DNA of 64,000 nucleotides, from positions 1 to 64,000 of the forward strand of contig NZ_LJHQ01000045.1 in assembly GCF_001295925.1 (NCBI RefSeq). The letters run 5' to 3'. How positions within the stretch are numbered: position 1 is the stretch's first letter; each line of letters opens with the position of its first letter. The position numbers and the translations under genes were made by a program. Source of the DNA: Allobosea sp. AAP35 (GTDB taxonomy: Bacteria; Pseudomonadota; Alphaproteobacteria; Rhizobiales; Beijerinckiaceae). Under the pieces are notes generated by a model. It was not told where the DNA came from, searched no databases, and saw only the letters and a list, made by a program, of their open reading frames with translations. Of this stretch, positions 1 through 64,000 are shown piece by piece.

Positions 1-46
1 GGCAAAACGGAATCCCGAGCGGGACTCTTCCGTCGCCGTCAATCCA

Positions 47-1351
47 CTAGGCCCTCAGCATCTCAACGACCACGTCGGCCAAACTATCCCAGATCGACAT
101 CAGGTGCTCAGGCGAAGGCGCGAAGTTGGTTGAATGAACGTACTTGTTCAACGTGTCGGCCGACACGAGCTTGTCGCCCTGCTTGAATTTCTTCAACACC
201 TCAACCTGTTTAGGATCGATCTTTTTGGCTAGCTGAAGGTGCATGCCGGCTTTCTCCAACCGCGTCGCGAGCTTGTCGTTCTCGTGGACCGTGACCTTCG
301 CTTGTGTGATGTAGTTCTCCAATGCGAGTTCGATGAGCACGCGCATGAGAACCGAGATCGCGTTGGGGTGGGTTCGCAGATCTAGGTGAAACTGTAGCTC
401 TTCCCAGATGCGGTGGTGGCGCTGAAGCCGTCCCGGCCAGCTCAGATCGAAGTCTTTTTGCGGAATCAGCGTCGTTCGAATGGTCGGCGTCGGCTTTGCG
501 CTCGGCTTCACCTTTGCGGTCTTCTCAGCCAGCTTTGCGGGCGCGGCTGTCGTCGTCGTGCCTGTTTTATCAGGAAGGACGCCCTCGCGCTCAAGCTGAT
601 CAAGATAGCTCTGCTTGCCGTCGATGTCCCAGATGTCCCCCAGTACAAGATCGCGTTCCGCCATGTCCTTCGCGATACGGGCCAGTGCGGCGAGCGACTT
701 TGTCTCGTCATGCGTGAACTGGAAGCAGCCACCCTTCATGCTGATACCGACGCGATGCCGGAAAGGTTCAGCAGACAGAAGGCGGTTCAGCGTTGACCGT
801 GGTATCTTGCGACGGGAGGGCAGCAAGTTTGCTTTTGCGAGCCGCTTTTCAATCTCGTCTGCAACACTCGGTCCGCCACCCTTGCCGGTACGCGTAACAA
901 AGGTTGCCTTCATCCGGTCGTCCCAAGTGCTCTGGCCGACGCCGGACTGTGAGCCGGTGTGACGACGGAACAGTATCTCGTCAATTCGTTCGCGGTCGGT
1001 TTCGACCTGGCACTGGATTTCTTTCGGGAAGGTGCCCTTCCACAGCGCTTTCTGGTCCCGGAAAAATGCTTGTAGCTCAGTAGTCGGGGCCCGGCGCGGA
1101 TCGTCCAGAAGCTTGAGACACGTCACGCGGCGGTTGCCGTCGAAGACGATAAACTTGGACTTGTCGGGAGAAACGAGGGGGTACTCGTAAATTTCGCCCT
1201 GCTCGACGATGTCCTTCGTCAGATTTCGCATGTGCGTTTCACGCTCGTTGAAGAGCCATGCCATCGCGGCCGTCTCGTTTTCGAGTTCGCCGTGACGATC
1301 ATTCGCGCGGTTCACGACCAGCGCAATCAAAGCAAGTTTTCTTATAACCAT
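47..1351 (-). CDS. ParB/sulfiredoxin-fold domain protein, function unknown
   Basis: Protein of 434 residues. Residues about 55-85 carry a ParB N-terminal-like signature (valine/isoleucine strand, then FDGNRRVTCLKLL), as in ParB/Srx-fold proteins that bind nucleotides or DNA. No helix-turn-helix is obvious. A lysine/proline/threonine-rich linker (about 265-290) separates this part from a helical C-terminal region ending in KYVHS...MSIWDSL, which I do not recognise. The ATG at 1351 has a good AAGGGGAAG ribosome site. Base composition (roughly 55% GC by eye) is well below the flanking flagellar genes, which suggests transfer. Orphan ParB-like proteins of this size often sit in defence or mobile islands, but nothing else of the island is visible, so no function is assigned. 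Confidence 0.6.
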   Translation of the reverse strand: MVIRKLALIALVVNRANDRHGELENETAAMAWLFNERETHMRNLTKDIVEQGEIYEYPLVSPDKSKFIVFDGNRRVTCLKLLDDPRRAPTTELQAFFRDQKALWKGTFPKEIQCQVETDRERIDEILFRRHTGSQSGVGQSTWDDRMKATFVTRTGKGGGPSVADEIEKRLAKANLLPSRRKIPRSTLNRLLSAEPFRHRVGISMKGGCFQFTHDETKSLAALARIAKDMAERDLVLGDIWDIDGKQSYLDQLEREGVLPDKTGTTTTAAPAKLAEKTAKVKPSAKPTPTIRTTLIPQKDFDLSWPGRLQRHHRIWEELQFHLDLRTHPNAISVLMRVLIELALENYITQAKVTVHENDKLATRLEKAGMHLQLAKKIDPKQVEVLKKFKQGDKLVSADTLNKYVHSTNFAPSPEHLMSIWDSLADVVVEMLRA

Positions 1352-1591
1352 TTGCTTCCCCTTACGGGCAGCCTATCAGTCAATGATGAAGCATCAAGCA
1401 TTTCGGATAACGGCGTGCAAGTTTGCCACTCATCCCAACGCCATGGTCATTCGCGAGGAAACGGACGCACTTCTTAGCGCCCGAGCACATGCCGGTGCTT
1501 TGTCTGACATCAACCAAGCATCGGGAGCGTATAGGTAGGCTCTGAAGGTCGGCTTTCGTGTCCGCTGCCAGCGCACCCCTCCCCCCACACC
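1352..1591. other. Intergenic region, no gene seen
   Basis: This stretch lies upstream of the ParB-like gene and downstream of the flgH terminator. Composition shifts from AT-richer (to about 1540) to typical GC-rich DNA, so it probably holds the boundary of the foreign segment. A 31-residue reading frame at 1442-1537 has no recognisable similarity and is not called. Confidence 0.4.
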
Positions 1592-1620
1592 AAAAAACCC
1601 CGCGTCGGGAGAACGCGGGG
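1592..1620 (-). terminator. Rho-independent terminator of the flgF-flgH operon
   Basis: Perfect 8-bp stem (1598-1605 with 1613-1620, CCCCGCGT/ACGCGGGG) with a 7-nt loop. On the minus strand it is followed by six T (1597-1592). It lies about 310 nt past the flgH stop codon, in the right orientation to end the operon. Confidence 0.8.
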
Positions 1621-1805
1621 CTTCTGGTCGGGCCGCCTGCCCTGAAATGCCGGGGAGCGTGGCTGGCGGCCGGGTGGGTCGGCGGCTCGGGAGAGACCGC
1701 CTGCCGGCTGGCGCGGGGATGAGCGGGGAGCGTTCCGCGCCGGCCGGGATGGGGTGAGGATCGTGCGGGGCTTTGTCCTTCGTAGAGGGACTTTGGAAAC
1801 GCGAC

Positions 1806-1911
1806 GTCATCCTGGACAAGCCGCGGAGCGGCGCAGCTCCGGGATCCATCATAAGGCGATGTCGCGCCCTTCGATGGATCCCGGGACGACCTTCGGTCGC
1901 CCCAGGATGAC
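1806..1911. repeat. Intergenic palindromic repeat, family A, copy 1
   Basis: Outer inverted repeat GTCATCCTGG / CCAGGATGAC and inner inverted repeat GGGATCCATC / GATGGATCCC (1841-1850, 1873-1882). The same double-palindrome plan recurs at 23386, 28717 and 47947, and more loosely at 32655. It lies between flgH and its terminator, so it would be transcribed. Confidence 0.8.
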
Positions 1912-1929
1912 GTCGCGTCGGTGTGAGGG

Positions 1930-2706
1930 TCAGAACGGCAGCAGGATGTCCATCACCTGCTGGCCATAGCGCGGCTGCTGGACGTCGGTGATCTGGCCGC
2001 GCCCGCCATAGGCGATGCGCGCCTGGGCGATCTTGGCGGATTCGATCGTGTTGTCGCTCTCGATGTCCTCGGGCCGGATCACGCCCGCGACGATCAATTC
2101 GCGCACCTCGAAATTCACCCGGATCTCCTGCTTGCCCTCGATCACGAGATTGCCGTTGGGCAAAGTCTGGGTGACGACGGCCGCTACATTGGTCGCCAGC
2201 GTCTCGGAGCGGTTGACCGAGCCCGCGCCCTCGCTGGAGGCCGACGAGTCGAGCTTCAGGAGCGAACCCGCGCTCGCGCCGTCGGGCAGGAACTTGTCGA
2301 GCTTGTTCTCGAAGCCGAAGGCGTTGTCGGCGCCGACATCCTCGCCATTCTTGCGGCTGCGCTTGGTCGTGTTGTTGAGCTGCGCCTTGTCGGTGACCTT
2401 GACCTTGACCGTGACGAGATCGCCCACGAGCCTGGCGCGCTGGTCCTTGAAGAAGGCGCGCGAGCCGGTGCGCCAGAGCGAATTGGGCGCGAAGGAGGCA
2501 TGCTCCATCGTCGGCATCGGCATCTGCACCGGCTTGTAGCCCTTGGCGGCGGTCGGATCCTCGACCGGCGAGAGCGCCGGCGCGGCGCCGACATTGGCGA
2601 GCCGGTCGGCCGCGCCGCAGGCGCCGAGCGAGATGCCGATCAGCAGCACGGCGGAGAGCTTGCGAAGGGTGGTGACGGTTTTGGGGGTGACAGTTTTCGC
2701 GGTCAT
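1930..2706 (-). CDS. flgH: Flagellar L-ring protein FlgH
   Basis: Outer-membrane lipoprotein that forms the L ring around the flagellar rod. The 258 residues begin with a lysine-rich N-region, a hydrophobic stretch, and the lipobox LGAC with Cys30 as the lipidation site. The conserved FlgH core follows: SLW at about 76, then the DLVTVKVKV strand, NRSETLATNVAAVV, LPNGNLVIEGKQE, and the C-terminal signature YGGRGQITDVQQPR. Length is normal for alphaproteobacterial FlgH. It is the last gene of the minus-strand run flgF-flgG-flgA-flgH, starting 23 nt after flgA, and is probably transcribed from the sigma-54 promoter at 5433-5448. Confidence 0.95.
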   Translation of the reverse strand: MTAKTVTPKTVTTLRKLSAVLLIGISLGACGAADRLANVGAAPALSPVEDPTAAKGYKPVQMPMPTMEHASFAPNSLWRTGSRAFFKDQRARLVGDLVTVKVKVTDKAQLNNTTKRSRKNGEDVGADNAFGFENKLDKFLPDGASAGSLLKLDSSASSEGAGSVNRSETLATNVAAVVTQTLPNGNLVIEGKQEIRVNFEVRELIVAGVIRPEDIESDNTIESAKIAQARIAYGGRGQITDVQQPRYGQQVMDILLPF

Positions 2707-2729
2707 GGCGGTGCTTTCCGTGACGAATT

Positions 2730-3788
2730 TCAGGGCGCGGCGGCGACGCGGCCGGCCGAGCTGGGCTGAACCGAGATCCGGCCGGGCCCGCTGACCGTGC
2801 CCTGCAGCACGCGCTTGGATTGGGGATTGGTGACGGTGACGACATCGCCCATCGCGCCGGCCTCGCCGGCTTTCCCGCGCATGGTGATGGTCAGACCGCG
2901 CGATTCGTAGATGATGGTGACGAGATCGCCCTTGGCGACGATCTCCTCGCGCCGGACGTCGCTGCCCCGCAGCGGCAGCCCCGCCATCAGCGCGCGGGTC
3001 GCCACCTTGTCGACCGCGGCGCGCGGATCGGCGACGAGATCGGAGACCTGCCCGTCGCGCGGGCGGCGCTCGATGGTGACGTCGTCGCGGGTCAAGGTCT
3101 CGCCGCGCGCGATCGCGCGCCTGGGCACCACGACCTCGACCGTCTCGACGAGCTGGCCGCCGATGCGCACCGGCTTCAGCCGCAGCGCCATGCTGCCGGG
3201 CACGCCGATGCGCGCCTGCAGCCGCCGCGCCCTTGCGTCGTAGCTCAGATCGGTGACGGTGACCTCGCCGGTCAGTTCGGGCTCGACCGCGATCGCCGGC
3301 GCGCCGCCATCGATCGCCAGGGCAAAGGCGCGGGCATCGATGCCGTAGCGCTCCTGCAGCCCGATCTTGACCGCGGCCTCGATGTCGGAGGCCATGATGC
3401 GCCGCGCCGCCCGGCTGACGACGACCTGCGCCGCGCCATGATTCTCGATCTCGCCCGCCTCGCGGATGAAGCCGGCGGCGCGCGCCGCATCGACGATGCG
3501 CGCGAGCTGGATCGTGCCGGTCTCGCCCAAAGCCGGAGCCCGGAACGCGGCGGTGGCCGCCGCCTCGGCCGGCAGTCCGGCGATTAGATCGCCGAACGAG
3601 ACGAGCTCGTGCGTCAGGGTGATCTCGGGTCGCAGCTGCAGCCGGCGCGCCTGCGGCGCCGAAGCGACCGGGCCAGCCGCCAGGGCTGCGACCGAGAGGC
3701 CCGGCGAAGCTGCCTGGGGTGCCGGCGCCGCCAGCGCTGCCGGAGCCAGCAGGACGATCAGGGCGAGGCCGAGGGACGTGCGGATCAT
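2730..3788 (-). CDS. flgA: Flagellar P-ring assembly chaperone FlgA
   Basis: Periplasmic chaperone needed to polymerise FlgI into the P ring. A Sec signal peptide (MIRTSLGLALIVLLAPAALA) opens the 352-residue protein. The C-terminal half has the SAF/ChapFlgA architecture: VPRRAIARGETLTRDDV (about 228-245), a ...LMAGLPLRGSDVR segment, then the closing TITMRGKAGEAGAMGDVVTV and VTNPQSKRVLQG motifs typical of FlgA. It is longer than enterobacterial FlgA (about 220 residues) because of an N-terminal extension of about 120 residues, as in other alphaproteobacteria. It is separated from flgG by 17 nt and from flgH by 23 nt, which is consistent with co-transcription. Confidence 0.93.
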   Translation of the reverse strand: MIRTSLGLALIVLLAPAALAAPAPQAASPGLSVAALAAGPVASAPQARRLQLRPEITLTHELVSFGDLIAGLPAEAAATAAFRAPALGETGTIQLARIVDAARAAGFIREAGEIENHGAAQVVVSRAARRIMASDIEAAVKIGLQERYGIDARAFALAIDGGAPAIAVEPELTGEVTVTDLSYDARARRLQARIGVPGSMALRLKPVRIGGQLVETVEVVVPRRAIARGETLTRDDVTIERRPRDGQVSDLVADPRAAVDKVATRALMAGLPLRGSDVRREEIVAKGDLVTIIYESRGLTITMRGKAGEAGAMGDVVTVTNPQSKRVLQGTVSGPGRISVQPSSAGRVAAAP

Positions 3789-3805
3789 GATGGGGAACCT
3801 CCGGC

Positions 3806-4597
3806 CTAGCCGCGGAACATCGCGGTCGTCGCCGACATCATCTGGTCGGCGGCGGTGATGACCTTGGAGTTCATCTCATAGGCGCGCTGCGCCGCGATCA
3901 GCGAGGACAGCTCGGTCACGGCCTGGACGTTGCCTTCTTCGAGATAGTTCTGCTGCAGCGTGCCGAAGCCCTCGCCGCCGCCGAACCCGTCGATCGGCTG
4001 CCCGGAGGCTGCGGTCTCGATGAACAGGTTGTCGCCGATCGATTCGAGGCCGACCTTGTTGACGAAGCGCACGAGCTGGATCTGGCCGAGCTGCTGCGGC
4101 GCGGTCTGGCCCGGCAGCATCACCTCGACGGTGCCCTGCGCATTGACACTGACGCTGGTGGCGTTGTTGGGGACCGTGATGCCGGGCTCGACCTGGTAGC
4201 CGTCGCGGGTGACGAGCTGCCCTTGCGAATCGAGATCGAACGAGCCGTCGCGCGAATAGGTGGTGCGGCCGTCGGGCATGCGGACGCGGAAGAAGCCCTC
4301 GCCCCGGATCGCCAGATCGTACTGCTTCTCGGTCGGCGTCAGGTTGCCCTGCGTCATCACGCGGCCGGTCGAGACCGTCTTGACGCCGGAGCCGACGAAG
4401 GTGCCGGCGGGCACCTGCGTGTTCTGGTCGGAGGTGGCCGAGCCGGCGCGCCGGAAGTTCTCGTAGAGAAGATCCTGGAAATGCACGCGCTGGCGCTTGT
4501 AGCCGGTGGTGCGCACGTTGGCGATGTTGTTGGAGATGACCTGGACGTTGAGTTCCTGGGCCATCATGCCGGTGGCGGCAGTCTGCAGGGCGCGCAT
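3806..4597 (-). CDS. flgG: Flagellar distal rod protein FlgG
   Basis: Distal rod subunit, exported through the flagellar type III apparatus with no cleaved signal. The 263 residues match the FlgG norm of about 260-262. The N-terminal rod/hook motif NNIANVRTTGYKRQR (about 24-38) and the C-terminal motif (EEGNVQAVTELSSLIAAQRAYEMNSKVI) are both present. The middle section GEGFFRVRMPDGRTTYSRDG is also characteristic. It lies 22 nt downstream of flgF and 17 nt before flgA in one operon. Confidence 0.97.
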   Translation of the reverse strand: MRALQTAATGMMAQELNVQVISNNIANVRTTGYKRQRVHFQDLLYENFRRAGSATSDQNTQVPAGTFVGSGVKTVSTGRVMTQGNLTPTEKQYDLAIRGEGFFRVRMPDGRTTYSRDGSFDLDSQGQLVTRDGYQVEPGITVPNNATSVSVNAQGTVEVMLPGQTAPQQLGQIQLVRFVNKVGLESIGDNLFIETAASGQPIDGFGGGEGFGTLQQNYLEEGNVQAVTELSSLIAAQRAYEMNSKVITAADQMMSATTAMFRG

Positions 4598-4619
4598 GGG
4601 CTTGGCTCCTCAGGTCCGG

Positions 4620-5363
4620 TCAGGCTTGCTGGTCGGCAAGGCGGGAAATCGCCTTGCTGCGCAGCTCGTCCGTCTTCGACATCATGTTGGCGACGCTCTG
4701 ATAGGAGCGCTGCACCTCCATCAGGCGTGTCATCTCGATCACCGCCTTGACGTTCGAGCCTTCGATCGCGCCGGGCTCGAGGCGCGCCTCGGGTCCCGCC
4801 GGCAGCGGCGCGGCGGTCGAGGCGAAGAGGTTGGTGCCCTCGCTGCTCAGCAGGCGCGCATCGGCAAAGCGCACCATCCTGATCTTGCCGCGCTGGCCCT
4901 GGTCGGTGGAGACCGTGCCGTCGGCGGCGATGCGCGCATTGCTCTCGGCGGCGCCGAAGGTGATCGGCCCGCCATCGCCCATCACCGGCTGGCCCGACTG
5001 GGTCACGAGCTGGCCCTGGGCGTTGATGTCGAGCGAGCCCGCCCGGGTGTAGCGGTCGCCGCCCGGCGTCTGCACGACGAGGAAGGCGTCACCGCGCAGC
5101 GCCACGTCGAGCGGATTGCCGGTGCGCTCGGTCGAGCCCTGCGACAGGTCGATCGGCGTGCCCTTGTCGATGACATAGGACAGCTTCCTGTCGGCCGGCT
5201 TGAAGCTGTCGGCGCTGGCACTGGGGCTCAGAAATTCGTTGAAACGCGCCGAGCGCGTCTTGAAACCATTGGTCCCGACATTCGCCATGTTGTTGGCGAT
5301 GACATCCAGCTCACGCGCCAGAGCCATCTGACGCGACAGGCCGACGAGAAGAGCGTTCTCCAC
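4620..5363 (-). CDS. flgF: Flagellar proximal rod protein FlgF
   Basis: Proximal rod subunit of the flagellar basal body, 247 residues from a GTG start at 5363. The frame stays open further upstream, but the family N-terminus (xENALLVGLSRQMALARELDVIANNMANVGTNG region) begins at this GTG. A GGGAGA ribosome site lies 8-10 nt before it, so the longer upstream reading is rejected. The C-terminal motif NVKAVIEMTRLMEVQRSYQSV matches the rod/hook family. First gene of flgF-flgG-flgA-flgH. A strong sigma-54 promoter lies 70-85 nt upstream at 5433-5448, and an ftr-like activator palindrome lies about 100 bp beyond it. Confidence 0.93.
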   Translation of the reverse strand: MENALLVGLSRQMALARELDVIANNMANVGTNGFKTRSARFNEFLSPSASADSFKPADRKLSYVIDKGTPIDLSQGSTERTGNPLDVALRGDAFLVVQTPGGDRYTRAGSLDINAQGQLVTQSGQPVMGDGGPITFGAAESNARIAADGTVSTDQGQRGKIRMVRFADARLLSSEGTNLFASTAAPLPAGPEARLEPGAIEGSNVKAVIEMTRLMEVQRSYQSVANMMSKTDELRSKAISRLADQQA

Positions 5364-5432
5364 GGCGTGGTCTCCCGATTTGTTCCGCGGCCGCTTCGAC
5401 GCTCCCCAGCGCAGCAGCCACGGGGAACAGTC

Positions 5433-5448
5433 CGCAAGCGCCATGCCA
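5433..5448 (-). promoter_or_regulatory. Sigma-54 promoter of the flgF operon
   Basis: Minus-strand TGGCATGGCGCTTGCG matches the RpoN -24/-12 consensus (TGGCACG-N4-TTGC) with exact GG-N10-GC spacing and one mismatch in the -24 element. Predicted transcription start is near 5423, giving a leader of about 60 nt to the flgF GTG. Confidence 0.8.
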
Positions 5449-5545
5449 GGATGGTTAAGACGCCTAAGTATCTGTTCTATATTAGCAAACCCAGCCACTC
5501 GACCTTGCCGCAACCCGGCATGCAAGGCCTGGCGGGCAAGATCGA

Positions 5546-5561
5546 CCCGGCAGAATTTGCC
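5546..5561. promoter_or_regulatory. ftr-like palindrome (predicted FlbD site) at flgF/fliL
   Basis: CCCGGCAGAATTTGCC, a palindrome of GGCA and TGCC arms. The same 16-mer plan occurs at 33233 and 43743, always 95-135 bp upstream of a sigma-54 promoter. It is centred about 130 bp upstream of the predicted flgF start site and ends 4 nt before the fliL CtrA box, so a bound activator could affect both promoters. Confidence 0.65.
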
Positions 5562-5565
5562 CTCC

Positions 5566-5581
5566 TTAACGACGCGTTAAC
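5566..5581 (+). promoter_or_regulatory. CtrA box upstream of fliL
   Basis: TTAACGACGCGTTAAC is a perfect TTAA-N7-TTAAC match to the CtrA recognition sequence. It ends 72 nt before the fliL ATG. In Caulobacter the fliLM operon is a CtrA-dependent class II unit, so the same role is inferred here. Confidence 0.82.
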
Positions 5582-5653
5582 CGTGACCAGCCAGGGTGCC
5601 TCAACGGCCCGCGCAGGCGCAGCGGATCGTCGTGATTGCGGGGCGTGCAGGCG

Positions 5654-6166
5654 ATGGCGAAGAAGCCCAAGACCGACGAAGACGGCGCGGCGGAAGCCGC
5701 CCCAGCCGCAGGCGGCGGCAAGAAGAAGCTGATGATGATCATCGGCGGCGTGGTGCTGCTGGCGGCGCTCGGCGGCGGCGGCTGGTTCTTTTTCCTGAAG
5801 AAGCCCTCGGCCGAGCAGGTCGCCGCGCTCGAAGCCGCCAAGAACGCCAAGAAGCCGGTCAACTTCATCGAGATGAAGGACATGGTGATCGGCATCACCA
5901 GCGGCCCCCAGCAGGAGCGCCAGCCCATGATCAAGATCAAGGTCGTGCTCGAAACCGCCGACGCGAAGATCTCCGAGGAGATCAAGCCGCTGCTGCCGCG
6001 CGTCGAGGACGCCTTCCAGGTCTTCATGCGCGAATTGCGCACCTCCGATCTCGAGGGTTCGGCCGGCATGTACCGCCTCAAGGAAGAGCTTTTGCGCCGC
6101 GTCAACGTGACGGTCTTCCCGGCCAAGGTCGATGCGGTGCTGTTCAAGGAGTTGCTGGTTCAGTGA
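5654..6166 (+). CDS. fliL: Flagellar basal-body-associated protein FliL
   Basis: Inner-membrane protein that surrounds the stator and supports torque. 170 residues from the ATG at 5654. A TTG 18 nt upstream is in frame but is a weaker choice. A short lysine/alanine-rich cytoplasmic N-terminus is followed by one transmembrane segment (LMMIIGGVVLLAALGGGGWFF) and a periplasmic stomatin-like domain with MIKIKVVLET, EIKPLLPRVEDAF and the C-terminal KEELLRRVNVTVFPAKVDAVLF motif. First gene of a plus-strand operon continuing with fliM. A perfect CtrA box precedes it. Confidence 0.94.
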   Translation: MAKKPKTDEDGAAEAAPAAGGGKKKLMMIIGGVVLLAALGGGGWFFFLKKPSAEQVAALEAAKNAKKPVNFIEMKDMVIGITSGPQQERQPMIKIKVVLETADAKISEEIKPLLPRVEDAFQVFMRELRTSDLEGSAGMYRLKEELLRRVNVTVFPAKVDAVLFKELLVQ

Positions 6167-6244
6167 GCCACCCCTCACCCGATTGAGCCGGCCTTCGGAT
6201 CATCCGACGCGACATCCAGACGTGACGAGAGCACTGACAACCCG

Positions 6245-7372
6245 ATGAGCACCAGCGACCGCGACAATGCCGGCAAGCCGGCCAAGGACGAGCCGCTGAG
6301 CCCGGAAAGCATGGCGGCCGAATGGGCCACCATGCCCGACATCGTCGAGGACGAAGGCGAACCGGAGGGCGGCGTAGACCGCCTGATGAGCCAAGACGAA
6401 ATCGACACGATGCTCGGTTTCTCGCTCGGCGACGACAAGGATGGCCGCAACGGCATCCAGGCCATCGTCGATTCCGGCTCGGTGTCCTACGAACGCCTGC
6501 CGATGCTCGAAATCATCTTCGAGCGTCTCGTCCGGCTGCTGTCGACCAGCCTGCGCAACTTCTTCACCGACAATGTCGAAGTCACGCTCGAGAGCATCCG
6601 CTCCGTGCGCTTCGGCGACTACATGAACTCGATCTCGCAGCCGGCGATGCTGTCGGTGTTCAGGGCCGAGGAATGGGACAATTTCGGCCTGGTCACGATC
6701 GAATCGGCGCTGATGTATTCGATCATGGACACGATGTTCGGCGGCAAGCGCGGCCAGCCGGCGCCCCGTGTCGACGGACGGCCCTTCACCTCGATCGAGA
6801 TCAGGCTGATCCGGCGCGTCATCGGGCTGATCCTGGCCGACGCAGAAGCCGCCTTCAAGCCGCTCTCGCCGGTGAATTTCACCATCGACCGCATCGAATC
6901 GAATCCGCGCTTCGTCTCGATTTCGCGCCCGGCCAACGCCGCCATCCGCGTCGAACTCAAATTCGACATGGAAGGCCGTGGCGGCGCGCTCCACATTCTT
7001 TTGCCCTATGCGACGATCGAGCCGATCCGGGATCTGCTGCTCGAAAGCTTCATGGGTGAGAAGCTCGGGCGCGATCCGATCTGGGAGAACCATCTCGCGA
7101 CCGAGGTCTGGCAGACTGAGGTGCCCGTGACCTGCGTGCTGCACGAGACGCAGATGCCGCTGAAGCGGATGATGAAGCTCGAGATCGGCGACACGCTGAT
7201 GTTCGACGCGCGCCCCGATTCCTTCGTTTCGCTGCGCTGCGGGGATTTCATCGTCAGCGACGGCCGCATCGGCCGGGTCGACGACAAGATCGCGGTCCAG
7301 ATCGTCAGCCCGCTGCGGCGTTCCAAGACGACGATCGCCGCCTTCGACACCAACCAGCACGGCCAACCCTGA
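6245..7372 (+). CDS. fliM: Flagellar motor switch protein FliM
   Basis: C-ring component that binds phospho-CheY and passes the switching signal to FliG. Residues 47-57 (LMSQDEIDTML) match the N-terminal CheY-binding and FliM signature. The middle CheC-like domain (about 70-260) includes GSVSYERLPMLE, SIRSVRFGDYMNS and SIMDTMFGGKRG. The C-terminal SpoA/FliN-like domain (about 290-365) carries LEIGDTLMFDARPDSFVSLRCGDF. An acidic N-terminal extension of about 45 residues is seen in related alphaproteobacteria. It starts 79 nt after fliL and 16 nt before the DUF6468-type gene. FliN and FliG are not in the window. Confidence 0.96.
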   Translation: MSTSDRDNAGKPAKDEPLSPESMAAEWATMPDIVEDEGEPEGGVDRLMSQDEIDTMLGFSLGDDKDGRNGIQAIVDSGSVSYERLPMLEIIFERLVRLLSTSLRNFFTDNVEVTLESIRSVRFGDYMNSISQPAMLSVFRAEEWDNFGLVTIESALMYSIMDTMFGGKRGQPAPRVDGRPFTSIEIRLIRRVIGLILADAEAAFKPLSPVNFTIDRIESNPRFVSISRPANAAIRVELKFDMEGRGGALHILLPYATIEPIRDLLLESFMGEKLGRDPIWENHLATEVWQTEVPVTCVLHETQMPLKRMMKLEIGDTLMFDARPDSFVSLRCGDFIVSDGRIGRVDDKIAVQIVSPLRRSKTTIAAFDTNQHGQP

Positions 7373-7388
7373 CGATAAGGCGCCCGCC

Positions 7389-7856
7389 ATGACGATCACT
7401 CTCATCGCCGATGTGCTGGTTGCCAGCCTGCTCGTCGCCACCATCATCACCTGCTTCATCCTGACCAAGCGCATCGAGCGCATGAAGGCTGACGAGGCCG
7501 GCATGCGCCAGACGGTCGGGGCCCTGATCGCGGCGACCGACACCGCCGAACGCGCCATCGCCGGGTTGAAGCTCACATTGGGCGACTGCGACCGCACGCT
7601 GGCCGAACGTCTGCAGACGGCGGAGCGCTATGCGGCCGATCTTGCCGCCCAGATCGAGGCCGGCCAGGTCGTGATGGAGCGCATCGGCCAGATCGTCAGC
7701 GCAGCCGCGCTGGTGGCGCCCAAGACGGCTGCCGAGCAGCCCGTCAACGCGTCGGCAGCCGAACCAACCCCGATTTCGCGACTCGCGAATGCGGCCCAGT
7801 CGGCCGCCGCCATCCGGGCCCGCGCCGCCCGACGGCTCGAAGGGCATGCCGCGTGA
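7389..7856 (+). CDS. Flagellar-cluster membrane protein, DUF6468-like
   Basis: Protein of 155 residues with one N-terminal transmembrane helix (LIADVLVASLLVATIITCFIL) followed by a cytoplasmic or periplasmic helical, coiled-coil-like segment (about 27-115) and an alanine-rich tail. It resembles the uncharacterised DUF6468 proteins that lie between fliM and motE-like genes in alphaproteobacteria. Its stop overlaps the start of the next gene (GTGA), which suggests translational coupling to the MotE-like protein. No biochemical role is established. Position suggests a structural or regulatory part in the motor. Confidence 0.7.
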   Translation: MTITLIADVLVASLLVATIITCFILTKRIERMKADEAGMRQTVGALIAATDTAERAIAGLKLTLGDCDRTLAERLQTAERYAADLAAQIEAGQVVMERIGQIVSAAALVAPKTAAEQPVNASAAEPTPISRLANAAQSAAAIRARAARRLEGHAA

Positions 7857-8689
7857 TCGAGCGGCCGCGCCTGCTTCCTGCCGTCATCCTCGGCGCCATG
7901 GCTCTCCTGGCGCTGAAGCTGCTGGCCTGGACGGCGGCGCCTTATCCCGGCACGATTCCGTCCCACGCGCCGATCTTCGCCTCTGAAGCGCCCAAGGCCG
8001 AAAAGCAGCCCTGGGCACTGGCCAAGATCGTCGCCCAGGCGCATGCGCCCGACCTGCCCTTCGATCCGGAGACCACGGGCTCGGTCGACAAACCCGATCC
8101 CAAGAACAATCCGGAGACGGCGGAAGCCGATGCCAAGGCCGATGCCGCCCGCGCCGCCAACCCCCTGAACAAGGCCAATATCCTGAACGGTGTGGCGGCG
8201 CCGGTCTCGCCCGCCGAACGCGCATTGCTGGAGCGGCTCGGCCAGCGGCGCGAGGAAATCGACGCGCGGATGCGCGAGCTCGAAATGCGCGAGCGCCTGC
8301 TCGACACCGCCGAGAAGAAGCTCGACAGCCGCGTCGGCGATCTGAAGGATCAGGAGACCAAGGCTGGCGGTGGGCCCGGGGCCAAGCCTGCCGGCGAGGA
8401 AACCAAGGCGATCAAGAACCTGGTCATCATGTATGAGGCGATGAAGCCCAAGGACGCCGCCCGGGTCTTCGATCGCCTCGGGCTCGATATCCTGGTGCCC
8501 GTCGTCCAGCAGATGAACCCGCGCAAGATGTCAGAAGTACTGGCCGCGATGGCGCCCGAACGGGCCGAGAAGCTCACCGTGGCGCTGGCGACGATGCCGC
8601 GCGGCCCCGCGACCGAGCGGGTCTCGCTCGATGCGGCCGCCCTCCCCGGGACCGAGCTCCCCGCGATCGCACCCGCCCCGCGCCGGTGA
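7853..8689 (+). CDS. MotE-like motor chaperone (MgtE N-terminal-like domain)
   Basis: Starts at GTG 7853, overlapping the preceding stop codon. The 278 residues have an N-terminal hydrophobic anchor or signal (about 8-28), a variable spacer to about 120, a coiled coil (about 125-165, ERALLERLGQRREEIDARM...), and a C-terminal MgtE-N-like helical domain (about 195-255) with YEAMKPKDAARVFDRLGL and MNPRKMSEVLAAMAPERA. This is the architecture of Sinorhizobium MotE, a periplasmic chaperone that folds and stabilises MotC. No classical MotC is in the window. The next gene encodes a very large exported protein that could be its client (inference). Confidence 0.75.
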   Translation: MIERPRLLPAVILGAMALLALKLLAWTAAPYPGTIPSHAPIFASEAPKAEKQPWALAKIVAQAHAPDLPFDPETTGSVDKPDPKNNPETAEADAKADAARAANPLNKANILNGVAAPVSPAERALLERLGQRREEIDARMRELEMRERLLDTAEKKLDSRVGDLKDQETKAGGGPGAKPAGEETKAIKNLVIMYEAMKPKDAARVFDRLGLDILVPVVQQMNPRKMSEVLAAMAPERAEKLTVALATMPRGPATERVSLDAAALPGTELPAIAPAPRR

Positions 8690-8704
8690 ACAGCCGCCGC
8701 GGCC

Positions 8705-8719
8705 TTAACGTCGTATTAT
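8705..8719 (+). promoter_or_regulatory. CtrA-like site upstream of the large exported protein
   Basis: TTAACGTCGTATTAT fits TTAA-N7-TTAA with one mismatch in the second half. It lies 60-75 nt before the downstream start codon and inside a 90-nt intergenic gap, so the gene may have its own cell-cycle-regulated promoter. Confidence 0.4.
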
Positions 8720-8779
8720 CCTTGACCCTCTAGCGTCTGACGACCGGAGCAGGTTTCTTCCCGCTTCGTCACCTTTGCG

Positions 8780-11700
8780 TTGCGTGAGTGTTCCGTTTTG
8801 CGTCTCCCGCGTTCCCTTGCCTTCGGCATCGGGCTTATCGCCCTGGCCACCGCCGCCGGTCTCGGCGCGCCGGCGCTCGCCGCCAATGCAAGCTTGCGCG
8901 GCGATGTGGTGCCGCCGGGATATGGGCGCCTGTCGCTGACCTTCGACGAACCGACACAGACACGCATCCGCGTCGCCAACGGCGTGCTGGTCGTGGCCTT
9001 CGGCACGAGCGTCAAGATCAACGTCGCCAAGATCGCCCGCGAACTGCCGGCTTACGTCTCGATCGCCCGTGTCGACCCCGACGGGCGCGGCATGCGCCTT
9101 GCCCTGGCGCAGCCCTATCGCGCCAACCTGATCGAGGTCGGCGAGCGGGTCTTCATCGATCTCCTGCCCGAGAACTGGCGCGGCCTGTTGCCGGGTCCGC
9201 CGCCCGAAGTCATCGCCGAGATGTCGGAGCGTCTGCGCGTCGCGGAGGCGCGCTCGCGCAACGCCGCCCGTCTGGAGCAGGAGCAGCGCAAGACGCTGGG
9301 CATGCGCGGCGCCAGCCTGCCGACTCTCGAACGGCTGATCTTCGACGTTCCGCCGCAAACCGCGTTGTTGCCGGTGCTGAAAGACGGTGCCCTCACGCTC
9401 ACCTTCGACCAGCCCATGACCGTCGACCCCGCCGCGATCAGAACCGCCCTGCCCGAAGGTATCTCGCTGCGCTCGCATGAAACCGGGAAAGCGGCGACGA
9501 CGCTGGTGCTGGGCCTGCCGCCGAAGTGGGAGATGCGCAGCTTCCGTGACGAGGACGGCCTCCTTCTCGACCTGCTGAAGCCTGTCGCTCCCCCGGCTGC
9601 GACCCTGGCGGCCCCCGCAGGCCCACTGCCCGCCGCCGCCCTCGCGCACCCGGCGGTCGTGCAGGGAGCCCTCGACAATGCGCCGGCCGCTGCGCCGGCG
9701 AGCGCATCCGCGCTCCAGCCCCCCGCTCCTACACCGGCCGTCATCGCTCCCCCCGTGGTCGATCCCGCCCCGCAGGCGGTGAAGATCGCGGCGGTCGGGA
9801 CGCGCCTTGACTTCCGCTTCCCGCGCGCGACCGGCGCCGCCGCCTTCGTCGAGGGCGGCGTTGCGACGCTGGCCTTCGACACACGCGACACCATCGACCC
9901 CGCCGCGCTCCAGGGGCTCCTGCCGCAGATCATCGAGGAGGCGACGGTCTCCCGCGAGAGCAGGATCGTCCTGGTGCGGTTGCGCCTTGCGGGTCAGCCG
10001 CTGACGCGGCTTTTCGACGACGGCACGACCTGGTCGCTCGGCTTCGGCGAGCAGGGCGGCAAAGCGGCCGAACCGGTGTCGCCCGCCCGCGCCATGGACG
10101 AGCAGGGCCAGACAATCGTCACTGTACCCTTGCGCGGCATGACCGGGATTCACTGGCTCGAAGTCGGCCCCTTGGGCCCGCCAATCGCCGTCGCCACCGC
10201 CACGGGACCGGTTCGGGTCACCGCCAAACCGTATCGCTTCGTCGAATTCAGCCTGGTACCGACCCTGCACGGACTGGCCGTCGCACCCCGTTCCGACGAC
10301 GTCGTCGTGCGCGCGGGCACCGATCAGGTCCGCATCGGCCGCGCCGGCGGACTCACCGTCTCGCTCGACGTCGCAGCGCCGGAGAAGGATGGCGACAGCA
10401 AGGCGGCCGAGCTGCGCGCGCCCCTGCTCGACCCCGAACCCTGGGGCGATCTCGTTATTGGCGCCGTGCGCGACCAGGAGCGCGTGCTGCAGCGCGAGAT
10501 CGCCGGCGCCTCACGGTCTCGCAAATCCGAGACCCGTCTCGCCCTGGCGCGCTTCTACGCTGCAAATGGGCTGATGAGCGAAGCCAAGGGCCCGCTGACG
10601 GCGCTGATGGCGGATGACCCGGCGATGCGCGGCAACCGCGAGGCTCTCTTCCTGAAGGGCCTGATCGCCGCGCAGATGCACCGTCACCAGGAGGCTGCCG
10701 CCGCCTTCGAGGCGGCGCCGATCAAGGACGACCCCGACACGGTCCTGTGGCGTGCTCTCGTTGATCAGCGCCGCGGCCGCGCCACGCAGGCGATGGTTGG
10801 GTTTCGTCGCACCGAGGCCGTCCTCGATCGCTACCCGGCGGAACTGCAGGCGGAGATTCGCGTCGCCAAGGCCCGCGCGGCGCTGGCGACGCAGGACATC
10901 GCGGTCGCCGAACGCGAGATCGATGCACTTGGCCAACTGCCGGCCGGAACGGCCGATCATGAAACCCTCGATCTGCTGCGGGCCATGATCGACGACGTCG
11001 CTGGCCGGCCAGACAACGCCCTGGCCGGCTATAAGCCGCTGTTCGAGGCCAAGAGCCGCCCGGTGGCGGCGGAAGCGCAGCTGCGCGCGGTCAAGCTGGT
11101 CCAGGCCGAGAAGCGCGCCGACATCGGCCCCGAGGAGGCTCTCGCCAGGCTCGAGACGGTCTCGATCATCTGGCGCGGCGGCGAACTGGAAATCGAGGCG
11201 CTGAGCGAACTCGGCCGTCTCTATGCCGATGCGCAGCGCTGGCGCGACGCCTTCATGGTTGCGCGTCGGGCGTCCGAAAGCTTCCCCGAGCATCAGCTGA
11301 CACGCCGCATGCAGGACGAGACGGCGCAGCGCTTCGCCGATCTCTTCAGCGGCGACAGCCTCGACCAGCTGCCGCGCCTTGAGGCACTGGCGCTGTTCTA
11401 CGATTTCAAGGAGTTCCTTCCCATCGGCCGGCGCGGCGACGAGATCACGCGTCTTCTCGCCGACCGCCTGATCGGCCTTGATCTGCTCGATCAGGCGAGC
11501 GACATCCTGCGCCATCAGATCGAGCGACGCCTGACCGGAGCAGCGCGGTCCACCGTCGCGGCGCGGCTGGCGATGGTCAACCTGATGAACGCCAAGCCGG
11601 CGGAGGCCTTGCGCGCGCTGAACACGACGCGCCTCGTCGAGCTGCCCGGTGACGTCAAGCGCGCCCGCCTGCTGCTCGAAGCCAAGGCGCTGTCGGATCT

Positions 11701-12256
11701 GTCGCGCACGGATCAGGCGATGGACCTGCTCGAATCCGAGCGCGGCCCCGAGATCGACCGCTTGCGTGCCGACATCTTCTGGACCGGACGCCGCTGGCGC
11801 GAGGCCGGCGAGGCGCATGAGCGCATCCTCGACGAAGCCTGGCGCGGCGAGAAGCCGCTGAGCGACGGCCAGCGCGCCGACGTCATGCGCGCCGCCATCT
11901 CCTATGTCATGTCCGACGAGGCGCTCTCGCTCGACCGGCTGCGCAGCAAATTCGCCGGCAAGATGGCGCAGAGCAGCGATGCGCGCACCTTCGCCTTCGT
12001 CACCGGAGCCAACCGGACCAAATCGGCCGATATCCGCGAGATGGCCCGCGCTGCCGCCGCTGCCGGCGCCGATACGCTGTCTGATTTCATGCAGGCCTAT
12101 CGCGAGCGCTACCCGGCCATTTCCGCCGCCGCGCGCCAGAACAAGCCGGACGCGCCCGCCCTGCCGCCCTCCACCGAGCCGCCGGCAGCACCCACGCCGA
12201 CCCCGGCCGGCGCCGAGGCCGATGCGGCACCGCCAGCCCCGCCCGGGCGCAGCTGA
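8780..12256 (+). CDS. Large exported protein with AMIN-like repeats and TPR-like helices
   Basis: A 1158-residue protein with a Sec signal (SLAFGIGLIALATAAGLGAPALA). Three similar beta-rich segments follow at about 45-135, 190-265 and 335-425, each with an 'LTLTFDxP...' core and a closing 'LLLDLL'-like strand. They resemble AMIN domains. Proline/alanine-rich linkers separate them. From about 555 to 1110 it is alpha-helical with TPR-like pairs (LARFYAANGLMSEAKGPL, EALFLKGLIAAQMHRHQEAAAAFE). The tail is proline/alanine-rich. The start is either TTG 8780 or TTG 8798; neither has a clear ribosome site. It follows the MotE-like gene by 90 nt and is tail-to-tail with fliP. A periplasmic motor-scaffold role like that of PflA is plausible but only inferred. 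Confidence 0.7.
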   Translation: MRECSVLRLPRSLAFGIGLIALATAAGLGAPALAANASLRGDVVPPGYGRLSLTFDEPTQTRIRVANGVLVVAFGTSVKINVAKIARELPAYVSIARVDPDGRGMRLALAQPYRANLIEVGERVFIDLLPENWRGLLPGPPPEVIAEMSERLRVAEARSRNAARLEQEQRKTLGMRGASLPTLERLIFDVPPQTALLPVLKDGALTLTFDQPMTVDPAAIRTALPEGISLRSHETGKAATTLVLGLPPKWEMRSFRDEDGLLLDLLKPVAPPAATLAAPAGPLPAAALAHPAVVQGALDNAPAAAPASASALQPPAPTPAVIAPPVVDPAPQAVKIAAVGTRLDFRFPRATGAAAFVEGGVATLAFDTRDTIDPAALQGLLPQIIEEATVSRESRIVLVRLRLAGQPLTRLFDDGTTWSLGFGEQGGKAAEPVSPARAMDEQGQTIVTVPLRGMTGIHWLEVGPLGPPIAVATATGPVRVTAKPYRFVEFSLVPTLHGLAVAPRSDDVVVRAGTDQVRIGRAGGLTVSLDVAAPEKDGDSKAAELRAPLLDPEPWGDLVIGAVRDQERVLQREIAGASRSRKSETRLALARFYAANGLMSEAKGPLTALMADDPAMRGNREALFLKGLIAAQMHRHQEAAAAFEAAPIKDDPDTVLWRALVDQRRGRATQAMVGFRRTEAVLDRYPAELQAEIRVAKARAALATQDIAVAEREIDALGQLPAGTADHETLDLLRAMIDDVAGRPDNALAGYKPLFEAKSRPVAAEAQLRAVKLVQAEKRADIGPEEALARLETVSIIWRGGELEIEALSELGRLYADAQRWRDAFMVARRASESFPEHQLTRRMQDETAQRFADLFSGDSLDQLPRLEALALFYDFKEFLPIGRRGDEITRLLADRLIGLDLLDQASDILRHQIERRLTGAARSTVAARLAMVNLMNAKPAEALRALNTTRLVELPGDVKRARLLLEAKALSDLSRTDQAMDLLESERGPEIDRLRADIFWTGRRWREAGEAHERILDEAWRGEKPLSDGQRADVMRAAISYVMSDEALSLDRLRSKFAGKMAQSSDARTFAFVTGANRTKSADIREMARAAAAAGADTLSDFMQAYRERYPAISAAARQNKPDAPALPPSTEPPAAPTPTPAGAEADAAPPAPPGRS

Positions 12257-12279
12257 CACTCAGGCGCGCGCGCCCTGCG

Positions 12280-13062
12280 TCAGACGCCGTAGCTCTTGAC
12301 CAGAGATCCGGCCACCAATCCCCAGCCATCGACCAGCACGAAGAAGATCAGCTTGAACGGCAGTGCCACCGTCACCGGCGGCAGCATCATCATGCCCACC
12401 GACATCAGGATCGACGCCACGACGAGATCGATGATCAGGAACGGCACGAACAAGAGGAAGCCGATCTCGAAAGCACGCCGCAGCTCGGAGATCATGAAGG
12501 CGGGCACCAGAATATGGATCTGGACCTCCTGCGGCGTCGCGGGCGGCGGCTCGCGCGACATCTCGATGAACAGCGCCAGATCCTTCTCCCGCACATGCCG
12601 CAGCATGAACGTCTTGAACGGCACGACGCCGCGGTTATAGGCCTCGGCCGGCTGGATTTGACCCGCCACCAGCGGCACGATCGCGCTCGAATAGGCTTCG
12701 CGCAGCGTCGGCGCCATCACGAAGCCGGTCAGGAAGATCGCCAGCCCGATGATCACCGCATTGGGGGGCGCTGTCTGCGTGCCGAGCGCCGAACGCAGCA
12801 GCGACAGCACCACGGCAATGCGCGTGAACGACGTCACCATGATCAGGATCGACGGCGCCAGCGACAGGACCGTGATGACGGCGATGAGCTGAAGCGCGCG
12901 CTCGGCCACGCCACCGCCCTGCCCGAGATCGAGCGACAGCGTCTGCGCCAGTGCCGGTGCATGAGGGACGCCGACCAGCCCCGCAGCCAGCACCAGCCAG
13001 GCCCAGACCGGGCGCCGGCTGCGCACGGGGCGCCGTCTCGCAGATGTGCAGATCAGGGTCAC
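12280..13062 (-). CDS. fliP: Flagellar type III export gate protein FliP
   Basis: Inner-membrane core of the flagellar export gate, which assembles with FliQ and FliR. 260 residues with a cleavable signal sequence (about 15-40, ending PALAQ), as is normal for FliP. Then come the FliP signatures: LSLAPSILIMVTSFTRIAVV (about 67-86), PPNAVIIGLAIFLTGFVMAP, EVQIHILVPAFMISELRRAF and the final MSVGMMMLPPVTVALPFKLIFFVL. It is downstream of fliO on the minus strand with a 144-nt gap. fliQ and fliR are in a separate plus-strand operon at 16278. Confidence 0.96.
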   Translation of the reverse strand: MTLICTSARRRPVRSRRPVWAWLVLAAGLVGVPHAPALAQTLSLDLGQGGGVAERALQLIAVITVLSLAPSILIMVTSFTRIAVVLSLLRSALGTQTAPPNAVIIGLAIFLTGFVMAPTLREAYSSAIVPLVAGQIQPAEAYNRGVVPFKTFMLRHVREKDLALFIEMSREPPPATPQEVQIHILVPAFMISELRRAFEIGFLLFVPFLIIDLVVASILMSVGMMMLPPVTVALPFKLIFFVLVDGWGLVAGSLVKSYGV

Positions 13063-13206
13063 GCACGCGCCGGGTTTGCCCCCGACTCACTTGGTCGGGC
13101 CGCGCGAGGCTAAGGCCGGGTTTGGCCAGGCCGCAACCGGCCGGGCGGCGTCAAAGCGCCGCGAAGCCACAAATCCTGTTGATCGCGGCCTGCACGGCCG
13201 TGAAGC

Positions 13207-14709
13207 TCACGGCCGCGGCTTGGGATCGCGTCCCAGCAGACGCGCAAATTCCGCCTCGATCGCATCGACCGAAAACGGGTCGATGGGCTTGGGCGCACTT
13301 TCGGCTTCGTGCTCCGGCTGGGTTGCTGGATCAGGCTCGGACGCGGGCGGGGGCGCAGGCGACGCATCCGCCACAGGCTCGAACTCCTGGAACGGCTCGC
13401 CGGACGCCCCGTCATCATCCGCAGGTGCATCCGCAGGCGTCGGCGCCGTCAGGGCTGCCTCATCGCCGATCCGCCGGATGTCCCCTCCATCCGACAGGGG
13501 CACGGGCGGCTCCGCCACTGGCGCCGCCGCCGGCTTGAATACGGCAGGCGCTGCAGCGGCCTCGGCCTCGCGCATCACCACCGGTTCAACATCCGCCGGC
13601 CGATGGGACACCACAGGCAGCGGCGCGGGCGCCGGCGGCTTGGGGCTGGTGCGCTCGGGCTTCAGGCCCAGCGCCAGTTCCAACTCGGCCTCGACATCGA
13701 GCGGCACGATCCGCGCGGCCGGCGGCGAAGCGGGAATGGGCGGCGGAGACATGAGCGGCGGAGACATGGGCGGCGCAGACACGGGCGGCGCAGACATGGT
13801 CGATGCCGCGACCGGATCCAACCGTGTGGGGGGAGCCACCGGCGGGGCGGGCAGGTCCAGCTTGACCGCAGATTCGGTCTCGACCGGAAGATTGGCCTGC
13901 GCCTGGGAGGGTCGAACCGCCGAGAACGGTCGCTTCAGAGCCTCGTCGAGCTGGCGCGCCATATCGTCGAGTTCGCCTGCGCTGGCGGTCGGTGCCGGCG
14001 CGTGGTCGCGCGTGAAATTCGGGGTCGGCATCGACGATGCCGGGGCGGCCGGCGCGGGCTGCGCCCTGGACGAGGCCGCGAGCACGGCGCTGCCCCCTGC
14101 CGCCGCTGCGACGGCAGCTTCTGCCTGCGTCAGCGTCTGCATGGGGCGCGGGGCCGAGCGCACCGGCGGCGGCGGGGCCTCGCCTGCCATCGGGACTTGT
14201 GCAACCGGGGCCGGCGGCGCGCGGCGCATGTCCTCGGCATTATCCTGACGTGAAGGCTCCTGACGCGAAGACTCCTGGCGCAGCGGCTCTTGGCGGGGCG
14301 GCTCCTGGCGAGGCGCATCCTGCGGCACCAGCGTGTCGAACGGCAGCGGGCGGTCGGGCAGCCCGATGTCGGGCGAAGCCTGCATCGGCGTCCGCGCCCC
14401 GCTGCGCAAGATATTGGTCTCGATGACGACGTCGGAGGCACCACCGATCATCACCAGATGCTCGACATTGTCGCGCCGGATCAGGATGAGCTGACGCTGG
14501 CGGTCGAGATCGTGGATGTCGACGACGCCGAGCCGGGGCTGCCGCGTGCGGCCCCCGCCCTGCCCCTTCAGCCGCAGCCGGCCATCCTTGATCTGCCGCG
14601 CAAACAGCCCCAGCAGCACGAGCAGCACCAGGATGACGCCAAAAGCGATGACCCACTTCTGCGCGGTGGGAAGATCGAAGCCAAACAAGCTCTGCAAGGT
14701 CTGCCTCAT
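13207..14709 (-). CDS. fliO: FliO-like flagellar export protein with a giant proline-rich tail
   Basis: The first 110 residues are typical FliO: one transmembrane helix (about 19-37, WVIAFGVILVLLVLLGLFA), basic residues, then the beta-rich core LGVVDIHDLDRQRQLILIRRDNVEHLVMIGG. FliO helps assemble the FliP ring. The remaining 390 residues are low-complexity proline/alanine-rich sequence, including five RQEP/RQES/RQDN-type repeats (about 155-185) and clustered MSAPPV/MSPPLM repeats (about 305-325), ending in a more ordered acidic segment (EAEFARLLGRDP). Usual FliO is 100-150 residues. Upstream, a perfect CtrA box at 14843-14858 lies between this gene and divergent flgB. Confidence 0.85.
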   Translation of the reverse strand: MRQTLQSLFGFDLPTAQKWVIAFGVILVLLVLLGLFARQIKDGRLRLKGQGGGRTRQPRLGVVDIHDLDRQRQLILIRRDNVEHLVMIGGASDVVIETNILRSGARTPMQASPDIGLPDRPLPFDTLVPQDAPRQEPPRQEPLRQESSRQEPSRQDNAEDMRRAPPAPVAQVPMAGEAPPPPVRSAPRPMQTLTQAEAAVAAAAGGSAVLAASSRAQPAPAAPASSMPTPNFTRDHAPAPTASAGELDDMARQLDEALKRPFSAVRPSQAQANLPVETESAVKLDLPAPPVAPPTRLDPVAASTMSAPPVSAPPMSPPLMSPPPIPASPPAARIVPLDVEAELELALGLKPERTSPKPPAPAPLPVVSHRPADVEPVVMREAEAAAAPAVFKPAAAPVAEPPVPLSDGGDIRRIGDEAALTAPTPADAPADDDGASGEPFQEFEPVADASPAPPPASEPDPATQPEHEAESAPKPIDPFSVDAIEAEFARLLGRDPKPRP

Positions 14710-14842
14710 ATGCGACGGCTGGCCGGGCCCCGGCTGCCTTTAAGTTCAGCTGACGTTGAACACGCTGGCTATAGCATGACGCCCGCGCTTTCAGGAAACA
14801 TGGTGAATGCGTGGTTAACCGGATCCCCGGAACCGCGGGGTT

Positions 14843-14858
14843 TTAACCGATCGTTAAC
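14843..14858. promoter_or_regulatory. CtrA box between fliO and flgB
   Basis: TTAACCGATCGTTAAC is a perfect, self-complementary TTAA-N7-TTAAC site. It lies 65 nt before flgB (plus) and 134 nt before fliO (minus) and could serve either or both. flgB operons are CtrA-dependent class II units in Caulobacter. Confidence 0.8.
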
Positions 14859-14922
14859 CACGAGGCCGGCAATATTTACCCAGTGGACCGGCGCGACCGC
14901 CGGCTTCGGGAGGGCCACCGTC

Positions 14923-15324
14923 ATGGCGAACAATGCCCTGGGCACAGGCGGAAACCTGATGCTGGCGCTGAAGACCCGCATGCACTGGCACCAGTCGCGC
15001 CAGAAGGTGCTGGCCGAGAACGTCGCCAATGCCGACAGCCCGGGCTTTCGCCCGATGGAGGTCAAGGCGCCTGCGATCGGGACCGGACAGGCCAGCGTCG
15101 GGCTCGCCCTGACGAGCGCCGGGCACATGGATCTGAGCACCCGCGCGGGCGGCTTCGACGACAAGCGGGCCCAGCGGTTCGAAACCACGCCGAGCGGCAA
15201 CGCGGTCAATCTCGAGGACGAAATGAGCAAGGTCGCGCAGAACCAGTCCGATTATCAGCTTGCCGCCTCGCTCTACAGCAAGGGCCTTGGCCTGATGAAG
15301 ATCGCCATCGGCAAAGGCCGCTAA
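14923..15324 (+). CDS. flgB: Flagellar proximal rod protein FlgB
   Basis: Rod subunit of 133 residues, the usual size. The ATG at 14923 has a GGGAGGG ribosome site 8-14 nt upstream. The frame extends far upstream, but that extension is unlike FlgB and is discarded. The rod motif AENVANADSPGFRPMEV (about 38-54) and the C-terminal QNQSDYQLAASLYSKGLGLMKIAIGK are diagnostic. First gene of the plus-strand operon flgB-flgC-fliE-fliQ-fliR-flhB, downstream of a perfect CtrA box. Confidence 0.95.
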   Translation: MANNALGTGGNLMLALKTRMHWHQSRQKVLAENVANADSPGFRPMEVKAPAIGTGQASVGLALTSAGHMDLSTRAGGFDDKRAQRFETTPSGNAVNLEDEMSKVAQNQSDYQLAASLYSKGLGLMKIAIGKGR

Positions 15325-15384
15325 CAGACCGGGCCGCTAACAGACCGGGCCGTTGACGCTTCGCACAGGTAAGGAACGGGCAGG

Positions 15385-15795
15385 ATGGATCTTCTCAAGA
15401 GCATCGCGGTGGCGACGTCGGGGCTGCGCAGCCAGTCCGGCCGCATGCGCGTCATCGCCGAGAACATGGCCAACGCCGATTCGGGCCCCGAGCGCCCCGG
15501 CGCCGACCCCTATCGGCGCAAGATCCCGACCTTTCAGCGTCGGTTCGACCGCGAACTGGAGGCGCAGGTCGTCGACATGGGCCGCGTCCAGCGCGACCAG
15601 AGCGCCTTCCGCGTGAAGTTCGAGCCGGGCAATCCGACGGCCGACGCCGCCGGCAATGTCCGCATGCCCAACGTCAATTCGCTGATCGAGACGATCGACA
15701 TGCGCGAGGCCCAGCGCAGCTATGAAGCCAACCTCAACCTGATCTCGTCGACGCGCCGGATGATCCAGCGCACCATCGACATCCTGCGCGCCTGA
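15385..15795 (+). CDS. flgC: Flagellar proximal rod protein FlgC
   Basis: Rod subunit of 136 residues, as expected. It begins with the family pattern LLKSIAVATSGLRSQSGRMRVIAENMANAD and ends with VNSLIETIDMREAQRSYEANLNLISSTRRMIQRTIDILR, which polymerises with the other rod proteins. A GGAACGGGCAGG stretch precedes the ATG. It is 60 nt after flgB and 14 nt before fliE in the same operon. Confidence 0.96.
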   Translation: MDLLKSIAVATSGLRSQSGRMRVIAENMANADSGPERPGADPYRRKIPTFQRRFDRELEAQVVDMGRVQRDQSAFRVKFEPGNPTADAAGNVRMPNVNSLIETIDMREAQRSYEANLNLISSTRRMIQRTIDILRA

Positions 15796-15809
15796 AGGAC
15801 AAGCTCATC

Positions 15810-16133
15810 ATGGCCACGCCAAGCTTCGCCGCCGGCGCCTATGCTTCGATCCAGGGGATGGGCGCGGGCAATCTGCTCCGCAAGCCCCTCACCCCGACGG
15901 GGACGCAGACCGGCGCCACCGACTTCTCGGCCCTGGTCGGCAAGGCGCTCGAGGCTACTGCGGATGCCGGCCGCAAGGCCGATACGCAGACCGCCTCCGT
16001 CGCCGTCGGCCGTGCCGACGTCGTCGATGTCGTCACCGCGGTGGCCGAGAGCGAGGCCGCCATCGAGACGCTGGTCGCCGTGCGCGACCGCGTGATCGCG
16101 GCCTATGAAGAAATCATGCGGATGCCGGTCTGA
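15810..16133 (+). CDS. fliE: Flagellar MS-ring/rod junction protein FliE
   Basis: Small protein (107 residues) that joins the rod to the MS ring. It shows the family pattern of a variable alanine-rich N-terminus, a central helix ending ...DVVDVVTAVAESEAAIETLVAVRDRVI, and the conserved C-terminus AAYEEIMRMPV. It is 14 nt downstream of flgC. A palindromic repeat of about 104 bp separates it from fliQ, so read-through of that repeat would be needed for co-transcription. Confidence 0.95.
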   Translation: MATPSFAAGAYASIQGMGAGNLLRKPLTPTGTQTGATDFSALVGKALEATADAGRKADTQTASVAVGRADVVDVVTAVAESEAAIETLVAVRDRVIAAYEEIMRMPV

Positions 16134-16143
16134 GATCGAGACG

Positions 16144-16247
16144 AGCCCTCATCCTGAGGAGCCGCGAAGCGGCGCGTCGAAGAATGCGCCAGCGCCCTCT
16201 GGATCACCTTCAAGACGCGCCAGACAGCGCTCTTCAGGATGAGGGCT
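16144..16247. repeat. Intergenic palindromic repeat, family B, copy 1 (inside the flg/fli operon)
   Basis: A 14-bp perfect outer inverted repeat, AGCCCTCATCCTGA (16144-16157) with TCAGGATGAGGGCT (16234-16247). The left arm continues as GGAGCCGCGAAGCGGCG, a nested small hairpin. The same element occurs at 55426-55484. It lies wholly between fliE and fliQ in an operon that otherwise has short gaps. Confidence 0.85.
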
Positions 16248-16277
16248 GAGGAATCCTCAGCCAAAAAGGATATCGAC

Positions 16278-16544
16278 ATGACCTCCGGAGCCATCCTCGA
16301 CGTCGCGCGCGACGGCATCATGGTCTTTCTCAAAGCAGGCGGGCCCTTGATGATGATCGCCCTCATCGTCGGCCTCGTCGTCTCGCTGATCCAGGCGCTG
16401 ACGCAGATCCAGGAACAGACGCTGGTCTATGTGCCGAAGATTCTCGCGGTCTTCGCCGGGCTGATGCTGTTTCTGCCGTTCATGGGCGACGCCCTGGCAG
16501 GCTATATGGGACGGGTCGCCGTCCGAATCGCCACGGGCGAATGA
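16278..16544 (+). CDS. fliQ: Flagellar type III export gate protein FliQ
   Basis: Export-gate membrane protein of 88 residues from the ATG at 16278, which is the usual FliQ length. An AAGGA ribosome site lies about 9 nt upstream. An in-frame upstream ATG at 16239 lies in the repeat arm and is rejected. Two transmembrane hairpin helices (LMMIALIVGLVVSLIQALTQI and ILAVFAGLMLFLPFMGDAL) and the ...QEQTLVYVPK loop are diagnostic. The stop overlaps a possible fliR start. Confidence 0.95.
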   Translation: MTSGAILDVARDGIMVFLKAGGPLMMIALIVGLVVSLIQALTQIQEQTLVYVPKILAVFAGLMLFLPFMGDALAGYMGRVAVRIATGE

Positions 16545-16624
16545 GCCTGCCGCTGCCGCGCCTGGCCTTCATCGGAGGCGCGCCCACGCGGCGTTCCGAT
16601 GGGCGACGAGGTGACGACGGCACG

Positions 16625-17383
16625 ATGCAGATCGCGATCCTGCCCGAGATCAGCGCCGTCTTCGTGCTCGTCTTCGCGCGCGTCGGCACGCTCGTCATGC
16701 TGATGCCGGGCATCGGCGAGCGCTTCGTCTTCTCGCGGGCCCGGCTGTCGCTGGCCTTCTTCATCGCCCTGATGATGGTGCCGATGGCGCGCCCGCTTCT
16801 GACCCTGCCGACCGACCTTTCGGCCGTGGTCGGCCTGCTGCTCGGCGAGATCCTGATCGGCCTGGTGATCGGCATTTGCGCCCGCTTCGTCATGGCCGCG
16901 CTGCAGACGGCCGGCACGCTCGTCGCGCAGACCATGGGGCTGGGCTATGCCATGACGGTCGATCCGACCGGCGGCCAGCAGAACCCTTCGATCGGCAACC
17001 TGCTCACCCTGCTGGGCATCACCCTGATTTTGACCAGCGACCTGCATCATGTCGCGATCGTCGCGATCCATGAGAGCTACCGCCTGCTGCCGCCGGGCGG
17101 CATTCCCGAGATCGGCGATGTGATGATGCTGGCCGTGCGGGCCGCCTCCCAGGGGTTCTCGCTGGCGGTGCAGATCTCGGCGCCCTTCATCGTCTTCGGC
17201 CTGTTGTTCAATCTGGGGCTCGGCGTGCTGGCGCGGATGATGCCGCAGCTGCAGGTCTTCTTCCTCGCCGTTCCGGCCTCGATCCTCGGCGGCATGTTCG
17301 TGCTGCTGGCCGTCGTCGGCGTGATGATGAGCGTGTTCCTCAACGATCTCGGCGCCTTCCTGCGCCAGTTTGCCGGGAACTGA
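16625..17383 (+). CDS. fliR: Flagellar type III export gate protein FliR
   Basis: Export-gate membrane protein. The ATG at 16625 gives 252 residues, close to the family norm, with a GAGGTG ribosome site. An overlapping ATG at 16541 (ATGA with fliQ) would add 28 residues with no similarity to FliR, but it cannot be excluded. Six hydrophobic segments and the FliR motifs VFVLVFARVGTLVMLMPGIG, MGLGYAMTVDP and SAPFIVFGLLFNLGLGVLARMMPQLQVF are present. It ends 6 nt before flhB. Confidence 0.94.
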   Translation: MQIAILPEISAVFVLVFARVGTLVMLMPGIGERFVFSRARLSLAFFIALMMVPMARPLLTLPTDLSAVVGLLLGEILIGLVIGICARFVMAALQTAGTLVAQTMGLGYAMTVDPTGGQQNPSIGNLLTLLGITLILTSDLHHVAIVAIHESYRLLPPGGIPEIGDVMMLAVRAASQGFSLAVQISAPFIVFGLLFNLGLGVLARMMPQLQVFFLAVPASILGGMFVLLAVVGVMMSVFLNDLGAFLRQFAGN

Positions 17384-17389
17384 GGCGCC

Positions 17390-18457
17390 ATGTCGGAGGA
17401 CGCCGAAAAGGAAGACAGGACAGAGGAGCCGACCCAGCGAAAACTGGATCAGGCGACCGAGAAAGGCGATATTCCCAGATCGCAGGAGATCGGCACCTTC
17501 TTCGTGCTCTGCGGCTTCACCATGGCGCTGCTCGTCGGTGCCGGCTGGTCGGCCCGCGACGCCGCCTTGTCGCTGCGTGCCTTCCTGATGAACGCCCATC
17601 AGGTGCCCTCCGACGGGGCGGCCTTCGCCAATGTCGCGCAGCAGGGCGTGATGGCGGGGTTTGCCGCGCTCGGCTTGCCCTTCGCCTTCATCCTCGTCGC
17701 CGCATTGATGGGCGCGCTGATCCAGCACAAGCCGCTCTGGACCTTCGATCCGATGATGCCGAAGTTCAGCCGCATCTCGCCCATGGCCGGCGCCAAGCGG
17801 ATGTTCGGCAAGGAGGCCTGGGTCAATTTCGCCAAGGGGCTGGCCAAGACCGGTCTGGTCGGCGCCGTGCTCTGGATCACGCTCTGGAACGAGCACGACC
17901 GGCTCGAGGGCTTCGCCCAGATGAATGTCTCGGCCTTGCTGCCGGCGACGCTGGTGCTGGCGATCAAGCTGATGGCGAGCGCGCTGGCGCTGTTTTCCGT
18001 GATCGCGCTCGGCGATTTCGGCTGGCAGCGCTACTCCTGGTACCAGCGCCAGAAAATGACCAAGCAGGAGCTCAAGGACGAGCACAAGAACTCGGAAGGC
18101 AACCCCGAGATCAAGGCCAAGCTCCGGCAGATCCGCATGGAACGCGCCCGCCGGCGCATGATGACAGCCGTGCCCAAGGCAACCGTGATCATCACCAACC
18201 CGACCCATTACGCGGTCGCGCTGCAATACGAGCCCGGGATGGCAGCGCCGCTGTGCCTCGCCAAGGGCGTCGATGCGATGGCGCTGAAAATCCGCGAGGT
18301 CGCAGGCGAGCACAAGGTCCCGATCGTCGAAAACGTGCCCTTGGCGCGCGCGCTGCACGCCAGCGTCGAGATCGACGAAGAAATTCCTGTCGAACACTAT
18401 CAGGCCGTGGCGGAAGTGATCGGATACGTCTTGCGCATGAAGCGTCGGCACGCCTAA
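17390..18457 (+). CDS. flhB: Flagellar export switch protein FlhB
   Basis: Inner-membrane protein that controls the substrate switch from rod/hook to filament export. 355 residues. The N-terminus EDRTEEPTQRKLDQATEKGDIPRS is the FlhB/YscU signature. Four transmembrane helices occupy about 30-210. The cytoplasmic domain has the autocleavage motif NPTH at 270-273, followed by the conserved HYAVALQYEPGM...CLAKGVDAMALKIREVA. Last flagellar gene of the operon. cckA starts 17 nt later, so the two are probably co-transcribed. Confidence 0.97.
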   Translation: MSEDAEKEDRTEEPTQRKLDQATEKGDIPRSQEIGTFFVLCGFTMALLVGAGWSARDAALSLRAFLMNAHQVPSDGAAFANVAQQGVMAGFAALGLPFAFILVAALMGALIQHKPLWTFDPMMPKFSRISPMAGAKRMFGKEAWVNFAKGLAKTGLVGAVLWITLWNEHDRLEGFAQMNVSALLPATLVLAIKLMASALALFSVIALGDFGWQRYSWYQRQKMTKQELKDEHKNSEGNPEIKAKLRQIRMERARRRMMTAVPKATVIITNPTHYAVALQYEPGMAAPLCLAKGVDAMALKIREVAGEHKVPIVENVPLARALHASVEIDEEIPVEHYQAVAEVIGYVLRMKRRHA

Positions 18458-18474
18458 CTCGCTGATATTCACGC

Positions 18475-21036
18475 ATGCGTCGCCCCTTGCGACGGCGCCA
18501 CGGCAACCGGACGGATCTCACCGCAATGGGCGGCACCACGACTGCGATCGATCGCTCCGACAAGCCCGGGCATATCGGCGTCATCCTGCTCGTCGCGGGG
18601 CTGCTCGTCGGTGCCGCGGTGGCGCTTGGCTTCATCGCCCATGAATGGGCCCAGCCACTGATTCTCGGCCTGCTCGCGCTGCTCTCGGTCGTCGGCGTCT
18701 TCGGCCTCTTCGCCTTTGCCGTCGGGCTGATCCAGTTCTCCGGCCGCGCCGCCCGCAACGACCTGACCAAGGCGATCGTCGATCGTGCCGACGAGGGCAT
18801 TGTCGTCACCGAGGGCGAGACCTCGATCGTCTACGCCAACGAGGCCTATATCGCTTTGGCCGGCGCGCGCGGCGCCAGCGATCTGCGCCCGGTCGGCAGC
18901 CTCTTCACCGGCCGGGCCGAGGTCTCCGAGGCGATCTACCGCCTCGCCACCGCCGCGCGCGAGAACCGCAAGCTCTCCGAGGAGATCCGGCTTGAACCCG
19001 CGCTTGCCGGCCGTGGTGCCGTCGGCTGGTACCGCATCCGGGTCTCCCCCGTTCGCCGCGACGGCAAACCGGCCGCGCTCTGGGCCGTGTCGGACATCAC
19101 GCCCGAGCGCGAGCGCCAGGAAAACGCTTTCCAGGAGCTGCAGCACGCGATCGACTATCTCGACCATGCGCCCGCCGGCTTCGTCTCGATCGATGCCGAT
19201 GGCGAGGTGTCCTATCTCAACGCCACGCTCTCGGGCTGGCTCGATTTCGATCTGGCCCGCTTCGGCTCGGGCGGCTTGCATCTCGACGATATCGCGACGC
19301 CCGGCGCCGCAGCCCTGGTCCAGGCCATCCGCGGCCATCCCGGCGATGTCCGCATCGAGGTTCTCGACGTCGATCTGAAGCGCCGCAACGGTGCCCCCGT
19401 GCCGGTGCGGCTGCACCACCAGGTCGCCTTCGGCAGCGATGGCCGCGCCGGCCCATCGCGCACGCTGGTGCTGAACCGGGCGCCCGGCGAAGCCGGCACC
19501 GACCGCGGCAGCGAGGCGGAGATCCGCTTTGCCCGCTTCTTCCACTCGACCCCGATGGCGATCGCCACCGTCGACCGCAACGGCGCCATCCTGCGCTCGA
19601 ACGCCGCCTTCGCCCGCCTGACCCACACCGGCCAGCAACTCGGCCCCCAGCCGGCCACGATTCATGATCTCGTCGTGCCCGGCGGCGGGCTCGACCGGGC
19701 GCTGACCGACGTCATGGAAGGCCGCCGCGAGGTCGCCCCGCTCGATCTGACGCTGGCCGCCGACGAAGCCCGTTCGGCCAGGCTCTATCTCGCGCCCGTA
19801 GCCGCGACCGAGGATGGCGACGGCGAGCGCGCCATCGTCTATGCGCTGGAGACCACCGCCGAGCGCAAGCTCAAGGACAATATCGACCAGGCCCAGAAGA
19901 TGCAGGCGGTCGGCACGCTGGCCGGTGGCATCGCCCACGACTTCAACAATGTGCTGCAGGTCATCATCAACGCCTCGGAGTTCCTGCTGGCGAGCCATCG
20001 CCCGACCGACCCGTCCTTCCCCGACATCATGCAGATCAAGCAGAACGCCTACCGAGCGGCTGCGCTGGTGCGGCAGCTGCTCGCCTTCTCGCGCCGCCAG
20101 ACGCTGCGGCCGCAGGTGCTGGAACTCGGCGACGTGCTGTCGGATCTTTCGCTGATGCTCAAGCGCGTCGTCGCCGACAAGGTCACGCTCGACGTCCGCC
20201 AGGGCCGCGACCTCTGGCCGGTCAAGGCCGATCTCGGCCAGCTCGAACAGGTCATCGTCAACCTCGCGGTCAATGCCCGCGACGCGATGGGCGATGGCGG
20301 CAAGCTCACGGTGCGCACCCGCAATGTCGAGCGCGCCGACTGCGCCAGCTTCGCCCACGCCGCCTTGCCGACCGACGACTATGTCCTGCTCGAGGTCGAG
20401 GATTCAGGCACCGGCATCGCGCCCGAGCATCTCGACAAGATCTTCGAGCCGTTCTTCACCACCAAGGAGGTCGGCAAGGGCACGGGCCTGGGCCTCTCCA
20501 TGGTCTATGGCATCGTCAAGCAGACCGGCGGCTTCGTCTTCTGCGATTCGGTCGTCGGCCGCGGCACGATCTTCCGCATCTTCCTGCCGCGCCATGTCCC
20601 CAGCGAAGAGGAGATCGCAGCCGAAGCCGCGATCAAGGAGGCGCCCAAGAAGATCGCCGCCGACCACACCGGCGCCGGCGTCATCCTGCTCGTCGAGGAC
20701 GAGGACGCCGTGCGCGCGCTCAACGCCCGCATGCTGGTTTCGCGCGGCTACACCGTCCATGAGGCGGCCTCGGGCGTCGAGGCGTTGGAGATCTTCCTGC
20801 AGCATGACGGCCAGATCGACCTCGTCGTCTCCGACGTGGTGATGCCCGAGATGGACGGCCCGACGCTGCTGGGCGAACTGCGCCAGCGCAACCCCGCCAC
20901 CAAGGTCGTCTTCGTCTCCGGCTATGCCGAGGAAGCCTTCCGCAAGAACCTGCCCGAGGGCGAGGACTTCCAGTTCCTGCCAAAGCCGTTCACGATGAAG
21001 CAGCTCGTCGAGACGGTGAAGGCGGCGATGGGGTGA
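18475..21036 (+). CDS. cckA: Hybrid histidine kinase CckA
   Basis: Cell-cycle phosphorelay kinase that (via ChpT) phosphorylates CtrA and CpdR. 853 residues from ATG 18475; a second ATG at 18526 has a slightly better ribosome site. Two transmembrane helices (about 34-85), PAS-like segments (about 95-210, 220-340, 350-460), a HisKA domain with phospho-acceptor His488 in GGIAHDFNN, an HATPase domain ([32 protein letters not shown]), and a C-terminal receiver with Asp787 in [10 protein letters not shown]. The domain order and the HDFNN variant of the H-box are typical of CckA. It is 17 nt behind flhB, while CtrA boxes lie upstream of several flagellar genes in this window. Confidence 0.93.
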
Positions 21037-21042
21037 TGCCCC

Positions 21043-22071
21043 TCAGCGCAGCGCGTCGGCCAGCGACAGGCGCGCATGCCCGTCGCGCCCCGTGATCGCG
21101 GGTGCCGCCAGCATCGCGTTGAGCACCGCCTCCTGCGTCGCTTCAGTGGCGGCGCGGAACGGCAGGTCGATCCGGCTCTCATTGAGCATCGCCATCGGCA
21201 GGATATCGGCGGCCTCGTGATGCGCGATGCGCCCCGCCGTGCTGAAGGCGACCGCGATATCGCCGCTGCCATGCCCCCAGAAGGCGCCCAGCCGCGCCAG
21301 CCCCGCGCCGCAGCGCCGCGCCACCCGATTGAGCTGGCGCGACTCCAGCGGCAGATCGGTCGCCAGCACGATGATGACCGAGCCGCGCTCCTGCGTCGCA
21401 GGCGGCGCGGCCGGCGGCACGGGCCGGCGCCCATCGGGCAAAACGAGATCCCCGGCATTGCCAAAATTGGCGAGCACGAGCACGCCGAGCGTGAAATCGC
21501 GCGCGCCCAGCCGCATCAGGCGCGAGGCCGTGCCGATGCCCCCCTTGAAGCCAAACGCGCTCATGCCCGAGCCGGCGCCGACCGAGCCCTCGGCCACCGG
21601 CCCAGCGGCGGCGGAATCGAGTGCGGCGAAAGCATCGGCTTCGGTCAAAGCCCGCGCGCGGATGTCGGAGAGGAACCCGTCATTGCATTCCAGCACCAGC
21701 GGATTGACCGTTCCCGTCTCGCGCCCGATCTCGGGATGAGACGCCAGAGCCCGGCTGACCAGCGCGTCGATGCCGACGCCGACCGAAAAGGTGTTGCCGA
21801 GCAGGATCGGCGTCTCGATCTGGCCGAGCTCGGCCAGTTGCACCAGACCCGCGCTCTTGCCGAAGCCGTTGATGACGTCGCAGCCCGCCCGCAGCTTGTC
21901 GCGGAACAGATCGCCCTCATGCGGCAGCACCGCCGTGAAGCCGGTCAGGACATCGCCTTGGTGCAGGCTGCGATGGCCGACGCGCACCCCGGCGACATCG
22001 GCGATTGCGTTGAGCGGCCCCGGCGGCAACGTCCCGCAGATCAGGCCGACATCGCGCGCGCGCAGGCTCAT
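21043..22071 (-). CDS. P1 family peptidase (DmpA/S58 aminopeptidase-like)
   Basis: Autoprocessing N-terminal-nucleophile hydrolase, 342 residues. The family hallmarks are VAGVRVGH (about 26-33), [31 protein letters not shown] (about 164-184), and the cleavage/nucleophile site [14 protein letters not shown], with predicted cleavage between Gly230 and Ser231. The substrate may be an N-terminal amino acid or D-amino acid amide; DmpA and BapA enzymes differ, so this is not predicted. It is convergent with cckA (6-nt gap) and divergent from recA. No signal peptide is seen. Confidence 0.9.
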
Positions 22072-22168
22072 TCCACCATCCCTTCAAACACTGCCAGCGG
22101 CGATCCGCGGCGCCCGGAACCCGGCCGATAGCCGCTCCTGACATCTCCTGTCAGCACCGCCGTCACGA

Positions 22169-22183
22169 GAACAAAAAAAGAAC
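22169..22183. promoter_or_regulatory. LexA (SOS) box upstream of recA
   Basis: GAACAAAAAAAGAAC fits the alphaproteobacterial LexA direct-repeat operator GAAC-N7-GAAC exactly. A third GAAC half-site lies at 22194-22197. The site is 87-101 nt before the recA GTG, as expected for LexA control. Confidence 0.85.
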
Positions 22184-22269
22184 TTGCCCACAAGAACAAA
22201 CCGTGACCAATCTTGGCCATCGGCGCGGATTGAGATGTCCCCGCGCCCCTGCCATAAGGAGCGCGAATC

Positions 22270-23355
22270 GTGAGTCAGGCGAATCTCAAATTGGTGGAAG
22301 GGTCCTCGATGGACAAGGCCAAGGCGCTGGATGCGGCGCTCTCGCAGATCGAGCGCGCCTTCGGCAAGGGCTCGATCATGCGGCTGGGCAAGAACCAGCA
22401 GGCAGTCGAGATCGAGACGATTTCGACCGGATCGCTCGGGCTCGACATCGCGCTCGGCGTCGGCGGCCTGCCGCGCGGCCGCGTCATCGAGATCTACGGG
22501 CCGGAATCCTCCGGCAAGACCACGTTGGCGCTGCACACCATCGCCGAAGCCCAGAAGAAGGGCGGCGTCTGCGCCTTCGTCGATGCCGAGCACGCGCTCG
22601 ATCCCGTCTATGCCCGCAAGCTCGGCGTCAATCTCGACGATCTCCTGATCTCGCAGCCCGACACTGGCGAGCAGGCGCTCGAGATCACCGATACGCTCGT
22701 CCGCTCCGGCGCGATCGACGTTCTGGTGGTCGATTCGGTCGCCGCGCTGACCCCGCGCGCCGAGATCGAGGGCGAGATGGGCGATGTCCAGCCCGGCCTC
22801 CAGGCCCGCCTGATGAGCCAGGCCCTGCGCAAGCTGACGGCGTCGATCTCGCGCTCGAACTGCATGGTCATCTTCATCAACCAGATCCGCATGAAGATCG
22901 GTGTGATGTATGGCTCGCCTGAGACCACCACCGGCGGCAACGCGCTGAAGTTCTACGCCTCCGTGCGCCTCGACATCCGCCGCGTCGCGACGCTCAAGGA
23001 TCGCGAGGAGGCCACCGGCAACCAGGTCCGCGTCAAGGTCGTCAAGAACAAGGTCGCGCCGCCCTTCAAGCAGGTCGAGTTCGACATCATGTTCGGCGAG
23101 GGCATCTCCAAGGTCGGCGAGCTCGTCGATCTCGGCGTCAAGGCCGGCATGGTCGAGAAGTCGGGCGCCTGGTTCTCTTTCGACAGCCAGCGCCTCGGCC
23201 AGGGCCGCGAGAACGCCAAGGCCTTCCTCAAGGCCAACCCCGAAATGGCCGCCAAGATCGAGGCGACGATCCGCCAGAACTCCGGCCTCGTCGCCGAGCG
23301 CATCCTCGACGAGGCGACGCCCAGCGCCGACGATCTCGACGAGGGCGAGGCCTGA
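22270..23355 (+). CDS. recA: Recombinase RecA
   Basis: ATP-dependent strand-exchange protein and SOS co-protease, 361 residues from a GTG start preceded by an AAGGAG ribosome site. The Walker A motif GPESSGKT is at 77-84. Other RecA signatures are [35 protein letters not shown], the DNA-binding loops and [35 protein letters not shown]-type sequence. The acidic C-terminus is typical. Single-gene unit with a LexA box upstream and a terminator at 23544. Confidence 0.98.
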
Positions 23356-23385
23356 GGATTGGCGCGGACGGCGATCACACCCTCG

Positions 23386-23497
23386 CCGTCATTCCGGGCG
23401 AGCGCAGCGAAGTCCCGGAATCCATCATAGGGCGCCGACGGCCCTCTATGATGGATTCCGGAGCGGCGCCGCTTTCGCGGCTTGTCGGGAATGACGG
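23386..23497. repeat. Intergenic palindromic repeat, family A, copy 2
   Basis: Outer inverted repeat CCGTCATTCC / GGAATGACGG with an inner pair GGAATCCATCATAG / CTATGATGGATTCC. It has the same plan as the copies at 1806, 28717 and 47947. It lies between recA and its terminator. Confidence 0.85.
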
Positions 23498-23543
23498 CGC
23501 GTTTTTGCCGCAATGGGTGATCATCTTCAACGATCTTGACACA

Positions 23544-23567
23544 GGGCGGCTCCCGGGCCGCCCTTTT
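23544..23567 (+). terminator. Rho-independent terminator downstream of recA
   Basis: Stem GGGCGGC (23544-23550) with GCCGCCC (23557-23563), a 6-nt loop, then TTTT. It follows the family A repeat and lies 113 nt before alaS, so alaS must have its own promoter. Confidence 0.75.
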
Positions 23568-23679
23568 GCTGTCTGCTCCGCCCGCGCGCGTTTTCTGGAC
23601 AGGCGCCGGTCGCCTGACTAGAAGCGGTGTTTCCCGCCGGGTGTGCCGGCCTCAAGCCCAGACCAGAGCGCAAACAGCG

Positions 23680-26322
23680 ATGAGCGGCGTCAACGAAATC
23701 CGGTCCACCTTCCTCGATTACTTCAAGGGCCAGGGCCATGAGGTGGTGCCGTCGAGCCCGCTCGTGCCGCGCAACGACCCGACGCTCATGTTCGCCAATT
23801 CGGGCATGGTGCAGTTCAAGAACGTCTTCACCGGCCAGGAGAAGCGCCCCTATCAGCGCGCCACCACCGCGCAGAAATGCGTCCGCGCCGGCGGCAAGCA
23901 CAACGATCTCGACAATGTCGGCTACACCGCACGCCATCATACCTTCTTCGAGATGCTGGGGAACTTCTCCTTCGGCGATTATTTCAAGGAACAGGCGATC
24001 ACCCACGCCTGGACGCTGGTCACCCGCGAATACGGCCTGCCCAAGGACAAGCTGACCGTCACGGTCTATTCCGAGGACGACGAGGCGCACGCGCTCTGGA
24101 AGAAGATCGCTGGTCTGTCGGATTCCAAGATCATCCGCATCCCGACCTCGGATAATTTCTGGCGCATGGGCGACACCGGCCCCTGCGGCCCCTGCTCCGA
24201 AATCTTCTACGACCATGGCGACCACATCCCCGGCGGCCCCCCGGGCTCGCCCGACGAGGATGGCGACCGCTTCATCGAGATCTGGAATCTCGTCTTCATG
24301 CAGTATGAGGAGGCGGCGGGCGGCATTCGCACCGATCTGCCCCGCCCCTCGATCGACACCGGCATGGGGCTGGAGCGCATCGCCGCCGTGCTCCAGGGCA
24401 CCCATGACAACTACGCCATCGACCTGTTCGCGGCGCTGATCGCGGCCATCGCCGACCTCACCAACGTGCCCTCCGACGGGCCGATGAAGGCGAGCCACCG
24501 CGTCATCGCCGACCATCTGCGCTGCGCCGCCTTCCTCATCGCCGATGGCGTGCTGCCCTCGAATGAGGGCCGCGGCTATGTGCTGCGCCGGATCATGCGC
24601 CGCGGCATGCGCCATGCGCAGCTGCTCGGCGCGCGCGATCCGCTGCTGCACCGGCTCGTCCCCGTGCTGACCCGCGAGATGGGCCGCGCCTATCCCGAAT
24701 TGCTGCGCGCGGAGGCGCTGATCTCGGAGACGCTGCAGCTCGAGGAAACCCGCTTCCGCACCACGCTGGCGCGAGGGCTGACCCTGCTCGACGACGCCGC
24801 CAAGGATCTGACCGCAGGCCAGAGCCTCAAGGGCGACGTCGCCTTCACCCTCTACGACACCTATGGCTTCCCGCTCGACCTGACGCAGGATGCGCTGCGC
24901 GCCCGCGGCGTCACCGTCGATACGGATGGCTTCGATGCGGCCATGCAGCAGCAGAAGGCCAAGGCGCGGGCCGCCTGGGCCGGCACCGGCGAGGCCGCGA
25001 CCGAGAAGCTCTGGTTCCCCTTGCGCGACAAGCTCGGCGCCACGGAATTCCTCGGCTACGACACCGAGACCGCCGAAGGCGTCGTCACGGCGTTGATCCG
25101 CGACAATGCCGAGGTCGAGAGCCTGAATGCCGGCGAGACCGGCCTGATGATCGTCAACCAGACGCCGTTCTACGGCGAATCCGGCGGCCAGGTCGGCGAT
25201 GCCGGCACGGTGCGCGGGCCCGGCCTGGTGGTCGCGGTCAGCGATGTCCAGAAGAAGCTCGGCGATGTCTTCGCCCATGCCGTCACCGTCAAGGAGGGCG
25301 TGCTGAAGCGCGGCGCCGCCGTCGAACTCGTCGTCGATCATGCCCGCCGCGCCGCCATCCGCGCCAACCACTCCGCCACCCATCTGCTGCATGAGGCGCT
25401 GCGTCTCGTGCTTGGCGACCATGTCGCGCAGAAGGGCTCGCTGGTCTCGCCCGACCGGCTGCGCTTCGATTTCTCGCATCCCAAGCCGATTTCCGATGAG
25501 GAACTGCGCGAGGTCGAGGAGATCGCCAACGCCATCGTGCTGAAAAACGAGCCGGTCTCGACCCGCCTGATGAGCGTCGACGAGGCCATCGCGTCGGGCG
25601 CGCGTGCGCTGTTCGGCGAGAAATATGGCGACGAGGTCCGCGTCGTCGCGATGGGCACCAACGCCACGGGGCGCGCCTATTCGGTCGAGCTCTGCGGCGG
25701 CACCCATGCCAACCGCACCGGCGATATCGGCCTGGTCAGCGTCGTCGGGGAAAGCGCGGTCGCCGCCGGCGTGCGCCGCCTCGAGGCGATGACCGGCAAC
25801 GGCGCGCGCCTGCGGCTCAACACCGAGTCGCGCCTGCTCGACGGGCTCGCCAGCCTGCTCAAGGTCCCCGCCCATGAAGCCGGCAACCGGCTCACCGCCC
25901 TCATCGAGGAGCGCCGCAAGCTCGACCGCGAACTCTCCGACGCCCGCAAGAAGCTCGCCATGGGCGGCGGTGGAGAAGCGCAGGACCCGGTGCAGGAGAT
26001 CGCCGGCACCAAGCTGCTGGCGCGCGCCATCAGCGGCGTCGAGATGAAGGATCTCAAGAGCCTCGTCGACGAGGCCAAGACCCGCATCGGCTCGGGCGTC
26101 GTCGCCATCGTCGGCGTCGCCGAGGATGGCAAGGCCGGAATCGTCGTCGGCGTCACCGCCGACCAGACCGAGCGGTTCGACGCGGTCGCGCTGGTGCGCG
26201 CGGGTTCCGAGGCGCTCGGCGGCAAGGGCGGCGGCGGACGCCGCGACATGGCCCAGGCCGGCGGCCCCGATGGCGACAAAGCGCAAGCCGCGCTCGACGC
26301 CGTCGCCGCCGCGATGGGCTGA
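23680..26322 (+). CDS. alaS: Alanine--tRNA ligase
   Basis: Class II aminoacyl-tRNA synthetase that charges tRNA-Ala and edits misacylated Ser/Gly. 880 residues from ATG 23680, where the family N-terminus ([23 protein letters not shown]) begins. The frame extends upstream without similarity. The catalytic core includes [16 protein letters not shown] and [20 protein letters not shown]. The editing domain has HSATHLLH (from about 564) and CGGTH (about 672). A C-terminal coiled coil and a DHHA1-like C-Ala domain with a glycine-rich [16 protein letters not shown] segment follow. It ends 7 nt before the ion channel gene. Confidence 0.98.
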
Positions 26323-26329
26323 CGCCGCC

Positions 26330-27496
26330 ATGGACGCCGCCGCCTCTCACCCGAGTTGGCGGCGCCGGGTTCACCTCTGGTTCGACCATGGCGCAGGCGA
26401 CGATGCCATCGCCACCGCGATCCATCGCGGGCTCGTCCTGCTGATCTGCGCCAATGTGACCGCGATCGTGCTGGAATCGGTGCCCGACATCGCGGCGCGC
26501 TTCGGCCCGGCTTTCCAGGCGCTGGAGGCCGTCTCGCTGGTCCTGTTTGCGCTCGAATATGCCATTCGCCTGTGGGTCGCGCCCGAACATGCCCGCTACC
26601 GCGCGCTCTCCCCGGCCCGGGCGCGGCTGGCTTACGCCCTGTCGCTGCCGGCGATCATCGATTTTCTGGCCACGCTGCCGCTCGCCTTCGCGGTGCTAGG
26701 CCTGAGCGATCTGCGCGCGCTTTTGCTGCTGCGGCTGCTGCGCTTCTTCAAGCTCGGGCGCTATTCGCCGGGCATGGCCTCGCTGGCGGCGGCGCTGTCG
26801 GCGGAGCGCAAGGCGCTGTTTGCCTGTTTCGTCGTGCTGATGGGCGTGATGCTGATGGCCGCCAGCGTGATGCATCTCGTCGAGCACGAGGCCCAGCCCG
26901 ACAAGCTCGGCACGATTCCCGATGCGATGTGGTGGGCGATCATCACCCTAACCACGGTCGGCTATGGCGATGTCTTCCCGGTCACGGCGGCCGGCAAGGC
27001 GGTGGCATCCGTCACGGCGGTGCTCGGCCTTGTCATGCTGGCGCTCCCCGTGGGCATCGTCGCCACCGCCTTCGCGCAGGAGATCCACCGCCGCGAATTC
27101 GTCGTGACCTGGAGCATGATCGCCCGCGTGCCCTTATTTGGCCAACTCGATGCGGTCGAGATCGCGCAGGTGATGCAGTTCCTGCGCGCCCGCACCGTGC
27201 GCAACGGCGTCGTGGTGGCCCATGAGGGCGAGCCGCTGCAGGCCTTGTATTTCGTCGCCAGCGGCGAGGTCGAGATCTCGCGGCCGGAGGGGAAGACGAC
27301 CTTGGACGAAGGCCATTTCTTCGGCGCGCTGACGCTGGACGACGTCGCGATCACGAGCCATGCCTCGGCGGTCAGCGCGGCGGTCGCCACCGCGCCGACA
27401 AAGCTCCTCGTGCTCGACCAGATCGACTTCCGCGCCCTGACCGCGCGCAGCCCGAAGCTCGCCGCCCATATCCGCAAGCTGGCGCTGGGCGCATGA
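26330..27496 (+). CDS. MloK1-like potassium channel with cyclic-nucleotide-binding domain
   Basis: Six-transmembrane K+ channel subunit of 388 residues. S1-S4 lie at about 30-155, with an S4-like RALLLLRLLRFFKLGRYSP segment that carries some positive charges. The pore has the selectivity filter TTVGYGD (208-214), followed by S6 (about 228-250). The C-terminal cNMP-binding domain (about 270-375) contains GVVVAHEGEPLQALYFVASGEVEIS. The canonical phosphate-binding cassette looks degenerate (FFGALTLDDVAITSHASAVSA), so ligand binding should be tested. Layout matches MloK1 of Mesorhizobium. It starts 7 nt after alaS and overlaps the next gene by 4 nt (ATGA). Confidence 0.88.
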   Translation: MDAAASHPSWRRRVHLWFDHGAGDDAIATAIHRGLVLLICANVTAIVLESVPDIAARFGPAFQALEAVSLVLFALEYAIRLWVAPEHARYRALSPARARLAYALSLPAIIDFLATLPLAFAVLGLSDLRALLLLRLLRFFKLGRYSPGMASLAAALSAERKALFACFVVLMGVMLMAASVMHLVEHEAQPDKLGTIPDAMWWAIITLTTVGYGDVFPVTAAGKAVASVTAVLGLVMLALPVGIVATAFAQEIHRREFVVTWSMIARVPLFGQLDAVEIAQVMQFLRARTVRNGVVVAHEGEPLQALYFVASGEVEISRPEGKTTLDEGHFFGALTLDDVAITSHASAVSAAVATAPTKLLVLDQIDFRALTARSPKLAAHIRKLALGA

Positions 27497-28155
27497 GGCT
27501 TCGCCGTCTCATCCTGCTGGCGGCAGCCGCCCTGCCGCTGGCCGCCCTGTCGCCCGCCGGCTCCCCGTCGCAGGCTCAGGCCCAGCAGCAGGGCCCCCGC
27601 AAGCCGCCGCAGCCCAAAGGCCCAGCGCTGTCCGCCTCGCAGCGGCTGATGGCGGGCTCGCCGCTGAATGTCCTGGCCACCCGTGCGCCGGAAGGAGCGC
27701 GGCTCGCCATCGCGCGTCCGACCGATCCGGCTGCGACCGCCATCGTCGTGGTGCCGCTCGGCGCCCGCCCCTCGGCCAGCCTGCCGACGCCGGGCGAGGC
27801 CGGCGCCTATGAGCTGCGCCTGACGCGCGACCAGGACGGCGCCCCGGTCATCCTGCTGCGCCAGTCGCTCGTCACCACACCGCCGCAGGCGACCTTGGCC
27901 GCGCCCGCCCGCATCGGACGCGGCCAGGCCCTGCCGGTGCGCGGCATCGGCCCCAATGGCGAGCGCGACCGGGTGGTGCTGGTGCAGGCCGGCGCCGCCC
28001 CGGACGCGCAAGGCCCGTCCTTCTTCCCGCAGGAGAACGTCGAGGCGACGCTGGATGGCCCCGACCAGCCCGGCGCCTACGAGCTGCGCTATGTGATGGA
28101 CGCCCCCTTCAGCGGCCTGCGCGTGCTGGCGACAAGGGCGGTGCGCGTGGAGTGA
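27493..28155 (+). CDS. Small exported protein of unknown function
   Basis: 220 residues with a Sec signal (MRLRRLILLAAAALPLAALSP, cleavage near ...SQAQA) and a glutamine/proline-rich segment. Two similar beta-rich segments follow: about 52-110 (LNVLATRAPEGARLAIARP...GAYELRLTRD) and about 130-220 (ending PGAYELRYVMD...LRVLATRAVRV). The repeated GAYELR and VLATR motifs suggest two Ig-like units, like those found next to von Willebrand A domains. Its start codon overlaps the K+ channel stop (ATGA), so translation is probably coupled. It could be a periplasmic partner of the channel, but that is inference. Confidence 0.65.
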   Translation: MRLRRLILLAAAALPLAALSPAGSPSQAQAQQQGPRKPPQPKGPALSASQRLMAGSPLNVLATRAPEGARLAIARPTDPAATAIVVVPLGARPSASLPTPGEAGAYELRLTRDQDGAPVILLRQSLVTTPPQATLAAPARIGRGQALPVRGIGPNGERDRVVLVQAGAAPDAQGPSFFPQENVEATLDGPDQPGAYELRYVMDAPFSGLRVLATRAVRVE

Positions 28156-28524
28156 GGGTGGAGGGGAGCGGACAAACCGCACGCATCCCCAGCCCCCCGC
28201 TGTCATTCCAGGGCTTCGCGCCAGCGAAGAGCCCGGAACTGACCACCGCGCTCTACGATGAGCCGCTGTCGGCAGCCGCCCCAACGACCGTCGTGATCAT
28301 GGATTGAACGGGCATAACCTCCACCCCTTATCCCCGCCACCCCGCCCGCCCCTATCCTCCCCTCGCTGCATCCGACCAAGGGGGCTCTCGCGAGGCATCG
28401 TGCGGCCGGGTGCAGTGGCGGGTTTCGGGAGGCGTCGCCATTGCGGGCGGGGGCTCCCGGAGGTCGAGCGGCAGTAAGTCCCCTTAGTCAAGGGACGAGT
28501 GGCCGCGACGCCCAAAACACCCGC
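28156..28524. other. Intergenic region with a degenerate repeat, no gene seen
   Basis: Downstream of the small exported protein. 28201-28265 looks like a worn family A repeat (TGTCATTCCAGGGCTTCGCG, then CTCTACGATG). The remainder is very GC-rich, with no convincing reading frame and no recognisable RNA. Confidence 0.35.
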
Positions 28525-28681
28525 GCGCGGAGCCGGGCGGCGCGAGATCGGCGCTGCATCGACCTCGACATCGACACTCGACATCGGCACGCGGCTCTGA
28601 TCCGCGCGCCACCCGGCTCCGCGCATCCCCTTTCGGGGGTATGGTCGCGAAACCCCGCGGCTCAGGTCGGTCGGGGCTTTT
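28525..28681 (+). ncRNA. Possible structured RNA with terminator-like 3' end
   Basis: A long hairpin pairs 28525-28537 with 28612-28624 over 13 perfect base pairs, then 6 more (28539-28544 with 28605-28610) after one mismatch. The 60-nt apical part contains the direct repeat CTCGACATCG twice (28564-28573, 28577-28586). A second hairpin (28625-28630 with 28635-28640) and a weak CCCCG/CGGGG stem followed by TTTT (28653-28681) complete a plausible transcript. I recognise no Rfam family: tmRNA, RNase P, SRP and 6S signatures are absent. It could equally be a worn mobile repeat. Confidence 0.3.
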
Positions 28682-28716
28682 GGTGCGCGGCGTCGATGAT
28701 GGTCCCCGAACCACCA

Positions 28717-28826
28717 CCGTCATCCTGGGCGGCCGCAGGCCGACCGGGATCCATCATAGGGCGGCGACCGTGCCCGATGATGGATCCCGGCCTGCGCCGC
28801 GTGCCGCGGCTTGTCCAGGATGACGG
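28717..28826. repeat. Intergenic palindromic repeat, family A, copy 3
   Basis: Outer inverted repeat CCGTCATCCTGG / CCAGGATGACGG and inner pair GGGATCCATCAT / ATGATGGATCCC. It is the best preserved copy of the family and lies downstream of icd beyond its terminator. Confidence 0.85.
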
Positions 28827-28858
28827 GCGCCCCAATGAACCGCCTCCCCCGACCCACG

Positions 28859-28887
28859 AAAAAAGCCCGGCCGTCGCCGGCCGGGCT
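28859..28887 (-). terminator. Rho-independent terminator of icd
   Basis: Ten-pair stem (28864-28873 with 28878-28887, AGCCCGGCCG/CGGCCGGGCT), TCGC tetraloop, and a T run on the minus strand (28864-28859). It lies 29 nt past the icd stop codon. Confidence 0.88.
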
Positions 28888-28915
28888 CTCGTGTCGTCAC
28901 GAAGGCTGAAACCAC

Positions 28916-30130
28916 TCAGGCGGCCATGGCCTTCTTCATGTTCTCGCTGACCTTCTCGAGGAAGCCGGTGGTCGAGAGCCATTTCTGCTCGGCGCCGACC
29001 AGCAAAGCCAGATCCTTGGTCATGTCGCCGGCCTCGACGGTGTCGACCGTGACCTTCTCGAGCAGCGTCGCGAACCTGGCCAGCTCGGCATTGCCGTCGA
29101 GCTTGGCGCGGTGGGCCAGCCCACGGGTCCAGGCGAAGATCGAGGCGATCGAGTTCGTCGAGGTCTCCTTGCCCTTCTGATGCTCGCGATAGTGGCGCGT
29201 CACCGTGCCATGCGCTGCCTCGGCCTCGACGGTCTTGCCGTCGGGCGTCATCAGCACCGAGGTCATCAGGCCCAGCGAGCCGAAGCCCTGCGCCACCGTG
29301 TCGGACTGCACGTCGCCATCGTAGTTCTTGCAGGCCCAGACATAGCCGCCCGACCACTTCATCGCGGACGCGACCATGTCGTCGATCAGGCGGTGCTCAT
29401 AGGTGATGCCGGCGGCGTCGAACTGGGCCTTGAATTCGGCCTGGTAGATCTCCTCGAAGATGTCCTTGAAGCGGCCGTCATAGACCTTGAGGATGGTGTT
29501 CTTGGTCGAGAGATAGACCGGATACTTGCGGATCAGGCCGTAGTTCAGCGAAGCGCGGGCGAAATCCTTGATCGACTCGTCGAGATTGTACATCGCCATG
29601 GCGACGCCGGCCTCGGGGGCCTTGAAGACCTCCTTCTCGATCACCGCGCCATCCTCACCGACGAACTTGATCGACAGCGTGCCCTTGCCGGGGAAGGTGA
29701 AGTCGGTGGCGCGGTACTGGTCGCCATAGGCGTGGCGGCCGATCACGATCGGCTGGGTCCAGCCGGGAACGAGGCGCGGCACATTCTTGCAGATGATCGG
29801 CTCGCGGAAGATCACGCCGCCGAGGATGTTGCGGATCGTGCCGTTGGGGCTCTTCCACATCGACTTGAGGTTGAATTCCTTCACGCGGCCTTCATCGGGC
29901 GTGATCGTCGCGCATTTCACCGCGACGCCGTGCTTCTTGGTCGCGTTGGCGGCGTCGATGGTGACCTGGTCGTCGGTGGCGTCGCGGTTCTCGACCGAGA
30001 GGTCGTAATAATCGAGATCGAGGTCGAGATAGGGGAAGATCAGCGTGTCCTTGATCTTCTGCCAGATGATGCGGGTCATCTCGTCGCCGTCCATGTCGAC
30101 GACCGGGTTGGCGACCTTGATCTTGCTCAT
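28916..30130 (-). CDS. icd: NADP-dependent isocitrate dehydrogenase
   Basis: TCA-cycle enzyme that oxidatively decarboxylates isocitrate to 2-oxoglutarate. 404 residues, the length of the dimeric eukaryote-like class common in Rhizobiales. Signatures are [14 protein letters not shown] at the N-terminus, [13 protein letters not shown] (substrate loop), [46 protein letters not shown] and [17 protein letters not shown]. Cytoplasmic. Monocistronic, with a strong terminator, and divergent from the exported protein at 30343. Confidence 0.97.
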
Positions 30131-30342
30131 GTGAAACGACCCCTGCTTCTGGTCAGATTGAAACGATATCGGCCTGCGGCAAGCGCGCCGCAGGCGGTTG
30201 GCCGTGTCCTAAAGCATCGGCCTGGAAAGGGAAATGCGGTTTTCGGCTAAGGCGCTGTTGAACCCGGGACGCAAGGCTCCTTAACCCTTGAGGCCATGGC
30301 GGGGCAAATCCATGCTGCACTGCCGCAAAATCGTCGGCTTGC

Positions 30343-31221
30343 GTGTTCAGTCTGCGCCCTCACCGCCGCCGCACCGGGACGACCGCCTTGCCTCCATCTG
30401 TCTTTCTCGCGCCGGCCGGCCTTTTGATTCGGGCTGCAGCGCTTCTGATGCTGACCGCAGGGCCCCTCGCCGCCAGCCCGGAGCAGCCTGCCGATGCGCT
30501 GACGCTCGACGCAGCCTTCGCGGACGAGGCCGAGATGCAGCTGTTTGCCCCGATTCCACGCTGGCAGGCCCCGCCGCCGCCGCCCGAGCCCGTGCTGGCG
30601 ACGCCGAGTTTCATGGCCCCGACGCTGAACAAGCAAAGCGCAGCCCATGACAGGGCCGTGCGCAACGGGCTCGCCCGGCCCGACTTCGCCGCCGTGCCGA
30701 TCCGGCGCGGGCTCAGCCCCGCCGCGACGCCGCTGCCCTCTGTCGCCGAGCGGGCTGTCGGCATGAAGCTGGGTGCCGAGCGGCTCTCGGTCTCGACCGC
30801 GATCGTCACGGGCCAGGGCGGCTGGCAGCGCAACGACACGCGGGTCGACTGGAATGTGACGCAGGGCCCGAGCGCCGAGGGGGATGTGCTGTGGAGCGCG
30901 GCGGCTGGCGGCAATCTCCAGGCGGCGGGATCAGCCGAGCAGAATGCCCAGGCCGTACTGGGCTACAAGCTCCAGCCACTCGACATCGTCACGCTGACGA
31001 CGGAGATCGCGCTCGCCGGGAGCTATACATTCGCGGCGGAAAACGGGCTTGTCACCAGCATGACGCCACGCGTCAAGGTCATCGCGGATCTGACGCAGCC
31101 GCTCTCCATGCCCTGGCGCACCACACTGGATCTCAATGTCGGCCGGCAGGTGCCGATCACCGGCAACGACTACCAGACCAACGCGTCCGCCCTGCTGCGG
31201 CTGGAACTGCCGACGCCCTGA
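30343..31221 (+). CDS. Exported beta-rich protein of unknown function
   Basis: 292 residues from GTG 30343; a TTG at residue 16 is an alternative start. A hydrophobic signal-like segment (LAPAGLLIRAAALLMLTAGPLAAS) is followed by a proline-rich stretch (about 65-85) and, from about 140, alternating beta-strand patterns such as LSVSTAIVTGQGGWQRND, VDWNVTQG, LQPLDIVTLTTEIALAGSYTF and TTLDLNVGRQVPIT, ending in an aromatic-poor strand. This resembles a small outer-membrane or periplasmic beta protein. No family is recognised. It is divergent from icd and followed 53 nt later by an SDR gene. Confidence 0.55.
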   Translation: MFSLRPHRRRTGTTALPPSVFLAPAGLLIRAAALLMLTAGPLAASPEQPADALTLDAAFADEAEMQLFAPIPRWQAPPPPPEPVLATPSFMAPTLNKQSAAHDRAVRNGLARPDFAAVPIRRGLSPAATPLPSVAERAVGMKLGAERLSVSTAIVTGQGGWQRNDTRVDWNVTQGPSAEGDVLWSAAAGGNLQAAGSAEQNAQAVLGYKLQPLDIVTLTTEIALAGSYTFAAENGLVTSMTPRVKVIADLTQPLSMPWRTTLDLNVGRQVPITGNDYQTNASALLRLELPTP

Positions 31222-31274
31222 AACGCAGGGCCGCGGTCTTCCCGTGTGCTGCCGGCGCCGTTAGACTCGGCGCC

Positions 31275-32003
31275 ATGACCGACACACCCCACACCGCACC
31301 ACGCTTCGCCCTCGTCACCGGCGGCACCCGCGGCATCGGCCAGGGCGCCGCGCTCGCGCTCGCCGCTGCGGGCTTCGAGGTCCTAGCCACCGGCCTGACC
31401 GAAGAGGAAATTGCGACTGCCCCACCCCACCCCGCCATTGCCTATGCGAGGCTCGACGTCACGCGTGACAACGAAGTCGCGGCGATCATCGCCGCCTGCC
31501 CCCGCCTCGACGCGCTGGTGAACTGCGCCGGCATGATCCAGCGCGGCGGCAAGGAGTTCGAGATCGACGCCTTCCGCCTGACGATCGAGGTCAATCTCAG
31601 CGGCACGATGCGGATGTGCCTGGCGGCGAAGGACAAGCTTGCGGCCAACCATGGCGCGATCGTCAACATCGCCTCGATGCTGACCTTCCACGGCTCGGCT
31701 TTCGCGCCAGGCTATGCCGCCTCCAAGGGCGCGATCGGGCAGCTCACCAAGTCGCTGGCCGCCGCCTGGGCGGGCGACGGCATCCGCGTGAACGCGGTCG
31801 CTCCGGGCTGGATCGAGACCGAACTGACGCGGCCGCTGGTCGAGGATGCCGTCCGCTCGGCGCCCATCCTGGCGCGCACGCCGATGGGCCGATGGGGCCA
31901 GCCCGGCGATGTCGGCGGCGCGATCGCCTTCCTTCTCTCGGATGCGGCCGGCTTCATCACCGGCACGATCCTGCCGGTGGACGGCGGCTATCTGGCGGTC
32001 TGA
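31275..32003 (+). CDS. SDR family oxidoreductase
   Basis: Classical short-chain dehydrogenase, 242 residues from ATG 31275. The nucleotide-binding motif TGGTRGIGQG follows the first strand (about 13-22). NCAG (about 79-82), the catalytic Ser in NIASML, and YAASK (the YxxxK catalytic pair) are all present, with a C-terminal PVDGGYLAV as in 3-ketoacyl reductase-like enzymes. The acidic residue pattern does not clearly decide between NAD and NADP. The next gene (97 nt downstream) is a cupin dioxygenase, so the two may act on one catabolic substrate. Confidence 0.85.
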   Translation: MTDTPHTAPRFALVTGGTRGIGQGAALALAAAGFEVLATGLTEEEIATAPPHPAIAYARLDVTRDNEVAAIIAACPRLDALVNCAGMIQRGGKEFEIDAFRLTIEVNLSGTMRMCLAAKDKLAANHGAIVNIASMLTFHGSAFAPGYAASKGAIGQLTKSLAAAWAGDGIRVNAVAPGWIETELTRPLVEDAVRSAPILARTPMGRWGQPGDVGGAIAFLLSDAAGFITGTILPVDGGYLAV

Positions 32004-32100
32004 CCCGCCAGCCAAAACCCAACCGGCACAGGACGATGCCGGATCATCCTGAATCAGCTCGGCAACGCCGGATTCAGCCAACAGCAACGGGAGAAACACC

Positions 32101-32646
32101 ATGAACAAGGTCAGCCCCATTCCGGTCGCAGCCTCCGACGCCGAGCGCTGGACGCCCTATCGGCACCCGCAGCCGAAGGATTCGCCGCCGGAGTTGATTG
32201 TGCCCAACGTCATCCCCACCGATGAGCGCGTCTGGGTCCCGGTCGACGACAATGTCTGGTTCCGACCCTTATGCCTCAGCGTGACGCGCGGCTACTGGAT
32301 GAACCTGCTGCGGGTGCGCCGCTCGGGCGTGCTCTCCCGCCACCGCCATCCGCAGCCGGTCCATGGCTATGTGCTCAAGGGCCAGTGGCGCTATCTCGAG
32401 CATGACTGGGTCGCCACCGAAGGGTCTTATGTCTACGAGGCGCCGGGCGAGACCCATACGCTGGTGGTCGATCCCGAGACCGAGGAGATGATCACCATGT
32501 TCCAGGTCAACGGCGCGATGATCTATGTCGACCCGGACGGCAAATGCCTCGGCTATGACGACGTCTTCACGCGGCTCGACAAATGCCGCGCGCATTATGC
32601 CAGCAACGGGCTCGGCGCGGAGTATGCGGATCAGTTCATCCGGTAG
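32101..32646 (+). CDS. Cupin protein of the 2,4'-dihydroxyacetophenone dioxygenase family
   Basis: 181-residue double-stranded beta-helix protein. The metal-binding cupin motif is visible as SRHRHPQPVHGYVLKGQWRY (about 79-98) and the second motif as YEAPGETHTL (about 111-120). It resembles 2,4'-dihydroxyacetophenone dioxygenase, an iron enzyme that cleaves a C-C bond in an aromatic ketone. The actual substrate here is unknown. A GGGAG ribosome site precedes the ATG. It is likely in an operon with the SDR upstream and is followed by a palindromic repeat. Confidence 0.75.
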   Translation: MNKVSPIPVAASDAERWTPYRHPQPKDSPPELIVPNVIPTDERVWVPVDDNVWFRPLCLSVTRGYWMNLLRVRRSGVLSRHRHPQPVHGYVLKGQWRYLEHDWVATEGSYVYEAPGETHTLVVDPETEEMITMFQVNGAMIYVDPDGKCLGYDDVFTRLDKCRAHYASNGLGAEYADQFIR

Positions 32647-32654
32647 CGGGATCA

Positions 32655-32757
32655 CGTCATTCTCGGGCGAAGCGAAGCGCAGACCCGAGAATCTCTGGCC
32701 GGATGTTTCTCCAGACCATCTCGTCACGAGATGCTCGGGTCGAGCCCGAGCATGACG
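32655..32757. repeat. Intergenic palindromic repeat, family A-like, copy 4
   Basis: Outer arms CGTCATTCTCGGG and CCCGAGCATGACG frame a second pair CCCGAGAATCTC / GAGATGCTCGGG. It lies between the convergent stops of the cupin gene and fliX and may act as a bidirectional terminator. Confidence 0.7.
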
Positions 32758-32761
32758 GAGA

Positions 32762-33169
32762 TCACCGCCCGAGCTTCGCCAGTTCCACCGCCGCCCGCAA
32801 TTCGATATGCGCCAGGACGTCGTCCAGCCGCGGATCGTCGGTCGTCTCGCGGCGCATGGTGAGATTGGCCCTGATCTCCTCCAGTTCGGCGATCTGCACG
32901 CGGCCAGAGAGCAGCGCCGCCTTCAGGCGATCGAGCCCGTCGAGCAGGTCGTGGCCGCGCTTGGCCTGGCGCTTCTTGCGCTCGTGGGGCTCCTCATAGG
33001 CCTGCACGGCGAGCAGCGTGTCGAGCGGACCCGACGCGGCGACACTCGCGCTGCGGGCGCTGGTCGCACCTTCCTTGGTCGGCAATGTGAACGCGGCGCT
33101 CCCTGCGCGCCGTGCGGAACCTGCCGGGCCGGCGTGGGAGACGGGTGCGCGCTGGTCGATCCGGATCAT
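32762..33169 (-). CDS. fliX: Flagellar assembly regulator FliX
   Basis: 135-residue class II flagellar protein. In Caulobacter FliX binds FlbD and couples early basal-body assembly to sigma-54-dependent late gene transcription. Recognised by MIRIDQR at the N-terminus, a low-complexity alanine/serine linker, and the C-terminal helical segment RGHDLLDGLDRLKAALLSGRV followed by DPRLDDVLAHIELRAAVELAKL. It is divergent from flgI. The shared 227-nt region carries a CtrA-like box 45 nt before the fliX ATG, ftr-like palindromes, and a sigma-54 promoter for flgI, the same layout as in Caulobacter. Confidence 0.9.
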   Translation of the reverse strand: MIRIDQRAPVSHAGPAGSARRAGSAAFTLPTKEGATSARSASVAASGPLDTLLAVQAYEEPHERKKRQAKRGHDLLDGLDRLKAALLSGRVQIAELEEIRANLTMRRETTDDPRLDDVLAHIELRAAVELAKLGR

Positions 33170-33214
33170 GGTCGCCTCGCGAAATCGGTCATGCGAACCC
33201 TCATGCCAGCCTGG

Positions 33215-33230
33215 TTAACAGGCGGTAAAC
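33215..33230 (-). promoter_or_regulatory. CtrA-like box at fliX/flgI
   Basis: TTAACAGGCGGTAAAC matches TTAA-N7-TTAAC with one mismatch. It is 45 nt upstream of the fliX start and 2 nt from the adjoining ftr-like palindrome. Confidence 0.6.
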
Positions 33231-33232
33231 CA

Positions 33233-33269
33233 CCCGGCAGAAACTGCCGCCCCGGCAGGAACGGCTGCC
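33233..33269. promoter_or_regulatory. Paired ftr-like palindromes (predicted FlbD sites) at flgI
   Basis: CCCGGCAGAAACTGCC at 33233-33248, and a second, wider-spaced copy CCCGGCAGGAACGGCTGCC at 33251-33269. They are centred about 128 and 109 bp upstream of the predicted flgI start site, a normal distance for an NtrC-type enhancer. Confidence 0.65.
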
Positions 33270-33343
33270 GCCCATCGGCAGGACTGACCCTGCCTCGAAT
33301 GTCCAAACAACTGATAAATCAGCATTTTAAATGTGTCGGCGTC

Positions 33344-33359
33344 TGGCACGCGGATCGCA
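33344..33359 (+). promoter_or_regulatory. Sigma-54 promoter of flgI
   Basis: TGGCACGCGGATCGCA has a perfect -24 element (TGGCACG) and a -12 element TCGC with one mismatch, with GG-N10-GC spacing. Predicted start near 33369, 28 nt before the flgI ATG. Confidence 0.78.
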
Positions 33360-33396
33360 GGAGGATGACCGACCGTTTTCTCCTGCCGGTGAGACC

Positions 33397-34530
33397 ATGT
33401 TCCGCAAAGCCGCCCTGACATCCCTGGTAAAGCCGCTGGCCCTGCTGCTGGCGCTGGGCTTCGCCGTGGTGGCAGGCGAGGCGCAGGCCCTGTCGCGCAT
33501 CAAGGATCTCGCCTCCGTCGAGGGCGTCCGCTCCAACCAGATCCTCGGCTACGGCATCGTCGTGGGCCTCAATGGCACCGGCGACACCCTCAACAACGCG
33601 CCCTTCACCAAACAGTCGCTCACCGCGATGCTGGAGCGGCTCGGCGTCAACACGCGCGGCGCCAATATGCGCACCGCCAATGTCGCGGCCGTGATGGTGA
33701 CCGCCAATCTGCCGCCTTTTGCCACGCAGGGCACCCGGCTCGACGTCACGGTCTCGGCGCTGGGCGATGCCAAGTCCCTCCAGGGCGGCACGCTTCTGGT
33801 GACGCCGCTTCTGGGCGCCGATGGCGAGGTCTATGCGGTGTCGCAAGGGCCTGTCGCCATCGCCGGGTTCTCGGCCGAGGGCGATGCGAGCAAGATCACC
33901 CGCGGCGTGCCCACCGTCGGGCGCATCGCCAATGGCGGCGTTGTCGAGCGCGAGATCGACTTTGCACTCAACAAGCTGAAGACGCTGCGGCTATCGCTGC
34001 GTAACCCGGATTTCACCACGGCGCGCCGCATGGCCGCCGCGATCAACGATTTCCTCGGCGGCGACGCGGCCGAGCCGACCGATCCCTCGACCATCGTGCT
34101 GCAGATCCCGCCGCGCTTCCAGGGCAACATGATCCGCATGCTCACCGATATCGAGCAGCTGCGCATCGAGCCCGACCAGCTCGCCCGGATCGTCATCGAC
34201 GAGCGCTCCGGCATCATCGTCATGGGCAAGGATGTCCGCGTCTCGACGGTTGCCGTGGCGCAGGGAAACCTCACCGTCACGATCAGCGAACAGCCGCAGG
34301 TCAGCCAGCCCGGCCCGCTTGCCAATGGCGAGACGGTGGTGACCCCGCGCACCAATGTGAAGGTCGATACCCAAGGCGGCAACAAGCTGGCCCTGGTGCG
34401 CGAAAGCGTGACGCTGGCCGAGCTCGTCGACGGGTTGAACGCGCTCGGCATCGGCCCGCGCGATTTGATCTCCATTCTCCAGGCCATCAAGGCGTCAGGC
34501 GCCCTGCAGGCCGAAATCGAGGTGATGTAA
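33397..34530 (+). CDS. flgI: Flagellar P-ring protein FlgI
   Basis: Periplasmic P-ring subunit, 377 residues from ATG 33397. An upstream in-frame ATG at 33331 precedes the sigma-54 promoter and so cannot be the start. A Sec signal ending ...GEAQA is followed by the family core LSRIKDLASVEGVRSNQILGYG, VVGLNGTGD, FTKQSL, RTANVAAVMVTANLPPF and the C-terminal LVDGLNALGIGPRDLISILQAIK. First gene of the operon flgI-cheL-flgN-like; its stop overlaps the cheL start by one base (TAATG). Confidence 0.97.
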   Translation: MFRKAALTSLVKPLALLLALGFAVVAGEAQALSRIKDLASVEGVRSNQILGYGIVVGLNGTGDTLNNAPFTKQSLTAMLERLGVNTRGANMRTANVAAVMVTANLPPFATQGTRLDVTVSALGDAKSLQGGTLLVTPLLGADGEVYAVSQGPVAIAGFSAEGDASKITRGVPTVGRIANGGVVEREIDFALNKLKTLRLSLRNPDFTTARRMAAAINDFLGGDAAEPTDPSTIVLQIPPRFQGNMIRMLTDIEQLRIEPDQLARIVIDERSGIIVMGKDVRVSTVAVAQGNLTVTISEQPQVSQPGPLANGETVVTPRTNVKVDTQGGNKLALVRESVTLAELVDGLNALGIGPRDLISILQAIKASGALQAEIEVM

Positions 34531-34895
34531 TGAGCCCAACCCTTGCCATGCCGGCCGCCAAGCTGGCCCTCAACGTCGTCGGCAGCCTCGCCAGCGGGCT
34601 CTCCAACGCGCTCGATCCGGCCAAGGCCAAGGCCAAGAAGCAGGCCGATGATTTCGAGACCATGTTCCTCGAACAGGTCACCCAGCAGCTCACGGCCACC
34701 CCCTCGGGCAGTGAAGGCCCGCTCGGCGAAAACGGCATCGGCGGCGATATCTACAAGTCGCAGCTGACCCAGGAATACGCCAAGCAGATCCAGAAGGCCG
34801 GTGGTCTGGGCCTCTCCGACAGCATCATGCGCGATCTTTTGCGGGTGCAGGAGCAGTCCGGCGCCAGCATCGCGACACAGGCTTCGGGAGCGTAA
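34530..34895 (+). CDS. cheL: Rod-binding protein CheL (FlgJ N-terminal domain type)
   Basis: 121 residues equivalent to the rod-capping N-terminal half of FlgJ without the muramidase half, as is usual in alphaproteobacteria (CheL in Caulobacter). The conserved segment is KKQADDFETMFLEQVTQQL (about 36-54), followed by GIGGDIYKSQLTQEYAKQIQKAGGLGLSDSIMRDLL. The start codon overlaps the flgI stop, so translation is coupled. It probably scaffolds rod assembly in the periplasm. The peptidoglycan hydrolase partner must be encoded elsewhere. Confidence 0.9.
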   Translation: MSPTLAMPAAKLALNVVGSLASGLSNALDPAKAKAKKQADDFETMFLEQVTQQLTATPSGSEGPLGENGIGGDIYKSQLTQEYAKQIQKAGGLGLSDSIMRDLLRVQEQSGASIATQASGA

Positions 34896-34897
34896 CC

Positions 34898-35386
34898 ATG
34901 TCGGTCGCAAGACGCGTTCTCGACGAGCGGCCGCGCGTTTCCAGCCCGCTCGAAGCCAGGGCGCTGATCGAGAGCGTGCTCGAGGCGTTGTCGGCCCTGT
35001 CGCATGTCGTCGGCGAGGAGACCGAACTTGTCCGTGCCGGCCGCCTGCCCGAGGCGATGACGCGCGAGGCGCGCAAGACCGAGCTCGCCGGCATCTATAT
35101 GCGCGGCGTCGAACAGGTGAAGCTCAACGCGGTCGCGCTTGCCCGTTTCGTGCCCGATCAGGTCAAGCGGCTGAAGGGCGCGCATCTCTCGTTCCAGACG
35201 CTGATCGAAACCAACCAGATCGTGCTCGCCACCGCGCGCGCGGTCTCGGAATCGATCATCCGCGATCTCGCCGCCGACGCCAACCGCCCCTCCCGCGCGG
35301 CCGGCTATGGTCCGGCTTCCACTGTCGGCGCCGGCGCCTTCGCCAGGCCCAATTCCGGACCGCTGATGGTGTCGCGGCGGCTCTAA
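34898..35386 (+). CDS. FlgN-like flagellar chaperone
   Basis: 162 residues, mainly two long helices (about 18-60 and 75-120; EARALIESVLEALSALSHVVGEE and FVPDQVKRLKGAHLSFQTLIETNQIVLATARAVSESIIRDL), as expected for a FlgN-type export chaperone for the hook-filament junction proteins FlgK and FlgL, both encoded in this window. The C-terminal 35 residues are disordered. It starts 2 nt after cheL. Sequence conservation in this family is low, so the assignment relies on helix pattern and operon position. Confidence 0.7.
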   Translation: MSVARRVLDERPRVSSPLEARALIESVLEALSALSHVVGEETELVRAGRLPEAMTREARKTELAGIYMRGVEQVKLNAVALARFVPDQVKRLKGAHLSFQTLIETNQIVLATARAVSESIIRDLAADANRPSRAAGYGPASTVGAGAFARPNSGPLMVSRRL

Positions 35387-35568
35387 GCCAGCATCAGCGG
35401 GCCTGAGCGGGCGGCTGCCTCCAAACCCCTCAATATTTACCTAACTTCTTGACGGGAGATTCAATCTTCCGTGCCAGCCTGTCCATGTTCGGATCGGCGC
35501 GAGCCTGTCCATGCAAAGGCCAGCAGCGGCACCGCGCCGCTGGGCCTCACTCCAGAAGGAGTAAAACC

Positions 35569-35988
35569 ATGGATTTCGGCAACGCGCCCAGGACCACACC
35601 CGTCGGAGGCCCCCCGATCGCCGCCCGCGCCGATATCGTCGCGACGCAAGGCAGTGTCGGCGTTGAACTCCCCCCCGAGAAGACCGTGCAATCCGCACAG
35701 GCCGGTCGGGCCATCGAGCTCGACATTCGCGGGCGGGATCTGCAGCAGCGCGCCGAAACCGAAAGCGCCCGCAACGAGGCCCTGCGGCGCAGCGCCGCCT
35801 CATCCGACATCGAGCGGCGGCTGATTGTCGAGCCGCAGACGCGCACCGTCATTCTGCAAAGACGCGATGCAAGTACGGGCGAGGTCGTCGAGACCATTCC
35901 CGACGAAGCCTCCTTGCGCCGACGCGTCTATGCGCGCGTGCTGGCGCAGCAGGAAGCCGAAGCGGCCCGCATCGACCGCTCGGTGTGA
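35569..35988 (+). CDS. FlaG-like protein
   Basis: 139 residues from ATG 35569 with an AGAAGGAG ribosome site; upstream in-frame starts lack one. The N-terminal half is disordered. The C-terminal half has the FlaG core pattern: a strand (RTVILQRRDASTGEVVETIPDEASLRRRVY, about 97-126) in which the TGEVV.xIP motif is the family signature. FlaG proteins influence filament length in other bacteria. It lies 182 nt after the flgN-like gene, possibly with its own promoter, and its stop is 3 nt from the convergent flbT stop. Confidence 0.65.
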   Translation: MDFGNAPRTTPVGGPPIAARADIVATQGSVGVELPPEKTVQSAQAGRAIELDIRGRDLQQRAETESARNEALRRSAASSDIERRLIVEPQTRTVILQRRDASTGEVVETIPDEASLRRRVYARVLAQQEAEAARIDRSV

Positions 35989-35991
35989 GTT

Positions 35992-36414
35992 TCAGGCCGA
36001 CGCCGCGTCGGGCCCCGCCAGCGCGACCCTTGCCAGCTCCAGCAGGGCCGCCTCGTCTTCGCGCAGGGCGCGCGCGCCCTTGAGCGCCTGATACATTTCC
36101 CCAGCCAGGATATGCCCCGAGATCGCCGCGATCTTCGGCCCGAAGCTCGGCACCGCCGCGACGATCTCCCCCGCGATCCGCAGGAAATCGGCCTGATGCG
36201 GCGCCGGGTCGCGCGCCAGATACATCCTCTGGAGCACCACCTGCAGCCGGTCGCAGACCGTCCTGGCTTCAAGTTCGGGGAGGATCTCGCTTTGGCGCAG
36301 GATGCGCGCCTTGGTCTCGACCACGAGCTTGATGCGACGGTCGCTCGCGTTGACGATCGCGTGCTCGCCGATGATCACCCGCTCATTGGCCTTGAGTTCG
36401 ATCTTCAGCGCCAT
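35992..36414 (-). CDS. flbT: Flagellin post-transcriptional regulator FlbT
   Basis: 140-residue protein. In Caulobacter FlbT binds the 5' leader of flagellin mRNA and limits translation until the hook is complete. It starts with the family pattern MALKIELKANERVIIGEHAIVN, has RIKLVVETKARILRQSEIL, and ends with helices around QRMYLARDP and HILAGEMYQALKGARALREDEAALLEL. It lies downstream of the flagellin gene on the same strand but beyond a strong terminator, so it probably has its own promoter in the 50-nt gap. Confidence 0.93.
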   Translation of the reverse strand: MALKIELKANERVIIGEHAIVNASDRRIKLVVETKARILRQSEILPELEARTVCDRLQVVLQRMYLARDPAPHQADFLRIAGEIVAAVPSFGPKIAAISGHILAGEMYQALKGARALREDEAALLELARVALAGPDAASA

Positions 36415-36465
36415 GGTCTGCTCCTCGCATTGCAGTCTTTGCGCCAGAAGCGTTAACCGACCATG

Positions 36466-36494
36466 AAAAAGGCGGCGAGGTTGCCCTCGCCGCC
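36466..36494 (-). terminator. Rho-independent terminator of the flagellin gene
   Basis: Ten-pair stem GGCGGCGAGG (36471-36480) with CCTCGCCGCC (36485-36494), a 4-nt loop, and five T on the minus strand (36470-36466). It is 46 nt beyond the flagellin stop. Confidence 0.9.
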
Positions 36495-36539
36495 TGGGTG
36501 ACCGGCGGGCCGTGAGGCCCGCCTCGCCGTTGATGTGGA

Positions 36540-37739
36540 TCAGCGCAGCAGCTGGAGCACGGCCTGGTCGGACTGGTTGGCCAGCGACAGGGCGGACTGC
36601 GACAGGGACTGGCGGGTCTGCAGAGCGAGCAGGTTGGCCGCTTCCTTGTTGGTGTCGGCGAGCGTCAGGTTGTCGGCGCCGACTTCCAGCATGTTCGACA
36701 GCTCCTTGGAGAAGTCGAGACGGGTCTGCATGATGGCAAGCTTGTTGCCGTACTCGCCCTGGCTGCCCTTGACGGTGTTCAGAGCCGTGTCGATCGACGT
36801 CAGAACCGCATCCGCGTTACCACTGCCGAGAGAAACGACCGACATACCCGAGGTAGAAAAGCTCTTGCTGTCGACATCGATTTTGCTTTTCGAGGCACCG
36901 TCGAAGGTCACGGTAAGCTTGTTGCTATCGCCGCCTTGCAACAGATTGATGCCGTTAAAGCTTGCGTCCGTAACGGCATCATTGATGGCGGTCATCACAT
37001 CCGCGTACTGCGAGACATAATCCTGACCGTTTGCGGTGGTGCTGGGTGTGCGAGCGGCGGTAGCGAAAGCTGCGAAACCAAGGTCGGTAGCAGTCGCGCC
37101 AGTACCAGTGATAGTGAATGTTTCAGCCGGAGTGGCAGCAGTATCGACAGCCGCATCGAAGCTGAGGGTTCCGTTATCATTAATCTTAGCGGTAGCAACG
37201 CCAGAGTTGTTAACAGCGTCAACGAGTTCACCCACGGTGTCGAGCGTCGCGCTCGCGGTGAATGTGAACTGTTCCTGCACGCCGCCTTTGGTTGTCGTAA
37301 AGATCAGCGTCTCGGTATCAGCGACACCGTTGGTGGTGAGGGAAGCCGCACGAGTCCTCTCCAAGACGCTGCCGGCAGCAGTGCCGGTAACGTCGATAGC
37401 CGTACCAGCGTCAACACCGGCTGAGGCGGCGCCATTGCCCGCGTTCTTCGCCTGCTCGGCGATCGACTTGGCCTGCTTGAGCAGGGTGGTAATGGTGTCG
37501 AGGCCCTTGTTGGCGGCCTTGACCGTCTGCACGCCGGTGTTGATGCCGTCCTGCAGCGAGGTCAGGCTGGAGGCGCGCTCGGTGAGCGCCTGGGCCGTGA
37601 AGAAGTTGGTGGGGTTGTCGAGAGCGCTGTTGACCTTCTTGCCGGTCGACAGCTTCTCCTGGGTCTGGGTCAGCATCTGGGCGGTGCTCTGCAGAGAGAG
37701 CAGGTTGGTGCGAACGCCAGCGGAAAGAGCGATTGCCAT
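36540..37739 (-). CDS. fliC: Flagellin
   Basis: Filament subunit of 399 residues. Conserved D0/D1 N-terminus (NLLSLQSTAQMLTQTQEKLSTGKKVNSALDNPTNFF, about 13-48) and C-terminus (LDFSKELSNMLEVGADNLTLADTNKEAANLLALQTRQSLSQSALS) flank a threonine/alanine-rich central domain (about 105-275). The central part (roughly 36900-37430) is visibly AT-richer than the ends and the rest of the window, suggesting replacement of the surface-exposed domain by recombination. Single copy here. An AAGGA ribosome site and a stem-loop (37761-37777) precede the ATG. Confidence 0.96.
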   Translation of the reverse strand: MAIALSAGVRTNLLSLQSTAQMLTQTQEKLSTGKKVNSALDNPTNFFTAQALTERASSLTSLQDGINTGVQTVKAANKGLDTITTLLKQAKSIAEQAKNAGNGAASAGVDAGTAIDVTGTAAGSVLERTRAASLTTNGVADTETLIFTTTKGGVQEQFTFTASATLDTVGELVDAVNNSGVATAKINDNGTLSFDAAVDTAATPAETFTITGTGATATDLGFAAFATAARTPSTTANGQDYVSQYADVMTAINDAVTDASFNGINLLQGGDSNKLTVTFDGASKSKIDVDSKSFSTSGMSVVSLGSGNADAVLTSIDTALNTVKGSQGEYGNKLAIMQTRLDFSKELSNMLEVGADNLTLADTNKEAANLLALQTRQSLSQSALSLANQSDQAVLQLLR

Positions 37740-37760
37740 GTGTCATGTCCTTGATCGAAA

Positions 37761-37777
37761 GCGGCCCTGCTGGCCGC
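37761..37777 (-). promoter_or_regulatory. Stem-loop in the predicted flagellin leader
   Basis: GCGGCC-CTGCT-GGCCGC forms a 6-bp stem with a 5-nt loop, 22 nt before the flagellin ATG and just upstream of the ribosome site. It is a candidate landing site for FlbT, which is known to act on the flagellin 5' untranslated region in Caulobacter. Confidence 0.4.
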
Positions 37778-37982
37778 CTCGTGAACATGAGGGCCAGACC
37801 TTGCGGCGGCCTTAATGCGAAGGCTTGCTTTCGGCGTATTCGCCTTTGGGAAAGGTCCGAGGTCAAACACGGTAAATGAGCCCCTAACGCCGTCTTGCAG
37901 CGGCGATCGCCCTTTAAACCGCATTTTAAGACACGGGCATCTACACCTGCCGAAGCGGCAACAGGCCGTCCATCCGATTGGA

Positions 37983-38363
37983 ATGAAGCGCATGCAGCCC
38001 GGTTTCAACGCATATGCCTCCGCCGCCCGCAAGACCTCGACCGTCAACACCCCCCGCGATCTCGAAGCCGAGCTTCTGATGAAGGCCGCGACGCAGCTCC
38101 AGGCGGTCGCCGACCATTTCGAAAGCCGCGCCGGCGATCTCGACGCGGCGCTGGCCTTCAACCGCAAGCTCTGGACGCTGCTGGCCTCGGCCGTCAGCAA
38201 GGCCGACAATCCCCTGCCCTTCGCCGACAAGAGCAATCTGCTGAACCTGGCGAATTTCATCTTCGCCGAATCCGTCCGCATCAGCGCGACGAATTCCGCA
38301 CAGGCGCTGCCGGGGCTGATCGAGATCAACCGCAACATCGCCGCCGGCCTGCGCGGCCGCTGA
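37983..38363 (+). CDS. flaF: Flagellin secretion regulator FlaF
   Basis: 126 residues from ATG 37983 (or 123 from ATG 37992). FlaF is required for flagellin synthesis and secretion and works opposite FlbT in Caulobacter. Recognised by QPGFNAYASAARKTSTVNTPRDLEAELL at the start, NRKLWTLLASAVSKADNPLP in the middle and NLLNLANFIFAESVRI near the end. It is divergent from flagellin. A near-CtrA palindrome (TTTAAA...TTTTAA, about 37913-37929) lies 54-70 nt before the start. Confidence 0.9.
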   Translation: MKRMQPGFNAYASAARKTSTVNTPRDLEAELLMKAATQLQAVADHFESRAGDLDAALAFNRKLWTLLASAVSKADNPLPFADKSNLLNLANFIFAESVRISATNSAQALPGLIEINRNIAAGLRGR

Positions 38364-38599
38364 CATCTGCGAACGCGCGACGAGACGGACGCTATTGCGC
38401 GTGCCGTCTCGCAGATCCGGAACCCAGCGTCAGGCCCGACGGTGCTCTATGACGGGTTCAGGACGGCGATGGTGCGCGGCTTGTCCGGAATAACGCCGGA
38501 TAGAACGGGCGTGCACCGAGCCATGACCGGGATTGGGCTCAATTCGGGCCGGACGCGCAGGATGTTAGCCGCTGAAGTTCAGCAGCGGGCGCTCAGCGC
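38364..38599. other. Intergenic region between flaF and flgL, degenerate repeat
   Basis: Tail-to-tail gap. It begins with an imperfect hairpin (ATCTGCG...CGCAGAT enclosing GAGACGG/CCGTCTC, about 38367-38415) and continues with worn family A fragments (GCGGCTTGTCCGGAATAACG near 38477). No gene is seen. It probably ends both convergent transcripts. Confidence 0.4.
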
Positions 38600-40186
38600 C
38601 TACAGGTAGTTCGTCAGCGACAGCTTCGACAGGATCGAGGTCACCTGATAGCTCGATTCCAAGCTGGTTTGCAGCGCCAGGATCTGCGTCGCGACCAGGC
38701 TCTTGTCAATCTCCTGGACGCCGCCCAGTGTCGTCTCGAAATAGGCCTTTGTCGCCTCGTGACGCTCGGTTGCGGATTTCAGCGCGTTTTGCGCCACGCC
38801 GAGCTCGACCGCGATGTCGGAGGGCCTCTGGCCCCCCTCATAGCTCAGCCCGTCGCGGACACGCTCGGCCAGCGCATTGTAGCCGGACTGCGAGGTGGCA
38901 ACCCCCTGCGGGAATTCGACCAGCGAGAAGGCGGCCAGATTGGCCAAGCTGGCCCGGATCGCCCCCTCATTGGCCCGGGTGCCGATCGACACGATCTGGG
39001 TGCGATCGACCTGGACACCCGCCGTGTTGCGGGCGGAGGGGTTCGGCAGGACTGGATCGCCCGTCGCCAGAGCCCGAGGATCGTCGGCCAGCGGATCCAG
39101 CGCCACTGCCGGATCGAGCCCGTCCTCGCCCTGATACCAGATCACCGTATTGGCGGCGGCACCGGCCCGCGTCGGCGGATCGGCGAGGTCTGCGGGCACG
39201 CGCCGCGGCGGAAAATTGACGCTGGAGTCGAAGAAATCCGTGGTGGTCCAGATCGCGGACGCTGCCTTCAGCGTGGTCTGCGCCTCGTTCTTCAGAGCGA
39301 TGCCAATGGCATCGGAGATGTTCTTGGCAGTATCGGCCGTCGTCGCCCCGATGGCGAAACCGTCGGCGCTGGCCGGGTCGCTCTGATCCTTGGCCGTCAG
39401 CAGGATCTCGGTCTGCGTCCCGTCGGGCAAGTCGAGCTTGATCCGGATCTGTTCGCCGAGCAGCGGCTGGCTGGGGCCGACGGTGACCGTCAGGCTGGTC
39501 GGATCGGCAGGGGGATCAACGGCCATAACGAGATTAGTCGAGCCCGACGACAGCGGCGAAATGTTGAAGCCGTACGCCGCATTGAAGCCGGTGTCCCGTG
39601 CCAGCGTGGCAACGTTCGTCGCCGATGTCGCGCCCAGCCGCCCCTGCCCGCCCGCAGCCACGCCATCGGCCGTGGCCCGCTCGGCGATCAGCGTCTTGAG
39701 CCCGGCCTTGACGCCGTCGCCATTGATGATGAGGTCGGTCGACTCGGTCGGCTTCACATCGGTCGTGCGGCCCGAGAACAGGTAGCGGCCGTTGACGTCG
39801 ATGTTCAGGAGATCGATCGCCTGCGCGAAGGACCCCTCCGCCAGGATCTGCGGACCGGTCAGGCCGCCTTGCGACGGCAGATAGGTGCTGGTGCTGATAT
39901 CCGTGCGGATCTGCGTGGCGACCTTGGCGATGCTCTCGACCGCATTCGACTGGAGCTTGAGATTGGTGCCCGCGGTTTCGATGCCCGCCAGCCAGGAATC
40001 GAGTGACGCGATCTTCGCGTTCAGATCGAGGCTCTTGGTCCGGTCGATGCCGAGCCCGCCATAGGTCGTGCTCTTCTGCTGCGTCGCCAGCTGCCGCTGC
40101 AACTCCGTCAGATCATTGCGGGCGCTGACGAACTGGCTGCGCGTGGCGAGACGGTAGGCGCCCGTGCCGGAGGAGGTGATGGTCAT
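38600..40186 (-). CDS. flgL: Flagellar hook-associated protein FlgL
   Basis: Hook-filament junction protein of 528 residues, longer than enterobacterial FlgL (317) because of a large central insertion. The flagellin-like N-terminus (YRLATRSQFVSARNDLTELQRQLATQQKSTTYGGLG) and C-terminal helices (ALKSATERHEATKAYFETTLGGVQEIDKSLVATQILALQTSLESSYQ) form the coiled-coil core. Third gene of flgE-flgK-flgL, 7 nt after flgK. Its predicted chaperone is the FlgN-like protein at 34898. Confidence 0.92.
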   Translation of the reverse strand: MTITSSGTGAYRLATRSQFVSARNDLTELQRQLATQQKSTTYGGLGIDRTKSLDLNAKIASLDSWLAGIETAGTNLKLQSNAVESIAKVATQIRTDISTSTYLPSQGGLTGPQILAEGSFAQAIDLLNIDVNGRYLFSGRTTDVKPTESTDLIINGDGVKAGLKTLIAERATADGVAAGGQGRLGATSATNVATLARDTGFNAAYGFNISPLSSGSTNLVMAVDPPADPTSLTVTVGPSQPLLGEQIRIKLDLPDGTQTEILLTAKDQSDPASADGFAIGATTADTAKNISDAIGIALKNEAQTTLKAASAIWTTTDFFDSSVNFPPRRVPADLADPPTRAGAAANTVIWYQGEDGLDPAVALDPLADDPRALATGDPVLPNPSARNTAGVQVDRTQIVSIGTRANEGAIRASLANLAAFSLVEFPQGVATSQSGYNALAERVRDGLSYEGGQRPSDIAVELGVAQNALKSATERHEATKAYFETTLGGVQEIDKSLVATQILALQTSLESSYQVTSILSKLSLTNYL

Positions 40187-40193
40187 GGCGCGC

Positions 40194-42080
40194 TCACACT
40201 CTCATCAAAAGGTCCATCATCTCCTTAACGGTCGAGATGATGCGGGCATTGGCGGCATAGGCGGTCTGCAACTCGATCAGCTGCGCCATCTCCTGGTCGA
40301 CATTGACCTGCGCGGTCTGCTGGAACCGGCTCTGGATCGCGGCCAGCGCGACCTGCTGGCCCTCGTCCAGCCGCTTGGCGGTCTCCACCGACTGGCCCTG
40401 CGAGGAGACGATGCGCTGGACGAGATTGGACACCGTCAGCTGGGTCGTCGCGGTCGAGCCGTCTAGGCCGGTGCGGTTGGTGATGCTGCGCTGGGTTTGC
40501 GTCAAGGCCTCCAGCATGAGCTTGGGCCGCGTCGCGTCCCCTTGAGGCGTCGTCGACCCCGCGGTCGTGTTGAAGACCACGAGCTTCGACCGGTCGGCGA
40601 TCACATCCGGATTGACGGTGATCCGTCCGGCAAAGCCAAGCGCCTGCGAACGGCCCTCATAGGAGCCCGTGAACGCGACACCGCCGGCACCGCCATCGAC
40701 GAACAGGGGGATTTCGGCGCTCCCACCGGTCAGCGCGGTATTGGTCGCATAGGAAGCAACCCCCATGACCTGGCTTGCCGCCGGGGCCGAGATCAGGAGC
40801 TGGTTTCCGCTCGGATTGGAAAAGGTGAAGGCAGGCACGCCCGGTGTGGCGACGAGAGCAGCCTGGATAGCCGTGGCGATGTCGGCCGCGCTTCCCGACA
40901 GATCGACGGCAATGACCTGATTGCTGGCGTCGCCGACGGCTGTTGCGGGCAGCACCGTGCCGGCCGACGCGTTCACCAGCGTCAGGCGCTGCGTCGGGCC
41001 GGTGGCCGTCGCCTTGTAGTCGAAGGTGATGGTGTTGCCCGGCGACAGCGTGGAGGGCGAGGCGATGGCAAGCGTGGCGGAGTTGCCCACGCCGGCGCCG
41101 GTGACGACGCCCTTGGTCTCGCGGTCCGACAGCGCCTTGGCCATCTGCGACGCGATCTCGTCGAGCTGCGCCTGCGCCTGCACCAGCGTCTTGTCGCGCA
41201 TCTCCACGAGCGCGGCGATCTCGCCGGAGCGGAACGTCTTGTTGGCGATGGCGTCCATCGTGCCACCGGAACCGGTGGACATGGTGATGGTCCCGACGCC
41301 GCGCTGGGCCGGATCGCTGCTCCACTGATCATCGGCGTCCAGGCCCGACCGCGCATCGAAGCCGAAGGTCACCGACGGGCGGCCGTCGAAGAGCTGCGTA
41401 CCGGACCCGGTCGTGATGCTGATCGAGCCGCGCGCGTCCTCGCTGGTCTTGATGTCGATGAACTGCGACAGCTCCGACAGGATCAGGTCGCGCTGATCCT
41501 TCAGGCCGGCGGCGGCGGCATCGTTGGGCGTGCCGACGATCCGCGCATTCACGTTCGTCAGCGCCTCGAGCAGGTTGTTTACCTGCGTGACCGCGCTGGC
41601 GATGCCGGTCTCGGCGTCGCTGCGCAAGCTTTGCACACCATCCGACAGTGTGTTGAGTCGGGCGGCAAGCTGACCGGCGTTATCGAGCACCGCGGTGCGC
41701 AGGCTGTAGGATGACGGGTCGTTCTGGAGAGCCTGCAGCGCGCTGGTGAAGCCGCTGTAGATCGAATCGAGCGCCGTTGCGCTGCCCGGCGCGCCATAGA
41801 GCTGGTCGAGGCCCGACAGCATGTCGGCCCGCGTCGAGGTATAGGCGGCCCCGGCGGATTCCTGCCAGAGCTGGTGCTGGACGATCTTGTCGAGCAGTCG
41901 CTGGACCTGCGTGCTCTGGCTCCCAACCGTCTGTCCGCTCAGCGTATCCGATGTCGAGACGGCCCGACGGACATAGCCTGCCGTTCCGGCATTGGCGACG
42001 TTTTGCGAGATGACGCCGATGCCGATCTGCGTGGCGTTCAGCCCGGCGACCGCGGTATTGAGGGATGTGCTGAGACCCAT
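40194..42080 (-). CDS. flgK: Flagellar hook-associated protein FlgK
   Basis: First hook-filament junction protein, 628 residues from ATG 42080 (AGGAA ribosome site at -12; a TTG two codons upstream is less likely). The N-terminal motif TAVAGLNATQIGIGVISQNVANAGTAGYVRR and C-terminal VDQEMAQLIELQTAYAANARIISTVKEMMDLLMRV are typical of the hook/rod family. The central domain is variable and glycine/serine/threonine-rich. It lies 59 nt downstream of flgE and 7 nt before flgL. Confidence 0.95.
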   Translation of the reverse strand: MGLSTSLNTAVAGLNATQIGIGVISQNVANAGTAGYVRRAVSTSDTLSGQTVGSQSTQVQRLLDKIVQHQLWQESAGAAYTSTRADMLSGLDQLYGAPGSATALDSIYSGFTSALQALQNDPSSYSLRTAVLDNAGQLAARLNTLSDGVQSLRSDAETGIASAVTQVNNLLEALTNVNARIVGTPNDAAAAGLKDQRDLILSELSQFIDIKTSEDARGSISITTGSGTQLFDGRPSVTFGFDARSGLDADDQWSSDPAQRGVGTITMSTGSGGTMDAIANKTFRSGEIAALVEMRDKTLVQAQAQLDEIASQMAKALSDRETKGVVTGAGVGNSATLAIASPSTLSPGNTITFDYKATATGPTQRLTLVNASAGTVLPATAVGDASNQVIAVDLSGSAADIATAIQAALVATPGVPAFTFSNPSGNQLLISAPAASQVMGVASYATNTALTGGSAEIPLFVDGGAGGVAFTGSYEGRSQALGFAGRITVNPDVIADRSKLVVFNTTAGSTTPQGDATRPKLMLEALTQTQRSITNRTGLDGSTATTQLTVSNLVQRIVSSQGQSVETAKRLDEGQQVALAAIQSRFQQTAQVNVDQEMAQLIELQTAYAANARIISTVKEMMDLLMRV

Positions 42081-42139
42081 GGTCAATTCCTGTCGCGGCT
42101 AGAAGCCCTGTCGGGCGGCGCCGAACGTCTCGAGAGCCT

Positions 42140-43588
42140 TCAGCGGATGATGCTGAAGACGTCGCGCAGCATTTCCTGAGCCGTGGTGATGACCTTGGTG
42201 TTGGCCGAATAGGCCTGCTGGGTGACGATCATCTTCGAGAATTCGTCGGCGATATCGGTGTTGGATTGTTCGACATTGCCGCCGATGAGCTGCGAGGTGC
42301 CGAGCCCGATGATCGGCGCTCCTGATTCGATCGTTTCTTCGAAGGCACCGCCATCAAGCCGCTTGAGCGCGTTGTCGGCGTTGAAGCGCGCGACCGAAAG
42401 CTGCGCCAGCGCCACCACCTGTCCATTGCTGAAGGTGCCGATGACCTGGCCGGTGGCCGAGACGCTAGTGCGGTCGAGTGTGCCGGCGGTGTACCCGTCC
42501 TGCCGGATCGAGCGGGCGTCGATCTGGCCGCTGACATCGCCGTTTTGGGTGACGCCGTTGCCACCAGTCGTCAAATTGATCGGGTTGGCGGCCGAACTAA
42601 TCAGGGTGCCGCCGATGGTCATTTCGGGCAGAAGAATGTTGCCGTTGGCCGGCGTCTCCAGTTGCCCCGTCGACCCGAAGGTGATGCTTGTATTGGCGTT
42701 GCGATACGCGGGAACGGCGCCTGTTGCGCCGGTATTCTCGGCAACGAAAAGGTTCCAGGTATCGACGGTCGCGGCCGAGCCGACGACCGGAGGAATTGCC
42801 GCCGGGTCTGCCGCGACGGCGGGTGCGGCATTGACGGTCTTCCCCCAACGTAACTCGACGCTCGTCGCCTTGCCGAGCGCATCATAGACAGTGACTGAGC
42901 CTCCAGGGATGGTCTGGCTGAGAAATCTGGTGAGATCGCTGCCGATCACGACGCCCGTTCCACCTTCTGTGGTTGACAGCGGATTGCTCGTGAAGCCGGT
43001 CGGCGACAGCAGTTCCGAGCCCGGCGTCCCGGCCGTCGCATTGTTGGTGCCCGGGACGGCGGGGATGTTGGCACGGTATTCGATCGAAGTCGTCGCCTTT
43101 GCCGGGAACTGCTCCTTGGTGATGCGCAACACCTCCGGCTGCGTGCCGATGAGCTGACCCGTAACCGTATCGATCTTGAGACCTTTCAGATAATAGCCGG
43201 CGCCATTGACGAGGTAGCCGTTCGCATCGAAGTCGAAATCGCCGCGACGGGTGTACAGGTTCGTATTGGCGAACTGCGTGTTGCTGCCGAGCCCGGTCGT
43301 GCGCTGATCGACGACGAAGAAGCCATCGCCGTTGATCGCCGCGTTGGTGTCGATCCGCGTCGCGGTGAGATCGCCCTGGATCGAGTTGGTCGACTGGCTG
43401 TAGGCCGCAACCGAACCCGAGATCTGCCGGTTGAGCGCTGAATCCGGCACGAGGTCCGAGAAGGTCGTGTCGACCCGCTTGAAACCGGCCGTGCGGGAAT
43501 TGGCGATGTTGCCGGAGATGTTTTCCAGCGCATAGGATTGCGCCTGCATTCCGGAAACTGCCGTTGTCAACGCGCTGAAAACACCCAT
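42140..43588 (-). CDS. flgE: Flagellar hook protein FlgE
   Basis: Hook subunit of 482 residues from ATG 43588, which has a strong GAGGTGAGGG ribosome site. The frame is open 96 nt further upstream but passes through the sigma-54 promoter. The hook signature ALENISGNIANSRTAGFKRVDTTFSDL (about 20-46) and the C-terminal NVEQSNTDIADEFSKMIVTQQAYSANTKVITTAQEMLRDVFSI are intact. First gene of flgE-flgK-flgL, driven by a predicted sigma-54 promoter with two tandem ftr-like sites upstream. Confidence 0.96.
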   Translation of the reverse strand: MGVFSALTTAVSGMQAQSYALENISGNIANSRTAGFKRVDTTFSDLVPDSALNRQISGSVAAYSQSTNSIQGDLTATRIDTNAAINGDGFFVVDQRTTGLGSNTQFANTNLYTRRGDFDFDANGYLVNGAGYYLKGLKIDTVTGQLIGTQPEVLRITKEQFPAKATTSIEYRANIPAVPGTNNATAGTPGSELLSPTGFTSNPLSTTEGGTGVVIGSDLTRFLSQTIPGGSVTVYDALGKATSVELRWGKTVNAAPAVAADPAAIPPVVGSAATVDTWNLFVAENTGATGAVPAYRNANTSITFGSTGQLETPANGNILLPEMTIGGTLISSAANPINLTTGGNGVTQNGDVSGQIDARSIRQDGYTAGTLDRTSVSATGQVIGTFSNGQVVALAQLSVARFNADNALKRLDGGAFEETIESGAPIIGLGTSQLIGGNVEQSNTDIADEFSKMIVTQQAYSANTKVITTAQEMLRDVFSIIR

Positions 43589-43645
43589 GGAACCCTCACC
43601 TCGACCGGCGCCCCCCGGGGCGACCATCACTTTCGAGGCGATAAC

Positions 43646-43661
43646 TGCACGGCCCATGCCA
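43646..43661 (-). promoter_or_regulatory. Sigma-54 promoter of flgE
   Basis: Minus-strand TGGCATGGGCCGTGCA keeps GG-N10-GC spacing, with TGGCA at -24 and TGCA at -12 (two mismatches to the full consensus). Predicted start near 43636, 48 nt before the flgE ATG. Confidence 0.62.
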
Positions 43662-43724
43662 GCGGCGCGGGCCTGAAATACCAATGACTTGGATGGTTTC
43701 TCAGAGGTTTAGACCCGGTTTGCG

Positions 43725-43758
43725 CCGGGCAGAATCGGCCAGCCCGGCAGAATCTGCC
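43725..43758. promoter_or_regulatory. Tandem ftr-like palindromes (predicted FlbD sites) at flgE
   Basis: CCCGGCAGAATCTGCC (43743-43758) and the variant CCGGGCAGAATCGGCC (43725-43740), 2 nt apart. They are centred about 115 and 97 bp upstream of the predicted flgE start. Confidence 0.65.
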
Positions 43759-43784
43759 TAAGCCCTGCGGGGGCATCGTGTCGT

Positions 43785-44798
43785 TCAGGCCCCGCTCTGC
43801 TCCGGCGCGCCGCGCCAGGACGACAGGTCGCCGGCGACATCGCCGAGGCTGGGCGGCGCAGCCTCGACGAAGGGCATCGGTCGGCACACCGCCAGCGCCG
43901 AAAGGCCGATGCGCGCCGTCAGCAAGCCGTTCAGCACGCCCTCCCCCAGCTTGGCAGACAGCCGCGCCGCCAGACCCTGCCCGACCACCTGCTGGATCAC
44001 GGCATCGCCGGCCGCGATGCCGCCGGTGACGACGAGATGGCCGAGCACCTGCCGCGCCAGCCGGATCAGCCCCAGCGTGCCGGGGCGCCCGGCATAGATG
44101 CCGGCGATCGTCCGCAGCAGCCGCGCGCAGGCGACCAGCACGAAGACGATGTCGATCAGCGCGCGTGGACTGACCGCTGTGACGAGCGAGACCCGCCGCG
44201 CCGCCTGGGCGATCTGCGCCTGCGCCAGCGCGTCGAGCGGCGCCATCAGGCTGCGCTCGGCGACGGTGAGCACGTCGCGCGCGGCAAAGAGCTGCGGCAG
44301 GCTGTCGGCGAGATGCGCCCGCCCCTTGGCCGTGTCGGCGCGCGCGCCGTAAAGACCCGCAAGCTCGGCGGCCACGGCCTGGGCCTCGCTCAGGCTGCCC
44401 TCGGCTAGCGCGGCCATGGCGCGCAGGCGCAGGGCCTCGACCTTGCGTTCGCGCAGGATGTCGCGCAGCACCCGAACCAGCATGACCAGCAGCGCAAGCG
44501 CCGCCAGCGCCGCGCAAACGAGCGCCGCATAGCCCAGCACCGGGCTCTGCTGCATCAGCGAGACGATGGTGCGCTCGGCCCAGACACCGACCGCAAGCGT
44601 CAGGAAGCCCGAAAGCCCCGCCACGAACAGCCCGCCCCAGGACCAGCGCCGTTTGGCGACCGGCAGGACCGCGGGCTCGACAGGGTCGATCGGTTCGTTC
44701 TCCGGCAGAATCGCGACCTCGCCCCCGCGGACCTTCTCGTCGAGAGCCGCTTCGAGGGTGGCCGGATCGAGCCGGATCGCGCGCGGCGCCTTGCTCAT
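43785..44798 (-). CDS. YcjF/TIGR01620 family membrane protein
   Basis: 337 residues from ATG 44798, overlapping the preceding YcjX-type gene by 4 nt. The N-terminal cytoplasmic part (about 1-55) is followed by two transmembrane helices (WGGLFVAGLSGFLTLAVGVWAE, LGYAALVCAALAALALLVMLV), then a helical region and a DUF697-like C-terminal membrane-associated domain (VSPRALIDIVFVLVACARLLRTIAGIYAGRPGTLGLIRL). YcjF is usually paired with YcjX; the molecular role is unclear, with links to envelope stress. The final 50 residues are proline-rich. Confidence 0.85.
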   Translation of the reverse strand: MSKAPRAIRLDPATLEAALDEKVRGGEVAILPENEPIDPVEPAVLPVAKRRWSWGGLFVAGLSGFLTLAVGVWAERTIVSLMQQSPVLGYAALVCAALAALALLVMLVRVLRDILRERKVEALRLRAMAALAEGSLSEAQAVAAELAGLYGARADTAKGRAHLADSLPQLFAARDVLTVAERSLMAPLDALAQAQIAQAARRVSLVTAVSPRALIDIVFVLVACARLLRTIAGIYAGRPGTLGLIRLARQVLGHLVVTGGIAAGDAVIQQVVGQGLAARLSAKLGEGVLNGLLTARIGLSALAVCRPMPFVEAAPPSLGDVAGDLSSWRGAPEQSGA

Positions 44799-46240
44799 GC
44801 CAGCCTGTCCCCGATCAGGAATTCGAGCGCCCGGTCGAGGCGGATCTGCGGCGGCGGCCTGCTGCGGCCTCCGGCATCGGCCTCGACCAGCGGCGGCCGG
44901 AAGCGCGGCGCCCTGATCTGCCATTTCGCTGCCGGATCGAACACGGAATCGGGCCGCTCGGGCAATTCGCCAGGAAAGATCGCCGCCTCGCTCATGCCGT
45001 CGAAGACCTCGCCATCGACCATCTCGCCCGCCTCCGGCACGCCGGCAATGGCGGGAAGATCCTCGCGGCCCTGCTTGATGCGGACCTCGCGCGTCGCCCG
45101 CACCGCCGACAGCGCCATCGATTCGACACGCGCGCCCGCCCCTTGCGCGCGCGAGGCGGCACGCGCGACGAGATGGCCCATCACCGCCGCCAGCCGGTCA
45201 TGGCTGGTGTGGTGAACGTGGTCGGCCTTCGTGGCCGCAAACAGCACCCGCTCGATCCGAGGCGCAAACAGGCTCGACAGCCAGGAATTGCGCCCGACCT
45301 GGAAGGCCGCCAGCGCCTGGCCGAGCGCGGTTTCGAGATCGGCCAGCGCCGGCGCGCCGGCATCGAGCGCCGCCAGCACATCGACCAGCACGATCTGGCG
45401 GTCGAGCCTGGCGAAATGGTCGCGGAAGAACGGCGCCACAACGACGCGCTTATAGGCCTCGAAACGCTCCGCCATGAGCCCCGCCAGCGTGCCGGGAAGC
45501 GGCTCGGTATCGGCGCCAAGATCGAGCGGCGCGAAGGTCAAAGCTGGCGAGCCCTCGAGATCGCCCGGCATCAGGAAGCGCCCCGGCGGCGTCACGGCCA
45601 CCGCTTCGGGATCGGCGCGCAGCCGGCCGAGATAAGCTTTGAAACGGTCGCTGGCAGCCTCGGCCGCGAGTTCGTCGGGCGCACCCATAGGATCACGCGC
45701 CGGCAGATCGGCAAGCCAGGCGGCGGCCGCCTCGCGCCGATGCGCCTTGCGCGCATCGCCCACGGCCTGGCGCGACCATGTCTTGTAATCCTGCCCGATC
45801 AGAGCAAGGTCGAGCAGCCATTCGCCGGGGTAATCGACGATATCGAGCGTCAGCGTCGCTGGACCCTTGAACCAGCCGGAAGCGCGCTCGTAGTCGATCT
45901 CGACGCGCAGTTCGGAGATCCGCCGCGTCGAGTCGGGCCAGCGCCGCTCCGCCCCGTTCAGCGAAGCCCGATGCGCCTCATAGGGAAAGCGCGGGATGTC
46001 CGGGTCCGGCTGCGGCACCAGGCGCACGCGCGAAATCCGGCCCTCGGTCGCCGCTTTCAGCACAGGCAGCTTGGCGCCCTCGATCAGGTTCTGGATCAAG
46101 GCGGTGGTGAACACCGTCTTGCCCGAGCGCGACAGACCGGTGACCCCCAGCCGCAGCCGGGGCCGACCCATGCCGAGCAGGCTGTCGCCGAAGGCAAGCG
46201 CGGCCTGGCGTGCGTCATCGAGATAGGAATTTTGGCTCAC
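44795..46240 (-). CDS. YcjX family GTPase-like protein
   Basis: 481 residues from GTG 46240, 13 nt after the sixA stop; the longer in-frame reading would overlap sixA and is rejected. P-loop GVTGLSRSGKT (about 32-42), then KATEGRISRVRLVPQPDPDIPRFPYE and DIVDYPGEWLLDL (Walker B-like), the YcjX signatures. C-terminal motifs are VLFAATKADHVHHTSHDRL and ALSAVRATREV. Cytoplasmic NTPase of unknown cellular role, translationally coupled to the YcjF-type protein by a 4-nt ATGA overlap. Confidence 0.9.
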   Translation of the reverse strand: MSQNSYLDDARQAALAFGDSLLGMGRPRLRLGVTGLSRSGKTVFTTALIQNLIEGAKLPVLKAATEGRISRVRLVPQPDPDIPRFPYEAHRASLNGAERRWPDSTRRISELRVEIDYERASGWFKGPATLTLDIVDYPGEWLLDLALIGQDYKTWSRQAVGDARKAHRREAAAAWLADLPARDPMGAPDELAAEAASDRFKAYLGRLRADPEAVAVTPPGRFLMPGDLEGSPALTFAPLDLGADTEPLPGTLAGLMAERFEAYKRVVVAPFFRDHFARLDRQIVLVDVLAALDAGAPALADLETALGQALAAFQVGRNSWLSSLFAPRIERVLFAATKADHVHHTSHDRLAAVMGHLVARAASRAQGAGARVESMALSAVRATREVRIKQGREDLPAIAGVPEAGEMVDGEVFDGMSEAAIFPGELPERPDSVFDPAAKWQIRAPRFRPPLVEADAGGRSRPPPQIRLDRALEFLIGDRLA

Positions 46241-46253
46241 GATGCGGACAGGC

Positions 46254-46781
46254 TCATTCGTCCGGGCCTTCGCCGATAGAGGCTGGGGTGACGAAGCGGT
46301 CGAGCCGGCCGCCGCGCGCCGCGACATCGCGCCAGTCCTCGACGGCAAAATCGAGCACGGCCAGCCCGCAGGTCGGATATTTCTGGCTCAGACGCGCCGC
46401 CGCATAGCGGTCGCCATGGCCGGTCAGATGCATCGCCAGATCCTCGAAACCGGGATTGTGACCGATCAGCAGCAGCGTCTTCACCTGCGGTTCGGTCTCC
46501 TGCACGACCTCGAGCAGCCGCCGCATCGGCGCCTCGTAGATGCGGGGTTCGTGCTGGACCGGCGGCTTCTCCGGCAGCATCGGGGCCACCAGCTGCCAGG
46601 TCTCCTGCGTCCGTCGCGCCGGCGAGACCAGGACGAGGTCGGGAAGCAGTAATTCGTCGGCGAGATAGCGCCCCATCACCGGGGCGGCCTCGCGGCCCCG
46701 CGTGGCAAGCGGCCGCTCCCGATCGGCCACGCCTTCGGGCCAGTTCGATTTCGCATGGCGCAGGAGCATGAGGCGTCGCAT
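46254..46781 (-). CDS. SixA-type histidine phosphatase
   Basis: 175-residue phosphoglycerate-mutase-fold phosphatase. The RHG motif appears as LMLLRHAKSNW with His9 as the phospho-acceptor. A second conserved segment is LVLVSPARRTQETW, and the second catalytic His is in LLIGHNPGFEDLA (about 106). SixA enzymes remove phosphate from histidine phosphotransfer proteins. First gene of a sixA-ycjX-ycjF run. Confidence 0.88.
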   Translation of the reverse strand: MRRLMLLRHAKSNWPEGVADRERPLATRGREAAPVMGRYLADELLLPDLVLVSPARRTQETWQLVAPMLPEKPPVQHEPRIYEAPMRRLLEVVQETEPQVKTLLLIGHNPGFEDLAMHLTGHGDRYAAARLSQKYPTCGLAVLDFAVEDWRDVAARGGRLDRFVTPASIGEGPDE

Positions 46782-46855
46782 CAGCGCAACCTAGTGGCAG
46801 CGCCCGGCTTTTGCGAGAGGCACCATGCGATCGGCGGCAGCAATACAGGAGGCGA

Positions 46856-47764
46856 TCAGTCCAGCTTCAGGCTGCCGCGCAGGGCCTTGGCGTCAAGACC
46901 GCGGCTGTCGAGCATGAGCGAGGCGAGCCGGGCATCCGGCCTGGCCGGCACGACGGCGGCGGATGCGGTCTTCCGCGGCAGGTCGAGATCGAGCGGCCGT
47001 CCGGGCGGCAGCGGCGCGGTGACGAGCTGGTTTGAGGCGATGGCGACGGGCGCGACCGCCATTTCCGGCGCGAAGGCCAGCGGCGCGGTGGCAAACGAAT
47101 TCGGCACAGAGGACGCCGTGGTGGTGGCGAGAGGCGCGGAGACGCTGGCGAGTTGGTAGCTGGGCTCCTCGATGCGGCGGCGCTCGGGCCGCTCGCCCTT
47201 GACGTAGAAGGCGTTGCCGCCGGCCACCGTCACATAATGCATGTTGGCGTAGGAAAAGCGCAGGCCGGCCATGTGGAAATGCTTGGCGTTCCCGACCGAC
47301 TCGTTGCGCTTGCCAGCCAGGATCGCCTCGGCGGCGGCCTCGACCCGCGGCAGGTCGCGGGCGGCCATGGCGCGGGTCAGCACGCCCGGCGCGAACTGGC
47401 GCGGCGCGCCGACGACGCCGCAGATCGTCTCGGGGTATCTCGGTGATTCGACCCGGTTCAGCACGACCGTGCCGACGCCCAGCAACCCGCTGTCGCTCGA
47501 CCGGTTGGATTCGAAATACATCGCGCGGACGAGGCAGTCCTTCTCGCGCGGATCGGCCTTGGCGAGCTCGATGGCGCGCTTGCGCACGTCCTGGGGCGTC
47601 TTGGCTGCGGGAGCGGCCTTGGCTGCGGCCGTCTTCAGAGGCGAGGTGCTGCAGGCGCCGAGCGCCGGAGCCGCCAGGACCATCAGCAGCGGGATCGCCT
47701 TGCGGCGGTGGCGGCGGAGAGGGCCCGTGGAACGGACGGCTTCGGCGGCGATCGTGGCGCGCAT
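46856..47764 (-). CDS. SleB-like cell wall hydrolase, predicted lipoprotein
   Basis: 302 residues from ATG 47764, chosen for its AGGAGG ribosome site over an upstream ATG. The N-terminal basic region, hydrophobic stretch and lipobox LGAC (Cys38) suggest a lipoprotein. The SleB/hydrolase-2 domain (about 75-185) contains CLVRAMYFESNR with the catalytic Glu, LGVGTVVLNRVESPRYPETICGVV, and FHMAGLRFSYANMHYVTVAGGNAFY. SleB-type enzymes cleave peptidoglycan glycan strands. The C-terminal 110 residues are alanine/proline-rich and unconserved. Confidence 0.85.
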   Translation of the reverse strand: MRATIAAEAVRSTGPLRRHRRKAIPLLMVLAAPALGACSTSPLKTAAAKAAPAAKTPQDVRKRAIELAKADPREKDCLVRAMYFESNRSSDSGLLGVGTVVLNRVESPRYPETICGVVGAPRQFAPGVLTRAMAARDLPRVEAAAEAILAGKRNESVGNAKHFHMAGLRFSYANMHYVTVAGGNAFYVKGERPERRRIEEPSYQLASVSAPLATTTASSVPNSFATAPLAFAPEMAVAPVAIASNQLVTAPLPPGRPLDLDLPRKTASAAVVPARPDARLASLMLDSRGLDAKALRGSLKLD

Positions 47765-48123
47765 CGAGCGGCGGCCTCCTGTTGATGGGCGTCGGGCTGC
47801 CGCAGACGGCATCCCCTCGTCACCCGCAAGGAATGCGTAATGTCTTAACAGGAAGTTAGTGCGGGAAGGAAGGGGCCAGATCGAAGGCCGGCCCTCTGCC
47901 TCTCGCGACGGCTGTCACCCCAGCCCTCCTGCCCATTCCTGCCTCTGTCATTCCAGACAAGCCGCAAAGCGGCGCCGCTCCGGAATCCATCATAGAGATC
48001 AGCGCCCTACGATGGATTCGGGGACTTCGCTTCGCTCGCCCGGAATGACGGCGCGGGTGTGTCTATCCGGCGAGTGCCAAACTTCGCCCTCAGGACGAGG
48101 GCTGAGGGAGGTCCCGCGCCCCC
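47765..48123. other. Intergenic region with repeats, no gene seen
   Basis: Between the SleB-type gene and the moxR stop. It contains a family A repeat (47947-48049) and a short family B fragment (CCCTCAGGACGAGGGCTGAGGG, about 48089-48110). There is nothing else that I can support. Confidence 0.5.
47947..48049. repeat. Intergenic palindromic repeat, family A, copy 5
   Basis: Outer arms GTCATTCC / GGAATGAC, inner arms CCGGAATCCATC / GATGGATTCGG, and a GCCGCAAAGCGGC mini-hairpin in the left half. Same plan as the copies at 1806, 23386 and 28717. Confidence 0.82.
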
Positions 48124-48969
<846 letters not shown>

Positions 48970-49461
48970 GCGGTAGCCTTCTGACCAAGCTTTCTGGAGA
49001 ATGTCGGCGAAGGCTAACCCAGGATGCAAGCGACGGGAAACCTTCGACCAGATGGCTCGACGCAAGCCGCACTGGCCAACACGACGCTGAGAAGACGAAA
49101 CGAAGCTGGATTGGGGAGCACAGGTGATCCCTGCATCCGGCCCGGCGGGCGGCCGCGCATTCGGAATCACGGGCGCGATCACGCCCACCGGGGGGCGGTC
49201 AGATTAGCATCGTGGCGTCGCCTTACAGGCGGCTGCCTTTCGACTTTGGATCGGCTCGCGTCGTTGATCCGACGCCTTTTGAATCACGCCAACGCCGGCT
49301 TGGGAATCCTGCTCAAACACGCTCTCAGTAAGTGCTTCTAAGTCTATGGCAGTAGGCATTCCCTTCCGGCATTTCGTCATATAATTTTCGTCCTGCCGGT
49401 CCAGCTTGCGGGTCGATGATGCGCGCGACTGTCACTTCCTCCATGTCATGAGGACAGGCCG
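48970..49461. other. Intergenic region upstream of the insertion, no gene seen
   Basis: About 490 bp between divergent moxR and the gene at 49462. GC content falls noticeably from about 49200 to 49460. No terminator, repeat or RNA is recognised. It probably contains the left junction of inserted DNA. Confidence 0.4.
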
Positions 49462-50451
49462 ATGCCACTCCAGTCGAAAGAATTCTCCGGCGATCCGCGC
49501 TTGGAAGCCTGCGCGGTCGCAGATTCCAGTAATGTAAAGCAAGGGGCCATAGGCGCTTTCGTCGGCAAGATCCAACAGGCGCTGATCCGGCTTGGCGCTG
49601 CGGCCATCTCGCCAGACGAGTTAACCCAGATGCGTTACGGGCCGTCGACGGCTGCCAGCGTCCGGAGTTTCAAGACAGCGCGCCGGATCCTGAATTACGC
49701 TGGCCGGATCGACGATATCGTCGGCAAAAAGACAGTCGCCGCGCTCGACCAGGAGCTCGCATCCATTGGCCCTCTGCCCCCGGCCCCGCCCTCGCCTCCC
49801 GTTCCGCCTCCGCCACCCGGGCCCCCGAAGGAGTTCATCGTCCATGACGTCCGTCTGTTCGGCTGGAAGCCGCTCGGCGATGTGCTTGAAGTGAACGGCG
49901 ACACACCGCTGCAATGGATGATCGACAATGTCATCAAGCGGGGTGATGCCGCCGGCGGCAATCTGACGCTGAAAATCATGTCGCACGGCCTGCCTGGTTT
50001 CGTGCAGTGCTGCCGAGGCGCCTTTCAACATCCCACTTTGTCGGCTCGGGTTGTCGATCCCAAAAAGGGCAACCTTTACATCGGCCCCGGGAAGAGCGGG
50101 ATATCCCGAACGGATCTGGCCCAGCTCGAACAATTGCGTGGCAAGGTCAAGCGCATCGAATTCCATAGCTGCTTGGTCGCACGGATCGGACCGTGTTCAG
50201 AAGCCAATGGCCACGCCAGTTATGACGGCAACGAATTCTGCTACCAACTTGCTCAGCGCACAGCCGCCGAAGTCGCCGCCTCCATCCATCTGCAATTCTA
50301 TTGGCAGGGAACGCAGTCAGGCGGCATGCATTTCGGCAACTGGAACGGCCTCAGGTTCACCTGGGGACCTGCTGGTAACATCATAGATACAAAGCAGTTT
50401 GCCTACAACGAACTGACCGGCCCGCCGCCGCCTGGATCGCCGGCGACCTGA
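49462..50451 (+). CDS. PG-binding-like domain plus possible clan-CD-like domain protein
   Basis: 329 residues, not recognised as a whole. Residues about 28-100 resemble a peptidoglycan-binding helical domain (VGKIQQALIRLG...TAASVRSFKTARRI...GKKTVAALDQEL). A proline-rich linker (104-122) leads to a C-terminal domain whose pattern recalls clan CD peptidases: hydrophobic strand then SHG with His175 (LTLKIMSHG) and hydrophobic strand then HSC with Cys237 (VKRIEFHSC). Extra cysteines occur at 183, 184, 245 and 260. No signal peptide. Composition is less GC-rich than neighbours, and an IS5 remnant follows immediately, so horizontal acquisition is likely. It could be a secreted effector. The clan CD assignment is inference. 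Confidence 0.5.
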   Translation: MPLQSKEFSGDPRLEACAVADSSNVKQGAIGAFVGKIQQALIRLGAAAISPDELTQMRYGPSTAASVRSFKTARRILNYAGRIDDIVGKKTVAALDQELASIGPLPPAPPSPPVPPPPPGPPKEFIVHDVRLFGWKPLGDVLEVNGDTPLQWMIDNVIKRGDAAGGNLTLKIMSHGLPGFVQCCRGAFQHPTLSARVVDPKKGNLYIGPGKSGISRTDLAQLEQLRGKVKRIEFHSCLVARIGPCSEANGHASYDGNEFCYQLAQRTAAEVAASIHLQFYWQGTQSGGMHFGNWNGLRFTWGPAGNIIDTKQFAYNELTGPPPPGSPAT

Positions 50452-50491
50452 GCGCCGGAGTTGAGCGCTATCGGCAGGTTGTGAGCCCTGC

Positions 50492-50719
50492 TTGGTACTG
50501 AAGCAAATGGGGTTTCCGCTGGCCTCGACCGTTGTCGCCCAAGCCGAGCGTGATCGGCGTCGCCGCTGGGTGGGCCAGCAGCCAATCGCATGGCTCGGAC
50601 GCTGCCGCCGCCTCGCGAGGGACTGGGAGAAATCGATCGAAAGCGCCACCATTTTCGCTCAAATCGCCAGCATCCGCATGCTCACAGGACGCATCGCAAG
50701 ACATTGCAAACCTGCGTGA
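50492..50719 (+). pseudogene. IS5-family transposase, C-terminal remnant
   Basis: A 75-codon frame encodes the typical C-terminal end of an IS5-family DDE transposase: RWVGQQPIAWLGRCRRLARDW followed by EKSIESATIFAQIASIRMLTGRIARHC. In intact enzymes RWV is followed by ER(T) with the catalytic Glu; here it reads GQQ, so the motif is decayed. The rest of the transposase and clear terminal inverted repeats are missing. Confidence 0.75.
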
Positions 50720-50736
50720 ACGTCTGAAGCAGGTTC

Positions 50737-52623
50737 TTGGACCGCGACAACGCCGCGAAGGTTGTGTTGCGGCGCACCGGACCGCACAGTCTCGCGGTAC
50801 CATCTCTCTTCCGAATCGCAGAGCGCGCCGCCTTGGCCGGAACCGTCGATCCTTCCGTCTACAAGGACGCTGTCGTCGTGCTCGCGACGGCCGGCGTGAT
50901 CGTGCCTTTCGCCAAGAGCTTCAAGATCAACTCGGTCGTCGCCTTCATGGCCTGCGGTGCCCTGCTTGGCCCTTTCGGCCTGGGCGGGCTGGTCTCCTCG
51001 GTTCCGTTGCTGAGCACCATCACCGTCTCCAGCGCCGAGGCGCTGGCGGGACCGGCTGAACTGGGCGTCGCCTTCCTGCTCTTTGTCATCGGGCTGGAAC
51101 TGTCGTTCGAGCGGCTCAAGACCATGCGCCGCCTCGTCTTCGGGCTGGGCCTGGGCCAGGTCGTACTCTCTGCGGCCGCGATCGGCGGTGTCGCGTTCGC
51201 GCTGGGCCAGCCGGCGACGGCGGCGCTGATCATCGGCTTTGGCCTCGCTTTGTCCTCCACCGCGATGGTGGTGGAGCTGCTCTCGGCCAAGAAGCGCATG
51301 ACCTCCTCGGCCGGCCGCGCCAGTTTCGCGGTGCTGATCTGCCAGGATATCGCGGTCATTCCCCTGCTCTTTCTTGTCAGCGTGCTCGGCGCGCAGGACG
51401 GCAGCGGCTCGCTGCTGGCCGGTCTGGTTCAGGCCCTGTTTCAGGCCTTTGCTGCGATCGCCGCGATCGTGCTGGTCGGCGGGCGGGCGCTGCGGCCGCT
51501 GTTTCGCCTGGTCGCCTCGACCGATTCCTCCGAGAGCTTCATGGCGGCGACGCTGCTGATCGCGCTCGGCACCGGCATGATCGCCGCGGCGGCCGGGCTC
51601 TCGATGGGGCTGGGCGCCTTCATCGCAGGCCTGCTGCTCGCCGAGACGGAATATCGCCGCGCCATCGAGGTCACGATCGAGCCGTTCAAATCGCTGCTGA
51701 TCGGCGTGTTCTTCCTCACCGTCGGCATGGGCGTCGACCCGGCGCAGCTCGCCGCCCAACCCCTGGCCATTCTCGGCATCGCGGTTGGCCTGTTCGCCGC
51801 GAAATCCCTGCTCGTCTTCGGTCTCGCCCGTTTTCTGCGCCTGTCGAAGGCGACTGCGGTTGAGACCGCGATCATGCTCGGCCCCGGCGGCGAATTCGCC
51901 TTCGTCCTGCTCAATGGTGCGGTCGCGGCCAAGCTACTGGACCAGCCCGCCGCCAGCCTGGTGCTGGCTGGCGTGTCGCTGACCATGGTGGCGCTGCCGC
52001 TGCTGGCAAGGCTGGCCCGCAGCCTCACCCTGAAGCTGGCCGTGCCGGTGATCCTGCCCGACGAGGCCAAGGTGCTGCCGCCGCTCGACCATTCGGCCCG
52101 GGCCATCGTCGTCGGCGGCGGCCGTGTCGGCCAACTCGTTGGCTCGATGCTGGAGGAGCACGGCAAGCCTTATATCGTGATCGATTCGGACGCTTCGCTG
52201 ATCGCGGCGCAGCGACGGGCGGGGCGACCGGCCTTTTATGGCGATGCGACCCGGCCTGATTTCCTGCGGCTCTGCGGCATCGAGGAGGCCACAGCGCTGA
52301 TCGTGACGATAGACAATCAGCGCGCGGTCGATGCCACCGTGCTGGCGGCGCGCGAGCTCAAGCCCGATCTCGTCATCGTGGCCCGCGCGCGCGACGCCGA
52401 TCATGCGCGTCATCTCTACAGGATCGGCGTCAACGATGCCGTGCCTGAGACGATCGAGGCCAGTCTTCAGCTGTCGGAGGCCGCGCTGGTGGGGCTGGGC
52501 GTGCCGATGGGTTTCGTCATCGCCTCGGTGCATGAACGGCGGGACGCTTTCCGCGCCCTCCTCAAACCGGCAGACGCCGCGGCCCCAGCCCTTCCGCGGG
52601 ATGCGCGCTCGCGAAGGCTGTGA
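50737..52623 (+). CDS. KefB/CPA2-type monovalent cation:proton antiporter
   Basis: Inner-membrane antiporter of up to 628 residues; the exact start is uncertain (TTG 50737, TTG 50767 or TTG 50833). The first about 400 residues form 12-13 transmembrane helices with CPA2 motifs (FMACGALLGPFGLG, ELGVAFLLFVIGLELSFERL, GLALSSTAMVVELL, GAFIAGLLLAETEYR). The C-terminal RCK/TrkA-N domain (about 440-560) starts with the Rossmann motif AIVVGGGRVGQLVG. It probably exports K+ in exchange for H+. It begins 18 nt after the IS5 remnant, and its end overlaps the convergent glycosyltransferase gene by 62 bp. Confidence 0.88.
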   Translation: MDRDNAAKVVLRRTGPHSLAVPSLFRIAERAALAGTVDPSVYKDAVVVLATAGVIVPFAKSFKINSVVAFMACGALLGPFGLGGLVSSVPLLSTITVSSAEALAGPAELGVAFLLFVIGLELSFERLKTMRRLVFGLGLGQVVLSAAAIGGVAFALGQPATAALIIGFGLALSSTAMVVELLSAKKRMTSSAGRASFAVLICQDIAVIPLLFLVSVLGAQDGSGSLLAGLVQALFQAFAAIAAIVLVGGRALRPLFRLVASTDSSESFMAATLLIALGTGMIAAAAGLSMGLGAFIAGLLLAETEYRRAIEVTIEPFKSLLIGVFFLTVGMGVDPAQLAAQPLAILGIAVGLFAAKSLLVFGLARFLRLSKATAVETAIMLGPGGEFAFVLLNGAVAAKLLDQPAASLVLAGVSLTMVALPLLARLARSLTLKLAVPVILPDEAKVLPPLDHSARAIVVGGGRVGQLVGSMLEEHGKPYIVIDSDASLIAAQRRAGRPAFYGDATRPDFLRLCGIEEATALIVTIDNQRAVDATVLAARELKPDLVIVARARDADHARHLYRIGVNDAVPETIEASLQLSEAALVGLGVPMGFVIASVHERRDAFRALLKPADAAAPALPRDARSRRL

Positions 52624-53677
52624 TCCCCGGCTGCGGCGCCACGGCCACCCCATTGCGGGGCAGGCGCCCCGCATGTTGGCTGACGACCTGCGCGATATGG
52701 CCGTAAAACTGCGCGGCGCTGCGGTCCCAGCTGTGGCTCGCCGCAAGTTCGAGGCAGATCTCGCGCGGAATCCGCAGCGCCTGCAGCGCCGCCGTCCGCA
52801 GATCCTCGTTTAGCACGGCAGCCCCGCTGCCGGCAAAGACGTCGCTGGGCCCCTGCACCGGGAAGGCCGCAACGGGCAGGCCGCTCGCCGCCGCCTCCAG
52901 CAGAACGATGCCAAAGGTGTCCGTCAGGCTCGGGAACACGAAGACGTCCGAGGACGCATAGATCGCCGCCAGATCCTCGCCCTCACGCGTGCCCAGGAAG
53001 GTCACGTCGGGAAAGGCCTTCTGGAGATCGGCGCGGGCCGGCCCGTCGCCGACCACGACCTTGCTGCCCGGCAGCCGCAGGGACAGGAAGGCGTCGAGGT
53101 TCTTCTCGACCGCGACGCGCCCAACGCTGAGGAAGATCGGACGCGGCAGGTCGAGCACGCTTTGCGGGCGCGGATGAAACAGGGAGAGATCGACCCCGCG
53201 CCCCCAGCGCACGATTTTCTCGAAGCCGTGCTGGCGCAGCTCGCTTTCCACAGACGCGGTCGAGACCATCACGGCAGCCGCCGGCCCGTGGAAGCGGCGC
53301 AGGAAGCCGTAGCTCCAGCTTTCGGGAATCGGCCAGCGCGCCGCGACATATTGCGGGAAGCGGGTGTGGTAGCTCGTGGTGAAGGGCCGCTTCTGGGCGA
53401 GGCACACCGCCCGGGTCAGCCAGCCGATCGGCCCTTCGGTCGCAATGTGGATGTGGTCGGGCCCGAAATCGGCGATACGCTCCGCCAGCGCCCGCCGCGT
53501 CGCAAGCGCGATGCGGATGTCGGGATAGCTCGGCAGGCCGATCTGGCGAAAGCCTTCCGGCGTCAGCATTTTAGGCGTGACGCCGAAAGCGGGCCCCGCC
53601 TGCACCATTCGTTCCAGCGAGCGCACGACGCCGTTGATCTGCGGACGCCAGGCATCCGTCGCGATCATGACGCGCAT
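52562..53677 (-). CDS. GT4 glycosyltransferase, probable glycolipid synthase partner of PlcP
   Basis: 371 residues. N-terminal MIATDAWRPQINGVVRSLERM, typical of GT4 lipid hexosyltransferases. Then TSYHTRFPQYV and the GT-B C-terminal domain with FLSVGRVAVEKNLDAFL, VVGDGPARADLQ and the EX7E-like FPSLTDTFGIVLLEAAASGLPVAAF. The start ATG overlaps the stop of the upstream metallophosphoesterase (TGATG). This pairing is the plcP-agt arrangement known from phosphate-starved bacteria, in which phospholipid is cut to diacylglycerol and then glycosylated. The sugar donor is not predictable. Confidence 0.8.
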   Translation of the reverse strand: MRVMIATDAWRPQINGVVRSLERMVQAGPAFGVTPKMLTPEGFRQIGLPSYPDIRIALATRRALAERIADFGPDHIHIATEGPIGWLTRAVCLAQKRPFTTSYHTRFPQYVAARWPIPESWSYGFLRRFHGPAAAVMVSTASVESELRQHGFEKIVRWGRGVDLSLFHPRPQSVLDLPRPIFLSVGRVAVEKNLDAFLSLRLPGSKVVVGDGPARADLQKAFPDVTFLGTREGEDLAAIYASSDVFVFPSLTDTFGIVLLEAAASGLPVAAFPVQGPSDVFAGSGAAVLNEDLRTAALQALRIPREICLELAASHSWDRSAAQFYGHIAQVVSQHAGRLPRNGVAVAPQPGITAFASAHPAEGLGPRRLPV

Positions 53678-54507
53678 CAGGCGGCCTCGACGAGCGCTGG
53701 CACCGGCAGAGGCCGGGCCGGAACGACGACAGGCACCGGGGCCTCGCCCTTCTGGCGGCCCTGCGGCCAGCGGATCATCTCGAAGCGGCCATCGTGATGC
53801 TCGATGAAGGCCGTGCAGCTTTCGACCCAGTCGCCGGTGTTGATATAGGTCAGCCCGTCGATCTCGCGGCACACGGCGTGGTGGATATGGCCACAGATGA
53901 CGCCGTCGGCGTTATGCCGGCGCGCCTCGCCGGCCAGGCAGGTTTCGAACTCGCCGATATAGTTGACCGCGTTCTTGACCTTGAGCTTGGCCCAGGCAGA
54001 CAGCGACCAGTGCGGCAGGTTGAGCAGGCGGCGAACCTTGTTGATCACGGCGTTGGACGCGAGCGCGGCCGTGTAGGCCCAGTCGCCGAGCAGGGCGAGC
54101 CATTTGGCGTTGCGCACCACGAGATCGAACAGATCGCCATGGATCACCAGGAAGCGCTTGCCGTCGGCGGTTTCGTGGATGACCTCGTCGACGAGCGTGA
54201 TCCCGCCGAACTGCAGCCCGGTGAAGTCGCGCAGGAAATCATCGTGGTTGCCGGTGACGTAGATCAGCTTCGAGCCCTTGCGAACCTTGCGCAGCAGCTT
54301 CTGGATGACGTCGTTGTGGGATTGGGGGAAGTACCAGCCGCTCTTCAGCCGCCAGCCATCGATGATGTCGCCGACCAGATAGATCTGAGGGGCGTCATAG
54401 TCTCGCAGGAATTCCAGAACCAGATCAGCCTGGGCACCGCGCGTGCCAAGGTGAAGATCCGAGATGAAGATGCTGCGGACCTGCTTCGCGTCGTCCTCGT
54501 CGCCCAT
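53677..54507 (-). CDS. plcP: Metallophosphoesterase, PlcP-like phospholipase C
   Basis: 276 residues from ATG 54507 (AGGATGGG upstream; ATG 54540 is an alternative). Calcineurin-like metal sites are all present: DLHLG, GDIIDGWRLKSGWY, GNHDD, VIHGDLFD and GHIHH. The sequence WRLKSGWYxPQxHNDVxQKLLRKVRKG and the WAKLKVKxAVNYIG...CxAxEARRHxADGVICGHIHHA pattern match Sinorhizobium PlcP, an intracellular phospholipase C used in lipid remodelling. Automated pipelines often label such genes UDP-2,3-diacylglucosamine hydrolase. The downstream glycosyltransferase supports the PlcP reading. I see no clear Pho box upstream. Confidence 0.72.
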   Translation of the reverse strand: MGDEDDAKQVRSIFISDLHLGTRGAQADLVLEFLRDYDAPQIYLVGDIIDGWRLKSGWYFPQSHNDVIQKLLRKVRKGSKLIYVTGNHDDFLRDFTGLQFGGITLVDEVIHETADGKRFLVIHGDLFDLVVRNAKWLALLGDWAYTAALASNAVINKVRRLLNLPHWSLSAWAKLKVKNAVNYIGEFETCLAGEARRHNADGVICGHIHHAVCREIDGLTYINTGDWVESCTAFIEHHDGRFEMIRWPQGRQKGEAPVPVVVPARPLPVPALVEAA

Positions 54508-54628
54508 GCCCGGCCCATCCTGTTGCGATGCGTCCGGCATGTGTCTGATTTGCGTTGCGCTTTGATGACGGCGCTGACGATCCGTGGTCTGTCTGCGGTT
54601 CAAGGCACGAAGCCTTTGGAGAAATGCC

Positions 54629-55408
54629 ATGGATTTGGGAATTTCCGGCCGCACGGCCATTATCTGCGCCTCCAGCAAAGGACTTGGCCGTGGCTGCGCG
54701 CAGGCGCTGGCCGAGGCCGGTTGCACCGTCGTGATCAATGGCCGCGACGGCACGACCCTCGAGGCGACGGCGAGCCAGATTCGTGCCACCACCGGCGCGA
54801 CGGTCCTCACCGTCGTCGCCGACGTCTCGACCCGCGCCGGGCAGGAGGCCCTGCTCGCCGCCGCGCCGCAGCCCGACATTCTGGTGAACAACAATGGCGG
54901 GCCTCCGCCCAAACCGTTTCGCGATGTCTCTCGCGAGGCATTGGTGGAGGGTGTCGTCCAGAACATGGCGACGCCGCTCGAACTGGTTCAGGCCGTGGTC
55001 GACGGCATGATCGCGCGCCGCTTCGGGCGAATCATCAACATCACCTCGGCGAGCGTGCTGACGCCGCTGCCGGGTCTCGACGTGTCATCGGCGGCGCGCG
55101 CCGGTCTGACCGCCTTCCTGGCGGGCGTCGCCCGCGAGGTCGCCCATGCCAATGTCACGATCAACAACATCCTGCCGGGCAGTTTCGACACGGACCGGCT
55201 GAAGAGCGGCCTGTCGAAGATGGCGGCCAACGAGGGCATGAGTGTCGACCAGATGGCAGAGGAGCGCCGCAAGGACGTGCCCGCCGGCCGTTTCGGTGAG
55301 GCCGACGAGTTCGGCAAGCTCTGCGCCTTCCTCGCCAGCGCCCATGCCGGCTACATCACCGGCCAGAACCTGCTGATCGACGGCGGCGCGTTCCGCGGCA
55401 GCTTCTGA
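54629..55408 (+). CDS. SDR-like protein with altered catalytic residues
   Basis: 259 residues from ATG 54629 with a GGAGAA ribosome site. Nucleotide-binding motif ASSKGLGRG (14-22), NNNGG (87-91), and Ser140 of the catalytic tetrad in NITSAS. At the position of the catalytic YxxxK the sequence is Ser153-Ser-Ala-Ala-Arg157, so both Tyr and Lys are replaced. The C-terminus (GYITGQNLLIDGGAF) is canonical. Such proteins form a conserved subgroup and may be non-reductive or use another mechanism. It is divergent from plcP. Confidence 0.8.
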   Translation: MDLGISGRTAIICASSKGLGRGCAQALAEAGCTVVINGRDGTTLEATASQIRATTGATVLTVVADVSTRAGQEALLAAAPQPDILVNNNGGPPPKPFRDVSREALVEGVVQNMATPLELVQAVVDGMIARRFGRIINITSASVLTPLPGLDVSSAARAGLTAFLAGVAREVAHANVTINNILPGSFDTDRLKSGLSKMAANEGMSVDQMAEERRKDVPAGRFGEADEFGKLCAFLASAHAGYITGQNLLIDGGAFRGSF

Positions 55409-55425
55409 GGCCAGCGGTTTCTTAC

Positions 55426-55484
55426 CCCTCAGCCCTCATCCTGAGGAGCCGCGAAGCGGCGTCTCGAAGGATGAGGGCTGAGGG
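55426..55484. repeat. Intergenic palindromic repeat, family B, copy 2
   Basis: A 17-bp perfect inverted repeat (CCCTCAGCCCTCATCCT, 55426-55442, with 55468-55484) around a nested GCCGCGAAGCGGC hairpin. Same element as at 16144-16247, here without the middle insertion. It could end transcription of the SDR gene. Confidence 0.85.
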
Positions 55485-55627
55485 AACCGTTGCGAAGAAA
55501 ACGAGCCACGCGCCCGCCCGCCGCGTGGCGGGGTTGCAGGCTTGGCGCTTTGAGGCCTCGGCCCGGCATGGTCTAACCGCGATACGGCGGCACCGCCGCC
55601 CTTTGCTCCTCCCACCGCGCCGGTCCC

Positions 55628-56557
55628 TTGTCCCCTCTCCTCGGCATCAGCCTGAAACTGCTCTCGGCGCTGTCCTTCACGCTGATGTCGGCCGGCATCA
55701 AGCATATGTCGGCGCAGTATCCGACCGGGGAACTGGTCTTCTTCCGCTCCTTCTTCGCGCTGATTCCCCTGTTGATCTGGCTCGCCTGGCGCTCCGAACT
55801 CCCGGGCGCGCTCAAGACGCGCAATCTGCGCGGCCACATGAAGCGCGGCGTCATCGGCTCGACCGGCATGTTCTGCGGCTTCGCGGCGCTGCAGTTCCTG
55901 CCGCTCTCGGATGCGGTGGCGCTCGGCTACGCCGCGCCGCTCGGCGTCGTCGTACTGGCGGCGCTCGTGCTGAAGGAGCGCGTGCGGATCTATCGCTGGA
56001 GCGCGGTCACGGTCGGCTTCGTCGGCGTACTGATCATGCTCTCGCCGCATCTCTCCGGCGGAACCCTGTCGCAAGGGTTGCAGGGCGGGCCGGCGCTGGG
56101 CGCCGCACTCGGCCTGGCCGGCGCCTTCTGCTCGGCCTTTGCCTCGATCGAGGTGCGTCTCCTGACCAAGACTGAGCCGACCGGGGCGATCGTGTTCTAT
56201 TTCATGCTGCTGACCAGCGCGCTCGGCCTGATCACGCTCGCCTTCGGCTGGCGCATGCCGGACCTGACGGAGGCTGCCATGCTGGTGGCGATCGGTGTCC
56301 TCGGCGGCTTCGGCCAGATTCTCCTGGTCCAGGCCTATCGCTTCGGCGACGCCTCGCTGATCGCGCCCTTCGAATACTCGACCATGATCTGGGCCGTGCT
56401 GATCGGCTGGTTCGTCTTCGGGGAATGGCCGGTCTCGACCATCCTGATCGGGGCGGCGATCGTCATCGCATCGGGAATCTACGTCATCCTGCGCGAGCAG
56501 CGGCTGGGCCTGTTGAAGCGCGAACAGCGCGAGATCAGTTCGACACGCTCGACCTGA
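55628..56557 (+). CDS. DMT family (EamA) transporter
   Basis: Ten-helix inner-membrane transporter of 309 residues made of two EamA repeats. The first ends with the typical LKERVRIYRWSAVTVGFVGVLIML segment; the second contains GGFGQILLVQAYRFGDASLIAPFEYSTMIWAVLIGWFVFGEWP. It starts at TTG 55628; no strong ribosome site is visible, and no better start is seen. The substrate is unknown, with S-adenosylmethionine or amino-acid/drug exporters among the relatives. Confidence 0.85.
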   Translation: MSPLLGISLKLLSALSFTLMSAGIKHMSAQYPTGELVFFRSFFALIPLLIWLAWRSELPGALKTRNLRGHMKRGVIGSTGMFCGFAALQFLPLSDAVALGYAAPLGVVVLAALVLKERVRIYRWSAVTVGFVGVLIMLSPHLSGGTLSQGLQGGPALGAALGLAGAFCSAFASIEVRLLTKTEPTGAIVFYFMLLTSALGLITLAFGWRMPDLTEAAMLVAIGVLGGFGQILLVQAYRFGDASLIAPFEYSTMIWAVLIGWFVFGEWPVSTILIGAAIVIASGIYVILREQRLGLLKREQREISSTRST

Positions 56558-56692
56558 ACGCGACATGCGTGCCCATCGGGGCTCCGCGCGCGGCTGCGGC
56601 TTGCCCCTCGCGGCTGCAACGGGCATTGTCCGCCAGGACAAACAATCGTTCGCTTGTGCAAACGATCCAGCAGGTGAGGCAGGCCAGACAGC

Positions 56693-57313
56693 ATGGGTAT
56701 CGAGACGAAAGAGCGTGGCGGACGCGAGTTCGAATCCGGGGCTCACGTCATCTCGGGCCAGCTCGGCAAGACGATCCAGCGCCTGCGCAAGGCGTACAAC
56801 TTCTCGCTGTCGGAGCTCGCCGAGCAGTCGGGCGTCGCCAAGTCGATCATCAGCCAGATCGAGCGCAACGAGACCAACCCGACGCTGGCGACGATCTGGC
56901 GGCTGTCGCAGGCACTCGACATCTCGATCGAGCGCGTGCTCTCCAGCGGTGAGGAAGAGCCCTTCATCGACAAGACCGCGCGCGCCGACACCCCGATCCT
57001 CGTCTCGGAGGACGGCAAGCTGAAGCTCGCCATCGTCGGCTGGATCAAGACCGTCGAATGGCTGCAATGGTACGATGTCCAGTCCGAGCCCGGCGGCGAA
57101 CTGGACTCAGAAGGCCACCAGCGCGGCTCGATCGAATCGCTCTCGGTCACCTCGGGCGAGTTCGAGGTCGAGGTCGGCGACATCATCCAGCGCGCCAAGG
57201 CGGGCGAAACCCTGCGCTACCGCTGCGACCGCCGCCATGTCGTCCGCTGCGTCGGATCGACGCCTGGCACCGCCATGATGGTCTGCATCCTCAAGGCGGC
57301 GGTGATGGAGTAG
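56693..57313 (+). CDS. XRE-family regulator with C-terminal cupin
   Basis: 206 residues. The HTH (about 26-80) reads IQRLRKAYNFSLSELAEQSGVAKSIISQIERNETNPTLATIWRLSQALDISIERVL, close to PuuR-like regulators. The C-terminal cupin (about 110-205) senses a small ligand and includes GSIESLSVTSGEFEVEVGDIIQRAKAGETLRYRCDRRHVV. The regulated genes may be the DMT transporter upstream (135 nt) or the PRISE-type reductase downstream (106 nt). Cytoplasmic. Confidence 0.87.
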   Translation: MGIETKERGGREFESGAHVISGQLGKTIQRLRKAYNFSLSELAEQSGVAKSIISQIERNETNPTLATIWRLSQALDISIERVLSSGEEEPFIDKTARADTPILVSEDGKLKLAIVGWIKTVEWLQWYDVQSEPGGELDSEGHQRGSIESLSVTSGEFEVEVGDIIQRAKAGETLRYRCDRRHVVRCVGSTPGTAMMVCILKAAVME

Positions 57314-57419
57314 GGCCGGAAGCTCTGCATGAACCTCCCATCCTGCGTCTCTTCGGCAGCGCACCATTGCCCCTGAGGGCAACCGTGACCAGTTGAGGCT
57401 GATCGGACAGGAGAACGAT

Positions 57420-58481
57420 ATGCCTCATACAGCTTTGGTGGTGGGATCGAGCGGGATCGTCGGCAGTGCGATATCGGCCTTGCTGGCATCGCAGGGGCAT
57501 CAGGTGCTTGGCCTCGCCCGGCGCCCCACCCCGCAGGACGGCGTCGCGGCTGTCGCAGCCGATCTGTCCGACCCTGCCTCGCTGGCTGCCGCTCTCGAAG
57601 GCCACGCGCCGGAACGCGTCTTCATCACGACCTGGTCGCGCCAGGCCACCGAAGCCGAAAACATCCGCGTCAACGGCGCGATGGTCCGCAATATGCTCGA
57701 GGCCCTGCGCCCGGCCGGCAGCGTCCAGCATGTCGGGCTCGTGACGGGCCTCAAGCACTACCTCGGCCCGTTTGAGGCCTATGGCAAAGGCGTGCTGCCG
57801 CAGACCCCCTTCCGCGAGGAGCAGGGTCGTCTCGACGTCGAGAATTTTTACTACGCCCAGGAGGACGAGGTCTTCGCCGCGGCGGCGCGGGACGGATTTC
57901 ACTGGAGCGTCCACCGCCCCCACACCGTCATCGGCCGGGCCGTCGGCAATGCGATGAACATGGGCACGACGCTGGCGGTCTATGCCACGCTCTGCCGCGA
58001 GACCGGGCGCCCGTTCCGTTTTCCGGGCTCGGCCATGCAGTGGAACGGCCTGACCGACATGACCGATGCGCGGCTCCTGGCGCAGCACATGCTGTGGGCC
58101 GCCACGACCCCCGCCGCCCGCGACCAGGCCTTCAACGTCGTGAATGGCGACGTGTTTCGCTGGAGCTGGATGTGGGGCCAGATCGCGCGCTGGTTCGAGC
58201 TCGACGCCGCGGATTTCGACGGCACGGTCCTGCCGCTGGAAACGCAGATGGCCGACGACGCACCGCTCTGGCGCGAGATCGCGACCCGCGAAAGGCTGGT
58301 CGAGCCGGATCTGGCGCGGCTGGCCTCGCCCTGGCACACCGATGCCGATCTCGGCCGGCCGATCGAGGTGGTGACGGACATGGGCAAGAGCCGGAGGCTC
58401 GGCTTCACCGGCTACCAGCCGACCGACGACGCCTTCTTCGATCTGTTCGCGCAGCTGCGGGCGGAGCGGCTGATTCCGTAA
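57420..58481 (+). CDS. PRISE-like SDR (progesterone 5-beta-reductase family)
   Basis: 353 residues from ATG 57420 with an ACAGGAG ribosome site. Rossmann motif GSSGIVGSA (9-17). Atypical extended-SDR features are the Lys112 motif GLKHYLGPFE and the family signature NFYYAQED with Tyr144/145, as in plant and bacterial PRISE enone reductases. Also present are SVHRPHTVIGRAVGNAMN, WNGLTDMTDARLLAQHMLWA and the C-terminal SRRLGFTGYQPTDDAF. Predicted NADPH-dependent 1,4-reduction of enones; the natural substrate is unknown. Confidence 0.85.
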   Translation: MPHTALVVGSSGIVGSAISALLASQGHQVLGLARRPTPQDGVAAVAADLSDPASLAAALEGHAPERVFITTWSRQATEAENIRVNGAMVRNMLEALRPAGSVQHVGLVTGLKHYLGPFEAYGKGVLPQTPFREEQGRLDVENFYYAQEDEVFAAAARDGFHWSVHRPHTVIGRAVGNAMNMGTTLAVYATLCRETGRPFRFPGSAMQWNGLTDMTDARLLAQHMLWAATTPAARDQAFNVVNGDVFRWSWMWGQIARWFELDAADFDGTVLPLETQMADDAPLWREIATRERLVEPDLARLASPWHTDADLGRPIEVVTDMGKSRRLGFTGYQPTDDAFFDLFAQLRAERLIP

Positions 58482-58572
58482 GGTGACGGACAGCCGCCGG
58501 CTCCACCTTGCAGAGCGCCGAAGTGCGGCGCATATTGGACACGGATTGATCACCCCCTGCAGGATTTGCGAC

Positions 58573-58941
58573 ATGTCGGCGGCCTTTGAGCTGAGCGCAG
58601 CCAGCTTCCGCGAAACCGGACAGCCCTATCTCTCGGCGCGACGCGTCTCGGAGAAACTCGGTCTGCCGCTGACCGAGATCGCGGCGATGATTGGTGTCGC
58701 CCGCACGACGCTGACGGCCAAATCAGGCTTGCGCAAGGTCGACGCGGCCCTGAGCCCGCTGGTTCGGATCATCGCCATGGCCGCCGAAATGGCCGGCGAC
58801 GAGGGCCGCGCCGCGATCTGGTTCAAGCATCAGCCCCTGCCAGGATGGGGCGGCAAGACCGCTTTGGATCTGGTGCGCGAGCGCAAGAGCGACCGGGTTC
58901 TCGATTATCTCGAATCGGTCCGCGCGGGTGTCTATTCCTGA
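58573..58941 (+). CDS. Xre/MbcA/ParS-type antitoxin
   Basis: 122 residues from ATG 58573. The N-terminal helical Xre-like domain contains LTEIAAMIGVARTTLTAKSG (about 34-53). The C-terminal DUF2384/MbcA-ParS region has AAIWFKHQPLPGWGGKTALDLVRERKSDRVLDYLESVRAGVYS, whose WF..P.....GKTPLDL-like pattern is diagnostic. It neutralises the RES-domain toxin encoded next, with which it overlaps by 14 nt. It probably autoregulates the pair. Confidence 0.88.
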   Translation: MSAAFELSAASFRETGQPYLSARRVSEKLGLPLTEIAAMIGVARTTLTAKSGLRKVDAALSPLVRIIAMAAEMAGDEGRAAIWFKHQPLPGWGGKTALDLVRERKSDRVLDYLESVRAGVYS

Positions 58942-59461
58942 ACCCGGCGAAGCCGCGAACCTGGTTCTGTGGCGCGCCTACGTCCCGCGCTGGTCTTACC
59001 TGCCGCTGTCGGGCGTAGGCGCGGCGCGTTTCGGCGGTCGCTGGAACCGGATGGGCCGCCCTTGCCTCTATGCCGCCTGCGAACTTTCAAGCGCCTGGGC
59101 GGAATACAACCAGGGCTTCGTGCAGCATCCCGCTTTGATTGCGCAGCTTGAGGTCCAACGGGTTCGGCTCTTCGATCTGACCCTTCCGGAAGCCCTGGAG
59201 GCAGCAGGCGCGGCGCCCGACATCCATCGCATCGCCTGGCGCGCCGAACTCGACGCCGGACGAGAGCCCGCGACCCATATTGTGGCAGAAAATATCGAGA
59301 CGGCGGGGTGGGACGGCGTGATCTACCCCTCATTCATGTCGCCCGGTGGCCGCTGCGTCGCCCTTTGGCGATGGAACGCCGGCGCGGGCGACGCCCGGGT
59401 TTCCGTCATCGACCCTGAGCAGCGCCTGCCGACAAGCCCGGCTTCATGGCACGAACCATAA
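58928..59461 (+). CDS. RES-domain toxin (NAD+-depleting)
   Basis: 177 residues from GTG 58928. RES signatures include VLWRAYV, RFGGRWNRMGRPCLYAACELSSAWAEYNQ, and the C-terminal SFMSPGGRCVALWRWN. RES toxins consume NAD+ in ADP-ribosyltransferase-like fashion and arrest growth. Conserved Arg, Tyr and Glu positions (GGRWN, LYAA, AWAE) are intact, so it is probably active. It forms an operon with the antitoxin through a 14-nt overlap. Confidence 0.88.
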   Translation: MSIPEPGEAANLVLWRAYVPRWSYLPLSGVGAARFGGRWNRMGRPCLYAACELSSAWAEYNQGFVQHPALIAQLEVQRVRLFDLTLPEALEAAGAAPDIHRIAWRAELDAGREPATHIVAENIETAGWDGVIYPSFMSPGGRCVALWRWNAGAGDARVSVIDPEQRLPTSPASWHEP

Positions 59462-59490
59462 CGTGAGTGTCAGCCGCGCGGTGTGTACTC

Positions 59491-60432
59491 TCACCCGCCC
59501 ACCTTCACCGGCCTCGCCGGGCCCTGCACCGCCGGGAGCGACTTCAGATACTCCGCCATCGCCTGGCGGTCGGCCTCGGGCAGTTGCGCCGTGTTGCGCA
59601 CCACCGCCGCCATCGTGCCGCCGACGCTGTCGTATTCGGGCGTGAAACCGCTCTTGAGCAGTTCGGCGATCTCGGCCTTTGACCACTTGGCGAGCCCGCT
59701 ATCAGCCTGGGTGATGTTGGGCACGAAGCCCCTGCCCTCGGGATCAGGCCCGCCGGCAAAGCGCGTCGCCTGGACGATGGCGCCCAGCGCATTGCGGTTG
59801 GAGTGGCATTCGGCGCAGTGTCCCGGCCCGTTCACCAGATAGGCCCCGCGATTCCACTCCTCGCTCTTCGTGGGATCGGGCACGAAGGACGCGCCTTCGA
59901 AGAACAGAAGCTTCCAGCCGCCGACGATGCGGCGGATGTTGAACGGGAACGGCAACTCATGCGCCGGCGCCCGGCCCTCGACGGGGTTGAGCGTGCGGAT
60001 ATAGGCCAGGAGATCGGCGAGCGCCTTGGGCGGCATCAGGCGATAGGAGGTATAGGGAAAAGCCGGATAATAGTGCTGCCCCTGCGGCGAGACGCCCGCC
60101 GCCATCGCATCGACAAAATCCTGCACACCCCAATTGCCGATGCCGTCGCGCGTATGCGGCGAAATGTTGGGGGCATGGAAGGTGCCGAAGGGCGAACCCA
60201 GCGCCAGACCACCGCCGAGTCTGAGCTTGTCGTCCTGGTTGGGCGTGGCGTGACAGGAAGCGCAGCCGCCCGCCGCAAACAGCAGCCTGCCATTGTCGAG
60301 ATCGGGCGTGCCCAGCGTTCCGATCTCCGGAGACGGCGAGACGATGCGCGGATCGGTGAGGACATAAAAGCCAGCGAATGCGACGGTCGCCAACAGGAGG
60401 AGGGTGACCAGCAGACGGCGCAGACGCAGCAT
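59491..60432 (-). CDS. Diheme c-type cytochrome
   Basis: 313 residues. N-terminal membrane anchor or signal (about 6-25), then two cytochrome c domains with heme motifs CASCH (57-61) and CAECH (206-210). Methionine ligand candidates lie in the following loops. Resembles cytochrome subunits of alcohol/aldehyde or molybdenum dehydrogenases (for example SPFGTFHAPNISPHTRDGIGNW, a motif of membrane-bound dehydrogenase cytochromes). It lies 165 nt downstream of the cytochrome c' gene on the same strand and is predicted to be an electron acceptor for a periplasmic oxidation. Confidence 0.9.
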   Translation of the reverse strand: MLRLRRLLVTLLLLATVAFAGFYVLTDPRIVSPSPEIGTLGTPDLDNGRLLFAAGGCASCHATPNQDDKLRLGGGLALGSPFGTFHAPNISPHTRDGIGNWGVQDFVDAMAAGVSPQGQHYYPAFPYTSYRLMPPKALADLLAYIRTLNPVEGRAPAHELPFPFNIRRIVGGWKLLFFEGASFVPDPTKSEEWNRGAYLVNGPGHCAECHSNRNALGAIVQATRFAGGPDPEGRGFVPNITQADSGLAKWSKAEIAELLKSGFTPEYDSVGGTMAAVVRNTAQLPEADRQAMAEYLKSLPAVQGPARPVKVGG

Positions 60433-60597
60433 GTCAGTTCTTCCCCGAGGCGTCGATCAGGCGCGGATCAGCCGCGCGATGGATACGTTGATAACGCATC
60501 CCGCACTGGAAAGCTCCCGCCCGGCCGCATGCGGGCGGACGCCCCCCGGAGGCCGTCCGCTCGCCATCATGCCGAGCGGCGACATGCGCAGCCGCAC

Positions 60598-61029
60598 TCA
60601 CTTCTTGATGCGATAGACCTCGTGGCAGGAGCCGCAGTTCTTGGTGACGTTGCCGAAGGCCGTGCGGAAGCCGGCCAGGTCCGTCGCAGCGCCGACGGCA
60701 GCGGCGTCCGTCTCGAATTTGACGAAGGCGGCTTTGAAGCCGGCCTGATCTTCCCAGATCTTCGGAGCGGCCGTGGTTTCGCCGCCGGTCTTGGCGCTGT
60801 CGGGATAGAGACCCGGCACCTTCTTGGCCGCGTCGATATAGACCTTGGCGATGGCCTGGGCCTTCGCCGCCTCGAACGGCGCCTCGCCCTTGGCGATCGC
60901 CGCGCCGTCGCGCGTGGCTCCACCGACGGCTTTCATCGCGTTGCGGCGTTCGGTGATCGGGTCGGACTGGGCGAGGACGGCGGTGATGCCCAGTCCCAGA
61001 ACGGCGGCGACAGCGATGGTGCGGATCAT
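60598..61029 (-). CDS. Cytochrome c' (class II)
   Basis: 143 residues with a Sec signal (MIRTIAVAAVLGLGITAVLA) and a four-helix bundle with a single C-terminal heme motif CGSCH (132-136) followed by EVYRIKK, the classic cytochrome c' arrangement. The N-terminal RRNAMKAVGGATR helix is typical. These proteins bind heme in the periplasm and handle NO or electrons. It sits 129 nt downstream of the CoxL-type gene and upstream of the diheme cytochrome gene. Confidence 0.93.
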   Translation of the reverse strand: MIRTIAVAAVLGLGITAVLAQSDPITERRNAMKAVGGATRDGAAIAKGEAPFEAAKAQAIAKVYIDAAKKVPGLYPDSAKTGGETTAAPKIWEDQAGFKAAFVKFETDAAAVGAATDLAGFRTAFGNVTKNCGSCHEVYRIKK

Positions 61030-61158
61030 GGCGCTTCCCTAAGAGTTCGGTCGCCGGAGTGGCGCCGATTGGAACCATTCCAGATCAACCGATCCCAACG
61101 TCGGCGCCAAGTGCCATTCGCGTGAGCAGTCTTGCGGCGACGCAAGGCTACCCTTGCG

Positions 61159-63468
61159 TCAGAGCCGATACCCCGCCTCCTTCAGCGCGTTGAACACCTT
61201 GAGCGGCGTCGCCGGCATGTCGATCGCCTTGATGCCCGCAGCCCGGTCGAGCGCATCGACCATTGCGTTCATCACCGCCGGGCAGGCCCCGATCGCACCG
61301 GCCTCGCCCGCGCCCTTCACACCCAGCGCATTCGTGACGCAGCGCACATTGCGCGTCTCGAAATGGAAGTTGGGGATGTCGATGGCGCGCGGCAGCGCAT
61401 AATCCATGAAGGTCGCCGTCAGCATCTGGCCCGACGAATCGAACTTGATCTCCTCCATCAACGCCTGGCCGATGCCCTGCGCCGCGCCGCCATGGACCTG
61501 GCCCTGCAGCATGATCGGGTTCAGCGTCATGCCGAAATCGTCGACCACGACATAGTTGACGATCTCGGTCGCGCCCGTCTGCGGATCGACTTCGAGCTCG
61601 CAGACATGGGTGCCGTTCGGATAGGTCGCCTCCGGCGGCTGCCAGCTCTGATGAACGCGCAGCATCGCCGTCGTCGCGCCCGGCAGCGCGGCGATGGCAG
61701 CGAGGTCGAGCGCCTTGTCGGTGCCGACGACGCGGACCGCCCCATCGACGATCTCGAGATCGCCGATGCCGGCCTCGAGTTTCTCGGAGGCGAGCTGCTT
61801 CAGATTGTCCGACAGGATCGCGGTGGCCTTGTCGAGCGCCGCGCCGCCGACCGGAATCGAGCGCGAGCCGCCGGTGCCCGAGCCGGTCTCGACCTTGTCG
61901 GTGTCGCCCTGGATCACGCGGATGCGGTCCATCGGAATGTCGAGATGCTGCGAGACGAGCTGCGAATAGGCGGTCTCATGGCCCTGCCCGTTCGACTGCG
62001 TGCCGATCAGAACGGTGACCATGCCGTCCTTCTCCAGGATCACCGTCGAGCTTTCCGGCCCGCCGCCGCCGCAGGCCTCAATATAGCTCGCCATGCCGAT
62101 GCCGCGGATCTTGCCAGCCTTGTTGGCGGCCTTCAGCCGGGCCTTGAAGCCGTTCCAATCCGCCACCTCCATGGCGCGGCGCATATGCCCCTCGAACTCG
62201 CCGGAGTCATAGACGGGCCCGGTCTGCGTCTTGTGCGGCATCTCGGTCGGCTTGACGAAGTTGAGCGCACGCACCGCATCGGGCGTCTTGCCCGTCTCGC
62301 GTGCAATGGCATCGACCAGCCGCTCGATCAGATAGGCAGCCTCCGGCCGGCCGGCGCCGCGATAGGCATCGACCGCCATGGTGTTGGTCAGCACGCCGCG
62401 GAAGCGCACATGCACGGCGGGGATGCTGTAGCAGCCCGGCGTCATCGTCGTGCCGACCCAGGGGATGAAGGGCCCATATTGCGAGAGATAGGCGCCCATC
62501 TCAGCCGCCAGATCGACCTTGAGGCCGATGAACTTGCCGCGCTTGTCCAGCGCCATCGTGGCGGTGGCGAGATTGGCGCGGCCATGGGTGTCGGCCAGGA
62601 AATGCTCCGTCCGGTCCGCCACCCAGCGCACCGGGCGCTTCAGCTTCTCGGCCGCGACCATCGTCAGCGGGTATTCGCGGTACATGAAGATCTTGGTGCC
62701 GAAACCGCCGCCGACATCGGGCGTCACCACACGGATGCGCGAAGGATCGACCTTCAGGATGCTCTTGGCGAGGATGTCGCGCGTGCCGTGGCTGCCCTGG
62801 CTGCCGAGCGTCAAGGTCCAGCGCTGCGTCGGCTTGTCATATTCTGCGATGCAGGCGCGCGTTTCCATATAGTTGGAGGCGAGCCGGTTGTTGACGATCG
62901 TGACCGAAACCGTGCGGTCGGCCCCGGCGAAGGCGGCGTCGGTCTTTGCCTTGTCGCCCTGCTGCCCTTCGAACGCGACATTGCCCGGCCGGTCCGGCCA
63001 GATCTGCGGCGCCTTGGGGTCAAGCGCCTCCTCGATGCCGGTGACCGAAGGCAGGCTCTCCCACTCGATCTCGATCGCCTCGGCGGCGTCGCGAGCCTGG
63101 TCCAGCGTCTCCGCGACGATGAAGGCCACCGCCTCGCCGACGTGGCGCACGATGTTCATCGGCAGCACGGGCACGGGCAGCGGCGTCACCGGCTCGCCCG
63201 AGACCGTCTTGATCAGGCCCTTGCAGGGCAGATCGCCGAGATGGGCGACATCCTCGCCGGTCAGGATCAGCTTGACCCCCTTCATCGCGCGCGCCGCCTG
63301 CTTGTCGCGGATGGTGAAGGTGGCATGGGCATATTGCGAGCGCAGGACGAAGGCATGCAGCGCGCCTTCGACGGCCGTGTCATCGGTGTAGCGACCCGTG
63401 CCGGTCGTCAGGCGCTGGTCCTCGACCCGGCGCACCGGCTGGCCAAATCCGAATTTCATGGGGCGCAT
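61159..63468 (-). CDS. CoxL-like molybdopterin-binding subunit (form II)
   Basis: Large subunit of a xanthine-dehydrogenase-family molybdenum hydroxylase, 769 residues. Fold-typical motifs: FGFGQPVRRVEDQRL near the start, GGGFGTKI, SQGSHGTRD, the active-site loop AYRGAGR (form II; true CO dehydrogenases have AYxCSFR), TGSQSNGQGHET-like GTQSNGQGHET, and VKGAGEAGAIG with the catalytic Glu. No signal peptide. The small 2Fe-2S and FAD subunits usually encoded beside it are missing on both sides. ATG 63468 has an AAGGA site. The substrate is unknown. Confidence 0.9.
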   Translation of the reverse strand: MRPMKFGFGQPVRRVEDQRLTTGTGRYTDDTAVEGALHAFVLRSQYAHATFTIRDKQAARAMKGVKLILTGEDVAHLGDLPCKGLIKTVSGEPVTPLPVPVLPMNIVRHVGEAVAFIVAETLDQARDAAEAIEIEWESLPSVTGIEEALDPKAPQIWPDRPGNVAFEGQQGDKAKTDAAFAGADRTVSVTIVNNRLASNYMETRACIAEYDKPTQRWTLTLGSQGSHGTRDILAKSILKVDPSRIRVVTPDVGGGFGTKIFMYREYPLTMVAAEKLKRPVRWVADRTEHFLADTHGRANLATATMALDKRGKFIGLKVDLAAEMGAYLSQYGPFIPWVGTTMTPGCYSIPAVHVRFRGVLTNTMAVDAYRGAGRPEAAYLIERLVDAIARETGKTPDAVRALNFVKPTEMPHKTQTGPVYDSGEFEGHMRRAMEVADWNGFKARLKAANKAGKIRGIGMASYIEACGGGGPESSTVILEKDGMVTVLIGTQSNGQGHETAYSQLVSQHLDIPMDRIRVIQGDTDKVETGSGTGGSRSIPVGGAALDKATAILSDNLKQLASEKLEAGIGDLEIVDGAVRVVGTDKALDLAAIAALPGATTAMLRVHQSWQPPEATYPNGTHVCELEVDPQTGATEIVNYVVVDDFGMTLNPIMLQGQVHGGAAQGIGQALMEEIKFDSSGQMLTATFMDYALPRAIDIPNFHFETRNVRCVTNALGVKGAGEAGAIGACPAVMNAMVDALDRAAGIKAIDMPATPLKVFNALKEAGYRL

Positions 63469-63585
63469 GGTCGGTATCCTTCAGAAGAGGTCGAACGAAA
63501 GACTGGAACAGGATCGAAGTTGCGTCAGCCCCGGCAAATGGCGTGCCGCGATGCGCCGGGCGCAAGGCGAAGGATCGGGTCGCGC

Positions 63586-63900
63586 TCAGGTTGCGACAGG
63601 CTCGCCCTGCATCACCCAATCCCGGAAGCCGCCGAGATAATGGCTGTCGACGTCGAGCCCGGCCGACTGCGCGAACTCCATCGCCCGCAGCGACCGCACC
63701 CCGGCGGCGCATGAGAGGACGATCCGCTTGCCGGGCTCGTTGGGCAGGTCGGCGGGGTCGAAGCGCGAGAGCGGGCGCGACACCGAGCCCGGAATATGTC
63801 CGGCGGCGAATTCATGCGGCTCGCGCACATCGACGAGGAGGATCGAGCCGTCGGACAGCCCGGTCTTGATGTCGTCGATGTCGAGATCATTCACGGTCAA
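63586..63900 (-). CDS. Rhodanese-like sulfurtransferase
   Basis: 104-residue single-domain rhodanese. VDVREPHEFAAGHIPGSVSRPLSRF (about 23-47) and the active-site loop with Cys64 (VLSCAAGVRS) are typical; the loop CAAGVRS is a common bacterial variant. It transfers sulfane sulfur to thiol acceptors in the cytoplasm and could support molybdenum-cofactor sulfuration for the downstream hydroxylase (117-nt gap, same strand), which is inference. Confidence 0.9.
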   Translation of the reverse strand: MTVNDLDIDDIKTGLSDGSILLVDVREPHEFAAGHIPGSVSRPLSRFDPADLPNEPGKRIVLSCAAGVRSLRAMEFAQSAGLDVDSHYLGGFRDWVMQGEPVAT

Positions 63901-63918
63901 GGCAGCGGCTCCGCAGTC

Positions 63919-64000
63919 TCACTCCAGCAGCTTCACCAGATAAAGCGTGAGCGCCGGAAATGCCACCATGATGCCGAGCCGGAGAATGTCGGCGGCGACG
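63919..64000 (-). CDS. Membrane protein C-terminus, probable TRAP transporter large permease (partial)
   Basis: Only the last 26 codons are in the window: a hydrophobic end, VAADILRLGIMVAFPALTLYLVKLLE, then stop. This fits the C-terminal helix of DctM-type TRAP permeases, where ...R..LL..FP.L.L.L is common. The N-terminal part lies beyond 64000. Assignment is tentative because of the short length. Confidence 0.45.
   Translation of the reverse strand, partial: VAADILRLGIMVAFPALTLYLVKLLE

Follow-up and report, generated by a model that had tools for sequence, protein, structure and literature searches.

The 1158-residue protein encoded beside a set of flagellar genes in the window (the whole 64,000-nucleotide stretch of DNA analysed here, from what we take to be a Bosea-like soil bacterium) is in all likelihood a long, triple-AMIN member of an already known kind of spoke or stator scaffold. 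The evidence consists of homology, domain layout, synteny and flagellar co-occurrence. The family to which the protein belongs is widespread in flagellated alphaproteobacteria, some relatives carrying MotC instead.

The open reading frame and its neighbours

The reading frame opens with a TTG codon at position 8780; translation could also begin at another in-frame TTG, at 8798, so that the start assigned from the sequence is uncertain. The frame is not a chance one, since its relatives (31-80% identity) align across most of their own length. The N-terminus is hydrophobic and signal-like, suggesting that the protein is exported to the periplasm. The genes upstream lie on the same (+) strand in the order fliL-fliM-DUF6468-motE (Table 1) and matched their Pfam models with E-values of 2e-15 (fliL), 5e-58 (fliM) and 6e-24 (DUF6468). 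The neighbour that the initial annotation had called MotE-like matched MgtE_N at 8e-5, slightly below Pfam's cut-off, and NCBIfam FlbB at 0.008; FlbB was matched by 17 of the 19 sequences of the MotE alignment (best 2e-11). Neither Pfam nor NCBIfam has a flagellar model that matched the 1158-residue frame itself, weak TPRs being all that Pfam saw in it. MotB_plug matches were found on two contigs other than that of the window. A frame at 13207-14709 (-), considered as FliF, had no Pfam match and was dropped.

Table 1. Coordinates of the flagellar genes and of the domains of the 1158-residue protein
Feature	Position	Strand	Basis
fliL	5636..6166	+	PF03748
fliM	6245..7372	+	PF02154
DUF6468 protein	7389..7856	+	PF20072; synteny: PflI position of Caulobacter/Cereibacter
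MotE (E-ring protein, FlgY/FlbB-like)	7853..8689	+	MgtE_N / FlbB matches
Probable MotK/FssB-family protein, long triple-AMIN form, 1158 aa	8780..12256	+	ORF, AlphaFold2, hhalign
Signal-peptide-like N-terminus, residues 1-34, ...GAPALAA	8780..8881	+	read from sequence
AMIN-like domain 1, residues 35-130	8882..9169	+	AlphaFold2, hhalign, PilQ alignment
AMIN-like domain 2, residues 174-266	9299..9577	+	nearest to single AMIN of MotK-type proteins (hhalign 98.1%, E 9e-14)
AMIN-like domain 3, residues 335-422	9782..10045	+	AlphaFold2, hhalign; preceded by disordered linker 270-327
Fourth beta domain, residues 436-521	10085..10342	+	AlphaFold2; by profile comparison, distinct from the AMIN repeats
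TPR superhelix, residues 552-1120 (~570 residues)	10433..12139	+	AlphaFold2; homologous to MotK-type TPR part

Domain layout

An AlphaFold2 model of the protein (mean pLDDT 81.6, pTM 0.47) contains four beta domains followed by TPR-like helices, in keeping with the AMIN-like repeats and TPR part proposed initially. The first three beta domains are mutually homologous: hhalign gave probabilities of 95.7-97.6% and E-values from 9e-9 to 4e-12. For the fourth it found no relative among the other three or in the MotK AMIN. AMIN domains were counted in 96 frames, some cut by contig ends. The N-terminal AMIN domains of PilQ (3jc8) align to residues 34-421; unlike PilQ, the window protein has no Pfam match to a secretin domain, and only the AMIN-like part aligns.

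Homology to MotK-type proteins

MotK of the Cereibacter sphaeroides Fla2 system is a periplasmic AMIN and TPR protein, required for rotation, which interacts with MotE and MotB2 (PMC10954123, 2024). It resembles the window protein, which is probably exported too, in combining AMIN with TPR and in being encoded with fliL, pflI (DUF6468) and motE. The MotK-type proteins compared here were recognised by gene order, and their alignment consisted of 20 of the 25 MotK-type frames fetched. The TPR region of the window family matched this alignment with an hhalign probability of 99.7% (E 1.5e-25), against 51.7% (E 1.5e-4) for HemY, an unrelated TPR control. The best match to the MotK-type AMIN was that of domain 2 (Table 1); domain 1 reached 88.5% (E 2.7e-6) and domain 3 10.1% (E 0.003). 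On these profile comparisons the 1158-residue protein is clearly homologous to MotK-type proteins in both its TPR and its AMIN parts. The window family's own profile does not detect MotK-type proteins.

The two kinds of protein differ in size and setting. Cereibacter MotK has one AMIN domain in about 650 residues (PMC10954123), and the first two MotK-type proteins read had 747 and 764 residues, whereas the window protein has 1158 residues with three AMIN domains and a fourth beta domain. In Cereibacter motA lies between motE and motK, which is not so in the window; conversely, fliM separates fliL from the DUF6468 gene in the window but not in the published Cereibacter order.

A second relative is suggested by position. 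FssB (CC_2058) of Caulobacter crescentus has a signal peptide and TPRs, and its gene adjoins that of MotE (CC_2059); its loss gives paralysed flagella, with filaments seen (PMC7885107, 2021). The place of the window gene matches that of FssB, a link that would follow from position together with the published description. DUF6468 also has a match in Caulobacter vibrioides. The initial annotation had presented the protein as a candidate for an undescribed motor structure. That part has to be given up, as the work on MotK (PMC10954123) and FssB (PMC7885107) and the analyses of E-ring and spokes (PMC11870540, 2025; PMC13023049, 2026) have described its kind, MotE with an AMIN and TPR partner other than MotC included.

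Structural comparison with PflA

A likeness to the design of PflA had also been proposed, and the structure search bears it out. Among 350,542 PDB chains, the best Foldseek match was 9hmf_K, a chain of the Campylobacter motor scaffold that is probably PflA, its length of 773 residues equalling that of mature PflA (16-788). The TM-scores were low (0.14/0.19) with an rmsd of 38.5; the entry is an alpha-carbon trace, and 9hmf was absent from the best 50 matches listed in the VIA alignment. When solved structures were searched with the window protein alone, only chance subtilisin matches to a low-complexity linker were obtained; the family profile retrieved designed TPRs along with further TPR proteins, and gave a weak match to PilQ (E 0.42). 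PflA of Campylobacter jejuni (9HMF, PMC12222027; PMC11870540) shares with the window protein an N-terminal AMIN-like beta sandwich, a linker and a TPR superhelix. It works with FlgY, the MotE homologue, and the window gene adjoins a MotE-like one. PflA has a single AMIN-like domain and a partner, PflB, that forms a rim; the window protein has three such domains. Such a rim was not found beside most single-copy TPR proteins (PMC11870540), and its place could be taken by the three AMIN arms together with beta domain four.

Distribution among flagellated genomes

The proposed association with flagella was borne out by the distribution of the family. Class-wide, it was present in 143 of 168 FlgI-positive genomes. 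An abundance in non-flagellated bacteria, which would have told against a motor role, was looked for and not seen: the family occurred in 9 of 121 FlgI-negative genomes of the class and in 1 of 32 of the order (Fisher test against flgI, ignoring relatedness: p 2e-43 for the class, 6e-16 for the order). Four FlgI-negative carriers also lacked DUF6468. In the plasmid collection, 2 records of 72,556 matched.

On the strand of the family gene, MotE lay no more than 400 bp upstream in 32 of the 74 loci (out of 97) that had at least 900 bases of upstream sequence, leaving out L001 and L072-L074, which repeat the window or other loci. The remaining 42 comprised 19 with MotE elsewhere in the stretch and 23 without it. 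The MotE model came from three rounds of iteration on these same loci. One search over the family loci covered 71 loci.

Twenty-five FlgI-positive genomes of the class had no family match, and 16 of them had no MotE match either (E 0.01). Four of the 16 (G187, G232, G276 and G373) matched FlgI no more than weakly (E from 3e-13 to 9e-4) and may be unflagellated. Among the nine with MotE, MotK-type proteins occur in G142 and G370, and G177 carries a short member of the family overlooked by the search; contigs end near motE in G333 and G248. In the stretches examined of G302, G230 and G271, the family profile, blind to MotK-type proteins, and the MotC profile matched nothing; in G302, motE is followed by a gene for a lactone oxidase.

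Relationship to MotC

The absence of MotC claimed initially was confirmed by a whole-genome search (NF009442), which gave no match in the source genome at E 0.001. The 89 FlgI-positive genomes of the order sample divided into 73 with the family and 18 with MotC, 2 having both and none having neither; each of the two with both has two flgI copies. Genome G116 of the order combines two flgI copies with a single family gene and gave no match to MotC.

MotC of Sinorhizobium meliloti is an exported TPR protein that acts with MotE, as the window protein probably does too. The NCBIfam MotC/PRK12798 models did not match the window protein. An alignment of 13 MotC frames, some of them truncated where the stretch ended, gave 49.9% (E 1.6e-4) against the window family; the HemY control gave an equal value, and homology to MotC was rejected. 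MotK-type proteins matched MotC at 24.6% (E 8e-4, hhalign), compared with 2.8% (E 0.016) for MotK-type against HemY and 2.6% (E 0.018) for MotC against HemY. The homology between MotC and MotK stated in a 2026 review (PMC13023049) is unsupported by the sequence profiles compared here; a distant link between the two could exist, both HemY controls being weaker than the direct comparison. A model of MotC (390 residues) has no beta domain; its structure search returned generic TPR structures (best E 1.9e-3), with no Campylobacter scaffold chain among the best 50 matches listed. The MotC gene directly followed motB in 14 of 16 genomes. Because the family and MotC split the FlgI-positive genomes of the order, and MotC was found in none of 289 genomes class-wide, MotC looks like a lineage-specific replacement.

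Proposed role

The family protein is, with high probability, the long form of an alphaproteobacterial motor spoke of the MotK/FssB type. The family would then probably form periplasmic spokes holding the force-generating units of the motor. By analogy with its relatives, the protein would be needed for rotation, as are MotK and FssB, and would interact as MotK does with MotE and MotB2; a spoke position, contacts with peptidoglycan, MotE and MotB, and the same role in Bosea would be expected. We tentatively propose, at somewhat less than even chances, that alphaproteobacterial motors with MotE have one obligatory spoke slot at the E-ring. Its ancestral occupant would be a triple-AMIN TPR protein, reduced to a single AMIN in MotK and to none in Erythrobacter (G177), and displaced in several rhizobial families by an unrelated or unrecognisably diverged MotC, with one occupant per flagellar system; G116 would need explanation.

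These comparisons join at the sequence level proteins linked in the cited papers by predicted structure and gene order, in particular the MotK-type proteins and the class-wide triple-AMIN family. What is new is the pattern of family or MotC, in which no FlgI-positive genome sampled from the order lacks both and only genomes with duplicated flgI have the two together. The question of what MotE holds thus becomes testable by swapping occupants.

The main competitor, to which we give roughly one chance in four in weighing it against a spoke, is a client folded by MotE that does no more than open or activate MotB, a regulator like MotC with no place in a spoke or ring. The alternation of the family with MotC among order genomes agrees with it, as does the chaperone role proposed in the original MotE-MotC work, as relayed in PMC10954123. 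However, the matches of MotE sequences to the spirochaete collar protein FlbB, the domain layout and the top structural match point to a scaffold, and in Cereibacter MotE-sfGFP still localises when MotK is absent (PMC13023049). The initial annotation was right in placing a MotE-like gene next door; MotE as a purely folding chaperone is doubtful, the same review arguing that it forms the E-ring and the MotE sequences compared here largely matching FlbB. A role outside the stator, at the flagellar pole, as an envelope or positioning protein linked to peptidoglycan, is considerably less probable: the AMIN domains of other proteins such as AmiC (cited in PMC10954123) do bind peptidoglycan and the DUF6468 gene occupies the place of Cereibacter pflI, which serves flagellar positioning (PMC10954123), but loss of MotK or FssB paralyses flagella, with filaments seen for FssB. 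The reading as just some generic TPR protein located near flagellar genes is very improbable; it is invited by the weak Pfam TPRs and by the ease with which TPR profiles cross-match (as HemY does), but the MotK-type match far exceeds the HemY control and the family follows flgI.

A MotK-type protein in the flagellar motor cluster

The initial annotation had suggested that the AMIN and TPR protein of the window may form an undescribed periplasmic motor structure; the "undescribed" part is not supported, as proteins of this kind are already described in two papers. Cereibacter MotK (PMC10954123) is a periplasmic AMIN and TPR protein that is required for rotation and has MotE and MotB2 as interaction partners; Caulobacter FssB/CC_2058 (PMC7885107) contains TPRs and a signal peptide, and its loss results in paralysed flagella. 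In a 2025 preprint (PMC11870540) and a 2026 review (PMC13023049), MotE is equated, from predicted structure, with the E-ring proteins FlgY/FlbB, and MotC, MotK and CC_2058 with PflA/FlcB.

The ORF starts with a TTG codon and is the single family match in its own Bosea-like genome (4.46 Mb, 83 contigs). Its Pfam and NCBIfam matches are all weak, most of them being to TPRs. Relatives occur at 51 named loci, those from Bosea at 60-80% identity. The gene order of the window, in which fliP lies downstream of the ORF in convergent orientation, is consistent with the published Caulobacter neighbours CC_2059 and CC_2058, and a DUF6468 match is present in the control genome of Caulobacter vibrioides. 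The spacing between motE and the family gene is 90 bases in the window versus up to about 3 kb in several Bosea relatives.

Coordinates of features in the window and in other loci (L-numbers)
Feature	Position	Strand	Remarks
fliL	5636-6166	+	upstream of MotK-type ORF
fliM	6245-7372	+	upstream of MotK-type ORF
DUF6468 gene	7389-7856	+	upstream of MotK-type ORF
MotE-like gene	7853-8689	+	upstream of MotK-type ORF
MotK-type ORF	8780-12256	+	1158 residues; candidate starts 8780 or 8798
Fourth beta domain	10085-10342		residues 436-521; in family alignment; not an AMIN repeat
Protein past fliP	13207-14709	-	500 residues; kept in relatives; no Pfam match
recA	22270-23352		Pfam RecA; ~10 kb from family gene
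RecA-like ORFs	L142:13463-14623, L141:4900-5997		named by N-termini only; close to family or motE genes
motE/family-gene gap	L003:6425-7986, L004:6772-7977, L025:5055-8001		Bosea relatives
TPR-only relative	L190:8950-10596		Erythrobacter aureus plasmid; 548 residues
Extended MotC	L132:17093-19717, L116:16418-19210, L125:4962-7883, L130:1-3126, L126:15569-17722		

Relatives of the MotK-type protein of genome G142 were found in 80 of the 120 genomes of the family to which G142 belongs, and 20 of them were aligned (A4). Compared with the profile of the triple-AMIN family (A1), A4 gave a probability of 99.7% (E 1.5e-25) with the TPR region collinear, as against 51.7% (E 1.5e-4) for HemY, an unrelated TPR family of 20 sequences used as control; HemY scored 2.8% against the MotK-type proteins. 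The MotK-type AMIN was closest to domain 2 (E 9e-14), then to domain 1 (E 2.7e-6), and reached only E 0.003 with domain 3. At the sequence level, these matches place the window protein in the MotK family, to the extent that MotK-type proteins are identified by gene order; Cereibacter MotK and Caulobacter FssB enter by their published descriptions.

A Foldseek search of 350,542 PDB chains ranked first 9hmf_K, a chain of the periplasmic scaffold of Campylobacter that PMC12222027 describes, with E 1.3e-10 over 877 alignment columns; generic TPR proteins came next, at 6e-8 and worse. We infer that this chain is PflA, since its 773 residues match the mature PflA construct, residues 16-788, named in PMC11870540. 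Superposition on 9hmf_K gave low TM-scores (0.14 and 0.19; rmsd 38.5), perhaps reflecting curvature differences between long superhelices, and 9hmf was absent among the 50 matches listed by VIA-align. Together, the structural comparisons favour a protein that works like PflA over one that is PflA.

Most likely, the protein forms a periplasmic spoke that links the stator to the MotE ring, its AMIN domains extending to peptidoglycan or adjacent spokes. Its homology, layout and linkage are supported by the data; the role in rotation and the binding, established in relatives only, would apply here by analogy, and export and position are presumed.

Distribution of the family

Genomes were sampled from an order (n=121) and a class (n=289) which, from the kinship with Bosea, we take to be Hyphomicrobiales/Rhizobiales and Alphaproteobacteria. 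In the class, profile A1 detected the family in 152 genomes; FlgI, a marker of flagellated genomes, was found in 168 and DUF6468 in 149, of which 139 also had the family. Ignoring kinship, the family was carried by 143/168 FlgI-positive versus 9/121 FlgI-negative genomes; DUF6468 was present in five of these nine and missing from four (G147, G335, G341, G369). In the order, a single-sequence query identified 74 family carriers, 73 of them among the 89 FlgI-positive genomes (kinship again ignored).

Of the 25 class genomes that have FlgI but not the family, 16 gave no MotE match either (G128, G132, G261, G264, G269, G328, G331, G359, G362 and seven more); in four of these 16, the FlgI matches are only weak. 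In such genomes MotE and its spoke seem to have been lost, or never present, jointly.

The number of AMIN domains ranges from zero to three across the family because TPR-only short forms exist. On the E. aureus plasmid NZ_CP031358.1, a fliL-fliM-DUF6468-MotE cluster is followed by two small genes, one on the opposite strand, and then by a TPR-only relative (E 7.5e-68 against the family profile), annotated "hypothetical protein"; the signal peptide is absent at the annotated start, which may be misplaced. In another genome (G177), a MotE is followed by a form of 592 residues whose start looks signal-like.

MotC as a probable alternative occupant

All 16 FlgI-positive, family-less order genomes had MotE in the stretch holding flgI (16/16, iterated profile) and matched the MotC model NF009442 of NCBIfam (16/16), one of whose 18 matches in the order exceeds the strict cut-off. 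MotC immediately follows MotB in 14 of the 16, as judged from MotB and MotC clusters within the stretches read (MotB checked by Pfam in two of the 14, MotC by NCBIfam in three); it lies outside these stretches in G022 and G030. The remaining MotC carriers of the order (18/121 in all), G035 and G119, are the sole ones with both proteins. In each, flgI is duplicated; one copy has the family gene at a distance of about 10-27 kb, and the other has MotC within that same range. Genome G116 has two full flgI copies (C1:83745 and C2:1245), the second near a contig end, but contains one family gene and gave no hit with the MotC model; a second flagellar system in which no spoke was found is possible. 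None of the 89 FlgI-positive order genomes had neither family nor MotC.

Elsewhere in the class, the model that matched in the order gave 0/289, no control having registered in that search. Therefore, the family is the more widespread occupant and probably the older one, with MotC apparently having replaced it inside the order. We regard as modestly new the class-wide triple-AMIN form, its control-backed sequence link to MotK-type proteins, and the alternation of family and MotC, the last of these not found stated in the literature searched; the supplementary tables of PMC11870540 may list these proteins.

MotC scores against A1 (E 1.6e-4) at the level of the HemY control, and by sequence it may be either an unrelated protein with TPRs or a relative that has been reduced. 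Its predicted structure is helical throughout (390 residues, pLDDT 86.5). In four rhizobial families (f29, f45, f18, f36), the usual TPR part of MotC is preceded by a long, low-complexity and probably disordered N-terminal extension that spans at least a few hundred residues.
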